Source: Phycisphaerae bacterium
GTDB taxonomy: Bacteria > Planctomycetota > Phycisphaerae > UBA1845
Direction of reading: 5' to 3'
Assembly: GCA_029260165.1 (NCBI GenBank)
Contig: JAJDDT010000098.1
Span: 1 to 45,376, forward strand
Length of the DNA: 45,376 nt
In this document: piece by piece, positions 1 to 45,376 of the stretch
Position numbering within the stretch: position 1 is the stretch's first letter
Layout: each line of letters starts with the position of its first letter
The notes under the pieces: generated by a model
The model's input: only the letters and a program-made list of their open reading frames with translations
Told to the model about the DNA's origin: nothing
The model's database searches: none
Made by a program: the position numbers and the translations under genes

Positions 1-205
1 CCATGTGCCATTCGCGGTCGTCGTGACCAAACAGTGCAGCCGGTGTTTCCATATTGGGGATGCGGGCGTTCTGGAATTTACGAATAGTTTCGGCGATCTG
101 ATGAGCCGGCAGTTCGTGGATGGATTCCTGTGCCTGGGCGACGGGGGCAGCGACGATCAACACGGCGGACAATACGCGAAATGAACAATTGATTGAACGA
201 TTCAT
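1..205 (-). CDS. Exported protein, N-terminal part only
   Basis: This gene runs off the left edge of the window; only its first 68 codons are visible. The ATG at 205 is preceded by a good ribosome site (GGGAGG on the minus strand, about 211-216). Residues 1-26 form a signal peptide: MNRS, a hydrophobic run (VLSAVLIVAAPVA) and a likely cleavage after AQA. The mature start reads QESIHELPAHQIAETIRKF, followed by FGHDDREWHM at the edge. I do not recognise the family from this fragment. The upstream region holds a TTGACA-like box and a G12 tract (see the separate entry). Confidence 0.7.
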   Translation of the reverse strand, partial: MNRSINCSFRVLSAVLIVAAPVAQAQESIHELPAHQIAETIRKFQNARIPNMETPAALFGHDDREWHM

Positions 206-264
206 GGGTAACCTCCCTGTTTCCATGACAAACACGACAAAATACAACGGCTATCAGAACAGTC

Positions 265-296
265 ATTCTGCCCCCCCCCCCCATTCGACTTGTCAA
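265..296 (-). promoter_or_regulatory. Possible promoter with a G12 tract in the spacer
   Basis: Read on the minus strand, TTGACA (296-291) is followed by 8 bases, a run of 12 G (282-271) and then CAGAAT (270-265). The spacer is 20 nt, three more than the ideal 17. The gene starting at 205 lies downstream. The boxes are matched by eye to the sigma-70 consensus; planctomycete promoters may differ. The TTGTCAA/TTGACAA inverted repeat at 290-310 overlaps the -35 box. Confidence 0.3.
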
Positions 297-412
297 GAGT
301 TTTTTGACAAAAAACCGGAGAATTTTTCGATATTGGTGGTTTGTTGCAGCGCGGGGCCATAATTGAGGATATTGGGGGGGGGACTGTGGATTGAGGAGTT
401 GTTGGTTTTCCC

Positions 413-451
413 GCCGGGTGGCCTACCGCCAAAGACGGTGGGCTACCCGGC
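413..451. repeat. Long hairpin, REP-like
   Basis: Positions 413-428 pair with 436-451 over 16 bp, including two G·T pairs, around a 7-base loop (CCAAAGA). It lies about 100 bases past the stop of the Imm17-like gene, on that gene's downstream side, without a T run. The GGGTGGCC core recurs in the repeats near 45171-45261, so this may be a member of a dispersed family rather than a dedicated terminator. Confidence 0.5.
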
Positions 452-550
452 TGTATGTGGAATCACGGTTTGCCTGTCGGAGGCAGCCATCGCAGATTGG
501 GGATCGCGGTCGAACCCGTTATCGCCGCGTCCGCAGGTCCCACCTTCGAT

Positions 551-757
551 TCATTGTGACAGTATCAACGCTCCCAAAATCATCATCGCCAATCCCAGGA
601 TCATGTAGAACACGCGAGCACCCTGATAGCCGAACATCTTGACGAACAACTGTGCTTTCCGATGATTCATGTACCATTTCCAGTCCATGGCAGCCGCAAC
701 GCCCGCAAACAAGCCAATCGCGATCGTGAGCAGGGCCGTCACCTGTTGCTTTTCCAT
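551..757 (-). CDS. Imm17-like small membrane protein
   Basis: This 68-residue protein has two predicted membrane helices (about 7-24 and 48-66) joined by a basic, aromatic loop. The loop reads DWKWYMNHRKAQLFVK followed by GARVFYMILG, which matches the pattern I recall for Imm17 (PF15562). That family is named as polymorphic-toxin immunity, but it is also widespread without a toxin partner. The ATG at 757 was chosen because AGGAGG lies about 10 bases upstream; the frame also extends further upstream, to 826. No toxin gene is visible next to it. Confidence 0.65.
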   Translation of the reverse strand: MEKQQVTALLTIAIGLFAGVAAAMDWKWYMNHRKAQLFVKMFGYQGARVFYMILGLAMMILGALILSQ

Positions 758-927
758 TCCGCATATCCTCCTGAAGACGTTCATGAATGCGTTGCACTTG
801 CGCCCCTGATCAGACGCGCCGGCCAACCGTCAGCATAGCCCGATCGCACCGGATCCGGGAAGCACCCCCACATGCCACCCACAGCTCCACGGTTGAGTCC
901 TCCCACCCGCTCCGCTACACTATCCCC

Positions 928-1323
928 ATGGCAGAAGCACAACAATCGCGTCGTCCCAACCCTGCCCAGTGGCTTATCGCCATGAGCCTCGCCGCCATCG
1001 CGGTCTGCATGGTCCTCCGACTCGACCAGCAGGTTCTCCCGACCGCAGACGCCCAGGTCGTTCGCTCCGCCGGCTCAAGAGGCATCTTCGCCTTCAACGC
1101 TCAGCTCTGCGAAAACACCCACGGAATCTGCATGGTCGACGTCGACACCATGACCCTTTGGTGCTACGAATACGTCTGCGGAACCAAAAAACTCCGCCTC
1201 GTCGGAAACAGGTCCTGGATGTACGATCGATACCTGGAAAACTACAACATCGACGGACCAACCCCCCAGGAAGTGCAAAGGCTCGTTGATCAGGAGCGAG
1301 AAGCCAAACTGCGAAACCCCTGA
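928..1323 (+). CDS. Small membrane-anchored or exported protein
   Basis: This 131-residue protein has a short polar N-terminus, one hydrophobic segment (WLIAMSLAAIAVCMVL, about residues 15-30) and a soluble outer part. The outer part holds four Cys (QLCENTHGICM, LWCYEYVCG) and the string GNRSWMYDRYLENYN. The ATG at 928 follows TATCCCC with no clear ribosome site; the frame is open further upstream but that part is low-complexity. I recall such proteins as conserved hypotheticals in planctomycetes; no function is known to me. Codon third positions are strongly C-rich, like its downstream neighbours. Confidence 0.6.
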   Translation: MAEAQQSRRPNPAQWLIAMSLAAIAVCMVLRLDQQVLPTADAQVVRSAGSRGIFAFNAQLCENTHGICMVDVDTMTLWCYEYVCGTKKLRLVGNRSWMYDRYLENYNIDGPTPQEVQRLVDQEREAKLRNP

Positions 1324-1438
1324 CCACCGGAATTAACCGCGAATTTGCTCCTTGTTCCGCGTACAATAATGACAGAAGGCAGCGACCAGGATCCTGCCGC
1401 GACAAAACAACGAATCGTGACGTGAGGAAATCGCCACA

Positions 1439-2623
1439 ATGGCCAAAATGTTCTACACCCTTGAAGAGGCCCTTGAAAAACTGGGATGCGGCGAGACCGC
1501 TCTTAAAGCCGCCGTCCGCGACGCAAAACTCCGCGAGTTCCGCGACGCGGGCAAGGTAAACTACAAGGTCGATGAAATCGAAAAACTCGCTACAGAAGGA
1601 AGCCTCGAAGCAGGAGGCTCTCCCCCCGATACCAATGCCCCCGATGCATCGGACGTCATGCCCGAATTCAGCAATGAACCCGACCTCTCCTCCAGTCTGG
1701 GGCCCATCAGCCTCGCAGACACCGGAAACCCCATGCCCGACCTCACCTCCGCAGGCGGTCAAAGCGCAGGCGGCAGCATCGCCCTCGGCGACAGCATGGG
1801 CGACAGCCTCGGCGAAATTGGACTGGCTGACACCGGCGTCAACCTCGGCGGGTCCGGATCAGGTTCCGCCACCGGAATGCCGGGGTCCGGCGCAACGGAC
1901 ATCGGCGGCGAAACCACCTTCAACCTCGCCGACACCAGCGACGCCGTCAGCATTGACGAACCCGAACCCGGCGATCCCTCAAAGCCCAAAAAAGACGATA
2001 CCGTCGTAAGTTCAGTCGGCGTAAGCGTTTTCGACGAAGAGGAAATCTCAGACGACGACCCGATGGCCAAAACCGTCCTCACCGGGACCGCAGGCGGAAC
2101 CGGTCTCGAAGGCGTCGGCAGCGGGTCCGGGTTGCTCGACCTCACCCGCGAGAGTGACGACACCTCCCTCGGAGCGGAACTGCTCGACGAAATCTACCCC
2201 GGCGGCGACGAAGGCGCCACCGTCGAAATGGGCGAAGCCACCCGCGCAGGGCTTGAAAGCGCCATCCCGGACGACACCCCAACCGTCGCCGAACCCGTCG
2301 ACGACGCATTCAAAGCCCCCGCCGCGGGTCCCGGGTCCGAAACCCCCGCCACCGCGCCCGCCGGGTCATCCCGAACGGTTGTCACCCAGGTCATCGAATA
2401 CGCTCCGGACGCTTTCGCCCACGGTGCTGGTGGAATGCTCGTTGTCGCCCTGATCATCATGGTCCTCACCGGATTACCACTCGCCGCCGCACACCACGGC
2501 GTCTGGCCCTCGCTTCTTGATATTGTTTATGCTAAACTCTGGATGTTTGGTGCGGGCGCGTTGGTCCTTTCAGGTGCCGCCCTGGGGCTTGGCATCTTTC
2601 TCGGAAAACGATCCGAAGGATAG
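1439..2623 (+). CDS. Helix-turn-helix protein with C-terminal membrane helices
   Basis: Residues 1-52 form a MerR/excisionase-type helix-turn-helix (FYTLEEALEKLGCGETALKA, then REFRDAGKVNYKVDEIEKL). A long acidic, Gly/Ser/Asp-rich region (about 55-315) contains recurring ISLADTG, IALGDSMG and IGLADTG segments. Two membrane helices follow near the C-terminus (about 330-353 and 365-388). The ATG at 1439 follows GTGAGGAAATCGCCACA. A DNA- or protein-binding head tethered to the membrane by a flexible acidic linker is the plain reading. I recall similar proteins in planctomycetes, but their role is unknown to me. Confidence 0.7.
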   Translation: MAKMFYTLEEALEKLGCGETALKAAVRDAKLREFRDAGKVNYKVDEIEKLATEGSLEAGGSPPDTNAPDASDVMPEFSNEPDLSSSLGPISLADTGNPMPDLTSAGGQSAGGSIALGDSMGDSLGEIGLADTGVNLGGSGSGSATGMPGSGATDIGGETTFNLADTSDAVSIDEPEPGDPSKPKKDDTVVSSVGVSVFDEEEISDDDPMAKTVLTGTAGGTGLEGVGSGSGLLDLTRESDDTSLGAELLDEIYPGGDEGATVEMGEATRAGLESAIPDDTPTVAEPVDDAFKAPAAGPGSETPATAPAGSSRTVVTQVIEYAPDAFAHGAGGMLVVALIIMVLTGLPLAAAHHGVWPSLLDIVYAKLWMFGAGALVLSGAALGLGIFLGKRSEG

Positions 2624-2762
2624 TCCTCCCCGGAGCATCGTCTGACCAACCAATAACAATTGGCAACCACTCCCGCCAACGGTCACACGCCCGGGTGCTG
2701 CGTAACACCGGGGCATGACAGTCTTGTTTCTCTTGTCTGGTTCCTAACCTAAGGAGCACACC

Positions 2763-3629
2763 GTGCGATTGGCTTCATCGATTCTGACCACTGCCGTTGT
2801 TTCCATTCTCTTCACCTCCACCGGGTGCGTCAGCCTCGGGGAGCACGAACACGTTAAAATGGACAACCGAAAACTCAAAGCCGAAAAAGAACAACTCCAG
2901 CAGGAGCTGTTCGACACCCGCGCGGTCACCGGATCGCTTCGCGATCGATCCGACTCCCTCGAACAACAGCTCGGAACCAAGGACCAGGTCGTTTCCAACC
3001 TCAAGCGGGAAAACGACGGCCTTGAACAAAAATTCAACCGCTGTCAGGAAATCGCCAAAGGCATCGCCAACATGCCCATCCCCGCCGTCAGCCTGTCCGC
3101 ACCGCTTCCTGCGGAACTCGACTCCGCCCTGGAAGTCTTCGCCTCACAGCATCCGCAACTCGTCGTCTACGACCGCGAGCACGGGACCATCAAATGGACC
3201 TCCGACCTTCTGTTCGCTCTCGGTAGCGACGTCGTCAAAAAATCCGCCGCCTCCTCGGTCGCACAATTCACCGAAATCATGCGACTCCCCGCCGCCGCAA
3301 ATTTTGACGTCTTCGTCGTCGGACACACTGACAACGTCCCAATCCGAAAAGCCGAAACGCGAGAGGCCCACCCCTCCAACTGGCACCTCTCTGCCCACCG
3401 CGCCATTGCGGTCGCCAATGTCCTCCACGACAACGGACTTGGTAATTCACGCGTCGGCATCGTCGGATTCGGCCAAAACCGCCCACTCGTCTCCAACGAA
3501 ACCAGGGAAAACCGCGAACTCAATCGCCGCGTCGAAATGTACATCAAGCCCACGGGCGCGTTTGCCGTCGGGGCAGGGACGGACGCGCAGGCCGCCGCCC
3601 TCACAGGCAAGGTTGCCGGCGACAAATAA
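2763..3629 (+). CDS. OmpA-family peptidoglycan-binding lipoprotein
   Basis: The GTG start at 2763 is set by AAGGAG about 10 bases upstream. Residues 1-22 form a lipoprotein signal ending in STGC, so Cys22 is probably lipidated. A coiled coil follows (about 32-100, rich in K, E and Q). The C-terminal OmpA/MotB-like domain spans about 130-265; its peptidoglycan-binding signature is seen as VFVVGHTDNVPI, then LSAHRAIAVANVL, GFGQNRP and NRELNRRVEMYI. The expected role is to anchor the envelope to the wall, or to form part of a wall-linked complex. Length (288) is usual for a lipoprotein with a coiled-coil spacer. Confidence 0.85.
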   Translation: MRLASSILTTAVVSILFTSTGCVSLGEHEHVKMDNRKLKAEKEQLQQELFDTRAVTGSLRDRSDSLEQQLGTKDQVVSNLKRENDGLEQKFNRCQEIAKGIANMPIPAVSLSAPLPAELDSALEVFASQHPQLVVYDREHGTIKWTSDLLFALGSDVVKKSAASSVAQFTEIMRLPAAANFDVFVVGHTDNVPIRKAETREAHPSNWHLSAHRAIAVANVLHDNGLGNSRVGIVGFGQNRPLVSNETRENRELNRRVEMYIKPTGAFAVGAGTDAQAAALTGKVAGDK

Positions 3630-3825
3630 TACCGGACGCTCCCATAAACCAACCGTCGGTTTTCAAGCCGACCCATGAACCTTAAAGCATTTGTTGAATC
3701 CGCCCGCAAGGCTCGTCGCGCGGCGGATTTCGTCTATAATCAAGACATCATGAGCAACCTCGGTGTCCGTGGATGGAAACAAACTCAGGAACACGATCGA
3801 ACCCACGATGCAAGGCGAGAATTCA

Positions 3826-6144
3826 ATGACCAAAGCAGCCACCCCGGGTAAATCCAGGGGCCTACTCCACTACCTCTTTTTCTGCTGGGCAAACAACGTC
3901 TGGTTCGGCATCGCCGTCCTCGTAGCCATCTTTGTCTACAGCTCCGCCGGCAGCGCCATCCCCATCCTCCGCCAACACCCCTTCTTCGACATGACCGAAA
4001 TGGAGTGGTTCCACTGGTGGCCTTTCGATCTCATGATCACCCTCCTCTGCATCGTGATGATCACCGTCACCCTCAAACAAATCCCCCTCAAACTCGTCAA
4101 CGCAGGCGTCTGGACCATCCACACCGGAATCATCACCCTCTGCCTCGGCAGCATGTACTATTTCGGAACCAAGCTCGAAGGCGACGTTCCCATCTACCGC
4201 CGCCAGGCCAGCATCCAGCTCCCCGGAAACACCGAACCCATCTCCATGGTTATTCGCCCCGGAAACCACCTCTCCGCAAAAGGCTCCGACGGTGACTACC
4301 ATTTCGCCGTCTCACAAATCTTCCCCAACTGGACCATCGCATCGGGCGACGACACGGGAAAACAAGCCTACATGGCCTGGATCGACGTCCGGACACCCTC
4401 GGGCAACTACACCCGCCAACTCCTTGCAGGCTACCCCCAATACACCGAAGACATCCTCCCCGACCGTACCCGCGCCAAAAAAACCCTCGGACGACAACTC
4501 GTCGACGACACCCTCTCCATGAAGCTCGACTACGAACCGCAAACCGAATTCTTCCTCAAGGACTCCGCCGCCATTTTCGTCCGCAACTCCGATGACCAAC
4601 CCTGGAGCGAACGACCGGTCCCTGATATCCCCCACTTCAACGACCACATCCGTTCACACGACGATATCATCACCACCCCAAACCAGAAACCCGTCCCCCT
4701 GCGTCCCATCAGTCTCAAGGCGCTACCCGAAAACAACACCCCCGACCCGCTCTCCAAATACGACGTCCGCGTCACAGCCTATCTCCGTTACGCCCGCATG
4801 ATTCAACAATGGACCCCCGGCGGATCGAAACTCAACCCCGTCGTCGGCCTCTCGCTCATAACCGGAACCTCCCGGAACGACCTCGAACTTGTCGCCCTTG
4901 ACCCAAACAGAAGCACAACCGCCAACGGTGCCGTCGCCTTCAAATGGGTCGATTCCCTCGACCAGGTCGACCAACTCACCCAGTCCCCCGTCGACAAAAT
5001 CATCTTCACCGTCCCCGACACCGACATCGAACTGACGGTCCCCTTCAGGGCTCCGGATACCGACTTCATCCCCATCACCGGCACCGATTTCGCCTACAAA
5101 ATCAAAAACGTCATCCACGACCTCCCTGTTTCTCAGGGGCCTCGCGAGGGTCAGCAGGTGTCCGTCGCAATGGTCGACATCAAAACACCCACGGGGGTCA
5201 TCTCCCGATTCGTCGCCACCGACCCGAATACCACCCGCGACGTTGTCGAACAGGGAAAGCTGAGTCCCCCGTCATCCGTCATCGACGTCCGATTCATCAC
5301 CGGAAACACCGCCCGCGTCACCATCCTCGCCGGACCCGAATCCGTCGGAAACTGGATCCTCATCAACCAGGGCGACCTCATCGACAAACAAGAAATCACC
5401 ATCGGGCAACCGATCCCGGTCGCACAACAAACCAACCTCACCGTCAACTTTCTCATCACCCACCCCATCGACGACAGCAAACCCATGATCGTCCCCGTCC
5501 ACCAACGTCAACGCATCAGAATGCCGTTCTTCTCCCTCGTCCGCCTCGAAATCACCCACGACGACTGGACCCGATCCGTCTGGCTCCCCTTCAACCGATA
5601 CGCCCTGCCCAACAACCAGTACGTCATCCCCAGGCGCATCAACCTCCAACCAACCGAACTCACACTACCCGACGGCCAACACGTCCAACTGCTCTATTCC
5701 CGCCAGCGTCATCCATTACCAAACCCCGTCGCACTCGAATCCTTCGAACTCGCCACACACCAGGGAGGTTTCACAGGCTCACTCGACACCGTCAGCGACT
5801 TCATAAGCCAACTCCGTTTCAAATCCGAAGACGGCTGGTCCGACCCCATGCAGATGAGCTCGAACCGACCCGCCACCAACGGCGGGTTCTGGTACTTCCA
5901 GTCCGAATGGGACAAACCCTCCCAGGGCTACAATGGCATGAATTTCACCGGCGCCGGCATCGGAAACCGCAACGGCGTCTACATCCAGCTCGCAGGCACC
6001 TGCATCGCCGTCACCGGAATGCTCTTCGCCTTCTATGTCAAACCCGTCATCAGGCGAAAATCCCAGGAAAAAGCCCGCCTGCGCAGGCAGCAACGTCAAA
6101 CACCAACCAACATCGAGGAAACCGAAGCTGCAGGAGTCGCCTAA
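3826..6144 (+). CDS. resB: Cytochrome c biogenesis protein ResB
   Basis: This is the ResB (Ccs1) half of the system II haem-export and cytochrome c synthase complex; CcsA follows 27 bases downstream. Membrane helices lie near the N-terminus (WFGIAVLVAIFVYSSAGSA; then WWPFDLMITLLCIVM; then GVWTIHTGIITLCLGSMYYF, which carries a candidate haem-ligand His). A large periplasmic domain of some 550 residues follows, and a last helix sits near the C-terminus (QLAGTCIAVTGMLFAFYV). The ATG at 3826 has AAGGCGAG 6 bases upstream and gives 772 residues; in-frame GTG 3763 and ATG 3808 are alternatives. The periplasmic part is long for ResB. Confidence 0.85.
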   Translation: MTKAATPGKSRGLLHYLFFCWANNVWFGIAVLVAIFVYSSAGSAIPILRQHPFFDMTEMEWFHWWPFDLMITLLCIVMITVTLKQIPLKLVNAGVWTIHTGIITLCLGSMYYFGTKLEGDVPIYRRQASIQLPGNTEPISMVIRPGNHLSAKGSDGDYHFAVSQIFPNWTIASGDDTGKQAYMAWIDVRTPSGNYTRQLLAGYPQYTEDILPDRTRAKKTLGRQLVDDTLSMKLDYEPQTEFFLKDSAAIFVRNSDDQPWSERPVPDIPHFNDHIRSHDDIITTPNQKPVPLRPISLKALPENNTPDPLSKYDVRVTAYLRYARMIQQWTPGGSKLNPVVGLSLITGTSRNDLELVALDPNRSTTANGAVAFKWVDSLDQVDQLTQSPVDKIIFTVPDTDIELTVPFRAPDTDFIPITGTDFAYKIKNVIHDLPVSQGPREGQQVSVAMVDIKTPTGVISRFVATDPNTTRDVVEQGKLSPPSSVIDVRFITGNTARVTILAGPESVGNWILINQGDLIDKQEITIGQPIPVAQQTNLTVNFLITHPIDDSKPMIVPVHQRQRIRMPFFSLVRLEITHDDWTRSVWLPFNRYALPNNQYVIPRRINLQPTELTLPDGQHVQLLYSRQRHPLPNPVALESFELATHQGGFTGSLDTVSDFISQLRFKSEDGWSDPMQMSSNRPATNGGFWYFQSEWDKPSQGYNGMNFTGAGIGNRNGVYIQLAGTCIAVTGMLFAFYVKPVIRRKSQEKARLRRQQRQTPTNIEETEAAGVA

Positions 6145-6171
6145 GCGCTTCGCCAAACAAGGCCCATAACC

Positions 6172-8001
6172 ATGTACGACAATATCCCATTGATCCTCGC
6201 ATTCGTTTTTGGAACCATCGCCCTCGTCTTCTTCCTCGCGATGCTCACGCCCAAAATCCGCAAGCACATCGTCGACGTGCTCGTCGTCGCCCTCATCGGA
6301 TTCATCATCTACCACAATTCCTCCAACCGACCTCCATCACCCCAACCCACCGAATTCGCCCAGGCCGTCAACATCGACACGCTCAACAACCTCGCCGTCC
6401 AACGCGACGGACGACTCAAATCCTTCAGCTCATTCTCACGCACCATGATGCGTTTCGTCAGTGGCCGACACAAAATCGGAGGACAACAAGCCGCCTTCAC
6501 CTACTTCGACATGATGTTCCGACCCGACGCCTACATGAACGCCGACGTCATCTACGTCAAACACAAAGACCTCCGCGCAGGCATCGCCAACCAACTCATT
6601 GCAGACGCGGTAGCCACACCCGACATCCTCGAATCCTTCAGGGAAAACGGACTCATCGCGCCCGCCCTGCTAAACCGACCATCCATCAGCGCCCTGCTCG
6701 ATGAACTCGAACGCGACCTCATCAAAATGAACAAGCAGGTCAACATGGTCCACACCGCCCTCACCGTCTCCGACCCCCGAACACTCTCCGGAAACCTCCA
6801 GATCATCCCACCCCCAAACGGGTCCACCCAGGATCCATGGTTCCTCATGAGCGACGTCCTCGCCTCCGCCATCGCACCCACCGACCACACCCACGCCGGC
6901 GTCGGACAGGTCTCGCGTATCCCAGGCCTCGACCCCGGTCTCACCACAAAAATCGCCAATGAATTCAACACCCTCAAAACCGCGTGGCTCGCCCAGGACG
7001 CAACCGCCGTCAACACCGCAACCGCCACCCTCGCAGCCCTTATCCGAACCGTCGAACCCGACCTCTACCCACCCGTGGACAAACTCCAGCTCGAAAGCTG
7101 GTATTTCAAATCCTACAGCATGACATGGGTCTGGACCGTCTACATGCTCGCCCTCATCCCCCTCCTCATCGGATTCGTCTATCGCTGGCGCGGGGCAAAC
7201 CTCCTCGGAATCGCCATCTTTGTCGCCGCCTTCGGACTCCACACTGCCTCACTCGCCATCCGATGGCACCTCTCCGGACGCATCCCAAACTCCAACATGT
7301 TTGAAGCCATCTCCGCCGCCACATGGTTCGGAGGCATCCTCACCTTCATCCTCGAACTCATCGTCCGCAAGACGACCATGCGCAACCTCTTCTTCATCGG
7401 ATCCGCCACCGCCTCCATGACCGCCGCCATGTGCAGCTACTTCCTGCCCATCCAACTCACCAGCGACATCAACAACGTCATGCCCATCCTCCTCCACAAC
7501 GTCTGGCTGTACATCCACACAAACATGATCATCGCCAGCTACTGCACCATCGCCATAGCAGCCGTCACCGCACTGCTCTACCTCCGCGATCGCATCGGGG
7601 GCGGAAAACCGGACGCAGCCATCCTCGGCGGTGCGGGTTCGCTCATGATGCCAAGTCACCCCAGCGCAGCCTTCGTCAAAAACGAAGGCGTCTCCGTCGC
7701 GCAGGTTTGCGACGGTGCCACCATGATCATGATGGAATTCTCCTTCGTCACACTATGGACAGGCCTGGTCATGGGCGCCATCTGGGCAGACCAGTCATGG
7801 GGACGACCCTGGGGATGGGACCCCAAGGAGGTCTTCGCCCTCAACACCTTCATCATCTTCCTCCTGCTCATCCACGTCCGCCTCAAGGTCAGGGACAAAG
7901 GACTCTGGACCGCCATCCTCGCCGTCGTCGGATGCGCCGTCATGCTCTTCAACTGGATCGTCATCAACTTCTTCATCACAGGACTACACAGCTACGCCTG
8001 A
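6172..8001 (+). CDS. ccsA: Cytochrome c biogenesis protein CcsA
   Basis: This is the CcsA/ResC half of the system II cytochrome c synthase, which presents haem to apocytochrome CXXCH motifs outside the membrane. The 609-residue protein begins with two helices (about 4-24 and 28-46) and a periplasmic stretch of some 260 residues. The multi-helix CcsA core occupies the second half. The haem-binding WWD signature is visible as SWGRPWGWDPKEVFAL near residue 542-557, and His residues flank it (LHNVWLYIHTN, LLLIHVRLK). It begins 27 bases after resB and is surely co-transcribed with it. The extra N-terminal part resembles the periplasmic module of fused CcsBA proteins. Confidence 0.88.
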   Translation: MYDNIPLILAFVFGTIALVFFLAMLTPKIRKHIVDVLVVALIGFIIYHNSSNRPPSPQPTEFAQAVNIDTLNNLAVQRDGRLKSFSSFSRTMMRFVSGRHKIGGQQAAFTYFDMMFRPDAYMNADVIYVKHKDLRAGIANQLIADAVATPDILESFRENGLIAPALLNRPSISALLDELERDLIKMNKQVNMVHTALTVSDPRTLSGNLQIIPPPNGSTQDPWFLMSDVLASAIAPTDHTHAGVGQVSRIPGLDPGLTTKIANEFNTLKTAWLAQDATAVNTATATLAALIRTVEPDLYPPVDKLQLESWYFKSYSMTWVWTVYMLALIPLLIGFVYRWRGANLLGIAIFVAAFGLHTASLAIRWHLSGRIPNSNMFEAISAATWFGGILTFILELIVRKTTMRNLFFIGSATASMTAAMCSYFLPIQLTSDINNVMPILLHNVWLYIHTNMIIASYCTIAIAAVTALLYLRDRIGGGKPDAAILGGAGSLMMPSHPSAAFVKNEGVSVAQVCDGATMIMMEFSFVTLWTGLVMGAIWADQSWGRPWGWDPKEVFALNTFIIFLLLIHVRLKVRDKGLWTAILAVVGCAVMLFNWIVINFFITGLHSYA

Positions 8002-8039
8002 TCCTCCGCAGTCTCATCCCCATCGGGGGTGAGAGGATC
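8000..8039 (+). terminator. Hairpin overlapping the ccsA stop
   Basis: Positions 8013-8021 pair with 8025-8033 (9 bp, one G·T, loop ATC), and 8000-8005 pair with 8034-8039 outside a 7-base bulge. It begins inside the ccsA stop codon. No T run follows, so it may protect the mRNA end or act with Rho rather than as an intrinsic terminator. Confidence 0.45.
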
Positions 8040-8151
8040 GCGGTCGCCGACTCCGTCGCAAATCCGACCCGGAAGGAGTGCGAAACACCCATCGACTCCC
8101 CGCATATTCCCTGCTATCCTTCGGTGGCTGTTTGATTTTCAGGAGATTTCC

Positions 8152-8508
8152 ATGACATCCGCAGACACACACATCAACGTGAAGGACTCAAACGGGGTCA
8201 GGGTCATCGAGTTTTGCGATCGCAAAATCCTCGACGAGCTGTCGATCTCCGAACTTGGCGGCGAACTGAACTCAGCCGTCGATTCCCAATCAGGGGCCAA
8301 CACGCTGCTCGACTTCAAAAACGTGGAGCATCTCTCGTCCGCCGCGCTTGGAATGCTCATCACGCTCGACAAACGAATCAAGGACAAAAAAGGCGTCCTC
8401 AAACTGAGCAACATCAACCCCCAGATTTACGAGGTGTTCAAGATCACCAGACTCAACAAGCTGTTCGAGATTCACGAATCCGCGGACAAGGCGCTGGCCT
8501 CCTTCTAG
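8152..8508 (+). CDS. STAS-domain anti-sigma factor antagonist
   Basis: This 118-residue protein is one STAS domain (SpoIIAA/RsbV family). The ATG at 8152 follows AGGAGATTTCC, a strong ribosome site. The phospho-acceptor loop reads VEHLSSAALGMLI with Ser62/Ser63 as candidate targets; the IKDKKGVLKLSNINPQI and FEIHESADKAL strings are family-typical. The RsbW-like kinase gene begins 77 bases downstream. In partner switching, the unphosphorylated antagonist binds the kinase and releases its target (a sigma factor or other effector). No sigma factor gene is adjacent. Confidence 0.85.
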   Translation: MTSADTHINVKDSNGVRVIEFCDRKILDELSISELGGELNSAVDSQSGANTLLDFKNVEHLSSAALGMLITLDKRIKDKKGVLKLSNINPQIYEVFKITRLNKLFEIHESADKALASF

Positions 8509-8585
8509 CACGTTTTTTCGCCGCGCCGCTCAAATCGCCACCGCCCCCATGGCGACGCACGATCGATCTTTTGTGTGACAAATTC

Positions 8586-9017
8586 ATGGCCAAACCCGAC
8601 CCACACAACGAGGACACCTTCAGGGAAATACAGGTCAAAAGCACCCTCCACGCCGCCAAACTTCCCGAAAAAACCATCCTGAAGGACGTCGAAAACCACG
8701 GCTTCGGACCGGAAACCACATTCGCCATCAAACTCGCGCTCGAAGAAGCCATGACCAACGCTGTCCGGCATGGCAACGCCAACGACCCGGACAAGTCCAT
8801 CCGCGTCAGATTCGCCGTCTCAAACGAATGCGCCGTCATCATCGTCCGCGACGACGGACCCGGCTTCGACCCGGACACCGTCCCCGACCCCACCGCACCG
8901 GATCGCCTCAGTCAACCCAGCGGCCGCGGGATCATGCTCATGGGAGCCTACATGGACGAGGTGAAATACCGGGACAACGGTCGGGAAGTCTACATGCTCA
9001 AAAAAAACGGCGACTGA
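8586..9017 (+). CDS. RsbW-like anti-sigma factor / serine kinase
   Basis: This 143-residue GHKL ATPase (HATPase_c_2) probably phosphorylates the STAS protein encoded just upstream. All ATP-binding boxes are present: the N box LEEAMTNAVRHGN (52-64), the G1 box DDGPGFDP (89-96) and the G2 box GRGIMLMG (113-120). The ATG at 8586 has no strong ribosome site; translation may be coupled to the STAS gene. The pair could be reversed by a PP2C phosphatase; the nearest candidate (13026-14672) has substituted metal ligands. Confidence 0.85.
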   Translation: MAKPDPHNEDTFREIQVKSTLHAAKLPEKTILKDVENHGFGPETTFAIKLALEEAMTNAVRHGNANDPDKSIRVRFAVSNECAVIIVRDDGPGFDPDTVPDPTAPDRLSQPSGRGIMLMGAYMDEVKYRDNGREVYMLKKNGD

Positions 9018-9077
9018 TAATACATCGAAATGCGACGAACCACCCGGACCTGAACATCCGGATTCACCAACAACATC

Positions 9078-9677
9078 TCAACCCGGAACCGCCGAAATCG
9101 CCTGCCGCAACGTGGCGATCCGTTGGGCACCCTTTTGACCGACCCCCAGTTCCAGCGTCCTGCCCGCCGCCTCCGGAATCCTGCCGATGTGACGATTGAT
9201 CGCCAACCCATCGATCTCAGCACTTTCGCCCGGCAATTCGTCCCCCTCAAACGCCCCGCACATCGTAAACGACCCCACCCGAATGTTATCGTCGGTCGAT
9301 ACCTCCACCAACACCTCCTCCCATTCGCGCATCGACAACTGACCCGATCGCAACGCATCCTGCAGGTCAATATACTCGTCCGCCATCGTCGGTAGCTGCA
9401 CCTCGGTCGCCCCACAAACCGTCACGATCAAATGCTGGCGATAAACCGGCAAACCTGCCTCGTGTCGCTTCTTCCGCTCCAGAACCTGCTTGGCCAGCGT
9501 CGGTCGCTTCAGCTCGCACCCACCGCAAATCGTGATGTAAACACGCTTGCTCGCGCTAAGCTGACCCGCCTGTGCCCCGAATATGCAGAAATGAAACATC
9601 GGTCCGTCCCCAAATACCTGTTCAAACCCTTGGCCGACCCGCGACCAAACATCCTGCTCCGCTGCCTTGTCCATCAT
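9078..9677 (-). CDS. LiaF-like (cell wall-active antibiotic response) protein
   Basis: The 199-residue product carries three beta-strand signatures of the LiaF C-terminal type: YITICGGCELKRPT, IVTVCGATEVQLPT and SFTMCGAFEG. Between the second and third lies a DUF1707-like helical segment (MADEYIDLQDALRSGQLSMREWEEVL). Members are usually linked to envelope-stress sensing, although no sensor kinase is present here. The ATG pair at 9677/9674 was chosen; the frame is open to a TTG at 9782 but that part looks non-coding. It converges with the RsbW-like gene. Function is inferred from fold signatures only. Confidence 0.6.
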   Translation of the reverse strand: MMDKAAEQDVWSRVGQGFEQVFGDGPMFHFCIFGAQAGQLSASKRVYITICGGCELKRPTLAKQVLERKKRHEAGLPVYRQHLIVTVCGATEVQLPTMADEYIDLQDALRSGQLSMREWEEVLVEVSTDDNIRVGSFTMCGAFEGDELPGESAEIDGLAINRHIGRIPEAAGRTLELGVGQKGAQRIATLRQAISAVPG

Positions 9678-9788
9678 ACGGGTATTCGCAGGCGTTGGGG
9701 ATATATTCAAGGTATCCGGGCGAAATCCGTGTGAAGGCCGATAATCGGGCGTCCAAGTGCTACCGCACCACGTTTCAGCCAACAGTCC

Positions 9789-10562
9789 TCAGTCCGCTGC
9801 CTTGACGATCAGGTCGCAAAAACCGTCCAACTTACTAATCCGTCCGCTCTCGCGTAGCAGGAACTCAGTGCCAAGAGTCTCTACAACTGACTTGCCGAGG
9901 ACCGCTTCAACCTCTTCCACCGCATACCGAATCATCTGACCCTTCGTCAGCTGGAGAATCGCGTGGTCTTCGACAACCTCAAACGTCACCACAATCCGCG
10001 CCTCAGCTGACGTCCGCCGTACATCATCTCCAAGCTCGTCATTCGACAATGCGATACCGACCACTTTCGCGCGAACACTCAACTTCGATTCGATTTGTTT
10101 TACACGATTCTTAAGCGATTCGGCATCCAATTCGTTCGGTTGCAGAACTTCTCCGGATTCAGAAATCTCCTTCCAGCCCAAGAGCACGCAATCTCCCATA
10201 CTGTTGCGGTTCAGGAACACGAGGTAGCGCGCTTGGGATCGGAAGGAAAACTGGCAGCGGCCAAATTGCCTTCTGGACATGCGAAATACCTTCGGCAGCG
10301 ATCCTTTTATTACTGCCTCGGTCCGACAGTCCGGCTCGAAAACGTTGACATGCACCAGTGGCATGTCAGCGATTGTAATCTTCCCCTGCCCACCCCCGGA
10401 GCGGATCTTCTGCTCCGGCATGCCCTCGCCGTCAGTGCTCACAACCGCGATGACATTCGCGGAGCGAAGCAGGTCATCACCTGATGGATAAATAATCTGA
10501 GGCAACGCGTTGGAGGTTGCAATCAACGTGATGGGAATGGCAGTAATCAGAAATCGCTTCAT
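9789..10562 (-). CDS. Exported protein of unknown function
   Basis: This 257-residue protein has a signal peptide (MKRFLITAIPITLIATSNALP, cleavage near residue 20). A GAGGTAG ribosome site lies 4-5 bases before the ATG at 10562. The mature part begins with DLLRSANVIAVVSTDGEG. A candidate disulphide pair sits around FGRCQFSF and GDCVLLGW, with RYLVFLNRNS between them. A helical middle (LKNRVKQIESKLSVRAKVVG) precedes the C-terminal region. The layout is reminiscent of small beta-rich exported domains, but I recognise no family. AT content is slightly higher than in its neighbours. Confidence 0.65.
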   Translation of the reverse strand: MKRFLITAIPITLIATSNALPQIIYPSGDDLLRSANVIAVVSTDGEGMPEQKIRSGGGQGKITIADMPLVHVNVFEPDCRTEAVIKGSLPKVFRMSRRQFGRCQFSFRSQARYLVFLNRNSMGDCVLLGWKEISESGEVLQPNELDAESLKNRVKQIESKLSVRAKVVGIALSNDELGDDVRRTSAEARIVVTFEVVEDHAILQLTKGQMIRYAVEEVEAVLGKSVVETLGTEFLLRESGRISKLDGFCDLIVKAAD

Positions 10563-10721
10563 GGGCTACCTCAGTTGCGATGTTCTGGCGACTGAACCCA
10601 ATCGCCGCATCACAATTCTACCTATCTCACCATCATATTAGAAGTATCCGTCATTTTTCAACGATAGTTGCGTAGACGTGTTGGGATACAACGGACCGCA
10701 TGACAGAAACTTCGATGGTCG

Positions 10722-11105
10722 CTATTGAGTAGGGCGGACAGACGCATCCGGGTAATCACACACGCGAATCGCCTCAAGCCGAATGGCTGTCAATGCGATG
10801 GACGGCGGACGATCGAATTCGCGGACTTCAAACTGATCCTGAATCGACTGGCGAATGATACTAGCGTCCGTGGTCGACACGCATGACGCCCAAACGACTG
10901 CGGCGTCATCGCCGGGACAGCCGCCCAAATACCGCTCCACGACACAATCATCGGTATCAAGCATGAGATCAAACAGCGCAGCGTTCATCCGGTCCATGGC
11001 GTCGGACATGTGCCGCTTGAGCGATTCAATATCACCCGAAAGGTCGATCGGTGGGGCGATGGCGTGCTCGATCGTCGCGACAATCGACCCGCCTCCTGCC
11101 ATCAT
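10722..11105 (-). CDS. Unknown protein coupled to the AdkA-like gene
   Basis: This 127-residue soluble protein starts with ATG at 11105, overlapping the stop of the upstream gene by 4 bases (ATGA), so the two are translationally coupled. It has a helical N-terminal half (SGDIESLKRHMSDAMDRMNAA followed by LFDLMLDTDDCVVERYLGG) and a second half with RQSIQDQFEVREF and IALTAIRLEAIRVCDYP. I recognise no domain. The coupling suggests it works with the kinase-like/deoxyribosyltransferase-like protein, as a subunit or regulator. There is no signal peptide or membrane segment. Confidence 0.6.
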   Translation of the reverse strand: MMAGGGSIVATIEHAIAPPIDLSGDIESLKRHMSDAMDRMNAALFDLMLDTDDCVVERYLGGCPGDDAAVVWASCVSTTDASIIRQSIQDQFEVREFDRPPSIALTAIRLEAIRVCDYPDASVRPTQ

Positions 11106-12292
11106 TCCGTCTTCGGTCGACCGGACGAAATCCGAAGAAGGTCAGGCTGATACTCGTGAATGTAACCCTTCTCCTTGAAATGCGCGAACAATTCATCGAC
11201 CGTGTTGAACACCTTGGTCGAGGGAGCCGTCACAAACGGCGAAGGCTCACATTTCGGCGTCCAGATGACGTACACTTCCTTCGTGTTCTCCCACGCATGT
11301 TGCAACTCACGCTCAACACCCGACGACAACCCAGGCTTGCCCGTCGGCAACTCCGGAATGTAGCTGACGATCATGTGCGACTGATCGATCAACTGGAAAT
11401 CGCGCGCATAAATCTGCGCATCCACGTCGTAGGCAATCTGCGAGATGTCCGCCGCCCGAAGTTTGAACTTCCGGCCATTCACGTCCATTTCGACGTGTTC
11501 CTCCCCACGCTGCGTCGCAGCCCCGGCCCGGAAAAGCAGTTCCTTCTCGTCCACATCCCCCGGATCGAACGTGATGAAATGCTCCGCGATCCGCGCACGG
11601 AACTGATCGATCTCCGCCAGCGTCTCAGGCATGTCCATCACATGCGTCATCGGGAACGACGGATAAACCCGCTTGCGTTTAGGCTCGAACATCAGACGGT
11701 AAAACGTCTCGACGTTCTGATTCGTCTTGCCCCGCGATACAATGTACGAATTCCCATAACCACTGATCGCCTCAGCCATCGTGGCCGTCACGACAGTCTC
11801 CTCCTCACGCCAGACAAGAATGTCCTTCAGCGTGTGGCGGATGTCGTGCTCCCGCTCCAACCGCTCATGAATCGCGTCGACGTTGTCCAGCAGCGTGATG
11901 TATAAATCCGCGTTCAGCTTCGCCATATCGTTGTGGTCGAAAGCAGGGAACAACCCATGCTTCCAGCGAAACGTCGCATGTGTATTGACGATCAGGTGCG
12001 TGTCCTTTTCCGCCTCAGCCAGCACGTCCTTAAAAACGCTTCGACGCAACTGATCCAGACGCGGACGGGGGAGATCAAGAATGCGATTCGCCGCAATGTC
12101 CGGTGCCTCCGCGTACATCCGCTCACCGACGTTGAACAGCTTGATGTCCTTACCTCGCGACCGCCCAAGCTCGACGACCTGCCGGAGAAAATCCTTCTTG
12201 TCCAACCCCACCTGACCCGTGCAGACCACACGCACAGGACCCTGCTCATCCGAGGCAAACAGATTCTCGCCGCTCGCTGTTGATTGATTCAT
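11102..12292 (-). CDS. Archaeal-type adenylate-kinase-like domain fused to a deoxyribosyltransferase-like domain
   Basis: Residues 20-205 follow the archaeal AdkA pattern: RVVCTGQVGLDKKDF at the P-loop, KLFNVGERMYAEA, LPRPRLDQLRRSVFKDVL, LIVNTHATFRWKHG, ADLYITLLDNVDAIHERLE and RHTLKDILVWREEE. The P-loop is degenerate: where the family has GxxGxGKT this has GQVGLDKKD (26-34), so the invariant Gly and Thr are Asp and Lys. Residues about 297-345 resemble nucleoside 2-deoxyribosyltransferase-like folds (RDFQLIDQSHMIVSYIP, then LSSGVERELQHAW and VYVIW). The 396-residue total is twice an AdkA. No signal peptide is seen. The next gene overlaps by 4 bases. A nucleotide-handling or sensing role is inference. 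Confidence 0.6.
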   Translation of the reverse strand: MNQSTASGENLFASDEQGPVRVVCTGQVGLDKKDFLRQVVELGRSRGKDIKLFNVGERMYAEAPDIAANRILDLPRPRLDQLRRSVFKDVLAEAEKDTHLIVNTHATFRWKHGLFPAFDHNDMAKLNADLYITLLDNVDAIHERLEREHDIRHTLKDILVWREEETVVTATMAEAISGYGNSYIVSRGKTNQNVETFYRLMFEPKRKRVYPSFPMTHVMDMPETLAEIDQFRARIAEHFITFDPGDVDEKELLFRAGAATQRGEEHVEMDVNGRKFKLRAADISQIAYDVDAQIYARDFQLIDQSHMIVSYIPELPTGKPGLSSGVERELQHAWENTKEVYVIWTPKCEPSPFVTAPSTKVFNTVDELFAHFKEKGYIHEYQPDLLRISSGRPKTE

Positions 12293-12338
12293 AACTTCTT
12301 GTTGTAACTGAGGATGGGTACACCATCCGGACTGTGAA

Positions 12339-12917
12339 TTACTCGCCGGACTGCCCGGCTGCCACCATCACGCAGTACACGCCGTAGTGACCACCGTAGC
12401 GTACCGCAATACCGAGATGTGTAAAGTCTGAGTCGAGCATCACCTCGCGGTGAGGCTCGCTCTCAAGCCACGCGTCCACGATGTCAGAAGCCGTCCAGAG
12501 ACCCGCCGCCAGATTCTCCCCCAGCACGTCGAATTCGACGTTCGTCTCCGCCACCCGATCGCTGAACCCAGCCTTCGTCGATGGATTCACATGTCCGAAA
12601 AAATCCCCGTCGATCATCGTGCAGGCGTAGTCCTCAGCCATCATCGCCAAAGACCCCGCCGTCGATAACGATCCCAGAGATTCCCGCTTGGCATTGATAA
12701 GCCGGGCAACCTCCTCAGCCAACACCGCTGCCTCCGGCTTGACGACGCATTCAGTATCGCTCGCCAGACGCCGCGGCCCCGCCGCAGTGTCGTCCGCCAG
12801 TCGCCGCGTCACCCCCGATGCGTCGTCCGCAAGGAGACCGTCACCAACGTTGCAACCCGCCACAGTCAGGATGGCTGCAACCGTCAACATCCGAATTGTG
12901 AAAAGTCTGAAACTCAC
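12339..12917 (-). CDS. CAP/SCP-domain lipoprotein
   Basis: The 192-residue product starts with GTG at 12917, where GGAG lies 8 bases upstream; an upstream TTG at 12929 is less likely. Residues 1-22 form a lipoprotein signal ending in VAGC. A short repeated segment follows (TRRLADDTA, PRRLASDTE). The CAP (YkwD/SCP-like) domain spans about 60-190, with family strings ARLINAKRESLG, FFGHVNPS, GENLAAGLW, VDAWLESEPHREVMLDSDFTH and LGIAVRYGG. CAP proteins are extracellular; their bacterial role is poorly defined. It lies 46 bases upstream of the AdkA-like gene's start on the other side and is probably a separate unit. Confidence 0.85.
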   Translation of the reverse strand: MSFRLFTIRMLTVAAILTVAGCNVGDGLLADDASGVTRRLADDTAAGPRRLASDTECVVKPEAAVLAEEVARLINAKRESLGSLSTAGSLAMMAEDYACTMIDGDFFGHVNPSTKAGFSDRVAETNVEFDVLGENLAAGLWTASDIVDAWLESEPHREVMLDSDFTHLGIAVRYGGHYGVYCVMVAAGQSGE

Positions 12918-13025
12918 AAACCACTCCAAAAGGGCAGGTCACCACGATCGACGCATGCCAAGTCTAGCGGTCCAATCGTGTCCCAACAAGAAAAGAAAAT
13001 CTGACGCAACGTAATTGTTTGTCAT

Positions 13026-14672
13026 TCAACCAGTTGCGGCGATTTTGTGAAACAGGAGGATCGAAGCATCCTCATGTTGTTGGCCACGCTTGAAAAATTC
13101 CGCCTGGTCTTGAATCAACTCGTCCAGCGCAATACGGGCGGACTGCCCAAATCCGTCCCGCAAACTTTCCATCAGGGCTTCCTCGCCAAGCGTTTCCTCT
13201 GATTCATTCCAAACCGTCGTACAACCATTCGTGAACACCGCCAGCGTCTCATTGTTTTTCAAACAGTCCGCCGCAGAAAGGTAGGCGTAGTTCGGTGCGC
13301 TGCCGATCGCCGGAGCGTCGTGGTTGACCAGATCGCGCGACTCCCCGACGTGGTCGATAACAACAGCCCCAATATTTCCAGCGGTACTGAACTGCATCTG
13401 GCCCGTCGATGGGTTGACCAAAATCGATATCCCATGAAAGGCGGCTGGTTGCAGATCCTCGCGAAACAACCAGTTGATCGACCGAAGGAACACGTTCGGC
13501 GCGTCAGCGTGCATACACGCCGACCGAAACATCGTCCTCGCCTCGATCATGGCCATCCCGGTTCGGGTCGGATCGCTCTCCACGTTGCCGATGAGGATGC
13601 CACCCAGACCATTTGCGAGTTTCATGATGTCGAAAACATCGCCTCCGCGAACCTGCCCGGGCTTGCAATACGCAGCCAGTTGCAATCCGGAGAACTCCGG
13701 AATCTTCGCAGGGTCCAGGCGGGTCTGGATTTCACGCAGGAATGACAGCTCGCCCGACCGGGCGGCGTTTTGGATATTGACCTGACCCCGAATCAACGAT
13801 TCGAGGTGGCTGGCTGCCAATCCTGCCAACAACATCAATTCGTTCAAATCACCGGAGCCAAACGGAACCGCGTCTGGCGAGCGATCAAGATAGATCACGC
13901 CAAGCTCGCCGAGTTTGTTTGACAACGGGACAGCCAGGGCGGAACCGACGCTCTCGGTCGGGGATTGAGGCATCAGGAGGTTTTGGTTGAAATCCAGGCA
14001 GCGATTGACGAGCAGTTCCTGTAGCGGTGACTCGTCCAGTGATTTTCCGCCGATCAGTTGTCCCTTAACAAATTCCAGTTCCCCTGAATCCTGTCGGCGG
14101 GCACCGACGTACACGAATCGGCAACCGAACAACGGGAGCAGGCAGTCGACGAGGTGGTCGATCAGTTTTGGCAGATCACCACATTTGTACAGACCGGAGC
14201 AAAACGTCGCGAATCGGGCCGGCGATTGGCTTGAAACCGTCGAGTCGTCGCCGGGTTTGTAGACGACCGCACCGGTTGGGACCGGCAGGGGTTTCAGTCC
14301 GCCGCCCCGGATGACCGGTGTTTCCTGAGCGCGTTTTTTGGACAGGAGTGATGGTTTCGTGGCGTCGTTGTAAACCGCGAGGGTGTAGCCCAGAACGGTG
14401 ATTTCGTCGTGGTGATGAATCTCGACGACGCCGTTCACGGTTCGCCCATTGATCTGGACGGTTCCGCCGACGTCGGTGGAATCGAGCGTCCATGTACCGT
14501 CGTCACGGGGTCTGATCGTGGCGTGTTCATCGAGAAGCCTGCGGTCCGGGATGCAAATCTCGCATCCCGACCCCGACCCCACGCGGATCACCTGATCGTC
14601 GAATTCGAGACGGTTGATGAGGTCGTCGCCTTCGCGGACAAGGATTCGGATGTGGCTTGCGGTTTCAGGCAC
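13026..14672 (-). CDS. FHA-GAF-PP2C(SpoIIE-like) protein with degenerate phosphatase site
   Basis: The 548-residue product has an FHA domain (about 8-100; RVGSGSGCEICIPDRRLLDEH, phosphothreonine binding), a GAF-like domain (about 150-290; ends with LMLLAGLAASHLESLIRGQ) and a PP2C/SpoIIE domain (about 315-545). In the last, GGDVFD keeps its Asp345, but the GDV metal motif reads IGNVES (Asn363), the AGH motif reads AGNIG and the TDG motif reads FTNGCTT (Asn482). Catalysis is therefore doubtful. The start is a GTG at 14672 with no clear ribosome site. It is a candidate partner of the STAS/RsbW pair at 8.2-9.0 kb. It is divergent from mqnD. Confidence 0.8.
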   Translation of the reverse strand: MPETASHIRILVREGDDLINRLEFDDQVIRVGSGSGCEICIPDRRLLDEHATIRPRDDGTWTLDSTDVGGTVQINGRTVNGVVEIHHHDEITVLGYTLAVYNDATKPSLLSKKRAQETPVIRGGGLKPLPVPTGAVVYKPGDDSTVSSQSPARFATFCSGLYKCGDLPKLIDHLVDCLLPLFGCRFVYVGARRQDSGELEFVKGQLIGGKSLDESPLQELLVNRCLDFNQNLLMPQSPTESVGSALAVPLSNKLGELGVIYLDRSPDAVPFGSGDLNELMLLAGLAASHLESLIRGQVNIQNAARSGELSFLREIQTRLDPAKIPEFSGLQLAAYCKPGQVRGGDVFDIMKLANGLGGILIGNVESDPTRTGMAMIEARTMFRSACMHADAPNVFLRSINWLFREDLQPAAFHGISILVNPSTGQMQFSTAGNIGAVVIDHVGESRDLVNHDAPAIGSAPNYAYLSAADCLKNNETLAVFTNGCTTVWNESEETLGEEALMESLRDGFGQSARIALDELIQDQAEFFKRGQQHEDASILLFHKIAATG

Positions 14673-14790
14673 GATTGTCGGCTCGTTGGACGTTCGTCGG
14701 TCTCACTCGTAAGATGCCCACGCACACTGTTCCCGCGTGCTATCGGCATGTGGGCTGTTACAAGTTTAGGCCCGAAAAACGGCGGTTTCG

Positions 14791-15636
<846 letters not shown>

Positions 15637-15645
15637 GGTTCTGCG

Positions 15646-16692
15646 ATGCCGAGACTCGTTTTCACTATTGCGTTGTTGTTCCCGCTGGGGCTGGTCGCCG
15701 GTTGCGAGGAATTTCAGCAGGCGTTGATTGTCAACAATCAGCCCGAGCGAATCCGTGTGCCCGCACGTCCCGTCGATTTGGGCACCCTCGGCGGTGAAAA
15801 CCGAACCGCCACGGGAATCAACGACGCGGGGCAGGTTTGCGGTTTCTCGGGAAACGTGGATGAAGAGGATCGCGCGTTTGTCTGGACGGCCGACGAGGGG
15901 ATGCGGGATTTGGGAACAGCCGGTGGCGATCAGTCGCGGGCTTTTGCCATCAACAACAACGGGGTGGTGGCTGGCATCACCACGTTTGCGGATGCGTCGC
16001 TTCCGGTGTCCGCCTGCTTCTGGACAACTGACGGTGAGATCGTGGTGTTGCCTCACCTTGAGGACGGACCATCGGAAGCGCGGGGAATCAACAACCTCGG
16101 GCAGGTGGTCGGCGCGTCGACAATCGAGGGTGGGCTTAGTCGGGCGGTTGTGTGGGAGTCTGACGGAACGATCACCGCAACAGGAACGCTGGGGGGCGAT
16201 CAGAGCCGGGCGAACGGCGCGAATGATTTCGGCGTGGTTGTCGGTATCGCGATGGATGTGGAGGGACGAACCCGTGCGTTCAGGTGGACCCGTGAGGATG
16301 GGATTCAGGGGCTTGGCACGCTCGGTGGAAACGTCGCCCAGGCCAACGCCATCAACAATCTGGGCCAAATCGTCGGGAATTCGAGAACCGCGGACGGTCT
16401 CCAACCGGCGTTCGTTTTTTCAGTCGAAGAAGGAATGCGCGAACTGCCTGGTTTCGGCAGCGGCAATGCGCAGGCGTTTGCCATCAACGACAACGGATAC
16501 ATCACGGGGCAGGGAAACACGCTGGACAACTCCGCCAAGGCGTTCATCGGGACACTGGACGGTGACGTTTTCCCGTTGCCTGATCTCGGACGACGCATCG
16601 GGAACAACGCGCTTTCGATCAACAACCGAAACCAGGCCGTCGGTTTCGTCAACGTTCCCGGCGCAGGCTCGCGCGCGATCATCTGGGAATAG
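15646..16692 (+). CDS. HAF-repeat lipoprotein
   Basis: This 348-residue protein has a lipoprotein signal (lipobox LVAGC, Cys20) and about seven HAF-type repeats of some 45 residues. Each has a GTLGG-like strand and an INN.G.VVG strand (examples: DLGTLGGENRTATGINDAGQ; LGTLGGNVAQANAINNLGQI). The repeats should form a beta-propeller on the outside of the cell. HAF repeats (TIGR02913) are named for a His-Ala-Phe signature; here the matching string is often RAF or QAF. It begins 9 bases after mqnD, probably by chance of packing rather than shared function. Confidence 0.8.
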   Translation: MPRLVFTIALLFPLGLVAGCEEFQQALIVNNQPERIRVPARPVDLGTLGGENRTATGINDAGQVCGFSGNVDEEDRAFVWTADEGMRDLGTAGGDQSRAFAINNNGVVAGITTFADASLPVSACFWTTDGEIVVLPHLEDGPSEARGINNLGQVVGASTIEGGLSRAVVWESDGTITATGTLGGDQSRANGANDFGVVVGIAMDVEGRTRAFRWTREDGIQGLGTLGGNVAQANAINNLGQIVGNSRTADGLQPAFVFSVEEGMRELPGFGSGNAQAFAINDNGYITGQGNTLDNSAKAFIGTLDGDVFPLPDLGRRIGNNALSINNRNQAVGFVNVPGAGSRAIIWE

Positions 16693-16806
16693 CGTGTCGA
16701 GACCGAACCTGCGACGCCAATAGCACATTCCCTGCCACATGGACACATGGTTTTGCTACAATGCGCCATCGGGATGGGGCAGCGGTTCCGGTTGATGGAG
16801 GCGATC

Positions 16807-18630
16807 ATGGTAGCGCGACACGCCGTGTTCTTCGGTCTGCTCGGGGCAGGCATAGCTTGTCATTCGGTGTTTGGGCAACACATGCTTTCAAGCTCGAACG
16901 CGGGAATCCACGTATCGGACGGTCAGGGGCTGCTTTGGTCTGCATCGACCGGTGAAACGTATGCGCCACAATTCATGGACACACGATTGCGTTCATTACG
17001 CGATGCGTTGTTTCAATACGCGATCGATCATGATGACCAGGTTCCCGATCAACTGAGCACGCTGTTTCTCGAGGGCTATGTTGATGAGCCGGGGCTATTC
17101 TACAGCCTGGGCGATGTTGACCTGCCACCCGCGACCATTGACAACGACGTGCCCAATACCCCCGACAGCGCGTTGATCAGCTACGACTATCCTTTTCGCG
17201 GTGATATTTTTTCTGCGCCACCGGATGACATCATTCTCATCGACAACACAGCCGACAATCACGCGGGGCTGGGGCGGATGGTGTTGTTTGCGGATGGGCA
17301 CCGCAGTTTTGAACCGTCGGACCCACATGTATTCTCGTCGGTGCGATCAGTATTGCCGTCCGGTGACGACGCCACAATTCGTCGCGCCCCGGATTTCGTG
17401 TCCGTGCCTTTTCCGTTGCCGTTGAGCAATTACGACGGGCAGGTTGTCGCAGGTCCCGGACACCAACACATCGCCGCCGAGGGCAGCTTGACGCAGGACA
17501 TCCTGGATGTTTTGGCCGTGGAGGGCTTCAGTACGATTAACACCGTCAGTTCGTCTGGTTTGTCGCAAACGGTTTTTCCAGAAATGCGGATTCTCGGTCC
17601 GGAGCAGTCGGACGCGACCCTGGTCACCTATGTCGGTTTTTCCGGGGTACTGTCGCGCCCCATGGGCGAAACGTCTGATTTTGTCACGGTGAACGTCACC
17701 ATGAGGTGGTCAAACGAGCGGAGGGCGGAAGGTGCGTTTGCCGCGTTGTTGAACCATTCCATCGGGCCGATCGCAACGCCACCTCCTGATGTCGTGGTGC
17801 TGGAGCATCGTCGGATACAACCCGGCGAGGACGAGTTCGTCCCCGGTGCGGATACGGTGTTCATGCGGGGGATCGCGCAGTTGTCGATCGACGTTCCGAC
17901 GGGGGAATCTGGCCGATTTTCGTTGGCGAGCTTCGCCGGTGTGTCGTTTCGGCCAACGCCGCAGACCAGGCCCGCGGGTCTCGGTCGGGCTGTTCTTGAA
18001 TCACGCTGGCCTGTGACTGACGGTGACGATCAGATCAGGCTGTTTGCCCCGAGGGGGTTCGAGGTCCACGTCGTGCCGACCCATGGTTCGGACGATTTGC
18101 TGCTGGCGGTCGAACGTGGCGATGTGAATCTGGACAATGAAATTGACGGTGTTGATCACGATGCGTTCGCAGATGCGTATTCGGGACCCGTTCCATCGGT
18201 GAACTACAATGAGCCGACGCTGGCAGCGCTGCAGACGTTCGACTTCGATGGAGATGGTGATCTGGATTGTGCGGATCGTGCAGTGCATGTTAGCGCGTGG
18301 ACCGGAGATGGTGCCATTCCAGTCCTTGCTGCCTGCGCAAGTGACGATGACGCGGATGGCGTCCCTGTCGGCGACGATGACTGTCCGGGCACGATCGTCG
18401 GAACCGTCGTTGATCAGCGTGGATGTCCGAATGGCGATTTCAACGCCGACGGCGACGTCGATCTCGATGATTGGTCCGCATTCGTGGGCTGTCGCAGGGG
18501 GACGTTGCTCCAGGTTTTTCCAGAACCACCGTTCACAATTCCTCAGTGCCTGAACGCGTTCGATCGAAATGCGGACGGCGCGGTGGATTTGGTCGATTTT
18601 GGGCCATTTCAAGCTGTTTTCGGCGGCTAG
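16807..18630 (+). CDS. Secreted pilin-like/dockerin-like protein
   Basis: The ATG at 16807 was chosen because GGAGG ends 5 bases upstream; the frame is open to 16747. Residues 1-24 are a signal peptide (VFFGLLGAGIACHSVFGQ). A segment near 160-170 (GRMVLFADGHRSFE) resembles the H-X9-DG motif of planctomycete pseudopilins, but the usual prepilin N-terminus is absent. The C-terminal 180 residues carry dockerin-like calcium-binding loops: GDVNLDNEIDGVDH, DFDGDGDLDCADRAVH, GDFNADGDVDLDDWSAF and DRNADGAVDLVDFGPF. Such proteins decorate the surface or assemble through cohesin-like partners; one is encoded at 32735-35539. The middle (about 210-440) is unassigned. Confidence 0.7.
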   Translation: MVARHAVFFGLLGAGIACHSVFGQHMLSSSNAGIHVSDGQGLLWSASTGETYAPQFMDTRLRSLRDALFQYAIDHDDQVPDQLSTLFLEGYVDEPGLFYSLGDVDLPPATIDNDVPNTPDSALISYDYPFRGDIFSAPPDDIILIDNTADNHAGLGRMVLFADGHRSFEPSDPHVFSSVRSVLPSGDDATIRRAPDFVSVPFPLPLSNYDGQVVAGPGHQHIAAEGSLTQDILDVLAVEGFSTINTVSSSGLSQTVFPEMRILGPEQSDATLVTYVGFSGVLSRPMGETSDFVTVNVTMRWSNERRAEGAFAALLNHSIGPIATPPPDVVVLEHRRIQPGEDEFVPGADTVFMRGIAQLSIDVPTGESGRFSLASFAGVSFRPTPQTRPAGLGRAVLESRWPVTDGDDQIRLFAPRGFEVHVVPTHGSDDLLLAVERGDVNLDNEIDGVDHDAFADAYSGPVPSVNYNEPTLAALQTFDFDGDGDLDCADRAVHVSAWTGDGAIPVLAACASDDDADGVPVGDDDCPGTIVGTVVDQRGCPNGDFNADGDVDLDDWSAFVGCRRGTLLQVFPEPPFTIPQCLNAFDRNADGAVDLVDFGPFQAVFGG

Positions 18631-18847
18631 GAACACATTTTCCACACAAGACATCGCGATTCGCCTTCAGTCGTGCAACTCCAAATCGACACCCGATTTT
18701 GCGGCAGCACTACCTGTTTTGTGCGGATGCGGAACAATAATATTGGAATGAATGGTAAACTGGGTAAGTAAGCCCGCGATATTGGCCGATGCTCGACATG
18801 AAGGACGATGCATCGCTCGATGCTGTCAACGTCCGATACGGCCAGGG

Positions 18848-18879
18848 ACGCCGACCACTTCTGTTTGGCACGTCGGCGT
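18848..18879 (+). promoter_or_regulatory. Hairpin in front of two tiny ORFs
   Basis: ACGCCGAC (18848-18855) pairs with GTCGGCGT (18872-18879) over 8 bp around a 16-base loop. The A-rich ribosome site of the first tiny ORF begins directly after it. It could mask or expose that site, or stabilise a short mRNA. Confidence 0.4.
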
Positions 18880-18898
18880 TAAAAAAGGGAGAGCGATC

Positions 18899-18973
18899 AT
18901 GCTGATGTTCCTGACGCACGCCTTGGACCTGTTTGTGACCTTCTTCGCCTTCATTGACCAGATCCCTGCCTAA
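18899..18973 (+). CDS. Tiny hydrophobic peptide
   Basis: A 24-codon ORF (MLMFLTHALDLFVTFFAFIDQ and three more residues) begins 10 bases after AAAAAAGGGAG, one of the best ribosome sites in this region. The peptide is almost entirely hydrophobic and could span or lie in the membrane. A second tiny ORF with its own ribosome site follows 15 bases later. Length and character fit a type I toxin, a leader or a membrane regulatory peptide; none of these is established. No homologue is known to me. Confidence 0.4.
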   Translation: MLMFLTHALDLFVTFFAFIDQIPA

Positions 18974-18988
18974 AAGGAGTGCCCCACT

Positions 18989-19039
18989 ATGATTGAAATC
19001 ATCACCCAAATCGACGACATCCTCATCGACGCCCGGTAG
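18989..19039 (+). CDS. Tiny acidic peptide
   Basis: A 16-codon ORF (MIEIITQIDDILIDAR) follows AAAAGGAG with 9 bases of spacing. The sequence alternates Ile/Leu and acidic residues and would form an amphipathic helix. It sits 15 bases after the hydrophobic 24-residue ORF and 25 bases before the hairpin that closes the region, so the two ORFs would share one short transcript. Expression is not demonstrated; the call depends on the strong ribosome sites. Confidence 0.35.
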   Translation: MIEIITQIDDILIDAR

Positions 19040-19064
19040 CGCTGGTTCGCTCGTCTGCCGATCG

Positions 19065-19089
19065 TCCACGGTGGATTATCCACCGTGGA
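19065..19089. terminator. Bidirectional hairpin between convergent genes
   Basis: TCCACGGTGG (19065-19074) pairs perfectly with CCACCGTGGA (19080-19089) around a 5-base loop. The TAA stop of the minus-strand radical SAM gene lies in the loop (19078-19076). It sits between the tiny plus-strand ORFs and that gene. Neither side has a T run. Confidence 0.55.
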
Positions 19090-19984
19090 TGTCGGTCGCA
19101 AGGCCTGTCATGTCGCGAACGATGCTCGAGATGCTTTCGAGTTCGTCGTTTGACAACGCAGTGACAAATGGCTTGGCAGGACGACGCGCGACGGTGTAAA
19201 TCTGCACCCGCGCGATTCGGCCACCGGCGGAGGTTATGTCATTTAGTCTTTGTGCATAGGCGCGAATTTCGTCCCCGGTGGGCGGGATGTCGTGAATACG
19301 CATGAACAAAGATTGAATGACAATCGGGCGATCCCTGGCGGCGGACGTGATGTTTGCGACAACGTGGTCGAGTGAAACATTCGGCACGTTGACCTCGCGG
19401 AAATACCCCTCCGTGCCTGCGTCGAGCTTTGCCCATATTTGGCCGTTGTTGGCGTCCATGATCGACAAACCCCTTTGCACATCGGGTTTGGTCAGATAGC
19501 AGGCGTCGGTGATCAGTACGATTTTCACGTCTCCCAGGGCGGTGTCTGTCTTGATGTCGGCGGCCAACCGGACTGCGTCCGAAAACTGTGGGCAGGTGGT
19601 CGGTTCACCATCGCCGCTGAAGGCGATGTCATTGAGGCGGCGAAGGGGTTCGGACGTGTGGGCGAATTCGGGTTCGTCGAACAGTTTTCCGGTGGCAGCG
19701 TCGTCCACCATGGATCGCAATTCCAGTTTGAGCGTTTCGAGGTCCACGGTTCGGATTCGTGGTTTGATGGTGCGATCCACCTGGCAATAGATGCAGTCGA
19801 AGTTGCAGGCGGTGTCGGGGTTGAGGTTGACCCCGATGCTGACGCCTTGGCTTCGTCTGGATAACACGGGGTAGACGTAGAGAAAATTGCGCCAATCGCG
19901 CGGGTGGTTGTGAAAATCCCGCGGTCTGACGTCCGGGTTCGGGTCGTGGGGCCTGTTCGTGGTTTTTTTCGAGTCTGATCCCAT
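19076..19984 (-). CDS. Radical SAM protein, wyosine-synthesis-like
   Basis: The 302-residue protein has the radical SAM cluster motif CNFDCIYC (Cys60, Cys64, Cys67), which binds a 4Fe-4S cluster and S-adenosylmethionine. The strings FSGDGEPT and VLITDACYLTKPDVQRGL and the phrase WAKLDAGTEGYFREVN are like those of small radical SAM proteins related to TYW1. YPVLSRRSQGVSIGVNLNP precedes the cluster. Substrate is unknown. The ATG at 19984 fits the domain boundary. Its upstream region has a minus-strand hairpin with a T7 run (20164-20123), which would end a transcript before this gene or attenuate its leader. Confidence 0.8.
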   Translation of the reverse strand: MGSDSKKTTNRPHDPNPDVRPRDFHNHPRDWRNFLYVYPVLSRRSQGVSIGVNLNPDTACNFDCIYCQVDRTIKPRIRTVDLETLKLELRSMVDDAATGKLFDEPEFAHTSEPLRRLNDIAFSGDGEPTTCPQFSDAVRLAADIKTDTALGDVKIVLITDACYLTKPDVQRGLSIMDANNGQIWAKLDAGTEGYFREVNVPNVSLDHVVANITSAARDRPIVIQSLFMRIHDIPPTGDEIRAYAQRLNDITSAGGRIARVQIYTVARRPAKPFVTALSNDELESISSIVRDMTGLATDIHGG

Positions 19985-20122
19985 TTCAGCGTGATTTTAG
20001 TTCAATTCTGACCGGTTGGGCAGCATGTTGGCCGGTGTGCGGCGAGCCTTTTCATCGCATGGGGAAATTTGTTCCGGATTTTGGAATAAGCCGTGGTTGG
20101 CCTGGGTTGTAGGGGTGTAAGC

Positions 20123-20164
20123 AAAAAAAGCCAGGAACGGCGACGACTTTTGAGAGTGTTCCTG
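20123..20164 (-). terminator. Minus-strand intrinsic terminator-like hairpin
   Basis: Read on the minus strand, CAGGAAC (20164-20158) pairs with GTTCCTG (20138-20132), followed by GGC and T7 (20129-20123). The loop is 19 bases and may contain a small inner stem. It would end a minus-strand RNA before the radical SAM gene. Confidence 0.45.
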
Positions 20165-20239
20165 TCGGTGCTGGTGACATCGGCTCGCCCACCACGCCGA
20201 CTATCGCCCATCTCCTTCGGGGGGTGGGCGTCTTTTTTT
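20132..20239 (+). ncRNA. Candidate small RNA ending at a UUCG terminator
   Basis: On the plus strand three hairpins follow one another: CAGGAAC/GTTCCTG (20132-20164), TGGTG/CACCA with outer TCGG/CCGA (about 20165-20200), and the terminator at 20205-20239. There is no plus-strand coding gene upstream that would need this terminator, since the nearest upstream gene is on the other strand. This suggests a short independent RNA whose 5' end lies somewhere in 20050-20130. I match it to no known RNA family, including SRP RNA, 6S and tmRNA. Confidence 0.35.
20205..20239 (+). terminator. Intrinsic terminator with UUCG loop
   Basis: An 11-bp stem (20205-20215 with 20220-20230, two G·T pairs) closed by TTCG is followed by TCTTTTTTT. 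This is a textbook intrinsic terminator. Confidence 0.85.
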
Positions 20240-20517
20240 GTGCGCTCACAAGACCGGCACAATATAAAGCGGTACTTAACCACCGTGGGTCGTGGAAAAT
20301 ATTCAAAAAAACAGTGCGATTCCACTTGGCAGGAAAATTCACGGGGGTTAAGCTTGCGTCGTGTGCCTGCCTCTGAGAGGTTCTTTCGTGAGTGTGTCGC
20401 CGTGGGTCACGGCGTCATTCGGATGCGGATTGGGCTGATCAGGCAGGCTCGATTGACGGCTTGGGGTTTGACGGGCAGTTGTGTGCTGGCCGTGCTTTAC
20501 AGACTCCGGCAGAAAGA

Positions 20518-20533
20518 TGCGACAATTGTCGCA
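20518..20533. promoter_or_regulatory. Perfect 16-bp palindrome, possible operator
   Basis: TGCGACAATTGTCGCA is a perfect inverted repeat lying about 217 bases upstream of the RRM gene start. Its shape suits a dimeric repressor site. I know no regulator with this exact site, and an upstream promoter has not been identified. Confidence 0.35.
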
Positions 20534-20749
20534 GATGAGGAAGAGAGCCCGCGAAAAGCATTTCGACCGACCGAGAAGGTGCCACCCAGGTGCCGAAACC
20601 TGCACCACGACTCCATAACGGTGTCCAGTCCGCCTCGCAGTTTTTGGGAACGTTTCACCCATTCCGATGCGCGATTTACTCTGCCGAATGGGTGTGGGGT
20701 TCACGAATGTTGGTAGGAAGTTTATCGAAGGCTCGTCTGGAGCAACGAA

Positions 20750-21151
20750 ATGGGTAGAAAGTTGTACGTAGGGAATTTGTCGTATTCTGTGAGTGGAGAG
20801 GATCTGCGGGAACTGTTCTCGCCGCACGGTAGTGTGGAGACCGCAGACGTGATCATGGATCGTGCGACGGGCCGGAGCAAGGGCTTTGGTTTTGTGGAGA
20901 TGGGCTCGGACGATGAAGCCCAGGCTGCGGTGGCTGCGATGGACGGTCAGCAGCACGACGGCAGAACGCTGAAGGTCAACGAAGCGAAGCCTCGCGAGCG
21001 TAGCAGTGGTGGCTTTGGCGGAGGCGGCGGTGGACGCGGTGGTTACGGCGGCGGTGGCGGCGGTGGTCGCGGCGGCGGCGGCGGCGGTGGCTACGGTGGT
21101 GGCGGTGGTAGTGGTGGCGGCGGCGGCGGCGGCCGTCGGCGTGAATGGTAA
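20750..21151 (+). CDS. Glycine-rich RRM RNA-binding protein
   Basis: The 133-residue protein has one RRM (about 3-80) with RNP2 as KLYVGNLSYSV and RNP1 as KGFGFVEM, then a C-terminal tail of about 45 residues that is nearly all Gly with Arg and Tyr, ending RRREW. This is the architecture of bacterial/cyanobacterial cold-inducible RNA chaperones. The ATG at 20750 follows TCTGGAGCAACGAA (GGAG 8 bases upstream). A long leader, a palindrome and a strong terminator (21325-21361) suggest a monocistronic, regulated unit. The tail is encoded by GGT/GGC tracts (about 21004-21135), which are prone to length change. Confidence 0.9.
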   Translation: MGRKLYVGNLSYSVSGEDLRELFSPHGSVETADVIMDRATGRSKGFGFVEMGSDDEAQAAVAAMDGQQHDGRTLKVNEAKPRERSSGGFGGGGGGRGGYGGGGGGGRGGGGGGGYGGGGGSGGGGGGGRRREW

Positions 21152-21507
21152 CGGGTTGTTCCGTTACAAGCCTTCGCGCGTCTGGAAGTTGATCGATGTG
21201 TTTTCGGGGGTTTCGGTGTGGTTCCGGGAACCACGCCGGAAGCGTAGCGATTGGTATCGGTTGAATTCCGGCGACGCGTGATCGATCACCGTTTTTTGGC
21301 GGTGAGGGGCGATGAAACATGTATGCGGGAGTGCACCGGGTTGGGTGCGCTCCCGCTTTTTGTGCGCCGGGCAAGGCAGCAATGGATGCCGATGCCGATT
21401 AGTCACTCGCAGGCGTCGCCGGTCAATCCGGCGAGGCTCGATAGAAGGCGATGCGTCTTGCCCGGGTAACGCCCGGGAAACCAGCGTTTGAGCGACTTTC
21501 GGCGTGG
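21152..21507. other. Convergent intergenic region
   Basis: This stretch holds the 3' end of the RRM transcript and its terminator. Two further 6-bp hairpins (CGCCGG/CCGGCG at 21417-21433 and a CCCGGG pair near 21461-21478) lie toward the end of the minus-strand VOC gene. No gene is seen. Confidence 0.5.
21325..21361 (+). terminator. Intrinsic terminator of the RRM gene
   Basis: GCGGGAG...CTCCCGC with an inner GCACC/GGTGC arm is followed by TTTTT (21357-21361). It lies about 170 bases after the RRM stop. Confidence 0.8.
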
Positions 21508-21909
21508 TTAACCCGTGAACGTTGTTGTTCGATCCACGAAACAGATTTTGTTTCCGAACGGATCGATAACATAGAATGATTTTTCGCCCCAGGGTCGGGT
21601 GTGAATTTCTCCGGCGGGTGTGCCGTGGATGTCGCCTGACTGCATGGTTGCCCCGGCTGATTTGCAGGCGGTCCATGTTTTTTCAATATCATCGACAGCG
21701 AAGTAAATGTGGTCCGGATTGGGGGATGCGGTTTGGTTATCGCCGTCGGCGCGCGGATCGAAGCAGGCGAGTATCGTTGCACCGCAGTTGAAATAGTGCC
21801 GACCCTCTGAGACCCGCATTCCCGCCTGATCCAGCAACTGTCCGTAGAATTTCGCAGCCTGTTTGATGTCGGAAACCGGCAGGATGACGCGAAAAAGAGT
21901 CGGTTGCAT
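21508..21909 (-). CDS. VOC-family (glyoxalase-like) protein
   Basis: The 133-residue protein is a single vicinal-oxygen-chelate domain with two beta-alpha-beta-beta-beta modules: FRVILPVSDIKQAAKFYGQLL at the start, PDHIYFAVDDIEKTWTACKS in the middle and WGEKSFYVIDPFGNKICFVD at the end. Family members include glyoxalase I and antibiotic-binding proteins; the substrate here cannot be told. Candidate metal ligands are few, so a binding role is possible. It starts 24 bases after the Rho stop on the same strand and may be co-transcribed with rho. Confidence 0.8.
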   Translation of the reverse strand: MQPTLFRVILPVSDIKQAAKFYGQLLDQAGMRVSEGRHYFNCGATILACFDPRADGDNQTASPNPDHIYFAVDDIEKTWTACKSAGATMQSGDIHGTPAGEIHTRPWGEKSFYVIDPFGNKICFVDRTTTFTG

Positions 21910-21933
21910 CGATGTGTGATCCTCGGATCGCGT

Positions 21934-23073
21934 TCAGCGGTTGGGCAGTGCTTTTATTGACTCGACGAATGCGGCATTGTTGTCGTGTTTGGACATTTGT
22001 TCGGTCAGGCCGGTCATGGCCTGCTCGGGTTGGCGACTCAGCAACGTCCGACGTATGCGGTGCGATGCGTCCAGTTCGTCGGGCGACAGCAGCAGTTCTT
22101 CCTTCCGTGTGCCGGATAGCTGCAGATCGATCGCGGGCCAGATGCGGCGGTCGGCGAGCTGGCGTGACAGCATGATTTCCATGTTTCCGGTGCCCTTGAA
22201 CTCGTTGAAAATGACCTCGTCCATGCGGCTTCCCGTTTCGATCAGGGCGGTGGCGACGATTGTTAACGATCCGCCGCCTTCAATGTTGCGGGCTGCTCCG
22301 AAGACCGTCTTCGGCTCCTGCAGAGCGGTAATATCGAGTCCACCAGACATGATTCGTCCGCCTCCACGAACGCGCGTGTTGAACGCCCGTCCGAGGCGTG
22401 TGAGCGAATCGAGAAACAGAACGACGTCCTGGCCTGCCTCGACGCGACGTTTGGCGTTGCTGATCATGAGTTTGGTCAGGCGGACGTGGTTGGCTGCGTC
22501 GTGGTCGTTGCTGCTGGCGACAACCTCACCGCGAACATTTCGGCGCATGTCGGTGACTTCTTCGGGGCGTTCATCAACAAGCAGGACCATCAAATGTGCG
22601 TCGGGATGATTGGTGGCTACCCCGTGGGCCATCTGTTGCAGCATGACCGTCTTGCCGGTGCGTGGTGGAGCGGCGATCAAAGCGCGCTGGCCGAATCCGA
22701 TGGGTGCCATGAGATCCACCACGCGCATCGAGACCGAACCGTCGGGACATTCAAACCGGAGGCGATCCGTCGGATCGATGGCGGTCATATCCTCGAATTT
22801 TTTGGTTTCCAGCCACTTGTCGGCGGGGAGATCGTTGATCGTGGTAACGTCGGTGATCGCCGACTTCCGCCGGCCGTTGCGCCTGCCCGTTGGGGGCTGG
22901 GCAACGACCCACTCGCCGCCTCGCAGACCAAGGCGTTGTGCGTGTGCCCTTGGGATGACCGGATCGTTCGGATCGGCGGCGTAATCCCGTCGTGGTCGGC
23001 GGATCCTGCCCCCGTCATTGTTTGGCTCGAAGATGCCTGATAATTGTTGCTCGTGATCTTTTTTTTCACTCAT
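21934..23073 (-). CDS. rho: Transcription termination factor Rho
   Basis: The 379-residue hexameric RNA helicase terminates transcription. Visible motifs are the P-loop APPRTGKT, Walker B VVLFLDSLTRLGRA, the Q-loop region ALQEPKTVFGAARNIEGGGSLT, the R-loop EFKGTGNMEI and the C-terminal LSGTRKEELL. The N-terminal RNA-binding region is short: the LSGIFEPN segment resembles the primary-site domain, but the usual N-terminal helical extension of E. coli Rho (419 residues) is missing. An Arg-rich segment (GRIRRPRRDY, GRRNGRRKS) may support RNA binding. The ATG at 23073 was taken; the upstream ribosome site is weak. Confidence 0.93.
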   Translation of the reverse strand: MSEKKDHEQQLSGIFEPNNDGGRIRRPRRDYAADPNDPVIPRAHAQRLGLRGGEWVVAQPPTGRRNGRRKSAITDVTTINDLPADKWLETKKFEDMTAIDPTDRLRFECPDGSVSMRVVDLMAPIGFGQRALIAAPPRTGKTVMLQQMAHGVATNHPDAHLMVLLVDERPEEVTDMRRNVRGEVVASSNDHDAANHVRLTKLMISNAKRRVEAGQDVVLFLDSLTRLGRAFNTRVRGGGRIMSGGLDITALQEPKTVFGAARNIEGGGSLTIVATALIETGSRMDEVIFNEFKGTGNMEIMLSRQLADRRIWPAIDLQLSGTRKEELLLSPDELDASHRIRRTLLSRQPEQAMTGLTEQMSKHDNNAAFVESIKALPNR

Positions 23074-23912
23074 AGTTGAAACTTTTGTGGTCTGTCAACT
23101 GCCTCGGCGGGCTTGAAAGGACTTCGTCGTGTACGTTTTTCGCGGAACCCGTTGTTGTCGGGAACCGCGACGTAAAATGTCGTCAACACAGGGCGTAATG
23201 TTCGTGTTTTCAGTTGGTTACGGTTCGGCGAATCGCCCGCCGCAGCTCCCGCGGGCGTGCTGAACCGGCTCGCACGATTGTCGTATTATACACCAAAATC
23301 CCAAAAAGTCCCAATTGGATTGGTTTGTCCCGCGTTGATTTTGACGAAATCGAAAAATCCGTCCTTGACAAAGGAATCGTTCTGTGGGACTCTCCCGCCC
23401 CGAAATCGGGTTGCGCTTTTTTGCATGACGCGGTTGGGATTTGGATGCGTGCGGGACGGTCTGGTGTGGAAGCCGGGTCGAGGCCGAAAAAGCAAAAAAA
23501 CGTCATGTTTTTTGCGTCGGCGATCCGATAAACGCAACCATGACCTGGTTCTCCACGCCGGCGCGGTGGTGGTGAGTTGGGCAGTCGAACTGGAGGCTGG
23601 TAACGAATCCAGAAGTGCGAGGGATCACGGCTCGGCCAATTGGAATAACCTGATCGCGGTGGGTTTTGCAGTGCGTCAGGAAATTTCATGTTCGGAGTCG
23701 TTGGCGCGAATCACGGCGAATCGGGCACCCGAATCGTTGTCTCTGAGCGAGCCAGGGCGTGATCAAATTTGAATCGAAACCAAACACCCTAATCGATTTC
23801 AAGCGGTGATTCGTGTAGTGCGTGCGGTTTTTGCAGGCATGCACGAGGGGGTGCTGGTGACTGACCAAGCTCGGTGTCTGTCGTTTTGCGAGGTGAGCCG
23901 GGAGGAGGTTGG
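23074..23912. other. 839-base gene-poor stretch
   Basis: It separates rho from the small lipoprotein array. Frames up to about 170 codons are open on both strands but show no motifs, unusual residue use and no ribosome sites. Visible structure is the A/T-rich hairpin at 23483-23521 and a GC hairpin near 23235-23260 (CGCCCG with CGGGCG). Confidence 0.5.
23483..23521. terminator. A/T-tract hairpin, possibly bidirectional terminator
   Basis: GCAAAAAAAC (23492-23501) faces GTTTTTTGC (23507-23515) around GTCAT, with outer GCCGA/TCGGC arms (23483-23487, 23517-23521). The A and T runs give a terminator-like pattern in either direction, but no gene is clearly served by it. Confidence 0.3.
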
Positions 23913-24110
23913 ATGATGAAGGGTGGCAGGCGTTTGAGACGAGCCGTCCTGTTGGCAGGGGGCATGAGCCTTATGGGTTTTGCCAGTTGCCTGGGTTTGG
24001 ATCTGGATCGTGTGTTGCGATTCAGTGCGGGTTTTGCAGCCTCGGAGTTCCTGCTCGACAATGACGCCGTCTTCGACTTGTTTGAAGGTGGATCGGCGAT
24101 TGTCCCGTAG
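23913..24110 (+). CDS. Small lipoprotein/exported peptide, array member 1
   Basis: The 65-residue product starts at ATG 23913, preceded by GGAGGAGG. A basic N-terminus (MMKGGRRLRRA) and a hydrophobic segment lead to FASCLG, a lipobox-like Cys. The mature part ends with GFAASEFLLDNDAVFDLF. The EF.LDNDA string is shared with member 4 (24793-24984), which makes the two likely paralogues. I recognise no known family. Confidence 0.55.
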   Translation: MMKGGRRLRRAVLLAGGMSLMGFASCLGLDLDRVLRFSAGFAASEFLLDNDAVFDLFEGGSAIVP

Positions 24111-24155
24111 GGAACCGACATTTGGCGATCCGATTCGATTGCCATGGGAGATGCA

Positions 24156-24362
24156 GTGAAATCTCGACGCAGGCGGCTGTTCGCGATGTTGGTGGCTGGT
24201 GGCACGTTGTTTCAGGTGCCGTCGGGATGCTCGGATGAGTTTGCCCGGGCGGTTGCGTTTGGGATTCGTGACGTGCTCGCAGCCGGTGCGATCAGCATTT
24301 TTGATCAGGTGGTTGTTCAGCCCGTCGTGGACGGCGTTGTTGTCGACGGCGAGGGTTCTTGA
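24156..24362 (+). CDS. Small lipoprotein, array member 2
   Basis: The 68-residue product starts at GTG 24156, which has GGGAG 5 bases upstream; an ATG four codons earlier (24144) is the alternative. The N-terminus KSRRRRLFAMLVAGGTLFQV leads to PSGC, a lipobox. The mature part includes FARAVAFGIRDVLAAGAISI and ends QPVVDGVVVDGEGS. VVQPVVDGV is like FVQPFVDDL in member 3. The gene is 45 bases from member 1. Confidence 0.55.
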   Translation: MKSRRRRLFAMLVAGGTLFQVPSGCSDEFARAVAFGIRDVLAAGAISIFDQVVVQPVVDGVVVDGEGS

Positions 24363-24441
24363 GAGATAATGACAAATTCAGCGCTTTGCGGTGGACCGCG
24401 ACGGAGAAGCGCGAGAAGATTGGGACAAGGAGTTTTGACAG

Positions 24442-24681
24442 ATGCGTAGGAATCGACGTTTGATGAAATTGGCCACGATGGCCATTGCCGGAAGCACCAT
24501 GTTCCAGTTCGGTGGTTGCACCGGTGACTTCCTTGGATTGTCGGGGCGTAACGTCCCGATTGGTTTTGGTCGGGGTATTGGTAACAGTATTTCGTTGCTC
24601 ATCAATGCCGCGATTGTTGCCCCGTTTGTTCAGCCGTTCGTCGATGATCTCGGCGGACTGTTGGGTACCAATCAGGGTTAG
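24442..24681 (+). CDS. Small lipoprotein, array member 3
   Basis: The 79-residue product has AAGGAG 9 bases before ATG 24442. Its signal reads RRNRRLMKLATMAIAGSTMF and is followed by QFGGC, the probable lipidation site. The mature part has a Gly-rich stretch (RNVPIGFGRGIGNS), then a hydrophobic run and APFVQPFVDDLGGLLG. The QFGGC motif is shared exactly with member 4, and the C-terminus with member 2. Confidence 0.6.
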   Translation: MRRNRRLMKLATMAIAGSTMFQFGGCTGDFLGLSGRNVPIGFGRGIGNSISLLINAAIVAPFVQPFVDDLGGLLGTNQG

Positions 24682-24792
24682 GAAAGTGAATAATCGTTGT
24701 CTGACGCGTTGTCAGGCAGAACGATAGAGTTGATGCGATCAGATGATCGACTAGGTTTTTTTGGGCTTCTTTTTTTGGTGGAGGTCGTGATA

Positions 24793-24984
24793 ATGATGAA
24801 GAAGATGAAGAAAGCTGCTGCTTTGGCAGTTGTGGGTGGTGCGTTGCTCCAGTTTGGTGGCTGCAGCCTGGGTTCCCTGTTGAATCCGGGTCGCCTGATC
24901 CAGACGGTTGTTCCGTACGCTGCGCTGGAATTCTTTCTGGACAATGATGCGAGTCCTCTCGGCCTCGATGTCTTCCAGGACTAA
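24793..24984 (+). CDS. Small lipoprotein, array member 4
   Basis: The 63-residue product starts at ATG 24793 with GGAGG 8 bases upstream; longer starts to 24697 lack a ribosome site. The signal MMKKMKKAAALAVVGGALL leads to QFGGC. The mature peptide is about 40 residues, containing GSLLNPGRLIQTVVPYAALE and FFLDNDA, the latter shared with member 1. A T-rich stretch (24751-24776) lies just upstream and may end the transcript of member 3. Confidence 0.6.
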   Translation: MMKKMKKAAALAVVGGALLQFGGCSLGSLLNPGRLIQTVVPYAALEFFLDNDASPLGLDVFQD

Positions 24985-25104
24985 GCGTTTGATGGTGAGG
25001 CAATTGCCTTTTGGCTGATTGTCTTGCACCCATGAGTATTAAATACGAACCTTGGCCTTTAGGTTGGGGTTCGTGTTTTTGCGCGCATTTGGAGAAATAG
25101 AGAA

Positions 25105-26526
25105 ATGGATTCTGACACGATGGCGTGTCCAGCCGAGGCTTATGTTGGCCGACGGTCGGAGATTGCGAAATTTATCCAGGAACCGTTGTGTCTCTTCGCC
25201 GGAGACACGCAGGCGCGGAATTACGACGCCAATTATTTCCCGTTTCGGGCGGGCAGTACTTATCGATATTTCGGCGGACCGCCTCTGGCTGGTGCGGCGA
25301 TTCTGATCGAGCCTGGAAGCGACGGGTGGGCGGGGACCTGGCATTTTCGCCCGACCTGGGGCGTCGAAAACGCGGTATGGGTGGGTGAATGCGTCAGCGA
25401 CGATGCCATCGCGTCTGCCGGCGGTTTTGAGCGGGGGTCGGTCGTGTCGATCGAGAAGCTGGCGGATCGAATCGGGGGCAGGGAGGGGACGGCGATTCAT
25501 CCCCCAAACGTCGCGACGCTTGATTTCGTGCGAAACCTGGGATTGTCCAGGCCAACTCCGGAGATACTGTCTGCCATCGTGAACATGAGGCTTATCAAGG
25601 ACGAGCACGAGCTTGTCGCGATCAGACGGGCGGTGGACATTGGTGTTGAGATGCACCTTGCTGCTGGAAAAGCCTGTCGCGCGGGTGCATCGGAAAGCAA
25701 CGTGGCTGGTGCGATCCATGGGGCGATGATCAGTCGCGGTGGCAGGCCTGCGTTTTCGCCGATCGCATCCGTGCGGGGCGAGATATTGCATTCAGAGGGG
25801 TATCCGGGGCGTCTGGCGGATGGGCAGCTATTGCTCGTCGATGCCGGCGCGGAGGAGCGTTGCGGGTACGCGAGTGACATGACGCGCGTTTTTCCGGTTT
25901 CGGGAAAATTTGAGAAACTGCAGAGGGATTTGTACGAGACTGTTTTGCGGTCGCAGGAGCGGGCGATTGATGCTTGTGTCGTGGGTGCCCGGTTCCGTGA
26001 CATTCACGATTTGGCTGCCACCGTTTTGTGCGAAGGGCTTGTTGATCTGGGTTTTCTTTCGGGGAATGTGACGGATCTGGTCGAGCGTCGGGCGCACACG
26101 CTGTTTTTTCCGCATGGTCTGGGGCATCTGATTGGTCTGGATGTGCATGATATGGAGGATTTTGGTGACCTTGCTGGCTATGGCGACGGGCGTGTTCGTC
26201 GTAAGGCGTTTGGCGACAAGTATTTGCGGTTGGACCGCGATTTGCGGGCGGGAATGACGGTGACGATCGAGCCTGGGTTGTATTTCATTCCGCCGCTTTG
26301 GGAAAACGACGCATTGGTGGGTCCATTTCGGGATTGCGTTAATCGAACGAAGGTTGATGCTCTTCTGGAGGCGGGTTTTGGGGGAATCCGGATCGAGGAT
26401 ATCGTCCGGGTTTGCGAGGCAGGCCCTGAGGTTCTGTCGGCGGGTTTGCCCAAATCCGTTGCGGATGTCGAGGCGATCGTGGGCGGGTCGTGGTCTGGTG
26501 TGCCCAACGGTCCCGGCTGCAATTGA
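25105..26526 (+). CDS. pepP: Xaa-Pro aminopeptidase (peptidase M24B)
   Basis: The enzyme removes an N-terminal residue that precedes proline and acts in the cytosol with two metal ions. An AMP_N domain (about 8-140) precedes the M24 pita-bread domain (about 165-450). Metal ligands are visible: VDAGAEERCGYASDMTRVF (Asp246 and a second Asp 11 residues on), FFPHGLGHLIGLDVHD (His337), TIEPG (Glu389) and RIEDI (Glu431). The length of 473 is close to the family. The ATG at 25105 follows AGAGAA; the GGAG is farther off. The gene is not clearly in an operon. Confidence 0.9.
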   Translation: MDSDTMACPAEAYVGRRSEIAKFIQEPLCLFAGDTQARNYDANYFPFRAGSTYRYFGGPPLAGAAILIEPGSDGWAGTWHFRPTWGVENAVWVGECVSDDAIASAGGFERGSVVSIEKLADRIGGREGTAIHPPNVATLDFVRNLGLSRPTPEILSAIVNMRLIKDEHELVAIRRAVDIGVEMHLAAGKACRAGASESNVAGAIHGAMISRGGRPAFSPIASVRGEILHSEGYPGRLADGQLLLVDAGAEERCGYASDMTRVFPVSGKFEKLQRDLYETVLRSQERAIDACVVGARFRDIHDLAATVLCEGLVDLGFLSGNVTDLVERRAHTLFFPHGLGHLIGLDVHDMEDFGDLAGYGDGRVRRKAFGDKYLRLDRDLRAGMTVTIEPGLYFIPPLWENDALVGPFRDCVNRTKVDALLEAGFGGIRIEDIVRVCEAGPEVLSAGLPKSVADVEAIVGGSWSGVPNGPGCN

Positions 26527-26592
26527 GTAAGAGGTTGTCGAATGCCTTGTGCGTTGTCATCGGTGGCTGGGTTGGGGGTGTATGATTAAGCG

Positions 26593-29139
26593 ATGGTAGA
26601 ATCGTACTCATCAGCACAAACGGAACGTATCCAGAGCATTCTGAGGGAGCTACTGGGTGTCCCTGTGGACAATCGATTTGATTACCTTGCTTCCCTGGAC
26701 ATCTCGGAAATCGAACTCGACGGGGTGACCGAATTATTGGAGAGTCGCGGTGAAAGGTTGATGCCGCCGCACAGGGATGGTGGTTCGGACGCAACGACTC
26801 CATCTGAGGGCACCGGCTCGGACCCGAACATCGGACGGACGATCGGGAACTGTCGCATTCTCCGCAAGATCGGCGAGGGTGGTATGGGCGTGGTCTATGC
26901 CGCTCAGCAGCAGCATCCCCGTCGTGCGGTGGCGTTGAAACTCATCAGGCCTGATCGCTCTTCGGAGAAATTTCGACGCCGTTTTGATGTTGAGGCTGAG
27001 GTGCTTGGGCGGATGCAGCACCCGTGCATTGCGAACATCTTCGAGTCGGGTACCGCAAGGGACGACCGCGGTCTTGAGCAATCCTACATTGTGATGGAAT
27101 ACATCGACGGGTGTTCGCTATCGGCCTATCTGAGGACGAACGATCCGGACTCAAGGCAACGGATGGCGTTGCTTGCGAGTATTGCGGACGGTGTCGCACA
27201 CGCACACCGCAAGGGTATTATCCATCGCGATTTGAAGCCTGCGAATATTCTGATGACCCGCGACGGTCAGCCCAAAATACTGGATTTTGGTATTGCGCGT
27301 ATCGACGATCCGAACGTCGCCGGCAAACTCGATGCGACGACCACCGGAATGATCATCGGAACGCCGGCCTACATGAGTCCGGAGCAGGTGCGTGGTCGCA
27401 GCGACGAAATCGACACGCGAACCGACGTGTATGCGCTGGGGATCATCGGCTACGAAATGGTGATGGGTCGAAGTCCGCTCAATCTTGCGAATCAGCCTTT
27501 GGTTGAGGCGTTGAAGATCATCGAGATGGGTGTGTCGCAGAGTCTGCGGCGGACACATGCGGAGCTTCGCGGTGATCGGGGTGTGATTCTTTTTAAGGCG
27601 ATGTCCGCCGAGGCGGATCAGCGTTATTCGAGTGCGGCTGACTTTGCCGCGGATGTTCGTCGGTACCTTCGGGGTGAGGCGGTGACAGCCCGGTCGGCGA
27701 GTCTGTTTTATCAGATACAGGTGTTTTCGCGGCGTCACCGTGCGTTGGTTGCGTCGTCTGCGTTGACGTTGGTCGTTATGGTTGTTGCGACGGTTGTCAG
27801 CGTTCGGTATGCGATGGATGCTCATGTTGCGGCTGAGGATGCGGCAGCAGCGGCTGACGTTGCGGCGGTTGAGTCAGCGAAGCATCGTGCGGTCAACAAG
27901 TTTTTCCTTGAGGATTTGTTTGGCGGGGCAGATCCGGAATTCGCGCGTGGAGAGGAATTGACCGTTCGAGAGGTCGTGGATAGCGCGTCGGCGCGCGTTG
28001 CGGACATTGAGGATCCCTATGTGCGTTCGTCGGTGCAGTATTCCATCAGTGGAATCTATAGTGCGATCGGGACACCTGGAGGTCGGGGTGCGGGTAAGAA
28101 CCTGTACGAGAGTGCCCTGATGCACGCGGAGCAGGCGCTTTCACTGCGTCGCGGATCTCATGAGGGGCCTCATCCTGATATCGTTGAAAGTCTGGATCGC
28201 CTTGGGAATTGTCTGACGAAGGTCGGTCGATACGACGCGGCAGTCGGTCGCTTTCAGGAGGCGTTGGCGATGCGCGCCTTACTGGAGATGGGCCGCGACT
28301 CGAATCGGGTTCATACTGAGTTGGGTCTGGTAACTGCGCTTATGATGCTGGGTCATGCTGAGCAGGCAGAGGAGCGGTTGCGTGACGTACTTGAATCGCT
28401 CGATATGGAGGAACCCGAGGATCCGGAGGCGTTGGCGGAAGCGTTGATATTGGCGGGTGAATTGGCTGAGAAGAGTGGAGATATTAAATCGGCGGAGAGG
28501 CATTATCGTCAGGCGGTTGTCGTATCGCGTAGGTTCTTGTCAGGCAATCGTCCGAGGATATTGGCGTCTTCCCTGAGCAGGCTTGGGTTTTACCTTCTGC
28601 AAGCATCGAGGCCGGAAGAGGGCCGACCATTTCTGATGGGGGCGGTGGAGGTTCGCGAAGACTATCTTCCTTCCGGCAGCGCGGGTCGAGGCTTGAATCA
28701 TGTTACGTTGGCATCGCTGCTGTCGCAGAGTGGGGAGCATGAGAAGGCTCTCGAGCACATTGATCAGGCGTTGAAAATCTTTCGAAATGTGTACGGCGGG
28801 CGCCCGCATCACAGTGTGGCGGCTGCGTTGCTCTGGCGCAGAAAGATACTCGGTGAGTTTGGTCGTCATGGCGACGCGCTTGACGCCGTTGACGAGGCGA
28901 TCGGGATCTACGTTGAGATGTCTGGTCTGACTGATCTGAATGTTGCCTACGCGCGGAGTCATCGCGGTGAGGTGCTGAAGAATTTATCACGGTTTGACGA
29001 GGGGGAGCGTGAGCTTCGTCAGGCGTTGGATATTATGGAAACGTCGGACCAGCCGGTCGATCCGCGCGCAATCGAGAAAGCCAGGCAAAGGCTTAGGGAG
29101 TTGCGCGAAGCGCGCGACAAGGCGTTACCGGGACCATGA
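26593..29139 (+). CDS. Serine/threonine protein kinase with TPR sensor-like tail
   Basis: The 848-residue protein has an N-terminal region of about 85 residues, a PknB-type kinase domain (about 88-370), one membrane helix (about 384-408) and a tetratricopeptide region (about 440-845). Kinase motifs are intact: KIGEGGMGVVYAA, VALKLIRPD with the Lys, HRDLKPANIL near 211, DFGIA near 231 and GTPAYMSPEQVRG. The TPR region has at least six helical repeats such as ALMHAEQALSLRRGS and AVGRFQEALAMRALLEMG. This is the common planctomycete layout of a membrane kinase with an outer protein-binding part. The target is unknown. Confidence 0.92.
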   Translation: MVESYSSAQTERIQSILRELLGVPVDNRFDYLASLDISEIELDGVTELLESRGERLMPPHRDGGSDATTPSEGTGSDPNIGRTIGNCRILRKIGEGGMGVVYAAQQQHPRRAVALKLIRPDRSSEKFRRRFDVEAEVLGRMQHPCIANIFESGTARDDRGLEQSYIVMEYIDGCSLSAYLRTNDPDSRQRMALLASIADGVAHAHRKGIIHRDLKPANILMTRDGQPKILDFGIARIDDPNVAGKLDATTTGMIIGTPAYMSPEQVRGRSDEIDTRTDVYALGIIGYEMVMGRSPLNLANQPLVEALKIIEMGVSQSLRRTHAELRGDRGVILFKAMSAEADQRYSSAADFAADVRRYLRGEAVTARSASLFYQIQVFSRRHRALVASSALTLVVMVVATVVSVRYAMDAHVAAEDAAAAADVAAVESAKHRAVNKFFLEDLFGGADPEFARGEELTVREVVDSASARVADIEDPYVRSSVQYSISGIYSAIGTPGGRGAGKNLYESALMHAEQALSLRRGSHEGPHPDIVESLDRLGNCLTKVGRYDAAVGRFQEALAMRALLEMGRDSNRVHTELGLVTALMMLGHAEQAEERLRDVLESLDMEEPEDPEALAEALILAGELAEKSGDIKSAERHYRQAVVVSRRFLSGNRPRILASSLSRLGFYLLQASRPEEGRPFLMGAVEVREDYLPSGSAGRGLNHVTLASLLSQSGEHEKALEHIDQALKIFRNVYGGRPHHSVAAALLWRRKILGEFGRHGDALDAVDEAIGIYVEMSGLTDLNVAYARSHRGEVLKNLSRFDEGERELRQALDIMETSDQPVDPRAIEKARQRLRELREARDKALPGP

Positions 29140-29176
29140 CAAGGATTCGAGCGAAATCGCTACAGGCGACCGAATT

Positions 29177-29524
29177 CTATATTTTGAGGAGCAACTTGAC
29201 CGCCTCTGCCTGGTTTTTCGCTTTGTCGGGGTCCAGACCAGCACTGACGTTTGTGTAATCAGCCACAATTTGCACCAGGAGTCCGATGGCCAGTGGGATC
29301 GGCGGAATGTCATGGTGGTTGTGGAAGACCGGGGGTTCCTTGCTGTCTTGATCGGCGCGTGCCTTGCTGTGATTATGGAGTTTTAGTCCCCACGTTTCCA
29401 ATTCATGATTCCATTGGAAGGGTTTGTTCGGACAATTTGTTCCGTCATTATTGGCAGCACAGTCGATTCTCTCGGTGATCCATGATTTCAACCCATCCAG
29501 AGCATCTTTGGTTGGTTTTGGCAC
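29177..29524 (-). CDS. Unknown protein, tandem paralogue A
   Basis: The 115-residue product starts with GTG at 29524, chosen because AGGAG lies 6 bases upstream and because the start aligns with paralogue B. Matching segments are FQWNHELETWGLKLHNH and FHNHHDIPPIPL, then LLVQIVADY and DPDKAKNQA. The two proteins share a helix-rich layout, a His-rich centre and a C-terminal helix. There is no signal peptide. I do not recognise the family. A GGTCC/GGACC hairpin in its leader (29549-29565) is conserved with paralogue B. Confidence 0.6.
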   Translation of the reverse strand: MPKPTKDALDGLKSWITERIDCAANNDGTNCPNKPFQWNHELETWGLKLHNHSKARADQDSKEPPVFHNHHDIPPIPLAIGLLVQIVADYTNVSAGLDPDKAKNQAEAVKLLLKI

Positions 29525-29548
29525 GGCGGACTCCTTTCTGTTGTGATG

Positions 29549-29565
29549 GGTCCGGGTCGCGGACC
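29549..29565 (-). promoter_or_regulatory. Leader hairpin of paralogue A
   Basis: GGTCC (29549-29553) pairs with GGACC (29561-29565) around a 7-base loop, about 25-40 bases before the GTG start. The stem matches that in the leader of paralogue B while the loop sequence differs. Confidence 0.45.
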
Positions 29566-29606
29566 GACATCTCCTGATTGAATTTCTTCTTGTTGATGAT
29601 TCCGGG

Positions 29607-30017
29607 TTACTTGAGTTTATTGTAAATCTGGTCGGGAACGGTGATTGAGGTACCAAATTTTTCCGCGTGCCGGCTGCAGTCGCATATTCCGGTTTGTTGT
29701 TGGCCAACGATCAGCTTGATGATCGCGGCCTGGGTTTTCGCCTTGTCGGGGTCGTTCTTTACGCTGGTATTTTTGTAATCAGCTACAACCTGCGTAAGGA
29801 ATCCGACGACGAGCGGGATCGGCGGGATGTCATGGTGCCCCGACATGAATGAGCTGCCTGGATCGGCGGGGTCCACACAGTGATTATGGACGCACAGTGC
29901 CCAATCTTCTAATTCCTGATTCCATTGAATAGGCGATGCGACTTTGGTGGCGTGTTTGATTCGCCCGTTGATCCAGTATTCCAGTGCATTCAATGCTCGT
30001 TGGGATGGGATGGGCAT
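29607..30017 (-). CDS. Unknown protein, tandem paralogue B
   Basis: The 136-residue product starts with ATG at 30017, with AAGGAA 6-7 bases upstream. It aligns with paralogue A over most of its length: IQWNQELEDWALCVHNH, SGHHDIPPIPLVVGFLTQVV and NDPDKAKTQAA. It has 25 extra C-terminal residues, including ICDCSRHAEKFG, which holds two Cys and a His. Its leader has the same hairpin and the string CAACAGAAAGGA before the start. The two genes arose by tandem duplication with their leaders. Function is unknown. Confidence 0.65.
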   Translation of the reverse strand: MPIPSQRALNALEYWINGRIKHATKVASPIQWNQELEDWALCVHNHCVDPADPGSSFMSGHHDIPPIPLVVGFLTQVVADYKNTSVKNDPDKAKTQAAIIKLIVGQQQTGICDCSRHAEKFGTSITVPDQIYNKLK

Positions 30018-30386
30018 GGCAGATTCCTTTCTGTTGAGAAGGGTCCGAAACGGGGACCGCGTTTTGTCTCTTGTCATCCGTGCGCATAGAAGCGGGAAGC
30101 TCCGCTGCCTGTGGCGGAATTTTAGTGTCCCGGGCGCGTTTTGGCGATGTCAGCCTGTCGGTTCCCAACAATTGTGAGAACGCGAATGCCCGAGAATCAG
30201 CCGTCATCGTCGGTATTATAAGACCATTGTCTGCGTGACGGGCGTCATCTCTCGCGGCGATGTGCGGCCAATCCCTGCTTCCAACGAGCGATAACTTGGG
30301 GCGGGTGGGTGTTTGTCCGATAGGAACGTTGCGTGGATGAAACCATCGGGGGCGTGGGTGTCCCCGGGTCGATAACAGGAATCGTG
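30018..30386. other. Divergent intergenic region
   Basis: This stretch is the leader of paralogue B on one side and the upstream region of the ExeA-like gene on the other. A TATTATAAG string near 30213-30221 could be a -10 box; no matching -35 box is clear. An AGCGG/CCGCT hairpin lies near 30091-30106. No protein gene is seen. Confidence 0.4.
30042..30058 (-). promoter_or_regulatory. Leader hairpin of paralogue B
   Basis: GGTCC (30042-30046) pairs with GGACC (30054-30058) around a 7-base loop, at the same distance from the start as in paralogue A. Stem bases are kept and loop bases differ. Confidence 0.45.
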
Positions 30387-31514
30387 ATGTACCGATCATT
30401 TTTTGGACTGACGCACCGTCCTTTTGAGAACACGCCTGATCCGCGGTTTTACTTTGGAACCCCGGACCACGGGGAGGCGCTCGCGGCGTTGCAGTATGGT
30501 GTGACGCATCGACGTGGGGTGACGTTGATCACGGGGCGTCCGGGCGTGGGCAAGACGATGGTGGCGGGGATGTTGGCTGCCTCGGTTGGCGATCGGATGC
30601 GGATGGTCACGGTGTCGCACGGGCCTCAGGATGTTCGAGACTTTTTCGAGAGCGTCTGTCGCGGGGTTGGGGTTCGGTTTTCGAGTGTTCATTCGACCGG
30701 CGAGATCGTTGAGAGGCTTCGGGCGACGCTGGTTGCGAGCTATCAGGACAACGCGACGATGGTGTTGGTGGTTGAGGATGCCCATCGACTGCCTGTGGTG
30801 GTGCTTGAGGCGATTTCGGTTTTGTGTGGTCTGGAAAATCCTTCGTCGAAGTTGATGCAGATTGTGTTGCTGGCAGAGCCGTCGATTTCCGGCGTGTTGT
30901 GCGAGGGAGTGCTGGAGCCGTTGCGGCAGGCGATTTATTGTGTGAAGAACCTGCGACCGATGACGCGTGACGAGACGGGTGGTTATATCCATCACCGTCT
31001 GGGTTGTGCGGGATTGAGTGAGGCGAACATTTTTTCCGAGGAAGCGATCGATCTGATATACCGGCGGGCTGGTGGACGTGCCCGTCTGGTCAATCAGATT
31101 TGTGACAACTGCCTGTTGATGGCTTTTGGGGCATCGCAGAGGCAGGTGGACGGCTCGCTTGTCGACGAGGTTCTTGTGCAGATGATGACGTTGTATCTGC
31201 CGGGGGAGGACGCCATGTCGTCCGGTGGTGATGCGTTGGTTCGTCGTGAGCTTGTTGCGGGTGCGGCTTCTGTCCCGGTGGAGCAGTTGATCGACGCTTC
31301 GATATCCGAAGGGATGCGGGAAAGCGTGGGGAAGCGACTGCGAGCGTTTGATCGTCGGTTTTCCGAGATTCAGTCGCGAACGGATGAGCTTTGTGCGCGT
31401 GTACCGCGTGGTCGATCGGGACAGAGGGTGTGGACCGGGGACGGTGTCGGGAATTTGCAGGCGCGTATGCGTCGGTTGAAACCGTTGCGTCGGACCGCGG
31501 GGAATGATGGGTAG
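30387..31514 (+). CDS. ExeA/GspA-like AAA ATPase
   Basis: The 375-residue ATPase starts at ATG 30387 (AGGA 7-10 bases upstream); the frame is open to 30333. The N-terminus MYRSFFGLTHRPFENTPDPR is diagnostic of the ExeA family. Walker A is GRPGVGKT, Walker B is VLVVEDAHRLP and the C-terminal lid includes GRARLVNQICDNCLLMAFG. ExeA proteins help assemble type II secretion or pilus machinery, or act in polysaccharide export. The C-terminal 90 residues are unassigned. It is followed at 2 bases by a membrane protein and then a NYN nuclease gene, and is the first of the three. Confidence 0.88.
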   Translation: MYRSFFGLTHRPFENTPDPRFYFGTPDHGEALAALQYGVTHRRGVTLITGRPGVGKTMVAGMLAASVGDRMRMVTVSHGPQDVRDFFESVCRGVGVRFSSVHSTGEIVERLRATLVASYQDNATMVLVVEDAHRLPVVVLEAISVLCGLENPSSKLMQIVLLAEPSISGVLCEGVLEPLRQAIYCVKNLRPMTRDETGGYIHHRLGCAGLSEANIFSEEAIDLIYRRAGGRARLVNQICDNCLLMAFGASQRQVDGSLVDEVLVQMMTLYLPGEDAMSSGGDALVRRELVAGAASVPVEQLIDASISEGMRESVGKRLRAFDRRFSEIQSRTDELCARVPRGRSGQRVWTGDGVGNLQARMRRLKPLRRTAGNDG

Positions 31515-31516
31515 GC

Positions 31517-32140
31517 ATGTTTCGACGATTACACATCGTCGTGGTTGCGGTCGGCGTTGTCGGGGTCTTCGTGGCTGCGCTGGTATTTATCACCTTTCCG
31601 ATTAACACAGCCTGGTTACTGGTTTCGGTGATGCCCGTCGCCATGTTGGGGGGCGTGCTCCTTCACATGGTCACTCCGGGTGATGCGGACTCGTCTGTTG
31701 TTCTGCGCCCGGGCGACGGGCGCATGGACCGGCAGTCTGCTGTATTCCGGGATCGAGGCGGCCATCCGGATGCGTTGAGATCAGAGGGTGGCGAGGGTGT
31801 CTGGCGTGGGACGGTCAGTCTTCGCGACAGCGGACCCGGAGTCCGGTTGGTGCCTCTGCGTGTTCTTATGAGTGGTTATCCGCTTCGTTCGCGACTGTTG
31901 CCCAGCGAGCAATATGGTCGGTGTGACCGGGTTGTTGGATTCGAGGTGCTGGACGGTGACGATGAGGGCGGTTTGATGCGTTTTCGGTTGGATGTGATCG
32001 GAGAGGATCGGGCGACGCGGTTGACGCACGAGCTTTGCGTTTCTGGTGATGGGGGCCGGTTGTCGTCGGTGGATGGTTCGGAAGATGTGACCCTCGATCT
32101 TGGCCGGGAGCGGAGTGAGCATCACGGGGTGGTCTTGTAG
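31517..32140 (+). CDS. Membrane protein downstream of exeA-like gene
   Basis: The 207-residue protein has two membrane helices at the N-terminus (about 6-28 and 34-53) and a soluble domain of some 150 residues. The latter contains DSGPGVRLVPLRVLMSGYPL, VVGFEVLDGDDEGGLMRFRL and THELCVSGDGG. The fold is probably beta-rich. I do not recognise the family. It starts 2 bases after the ATPase stop and lies 25 bases before the nuclease gene, so the three form an operon; a role at the membrane with the ATPase is inference. Confidence 0.65.
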   Translation: MFRRLHIVVVAVGVVGVFVAALVFITFPINTAWLLVSVMPVAMLGGVLLHMVTPGDADSSVVLRPGDGRMDRQSAVFRDRGGHPDALRSEGGEGVWRGTVSLRDSGPGVRLVPLRVLMSGYPLRSRLLPSEQYGRCDRVVGFEVLDGDDEGGLMRFRLDVIGEDRATRLTHELCVSGDGGRLSSVDGSEDVTLDLGRERSEHHGVVL

Positions 32141-32165
32141 GTGGTTGTGGTGGATACTGGCGTGG

Positions 32166-32702
32166 GTGTCCGATCGATCACGATACATTCTTGACGGAAA
32201 TAATGTGCTTCATGCGATGCACGACCATGCGCCGGTTCCGGCGATGGGTCGTGAGACGATGATGCGCGCGGTTGATGCGTGGGCACGGCGGGTCGGCGTT
32301 GAGGTGTTGGTGGTGTTTGACGGGGGTCAACCGATCGCGTCGTTGCTACAGCAAATGGTGACGCGTCGGGTGTCGGCCCGGTTCAGTGGTCGTGAGACGG
32401 CGGACGATGTGATCGTTCGGCTTGTCGGGCGGATGAAGCCTTCGGACCGTTCGGTGATCGTGAGCGCGGACAAAGCCATTCTGCGTGAGGCGAAGGTCTG
32501 TCGTTGTCCCGTGCTGGATTCGGTGTCGTTTGTCCATGAGGTTTTTGATAAGGATCGGTCGCGTCCCGGTGTGGTCGGGCAGCCTAATGTTGAAAAGCCT
32601 GGAACCGGTGGGGACGTTGACGAGTGGCTGAACACGTTTGGTATCGATGATACCGATGACGAGGACGAGCGATTCGATGGCGAGGAGTTTATGAGGTTTT
32701 GA
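32166..32702 (+). CDS. NYN-domain (YacP-like) nuclease
   Basis: The 178-residue product has a PIN-like NYN domain: RYILDGNNVLHA at the start (first Asp), VLVVFDGGQP, SGRETADDVIVRLVGRMKP and VIVSADKAILREA, all with conserved acidic residues expected to bind a metal. This is the YacP/Rae1 type of ribonuclease, some members of which cut ribosome-bound mRNA. A GTG at 32166 is the best start; an upstream TTG (32100) overlaps the previous gene. The acidic C-terminal tail (DDTDDEDERFDGEEF) is unassigned. It is the last gene of the ExeA-like operon and converges with the next gene. Confidence 0.75.
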   Translation: MSDRSRYILDGNNVLHAMHDHAPVPAMGRETMMRAVDAWARRVGVEVLVVFDGGQPIASLLQQMVTRRVSARFSGRETADDVIVRLVGRMKPSDRSVIVSADKAILREAKVCRCPVLDSVSFVHEVFDKDRSRPGVVGQPNVEKPGTGGDVDEWLNTFGIDDTDDEDERFDGEEFMRF

Positions 32703-32734
32703 ATTGCCTGTGCTCGTCCGTTTCCTCGATATTT

Positions 32735-35539
32735 CTATCGATTCAACACGTTTGATGTGCTCATCGCCCCGGCGACGTCGGTCAGGCTGATCCGGTGGTC
32801 GTTGTTCACGTCGATCGATCGCAGAAGGTTGATGTCGAATCCCCGCTGAAGGAGTTCCCGAATGGAGACGTCTGTTCGCGGGCCGTCCCACTGCTGAGGT
32901 GAGGTTGGGACGCCGCAGACGGGGTTGCATCCATCCTTGTCGTCTTCGAATAGGTTGACCGAGACGAAGGAAAAATCGAGAAGATCGACGATCCCGTCGC
33001 CGTTGATGTCGCCGTGTTTCTGCCCGGTGCCGTCGGAGGAGGGGTGCTCCATGTCGCAGGAGGTGTCGGGGTCGATGAACTGACTGCCGATCGACATGAA
33101 GGTGACAAAGTCGAGGATGTCGATGACGCGGTCGCCGTTGAGATTTCCGTTGACCAGCCAATGGCAATCGGAGAACTCGGGCGAACCCTTGAAGGTGGCG
33201 TGGTAAGCGTTATCGACGCACTCGAGTCCGCACGATGAGCCTAGTGAATGCCAGGGATCGCGCGCGGTGATGCAGTCCCGGTTTCCTGCCGGGATATCAA
33301 ACATCGCGACGCCGTGGCCTGCGATGTTTCCGGGGTGTCCAAATTCGACTTCCGCATTCACGATGGTTGGAAAGGCCACCGCATCACCACACCGGGCGAC
33401 GCTGAATTCGATGCAGCGGACGAGCGGGTCAAACGCCGATCCCTCGACAAGGGTTGGTGACATTTCGAGATCGACGACGACCTGATTGCGTCCGGTGTTT
33501 TCGATTTCAAAGTTGCAGAAATTCCCGCCACCGCACGAGGCAGACGCCTGGCAGGCGACGACGGTCAGGCCTTTGCAGAATTGTCCGCCCGTCTCCGCCA
33601 GCGCGGGGTCGTTGCAGGAGTTCGGCGAGGGGATGGGCACGTCGCAGAAACCGGGGTTGATCGTGCCGCAATCTGCGCCTCCGCAATCACCACTGTCTTC
33701 GCATTGTGGGTGGTAGAATACGGTGCATTCGGGTGTCAGCTCGCCCGTGCAGTTGTCGGATATTGTGATGGGGTCGAAGAGGACGGTGGATTTCGTCAGT
33801 CCGCAGTCGGCTGGAACAGTCACCCGCCCGTCGAACGGACATGACACGTTGGATGGTGTGATGATGTTGACATCGGGGCTGCAGGTGTCGGTCACGGGAG
33901 CGCTGGGGTCGTCACACGCAGAGGGCGTGATGCGCAGTGCGGTCACCGACCCGAGCGAGGTTTCGGGATTGTGCTCGCGGAAGCAGATCGGGTTTTCGAC
34001 AAGACAATCACCGATGGCGCGAAAAACAAGTCGGGCGATGGTGGCCGGCCCGTTGGTCGCGTTGCTGCAGGGCTGGATGGGCGAGTCGCCGATGGCGTAG
34101 TCGATGGTTCCCTCGAAGGGATCGAATGCTGCAAAAAGAAGCGTATTAAAGACCTCGCTGTTGGGATTGCCGGTGTCCGCGCCCTTGATCATGTCGATCA
34201 ATTCAAGGGCGGATGAATCGTATTGAAGGAAGAATTGTGCGCCGCAGACGAGCGATGTTGAGAATCCTGTCTCAACGTCAAATGTGATAATGTCGTCGGG
34301 GCTGACGCAGAGTTGGTCGCCGCCGCCTGATTCGATTGCGTTAATGCAGAGCGCGGGGTTTTCGACGCAGAAACAGAAACCGTTTTCGCAACTGCCGGCC
34401 ACTGACGGGCAGTCATCGACGGTGATGCAGGCGACCTCGGTGATGTCGGTGTTCGTGCAGGTACCGTTGAGGCACTCGTCGGCGGTACAGGCTGACCCGT
34501 CGTCGCATTCAGTCGCCGGACCGTCGGGCAACGGTGTATGGACGGCGAGCCCGTTGTCATCGCAGGAGTCCGTGGTGCAGGGGATGTTGTCGTCGGGATC
34601 GACGACATCGCCGTTGGCGATGTTGCAGCATAGTCCCGGTGGTGTTTGATCAATGTTGCAACATCCGGATTCGTCGGCGAACGATCCGTTGGAGCAGGTG
34701 GCTGATACCCCCGCACAGGAATCGACGGTGCAGGCATTGTCATCATTGCAATCGCCGTCAAAGACACATTCGCAATTGGCTGAGCAATCTCCCCCGGATC
34801 GAAACACCCCGCCGAGGTTGTCGCACTCGGATTCGGTAACGTCTGCGGTGCAGGACGAACCGGCGCAGCAGTCGCCGACCTCGATCGTGATATTGAGCGT
34901 GTCAACGACAAAGGGGCTGTTCCCACTGTCGAAACTGGTAAGCGTTTCAGGGCAGCCATCATCCGGTGTACAAAAAGGTGCGAGATTGTAGGTCCCGCCT
35001 GCGTCGGCTGGGACATCAAAAGTCAGGTCACCGATGTATTTGACGGCACCTGGAAAATCGATCGGGACAAAGGACAAAGCCCCCGTTACGGGGCTCTCGA
35101 CGGTGCAAAAGTTGTCAACACAGGTACTGCTTCCCGGGCACTGTGCGGGCGAGACGCAATCGAGATTGGCGTCGCACTGTCCCTGTTCGAGGTTGGGGAA
35201 TCCGGGGGCACCGTTGAAGACGTAGTCAGGTCTGGTCGTCGAGATATTGGCGGAACCGGCGACAGAGGAAATGGGGGGTCTGGTGGCGATCGAGCTTTCG
35301 AGCGCGCAAGGCCAGGCGATTTCGTACTCCTGGACGGTGCCGTTTTCTGCAAAGGCTTCGATGACGATGGACGAACCACCGTCAACGGTTGATTCAAACG
35401 GCATCCCGGGTGTCGCGGTGGCTGGGTCGACACCTTCGGGGACGAAAAACAATCGAATCGGCGCGCCCGCGGATGCATACGAACCCGACATGGCGACCAA
35501 CAGGGAGAGCGCAGAAACGATTCGTGATCGCAACATCAT
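32735..35539 (-). CDS. Large secreted cohesin/dockerin-like protein
   Basis: The 934-residue protein has a signal peptide (MMLRSRIVSALSLLVAMSGS, then YASA). Cys-rich segments occupy about 120-400, with EGF-like phrases such as CNDDNACTVDSC and CDDGSACTADECLNGTC. A cohesin-like domain spans about 410-515 (VCGAQFFLQYDSSALELIDM and ATIARLVFRAIGD). The C-terminus has dockerin-like loops: NGNLNGDRVIDILDFVTFM, GDINGDGIVDLLDFSF and DVNNDHRISLTDVAG. It is an extracellular, probably matrix- or surface-forming protein. The ATG at 35539 has a signal directly after it. I know no close named homologue. Confidence 0.75.
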   Translation of the reverse strand: MMLRSRIVSALSLLVAMSGSYASAGAPIRLFFVPEGVDPATATPGMPFESTVDGGSSIVIEAFAENGTVQEYEIAWPCALESSIATRPPISSVAGSANISTTRPDYVFNGAPGFPNLEQGQCDANLDCVSPAQCPGSSTCVDNFCTVESPVTGALSFVPIDFPGAVKYIGDLTFDVPADAGGTYNLAPFCTPDDGCPETLTSFDSGNSPFVVDTLNITIEVGDCCAGSSCTADVTESECDNLGGVFRSGGDCSANCECVFDGDCNDDNACTVDSCAGVSATCSNGSFADESGCCNIDQTPPGLCCNIANGDVVDPDDNIPCTTDSCDDNGLAVHTPLPDGPATECDDGSACTADECLNGTCTNTDITEVACITVDDCPSVAGSCENGFCFCVENPALCINAIESGGGDQLCVSPDDIITFDVETGFSTSLVCGAQFFLQYDSSALELIDMIKGADTGNPNSEVFNTLLFAAFDPFEGTIDYAIGDSPIQPCSNATNGPATIARLVFRAIGDCLVENPICFREHNPETSLGSVTALRITPSACDDPSAPVTDTCSPDVNIITPSNVSCPFDGRVTVPADCGLTKSTVLFDPITISDNCTGELTPECTVFYHPQCEDSGDCGGADCGTINPGFCDVPIPSPNSCNDPALAETGGQFCKGLTVVACQASASCGGGNFCNFEIENTGRNQVVVDLEMSPTLVEGSAFDPLVRCIEFSVARCGDAVAFPTIVNAEVEFGHPGNIAGHGVAMFDIPAGNRDCITARDPWHSLGSSCGLECVDNAYHATFKGSPEFSDCHWLVNGNLNGDRVIDILDFVTFMSIGSQFIDPDTSCDMEHPSSDGTGQKHGDINGDGIVDLLDFSFVSVNLFEDDKDGCNPVCGVPTSPQQWDGPRTDVSIRELLQRGFDINLLRSIDVNNDHRISLTDVAGAMSTSNVLNR

Positions 35540-35674
35540 GGTGATTCCTCTGTCAAACCGGGAACACGCCGAAGAATGCCTATTCCCCCTCCAATACCAA
35601 ACGCAGGAGTAGTTTACCGAAAAGTGGGTGGCTGTGTCCAGATGTTGACGGAATTTGGATGGTCGATAATCCGG

Positions 35675-36424
35675 CTAGCTGACCGATCTGCCACCATCAA
35701 CGGGAATCAGTTGGCCTGTGATGTAATGCCCCTCGGCGCAGAGAAATCGGATTATACTGGATACGTCGTTTGGCGTGCCTGCGCGGTTCAGGGGTATTTT
35801 TTTGATTATGCTGAATTTGGTGGCATCGTCGTAATCGTCTGGAAACGCAGCCACGCCCGGTGCGATGGCGTTGACCTGTATCTCAGGGGCCAACTCGATG
35901 GCGAGCGCCTTGGTGAGATGGGCGAGGGCTGCCTTGGAGATTGAATAGGGCAAATGCGAAGGCCAGGGTTTGATCGCGGCGATGTCTGCGAGATTGATGA
36001 TTTTGCCCTGGCCTGTGACGGCGAGGTGCGGGGCGGCATGATGGGCCAGCGCGGCGGGGGCGGTTGTGTTGATGCGGAAATATCGGTCCCAGGAGTCGGG
36101 ATTGAATTCTGACAGTTGTTCCGGGGCGAAAATTGAGGCGTTGTTGATGAGAATGTCGAGTCGTCCCAGATCGCCGACGGTTTTCCTGATGATCGCAGGC
36201 CAGGATTCGGGGTCTGCGAGGTCGGCCTGAGTCAGCGTGGATTGGTGGCCTTTGTCCTGAATCAGGTTGGCAAGTTCGTTTGCCTGTTTGGCGGACTTGT
36301 TGAAGTGGATTGCGATGTCGCAGCCTGCGTCGGCGAGTTCGAGCGCGATCGCTCTGCCGAGGCGTCTGGCTGCCCCTGTGATGAGCGCAACACGACCTGT
36401 GAGTGGGCGGGGGGTGGCGGTCAT
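35675..36424 (-). CDS. Short-chain dehydrogenase/reductase
   Basis: The 249-residue NAD(P)H enzyme has a Rossmann motif TGAARRLG (17-24), LINNAS and the catalytic YSISK. TGAARRLG with the HFNKSAKQANELANLI segment resembles the pteridine reductase / dihydromonapterin reductase (FolM) subgroup, whose members reduce pterins with NADPH. The usual Ser of the catalytic triad is not obvious: the segment reads INLADIAAIKPWPSHLPYSISK. The ATG at 36424 overlaps the stop of the upstream membrane protein gene by 4 bases, so translation is coupled. Confidence 0.85.
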   Translation of the reverse strand: MTATPRPLTGRVALITGAARRLGRAIALELADAGCDIAIHFNKSAKQANELANLIQDKGHQSTLTQADLADPESWPAIIRKTVGDLGRLDILINNASIFAPEQLSEFNPDSWDRYFRINTTAPAALAHHAAPHLAVTGQGKIINLADIAAIKPWPSHLPYSISKAALAHLTKALAIELAPEIQVNAIAPGVAAFPDDYDDATKFSIIKKIPLNRAGTPNDVSSIIRFLCAEGHYITGQLIPVDGGRSVS

Positions 36425-36813
36425 GTTTTTTCCGGTTGATCGTCGTTGTCATCGGGTGGAACGTCGGGCACGCGGTGCATTTTCCAGACGTCGGAGGTGG
36501 GTGTGGGTTTGACATGTTCGCCCAGGAAGTGGCGTCGAAAGTTGCGACTAATGCGCAAAAGCGCGATCAGGCTGGTGAAAAGCACGACAATCAGGAGGAT
36601 GCCATAGGCGACCATTGGGATGCCGACAGCCGGGAGCAGGTGTTCGGGTTGGGGAGGGTCGAGTTTTTGATGGACAGCGATTTCTCCGACACCCTCGGGC
36701 CCCCGGAGGACGGCCATCGTCCATGCGAACAGGAGAATGAATGCACCGATGCTGAGGACGAGGTAGCCTGCTCGAAGGCGTTGCCGATCTGTTGAGCCGA
36801 TTTCCCAGGTCAT
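36421..36813 (-). CDS. Small two-helix membrane protein
   Basis: The 130-residue protein has two membrane helices (about 16-36 and 62-86: AGYLVLSIGAFILLFAWTMA and GIPMVAYGILLIVVLFTSLI). The C-terminal tail is acidic and ends DDNDDQPEKT. It lies between dnaJ (15 bases upstream) and the SDR gene (ATGA overlap). I do not recognise the family. The operon arrangement suggests all three are co-expressed, without showing a shared pathway. Confidence 0.65.
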   Translation of the reverse strand: MTWEIGSTDRQRLRAGYLVLSIGAFILLFAWTMAVLRGPEGVGEIAVHQKLDPPQPEHLLPAVGIPMVAYGILLIVVLFTSLIALLRISRNFRRHFLGEHVKPTPTSDVWKMHRVPDVPPDDNDDQPEKT

Positions 36814-36828
36814 GATCGTCTCCCTTTT

Positions 36829-37806
36829 TCAGCTCCAACTGAGGTTTTCACGGGGATTGACATCAAGGGCCTCTTTACATGATTCAATGACGCTTCGCTG
36901 CTCGTCGTCAAGTGAATTCGGGACGGCGATCTGGACAACGATGTATTGATCGCCGGGTAGCGAGCCGTTGCCGGTGGCGGGGATGCCCTTGCCGCGAAGT
37001 CGCAGTCTGGAGCCGCTGGACGTGCCGGGCGGGATGGCGACGGTGATCGTGCCGTGGAGCGTGGGGACGTCAACTTTGGTGCCGAGGATGGCTTCGGTGA
37101 TGCTGATGGGCACATCGAGGTGGATGTCGTGTCCTTCGCGGCGGAAGTATTGGTGTTTTCCGACTCGGCAAACGATGAACATGTCGCCTGGTGATCCGCC
37201 GGATTGACCAGGACCTCCCTTACCCCGGACGCGTATTTTCTGACCGTCGCTGACGTTGGGGGGGATTTTGACGGAAAGGGTCTGGCGTTTTTGGCGGCCC
37301 TGCGCGTTGAAAACGAGGTCGATTTCGACGGTGGTTCCGTGGATGGCTTGTTCGAAGGACAGGCTGACGGGGCGTTCGACGTTTTGGCCTCTTGTGGGAG
37401 CCTGGGGTTGGGCGGGCTGTCGTCCCCTGCCTCTGCGCGATCCGAAAACCTGTTCGAAGACGCTGGCGCGTCCATCTCCCGATCCGCCGAAGGCGCTGAA
37501 AAGGTCTTCGAGGTCGTCGGATCGGACTTTGGTGCCCTCGCCCCATGTGTAGTACTGGTTTCCGCCTTCGTTGACGAATTGTCCGACGCCTGCTTTTCCG
37601 AACTGGTCGTACTCGGTGCGTTTTTTGGTGTCGCCGAGGACGTCGTAGGCGTCCTGAACACGTTTGAATTTTTCCTCTGCCTGCCTGTTTCCGGGATTGC
37701 GGTCGGGGTGGAATTTCTTGGCAAGTTTGCGGTAGGCGGAGCGTATTTCAGCCTCTGTGGCAGACTTGTTGACACCCATTTCCTTGTAGAGGTCTTCGTG
37801 TGACAT
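36829..37806 (-). CDS. DnaJ/CbpA-type J-domain co-chaperone
   Basis: The 325-residue J-protein stimulates DnaK. The J domain (about 3-70) has the catalytic FHPDRNP loop and YDVLGDTKKRTEYDQFG. A linker rich in Gly/Arg/Gln precedes the DnaJ C-terminal substrate domain (about 145-310), with FEQAIHGTTVEIDLVF, IRVRGKGGPGQSGG and LHGTITVAIPPGTSSG. The Cys-rich zinc-finger of DnaJ is absent, so this is a class II (CbpA-like) protein. The ATG at 37806 is followed by SHEDLYKEMGV. It is the first gene of the three-gene minus-strand operon. Confidence 0.9.
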   Translation of the reverse strand: MSHEDLYKEMGVNKSATEAEIRSAYRKLAKKFHPDRNPGNRQAEEKFKRVQDAYDVLGDTKKRTEYDQFGKAGVGQFVNEGGNQYYTWGEGTKVRSDDLEDLFSAFGGSGDGRASVFEQVFGSRRGRGRQPAQPQAPTRGQNVERPVSLSFEQAIHGTTVEIDLVFNAQGRQKRQTLSVKIPPNVSDGQKIRVRGKGGPGQSGGSPGDMFIVCRVGKHQYFRREGHDIHLDVPISITEAILGTKVDVPTLHGTITVAIPPGTSSGSRLRLRGKGIPATGNGSLPGDQYIVVQIAVPNSLDDEQRSVIESCKEALDVNPRENLSWS

Positions 37807-37972
37807 TGGGGTCCGTTGATCGTCGCTTCAAAATCTGTCCCCCACATCTGAAATCGTGGGCCGTCCGGGAAGCTATTTTAGGCGGGTTTGCTGATATTGG
37901 AAAGAATCGCGGAGGACGGAACATGCAAAAGCGACTGCGCGTGCTTGCAAAAAGAAGTCCGTTTTTGGTACG

Positions 37973-40531
37973 ATGCCGTCATCGGAGGGGGCATCGAACG
38001 TCTTTGAACCCACCCACACATTCCGGCAGGGGATCGACAGCGAACCGTGTGCCGGACCTGGCGAAAAGGTTGGTAAATTGTTGGCGAAACCCATTCCTGC
38101 CGTTTGTGCGGTCTGCTGCGTAGTCTTCCTGTCCGCCGGGGTATCGGCCCAGACCCAGGGCCCGACCAGCTCGGACGTGCCCTACATGCTGCCAAACGGG
38201 CCCGACGTACAGACCATCTCGTTGCTGACGGTGGGCGACTCGGTCAACCTCAAGCCTGACGGCGTGACGCCGTATCGACTGGTCGGGGTTCCGGACGGAA
38301 TGGGAGCCTACGACAACGGTGACGGGACGTTTACCATTCTCCTGAACCACGAGCTGAACGGATTTCAGGGAATTGTCCGGGCGCACGGCGGTGCCGGAGC
38401 GTTCGTTTCCATGTGGACCGTGGACACCGCCACGCTGGCTGTTCTCCACGGACAGGATCTGATTCAGGAGGCGTTCGTCTGGAATCCGACGACGGGCGTC
38501 TACGAGCAATCCGCGAACGAGAGGTTCCTGCGGTTCTGTTCGGGTGACCTGCCGCCATCGGGCGCGTTCCTTAACCCCACGACCGGGTTGGGCACGACCG
38601 AACAACTGTACACCAACGGCGAGGAAACAGGCAGTGAAGGCAGGGCGTTCGCGCACATCATCACCGGGCCCAACGCCGGACGGTCCTACGAGTTGCCCCG
38701 ATCCGGCAAACTCAGCTTCGAGAATTTCGTCGTCGCCCCATCGGCCGGCGACACGACCGTCGGAATCGGGTTCGATGACTCCAACGGTGGGCAGGTTTAC
38801 GTCTACGTCGGAACCAAGACCAACACCGGCAACGAGATCGAACGTGCAGGTTTGACCAACGGGGTGTTGTACGGTCTGGTCGTCGACGGTCTGCCCGCGG
38901 AAGTTCCGTCCAACGGACTGGGTGGTCCGACCAGCCTCCCTTTTAGTCTGCACAATTTCGGCGATGTCTCTTCGCTGACCGGTGTGGAACTGCAAAACCT
39001 CAGCTTTGTCAACGGTGTCACCGCCTTTCTTCGCCCGGAGGACGGTCACTTCGATCCGCGCGACACGCGGCCCAACGATTGCTACTGGGCGACAACCGGC
39101 AGCGGCTCCGGTCCGGGTCGGCTTTGGAGGCTTCGTTTCACCGACATCACCAATCCTGCGTTGGGTGGCACTATCGACATGGTGCTCGACGGCACGGAAG
39201 GCGTGGTCAAACCCGACAACATGACCGTCGATCAGGCCGGGAACATCCTTATTCAGGAGGACCGGGGAAACACCACCGCTTTGGGGAGGATCTGGCAATA
39301 CAAAACCGCCACCGGAGCGCTGTCAGCCGTCGGCACGCACAATCCCGATTTCTTCGACGCTTTCCTCGAACCGTCGAATTTCCTGACCGTCAACGAAGAG
39401 TCATCGGGCATCATCGACGCCCGGGACATCCTCGGTCCCGGCTGGTACCTGTTTGATGTGCAGGCTCATTTCGGCATCGGCGATACCGAGCTGGTCCAGG
39501 GCGGGCAGATATTGGCCATGTTCATTCCCGATGAATTCTGCGGTGACGGTATTATCAACAACGTCCCGAACGAACCGTGTGACGACGGAAACAACACGCC
39601 CGGTGATGGATGCGACGCAAACTGCGTGGTCGAGTTCTGCGGTGACGGCATCACCAACGACGCCCCCAATGAGCAGTGCGACGACGGGAACTTCACGGTT
39701 GGTGACGGCTGCGACGAGAACTGTGTCACGGAGTTCTGCGGTGACGGCATCATAAACAACGCTCCGAATGAGGCGTGCGACGACGGCAACGTCGCGTCTG
39801 GTGACGGATGTGACGCGAACTGCCTCGTCGAATTCTGCGGTGACGGCATCACAAACGACGATCCGAACGAGGAATGTGACGACGGAAACAACCTCGACAA
39901 CGATGGCTGCGACGCGAACTGTGTGACTGAGTTTTGCGGTGACGGTGTCGTCAACAACGACCCAAACGAAGAATGCGACGATGGCAACTTCACGGTTGGT
40001 GACGGCTGCGACGAGAACTGCATCGCGGAGATATGCGGGAACAACGTGCTCCAGGCTGGTGAGCAGTGCGATGACGGAAACAATGTCAGCGGTGACGGAT
40101 GCGATCAGAATTGCGACATCGAGTTCTGCGGCGACGGGTTCACCAACAACGCGGGCAACGAGGGATGTGACGACGGGAACGCAATCTCAGGTGACGGCTG
40201 CTCTGCTGTGTGTGTTGCCGAATTCTGCGGTGACGGCATCATCAACAATCTGCCGAACGAGGAATGCGACGACGCGAACAGCATCGACGGCGACGGTTGT
40301 CAGAGCGACTGTCGCAATCCGGTCTGCGGCGACGGCATCATCGACATCAGCAACGGTGAGCAATGCGACGACGGAAACGACGATCCGAGTGACGAGTGTG
40401 GCACGAACTGCCGGTTTGATCCCACCGTACCCACGGTTACATCGTCGGGCATGGTCGTCCTCATGTTGGCCTTGATGGTTGCAGTCGCGATCAGGTTCCG
40501 TCGCCCGGCGTCTTCATGCTCTTCTGAATAG
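37973..40531 (+). CDS. PhoX-like secreted protein with nine DUF4215 repeats
   Basis: The 852-codon frame opens at ATG 37973, but no ribosome site is seen there. The signal peptide (AVCAVCCVVFLSAGVSAQ) lies at about 43-60, and TTG codons at 38078/38081 with AAAAGG upstream give a more usual start. Residues about 70-510 resemble PhoX-like (DUF839) propeller phosphatases: LLNHELNGF, LRPEDGHFDPRD, DNMTVDQAGNILIQED and EESSGIIDARD. Nine Cys-rich repeats of about 33 residues follow (see repeat entry). The end (VPTVTSSGMVVLMLALMVAV, then RFRR) resembles an IPTL/PEP-CTERM-type sorting signal. An outer-surface phosphoesterase is likely; catalysis is unverified. Confidence 0.7.
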   Translation: MPSSEGASNVFEPTHTFRQGIDSEPCAGPGEKVGKLLAKPIPAVCAVCCVVFLSAGVSAQTQGPTSSDVPYMLPNGPDVQTISLLTVGDSVNLKPDGVTPYRLVGVPDGMGAYDNGDGTFTILLNHELNGFQGIVRAHGGAGAFVSMWTVDTATLAVLHGQDLIQEAFVWNPTTGVYEQSANERFLRFCSGDLPPSGAFLNPTTGLGTTEQLYTNGEETGSEGRAFAHIITGPNAGRSYELPRSGKLSFENFVVAPSAGDTTVGIGFDDSNGGQVYVYVGTKTNTGNEIERAGLTNGVLYGLVVDGLPAEVPSNGLGGPTSLPFSLHNFGDVSSLTGVELQNLSFVNGVTAFLRPEDGHFDPRDTRPNDCYWATTGSGSGPGRLWRLRFTDITNPALGGTIDMVLDGTEGVVKPDNMTVDQAGNILIQEDRGNTTALGRIWQYKTATGALSAVGTHNPDFFDAFLEPSNFLTVNEESSGIIDARDILGPGWYLFDVQAHFGIGDTELVQGGQILAMFIPDEFCGDGIINNVPNEPCDDGNNTPGDGCDANCVVEFCGDGITNDAPNEQCDDGNFTVGDGCDENCVTEFCGDGIINNAPNEACDDGNVASGDGCDANCLVEFCGDGITNDDPNEECDDGNNLDNDGCDANCVTEFCGDGVVNNDPNEECDDGNFTVGDGCDENCIAEICGNNVLQAGEQCDDGNNVSGDGCDQNCDIEFCGDGFTNNAGNEGCDDGNAISGDGCSAVCVAEFCGDGIINNLPNEECDDANSIDGDGCQSDCRNPVCGDGIIDISNGEQCDDGNDDPSDECGTNCRFDPTVPTVTSSGMVVLMLALMVAVAIRFRRPASSCSSE
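39533..40417 (+). repeat. Nine tandem DUF4215 (Myxococcus-type Cys-rich) repeats
   Basis: About nine units of roughly 99 bases, each encoding EFCGDGI.N..PNE.CDDGN then GDGCD.NC (positions 39533-40417). Unit 6 has lost two residues and reads EICGNNVLQAGEQCDDGNN. The DNA is highly similar between units, for example the GACGGTAACTTCACGGTTGG-like block in units 2 and 5. Each unit has four Cys, expected to pair. Confidence 0.85.
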
Positions 40532-40789
40532 TTGACCACCTGTAGAGCGGGTGGCTGGGTTGGATGTTTTCGACCCAGCCGGCTTCGCCCGGGCGACCGC
40601 GGATTTCGTCGCCAACCCAATCACCGACCATTGCAACTGCGTCCTATTCCCTTCTTTTCATCATGCCACACTCCCGGTACAACGTTGACCGGGAACGCCG
40701 GGTCGTTTGCCTGCGATTTCAGTTCATCACCATTGGGATGTGCGATCGAACAGAACCAGACACCATAACGCCGTAACCGCTTACCAATC
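40532..40789. other. Intergenic region before the M48 gene
   Basis: A CCACC/GGTGG hairpin lies just after the PhoX-like stop (about 40534-40552). Otherwise nothing beyond the upstream region of the M48 gene is seen; no ribosome site is obvious before its ATG. Confidence 0.4.
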
Positions 40790-42373
40790 ATGTATTTACA
40801 CGCAATCATCGCCTACTGTATGCTCATCTGGTGGCTGCAGGACCGTCCTGTCGAACCTTGGCTGACGAATTCCACCGGGATGTGGGCTGTCGTGCTCGGG
40901 CAGATGGTGGTGATCGCCGTTCTGGCTACGATCGCGTCACGGTCAGCCGTCAGGGTCTTCGACAGCTCGCCCGACGGTCCCCATGACGCCCAACACCTCC
41001 ACCATCGCAACAACCTGATCCTGCGAACATTGGTCCTGCTCACCTTCGCCGCAAACCTCGCACTCACGCCCTGGGTTGACTGGGTAAACCAGCTCAAACC
41101 CATTTCAAAAATCCCCGGACTACCGGGTGTCATCATGCTCGTTCCGTTCCTGCTGACCGCCACCATCGCGATCGCGTGCTCCTTTCCAATCGACCGAAAA
41201 ATCCGCTTCCGGGTGGCAGGCACACAGGCGTGGCGAACAGGCTCCACACCGCAGGTCTGGAATTTCAAGACGTATCTGAGCTTTAACGTGCGTCACCAGT
41301 TGCTCGCCGTCATCGCACCGACGACGTTCATCCTCGCTGCCTTCGACGTCACAACAACGCACGAGCAGGCCATCCTGCAAGTCATTCCCATCCAGTGGGC
41401 ACCCGATGCAATTCTGGGCCTGACTGCGGCGGGTGTCTTCATCCTGGCACCCTGGATGCTCCGCCATATCTGGACCACGCACTCCATGCCCGACGGACCG
41501 CTGCGACAACAATTGCAAAAATCATGCGAACGGATTGGACTGAAATGTCGAGACATCCTCGTGTGGCGAAGCGGAGGCATGATCGTCAACGCCGCCGTCA
41601 TGGGCATTCTCGCTCCCATCCGCTACGTCATGCTCAGCGACGGACTGCTCAGCGCCCTGTCGTCCAGACAAATCGAAGCAGTCTTCGGCCACGAAGCAGG
41701 CCACGTCAGGCATCGACATATTCAACACTTCCTCGTATTCGCCATGACCAGCATGCTGGTCTCCGGTGCAGCCATGGAGGGTGTCTACCAATGGCAACGC
41801 AATTACCCCGACGTCCTGCCATTCAATTTCACCATGACATCCATCCAGGGTATAGGCCTGGTCGTCATCGTGCTCATCTGGGGGATCGGGTTCGGATTCG
41901 TCTCTCGCCGATTCGAACGACAGGCGGACCTGTTCGGTGCCCGATGCGTCACGCCGAATGACGAACGCGAATGCGATCAACCCTGCGGACTCCACCCCCG
42001 CGCCGAAATCGAAATCGACAACGACAAGACCACACCACTCTGCGCTTCAGGTGCCAAAACATTCGGAAGCGCCCTCGAAGCCGTCGCCGTCCTCAACGGA
42101 ATCCCCGTCGAAGAACGAAGCTGGCGACACTCCTCCATCGCAAGTCGCATCCGCCACCTCAACACCCTCGCAGCCGACCGCAACCAACTCGTCCGCTTTG
42201 AAAACGTCATCCGCCGCATCAAACGCACCCAACTCGCCATCGCCGTCGCAGCCGTCATCATCTCCTGCGCTTACGGACTATACGTCTACGCGGAACGTCA
42301 AACGCAGCCATCAGGTGTTCGCAGGACCGAGACCGTCCTGATACACCATCCTGCACCATCGGCGAATATCTGA
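40790..42373 (+). CDS. M48-family membrane zinc metalloprotease
   Basis: The 527-residue protein has several membrane helices in its first 200 residues and one near 345-365. The catalytic HExxH motif is FGHEAGHVRHRH (about 302-313), with Glu for proton transfer. The third ligand Glu is not securely identified; FERQADLFGARC (about 374-385) holds the ExxxD pattern usual in M48. The family includes HtpX and CAAX-type endopeptidases that clear membrane proteins. A long insertion with several Cys and acidic residues (PNDERECDQPCGLHPRAEIE) follows. The antiporter gene begins 11 bases later. Confidence 0.85.
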   Translation: MYLHAIIAYCMLIWWLQDRPVEPWLTNSTGMWAVVLGQMVVIAVLATIASRSAVRVFDSSPDGPHDAQHLHHRNNLILRTLVLLTFAANLALTPWVDWVNQLKPISKIPGLPGVIMLVPFLLTATIAIACSFPIDRKIRFRVAGTQAWRTGSTPQVWNFKTYLSFNVRHQLLAVIAPTTFILAAFDVTTTHEQAILQVIPIQWAPDAILGLTAAGVFILAPWMLRHIWTTHSMPDGPLRQQLQKSCERIGLKCRDILVWRSGGMIVNAAVMGILAPIRYVMLSDGLLSALSSRQIEAVFGHEAGHVRHRHIQHFLVFAMTSMLVSGAAMEGVYQWQRNYPDVLPFNFTMTSIQGIGLVVIVLIWGIGFGFVSRRFERQADLFGARCVTPNDERECDQPCGLHPRAEIEIDNDKTTPLCASGAKTFGSALEAVAVLNGIPVEERSWRHSSIASRIRHLNTLAADRNQLVRFENVIRRIKRTQLAIAVAAVIISCAYGLYVYAERQTQPSGVRRTETVLIHHPAPSANI

Positions 42374-42384
42374 GGAGTTTTCCC

Positions 42385-44202
42385 ATGCACGAAAACGCTC
42401 TGCTGCTCGTCTCAATCATCGTCGTCGTCGGTATCTTCGCACAGTGGCTTTCCTGGCGCGTTGGCATCCCGTCCATCCTTCTGTTACTCGTCACCGGCGT
42501 CGTCATCGGCCCCATTACAGGCATCATCGACCCCGACGCCATCTTCGGCGAGCTTCTCCAGCCCATCGTCGCCCTCTCCGTAGGCCTCATTCTTTACGAA
42601 GGTGGGCTTACACTGAAAATGTCCGATCTGCCCAGGGTCGGGCAGGTCGTTCGCAATCTTGTCACCATCGGCGCACTCGCAACCTGGCTCGTCTCCACCG
42701 TCGCGGCTCATTTCATATTGGGCTTGCCCGCGACGCTCTCCGCGCTGCTCGGTGCCATCCTCGTCGTCACAGGCCCGACGGTCATCACCCCTCTGCTACG
42801 CCACATCCGACCCCGGGGCGTCGTCGGATCGATCATGAAATGGGAGGGCATCGTCATCGACCCCATCGGTGCCAGCCTGACCGTCCTGGTCTTTGAAGCC
42901 ATCAACATCGGCAACACCACCGAAGCCACAAGTCACATCGCCATCGCCATCCTCAAAACCGTCGCCATCGGGGGCGGATTCGGATTCGTCGCCGCCGCGA
43001 TCCTTGTCCTGCTCCTCCAACGATTCTGGATCCCCGATCATCTCCAAAACGCCGTCTCCCTCATGCTCGTCATCGCCGCATTCACAGGCTCCAACATGCT
43101 TCAACACGAGTCGGGCCTCCTGGCTGCCACCGTCATGGGATTTGTCCTCGCCAATCAGAAACGCGTCGACATCGAGGACATCGTGGAGTTCAAGGAGAAC
43201 CTGCAGGTTCTGCTCATCTCCATGCTGTTTGTCATATTGGCTGCACGACTCGAACTCAACGACCTGACCGCCATTGCAATCCCCGGAACGATTTTCGTCG
43301 TCATTCTCATCGCCGTCGCCAGACCCCTGGGCGTCTGGATTTCCACGCTCGGATCATCGCTGTCAAAACCCGAACGCATCTTCATGGCTTTGATGGCACC
43401 GCGTGGCATTGTGGCTGCCGCCGTCGCGTCCGTCCTCGCCCTCAAAATCGAGGGACACAATCCGCAGGGTGCCCGCGCTCTCGTCGCCGTCACCTTCATC
43501 ACGATCATCCTGACCGTCGCATTTTACGGGCTCGTCGCACCCGTCATCGCCCGCAGACTCGGCGTCTCCGAAGCCAATCCCCAGGGCATCGTTTTTGCCG
43601 GCGCGGGTGTCTGGGTCCGCGACATCGCACAGCTTCTCAAAAAACAGGGCTTCCGCGTTCTGCTCATCGACAGCAACTACGACAACGTTCAGCAAGCGAG
43701 GATGGCTGGCCTGGACGCCGTTCGCCGCAGCATCCTTGGCGAACATCTCGTCGACGCCATTGACCTCGCCGGCATCGGACGCATCCTCGCGGTCACGCCC
43801 AACGACTGGGTCAACGTACTCGCCGTTCAACGCTTCACCCGCGTTCTCGGACGGGCAAACTGCTATCAAATCGCGTGGCGCCCCACGCAAAAACAAATCG
43901 AAAAACACAAACACCTGCTCGGGCGACCCCTGTTCGGCGAGAATATCACCGGAGCGAAGCTCTCCCGGATCAACGAACGCGGATTCGTCGCCAAGGCAAC
44001 CAGACTGTCCGACGATTTCACCTACGACGATTTCCAGGCTCAATATGACGGAGCCATCGTCCCTCTGTTCGTTATTGACGAAAACGATCGCCTGCTTGTC
44101 CTCACCGCCAACCAATCGCCCGACCCCGGACCGGGACAGACCATCGTTGCATTCGTCAAAACCGCCCTCCAGCCCGGGGATTCTATCACGCCTGCCTCCT
44201 GA
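42385..44202 (+). CDS. CPA1/NhaP-type sodium:proton antiporter with TrkA-N domain
   Basis: The 605-residue protein has about 12 membrane helices (about 5-400) with strings such as GVVIGPITGIIDPDAIFGEL, LYEGGL and GPTVITPLLRHIRPRG, and a cytosolic nucleotide-binding TrkA-N/RCK-like domain (about 400-510; IVFAGAGVWVRDIAQLLKKQ, LLIDSNYDNVQQARM). The TrkA-N signature G.G..G is altered to GAGVWV. Its role would be cation/proton exchange gated by NAD or another nucleotide. TGAGGAG lies 9-12 bases before the ATG at 42385. It is close to the M48 gene and may share its transcript. Confidence 0.88.
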   Translation: MHENALLLVSIIVVVGIFAQWLSWRVGIPSILLLLVTGVVIGPITGIIDPDAIFGELLQPIVALSVGLILYEGGLTLKMSDLPRVGQVVRNLVTIGALATWLVSTVAAHFILGLPATLSALLGAILVVTGPTVITPLLRHIRPRGVVGSIMKWEGIVIDPIGASLTVLVFEAINIGNTTEATSHIAIAILKTVAIGGGFGFVAAAILVLLLQRFWIPDHLQNAVSLMLVIAAFTGSNMLQHESGLLAATVMGFVLANQKRVDIEDIVEFKENLQVLLISMLFVILAARLELNDLTAIAIPGTIFVVILIAVARPLGVWISTLGSSLSKPERIFMALMAPRGIVAAAVASVLALKIEGHNPQGARALVAVTFITIILTVAFYGLVAPVIARRLGVSEANPQGIVFAGAGVWVRDIAQLLKKQGFRVLLIDSNYDNVQQARMAGLDAVRRSILGEHLVDAIDLAGIGRILAVTPNDWVNVLAVQRFTRVLGRANCYQIAWRPTQKQIEKHKHLLGRPLFGENITGAKLSRINERGFVAKATRLSDDFTYDDFQAQYDGAIVPLFVIDENDRLLVLTANQSPDPGPGQTIVAFVKTALQPGDSITPAS

Positions 44203-44281
44203 TCACGCCAATCCTTTGGAATAATCACCTGTGAAACCCGGTTCCATGCAGTAGTATCACAACCCGAAAAGGACCAATGCG

Positions 44282-45130
44282 ATGACCGAGAATGATATGA
44301 CTGAAAACCCAACCCCCGCTCCAAAGCAGACGAGCAGCCTCAGAATCGGCGCGTGGACCGTCGTGTCGCTGCTCCTTGCGTTCACCTTGTACAACCTGTT
44401 TATCACCGCACAGGACTATCTCCGGGGGGCCCCTCCACGTCGGACGATCACCTTCCACATCGACGGCGAGGACAAGTTTCTGTGGGCCAAAGGTTCACGC
44501 GAATTCGGTGACCCCGATTCCGAGTGGTTCAACCTCACAGGCTCACCTCTGCCGATGAAGGATTTTCAATACGGTATCGGAAAGGACAGAATCCCCTCCA
44601 TCGACGATCCGGTTTTCGTCGATCCCGACGACGATCGGTTGGCTGCCTTCTGGAAGGAAAATGGTGTCACCGATCTCGACAAATTGAAAATCATCGGCTA
44701 CGAGCACAACGGGGTCGCCCGCGCCTACCCGCGCGCGCTTCTCGACGGACATGAACTCGTCAACGACACCATCGGCGGAAAACCCGTCACCGTCGGGTGG
44801 TGACCGCTCGTCCAACTGTCCGTGGTCTACGGACGCGAAATCGACGGCGAAACAGTCACCTTCGGCACGACGGGCTACACGTTCAACAACGTCTTTGTGC
44901 TGTACGACCGCAAGACGGACGCCATCTGGTATCCTCTCGACGACGGCGGGCTTGACGCCATCGGGGGAAACAGGCACGGCGACAAAATACCCTTCATCGA
45001 AAAACCACCCGTCGAAACCCTCGGCGAGTGGCTTGGCAAACACCCCGATTCACAGGTCCTGCTCGACGACGCCGGAAACCTGGAAACCAACCCGACCCCC
45101 GAGGACACCAACGACGAAAAAACCTCCTGA
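44282..45130 (+). CDS. DUF3179 selenoprotein (in-frame TGA at codon 174)
   Basis: A continuous frame of 282 sense codons is interrupted only by TGA at 44801-44803. A membrane helix lies at about 17-40 (IGAWTVVSLLLAFTLYNLF), so the rest is outside. The DUF3179 signature is GVARAYPRALLDGHELVND, then TIGGKPVTVGW, TGA, PLV. Family members have VTYCPLC here, so TGA stands at the first Cys and the second Cys is Val. The conserved part continues after TGA: VVYGREIDGETVTFG, GYTFNNVFVLYDRKT, DAIWYPLDDGGLDA. AAAAGGA lies about 10 bases before the ATG. A SECIS-like hairpin follows (44804-44847). A nonsense mutation is the alternative, but no other decay is visible. Sec machinery genes are not in the window. 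Confidence 0.85.
44804..44847 (+). promoter_or_regulatory. SECIS-like element for selenocysteine insertion
   Basis: GTCCG (44818-44822) pairs with CGGAC (44830-44834) around a 7-base loop TGGTCTA. The GGTCT in the loop (44824-44828) matches the loop of the E. coli fdhF SECIS as I recall it. The loop GG begins 20 bases after the TGA, within the distance used by bacteria. A lower stem (44808-44812 with 44843-44847) can also form across an internal loop. Confidence 0.7.
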
Positions 45131-45170
45131 TCACCGCAGATGTCCTCGATCCGCCTCGGCACACCTTTCC

Positions 45171-45261
45171 GCGGGTGGCCCATCGCTTTTTGGGGGCATG
45201 GCTTTGGTGGCGGGTGGCCCATCGCTTTGGTGGGCGGGTGGCCCATGGCTTTAGCCGTGGG
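45171..45261. repeat. Three GGGTGGCCCAT repeats and a hairpin
   Basis: GCGGGTGGCCCATCGCTTT occurs at 45171 and 45210, and GCGGGTGGCCCATGGCTTT at 45234. The last copy is part of an 8-bp hairpin (CCCATGGC 45242-45249 with GCCGTGGG 45254-45261, one G·T). It follows the DUF3179 gene by about 40 bases and shares its GGGTGGCC core with the hairpin at 413-451. The remaining bases to the window end hold no clear gene. Confidence 0.55.
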
Positions 45262-45376
45262 GGAGTCGAATCCGGAACTCTTTTCGAGCCCCGATCTCCC
45301 TGGAAGGGTAGTCACCCGTCGTTTGGCGCTCGACGGAGCACCACCCGCATGGAACGGCACGGCTTCGTTTCGGCAC

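Follow-up and report, generated by a model that had tools for sequence, protein, structure and literature searches.

A DUF3179 gene that looks broken in the window (the whole stretch of 45,376 nucleotides analysed here, from a Phycisphaerae bacterium) is almost certainly intact, its single internal TGA (44801-44803) being predicted from sequence to insert selenocysteine (Sec). The gene product would be an anchored, probably extracytoplasmic DUF3179 selenoprotein, with SelB binding a hairpin 20 nt downstream and delivering Sec-tRNA(Sec) to the ribosome at the UGA at 44801, while the UGA at 45128, which has no such hairpin, would act as the stop. The original prediction had already taken the internal TGA for a bacterial selenocysteine codon, and the Sec genes, the TGA at the same column in relatives and a covarying bacterial SECIS (bSECIS) hairpin were all found.

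Reading frame and domain

The gene occupies 44282-45130 on the + strand, in a frame that is open apart from one TGA at codon 174, and would encode a complete selenoprotein of 282 residues with Sec at residue 174. The same frame continues for 108 sense codons beyond this TGA, the number originally counted, to a terminal TGA (45128-45130, + strand) that we take as the stop and that serves as an internal control against global TGA reassignment; a fold of 45125-45175, around the terminal TGA, is not better than shuffles (z 0.29). A standard ORF list splits the gene into 44282-44803 and 44822-45130, the two truncated ORFs that ordinary gene callers had been expected to report. Because such mechanical lists split the gene at the UGA, databases probably contain two fragments in place of a protein that is conserved in many Planctomycetota families.

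Read through the TGA, the full frame matches the Pfam profile of DUF3179 (PF11376) at E 4e-34, with 118.8 bits against a gathering cut-off of 27, over residues 101-267 (44582-45082, + strand; model positions 1-154 of 292), and the match spans the TGA uninterrupted. It is the sole DUF3179 match in the 4.43-Mb genome. Ahead of the domain, residues 27-41 (44360-44404, + strand) form a hydrophobic stretch (Kyte-Doolittle mean 2.2 over 15 residues) that is a putative membrane anchor. An NCBIfam search of three members of the family returned nothing above a cut-off.

Conservation of the TGA in relatives

Within the class Phycisphaerae, 122 of 397 genomes have a DUF3179 match at E 1e-10 or better, and 41 of the match rows, the window included, bear a TGA. 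We read all 41 at the codon, and in every one the TGA falls at the same column, in the motif GW-U-PL or near variants of it (SW-U-PSE in L066 and L067). In 40 of the 41 loci the frame 3' of the TGA stays open, over 89-139 codons. Conservation at the protein level also persists downstream in an alignment that comprises all class TGA loci except L059 and L065 (39 sequences, the window protein included), and conserved positions flank the TGA. All 39 match PF11376 at E 0.01 or better, and no column other than that of Sec is an invariant or nearly invariant Cys/Sec position among them. In L065 (G216:C86) the frame breaks 29 codons past the TGA and the hairpin is retained; the same genome also has an intact copy, L040.

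A profile search of the phylum covered 392 genomes, of which 121 matched, and 68 of the 147 listed rows carry one TGA (hand count, the window's own included). Outside the class we read 26 of the other 67 TGA rows at the codon; these span 18 family codes of the phylum, and all 26 have the TGA at the same column. L124 and L129 represent a divergent TGA subfamily (Y-U-VxC) without a hairpin at the usual place, L124 having one with a 6-nt loop and a spacing of 21. A peptide-pattern scan of genome contigs recovered three loci, all from Phycisphaerae MAGs, and a scan of viral contigs found no relatives.

Cys homologues at the Sec column were found both in the phylum, where Cys is present in each of the five best-scoring stop-free rows, and in the class, where the 29 stop-free relatives read (of 107 rows, hand count) have Ser in 10, Cys in 8, Asp in 6, Asn in 4 and Ala in 1. 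The stop-free class relatives are more distant paralogs, and among those read (L068-L097) 21 of 29 have Ser, Asp, Asn or Ala instead of the first Cys, and 22 of 29 have Cys at +3. A search of homologues at this column, proposed at the outset, returns TGA or Cys in relatives, with non-Cys sense codons occurring, among the rows read, in more distant paralogs rather than with a decayed frame in close ones. The original prediction had also set the TGA at the first Cys of a VTYCPLC motif. The column was right, since Cys-bearing relatives have the first Cys of CPLC at the position of the TGA, but the local motif of the window protein is VTVGW-U-PLV.

Valine does stand at +3, where the second Cys of the pair would be, as had been pointed out. 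The further remark that such a one-chalcogen site is unusual holds less well: a Sec site lacking Cys at +3 is not wholly unusual, because the published motif is UxxC/T and none of the 41 class rows has Cys there. In these 41 rows the +3 residue is Ala in 25, Val in 8, Asp in 5, Glu in 2 and Ser in 1 (hand count), with neither Cys nor Thr in any, and in the 26 out-of-class TGA loci read it is Cys in 19, Thr in 2, Val in 2, Ala in 2 and Glu in 1.

That the TGA arose by misassembly or by a recent nonsense mutation, which would make the gene a pseudogene, is exceedingly improbable in view of these relatives. A young pseudogene, too, would have a frame interrupted by one stop alone, and L065 has a frame broken further on; against this, the same codon occupies the same column in 67 of the 67 TGA loci read, the frame behind it stays open in 40 of 41 class loci with conservation at the protein level, and both codon choice and base pairing are conserved behind the TGA (see below). 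We rejected pseudogene and sequencing error alike on this conservation across relatives.

Termination competes with Sec insertion at Sec UGA codons, and the UGA might accordingly be imagined as a selenium-dependent switch, yielding a functional anchored fragment of 173 residues when selenium is low and the full protein when it is available. Truncation would leave the anchor in place and remove the matched domain's second half. We consider such a switch improbable, given that the fragment shows no sign of function and that residues both before and after the TGA are conserved; the reading of the UGA as a codon for selenocysteine in one full-length protein is preferred.

The downstream hairpin

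The hairpin with a GGUCU loop that had been described 20 bases downstream is present at 44817-44835 (+ strand), with a 7-bp stem (44817-44823 paired with 44829-44835), its loop at 44824-44828, an inner pair 44824:44827, and 20 nt separating the TGA from the loop. The prototype of bacterial SECIS elements is that of E. coli fdhF. The bSECIS rules, as set out in a recent review (PMC13188914, Fig. 2 legend), call for a loop of 3-9 nt, an upper stem of 4-16 bp, a G in the first two loop positions, a spacing of 16-37 nt and an MFE of at most -7.5. A comparison with bSECIS models had been proposed at the outset; the window hairpin, at -9.2 kcal/mol, fits the rules, and its stem covaries in relatives.

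In the window sequence alone this hairpin carries little weight, because its fold energy is near chance and 18% of synonymous recodings of the stretch also yield some rule-fitting hairpin. The 50-nt fold does not stand out (-17.7 kcal/mol, z -1.12), the 21-nt hairpin by itself reaches z -2.79, and an Rfam search of the window at gathering thresholds gave no match. It is conservation and covariation in the relatives that carry the hairpin. All 41 class TGA loci pass the bSECIS rules with a stricter stem of at least 6 bp, the MFE limit not being applied; the loose rule is weak alone, since 14 of 29 stop-free relatives also pass it, at scattered positions. The spacing is a constant 20 nt in 41 of 41 class loci, tighter than the 16-37 nt that the published consensus permits in the passages cited (PMC13188914), with no difference of consequence. 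Counting as a hairpin at the exact place at least five contiguous pairs from the tip with a spacing of 20 and a loop of 5 (by hand), we found one in all 41 class TGA loci and in 21 of the 26 from outside the class (62 of 67), against one of the 34 stop-free loci read. The five remaining out-of-class TGA loci have fewer than five contiguous pairs at that position. The single stop-free case is L106, a Cys locus with eight pairs at the hairpin position, G-U counted; the Ser locus L068 has six pairs and a wider loop.

Pairing extends to 99.7% of cells across the 41 class sequences, and four pairs change on both sides, with a covariation score of 0.241 that none of 500 shuffles reached and that falls to 0.068 or less when the partner is slid. 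With 67 sequences, 95.7% of cells are paired, seven of eight pairs change on both sides, and 104 cells are changed on both sides against a shuffled mean of 35.7, while the covariation score of 0.570 (0.206 when shuffled) was again reached by none of 500. Other measures are less extreme: on 67 sequences the number of pairs changed on both sides was reached in 6 of 500 shuffles and the number of pair types in 15 of 500, and on 41 sequences the pair types were reached in 19 of 500. Loop positions 1 and 4 also covary among the 67 sequences (C-G in 27, G-U in 15, G-C in 14, A-U in 8, other in 3), and correspond to the N1/N2 pair of the bSECIS rule as given in the review's passages (PMC13188914). 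Codon choice in the stem is similarly constrained, Ser at U+6 being TCC in 37 of 37 cases compared with 21% elsewhere in the same genes, and Gly at U+10 being GGA in 36 of 38 compared with 18% elsewhere in the same genes.

Selenocysteine machinery

The organism was predicted to have SelA, SelB, SelC and SelD, and its genome contains the genes for all four, the complete set expected of an organism with a bacterial selenoprotein; their absence had been named as grounds for abandoning the prediction. Counting neighbours in frame, selB scores 361.3 bits against a cut-off of 242.25, and the selA match (541.6 bits) begins 42 bases past the end of the selB match. A tRNA-Sec is found by covariance model (68.1 bits against 47) and is also called by ARAGORN, with anticodon TCA. 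The selD match (367.8 bits) has one in-frame TGA of its own, in the motif AGUAGK. This selD (L018 1531, G000:C10) is apparently a selenoprotein gene too, with its TGA in CAGUAGK and a strong hairpin downstream.

The TGA form of DUF3179 travels with selB. Within the class, selB is above the cut-off in 28 of the 30 genomes with the TGA form, the remaining two being 81% and 85% complete, a link that is inflated by relatedness, because most listed members of the window's order have selB; over the class as a whole it is above the cut-off in 146 of 397 genomes. Outside the class, it is above the cut-off in 26 of 26 TGA genomes and in 3 of 14 genomes with a stop-free listed DUF3179 match, all 40 having been hand-picked from the 121 phylum genomes that match DUF3179, the 14 for their stop-free listed match, and the 14 are non-independent (7 from family f50 and 3 from family f113). 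Both TGA sets combined give 54 of 56 genomes with selB. We detected tRNA-Sec in 23 of the 30 class TGA genomes by a search that scored 98 of several hundred candidates per genome, so that misses are possible, and six of the seven genomes without it have selB; in G340 (81% complete) neither selB nor tRNA-Sec was detected. G071, of the same genus as the window, has a second tRNA-Sec-like match of 49.6 bits, barely above the cut-off, 2.7 kb from the first (G071:C69:73161-73255 and 75984-76073).

These data bear on whether near-cognate decoding or an altered genetic code might instead place Trp or Cys at the UGA. In favour of such a reading, the residue preceding the UGA is Trp in most members. 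Nevertheless, we regard a Trp or Cys reading as very improbable: the genome holds a complete Sec set, UGA terminates the window gene as well as 15 of the 41 class TGA frames (hand count, broken L065 included), selB accompanies 54 of 56 TGA genomes and 3 of 14 stop-free ones, and the hairpin conforms to the bacterial SECIS rules. Global UGA reassignment was rejected on the terminal UGA of the same gene and on the selB association. Insertion of selenocysteine remains the preferred reading.

History of the Sec form

We built a tree from 100 rows over 134 columns, with the focal column masked, a midpoint root and L065 omitted for its broken frame. The Sec label needs 3 changes on this tree, compared with 28.5 when shuffled. 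Four Cys rows (L103, L104, L106 and L107) form a clade nested inside the Sec rows, with starred branch support, and none of their genomes (G712, G737, G652 and G725) has selB above the cut-off. Judged from these sequences, a nested Cys clade without selB would look like the pattern expected of Sec-to-Cys replacement after loss of the machinery. The remaining Cys row of the five, L108, groups with the distant paralogs and comes from a genome (G633) that has selB.

Taken jointly, these observations suggest a tentative reading, to which we give somewhat less than an even chance, in which Sec would be ancestral in a large DUF3179 lineage across Planctomycetota; the protein would be an exported one-selenol enzyme; the second thiol would have been lost in a clade centred on Phycisphaerae; and replacement of Sec by Cys would have occurred mainly in lineages that lost the Sec machinery. 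Were this true, the lineage would be among the broadest uncharacterised selenoprotein lineages. Over the whole family, the midpoint root and the small number of columns (134) make any direction of change between Sec and Cys tentative.

Compartment and function

With start codons assigned by script, a hydrophobic stretch near the N-terminus occurs in 36 of the 41 class loci, and a crude pattern finds a lipobox-like motif in 8; because of these features the DUF3179 domain probably lies outside the cytoplasm. Apart from Sec174, the class clade conserves no chalcogen residue in this domain, and for that reason the protein is most likely a one-selenol redox enzyme, peroxidase- or reductase-like, an assignment much less certain than Sec insertion itself. 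An external thiol or a partner protein would restore the selenol of Sec174. Among solved structures, a profile search gave no match up to E 1, and structure prediction from four sequences (mean pLDDT 43) was too poor for a reading of the active site or a fold search.

The main rival to a redox role is that Sec174 is non-catalytic, a ligand or structural residue involved, for example, in metal binding. It owes that place to the distant paralogs, which use Ser, Asn or Asp at the column: the mixture of five residues in the 29 stop-free class relatives, 21 of them with Ser, Asp, Asn or Ala, is unusual for a strictly catalytic chalcogen, and 22 of the 29 keep Cys at +3. Two points argue against a ligand role: Sec is expensive to maintain and as a rule serves redox chemistry, and the Cys in all five best-scoring stop-free rows of the phylum is the usual Sec/Cys exchange. 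We judge such a role unlikely, though a good deal less so than the alternatives to Sec insertion weighed above, and favour the redox enzyme.

With Sec, Cys, Ser, Asn or Asp at one column, and with or without a neighbouring Cys, DUF3179 offers a clean test bed, to whose value the association of the Sec form with selB contributes. Its chemistry, if found, would show why a widespread Planctomycetota protein needs selenium.

Relation to known selenoproteins

It is necessary to amend the original prediction in one respect, in that DUF3179 is already catalogued as a selenoprotein family. Two reviews list PF11376 as such in their tables, with the motif UxxC/T (PMC9312934, 2022; PMC13188914, 2026), and the table in the earlier one cites Zhang and Gladyshev 2007, on an Olavius (deltaproteobacterial) symbiont, for the DUF3179 selenoprotein (PMC9312934). 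The main text of neither review mentions Planctomycetes (PMC9312934, PMC13188914). Our loci share with the published protein the Pfam family and Sec at the first position of a CxxC-like motif (all 41 class rows and all 26 read outside the class), and 19 of the 26 out-of-class loci are UxxC and 2 are UxxT. The published UxxC/T motif is thus found in 21 of 26 loci outside the class but neither in the window, which has Val, nor in any of the 41 class rows, which have Val, Ala, Asp, Ser or Glu.

Selenoproteins and a complete Sec machinery are described, in passages of one study, for the planctomycete strains P1 and P2 from Porphyra (PMC4807772). These belong to the same phylum as the window, have the same complete machinery, and were recognised by the same criteria of in-frame UGA and SECIS (PMC4807772, same passages). 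The passages name formate dehydrogenase and formylmethanofuran dehydrogenase and not DUF3179 (PMC4807772). The window gene is a member of a known selenoprotein family with a differing motif, and what differs here is the predicted single-Sec form without Cys or Thr at +3 in the class, together with a predicted Sec form in at least 18 further Planctomycetota families. As far as the literature searched extends, the spread of Sec-containing DUF3179 across the phylum appears to be unpublished.

Neighbourhood of the gene

Upstream, also on the + strand, lie a gene for a Na+/H+ exchanger with a TrkA_N domain (42385-44202) and one for an M48 peptidase (40790-42373). Farther away in the window, 37973-40531 is an ORF of 852 residues with nine DUF4215 stretches and a PhoX match slightly below the Pfam cut-off. 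Immediately 3' of the DUF3179 gene, at 45171-45252, are three near-identical 19-base copies of GCGGGTGGCCCATSGCTTT, spotted by eye.
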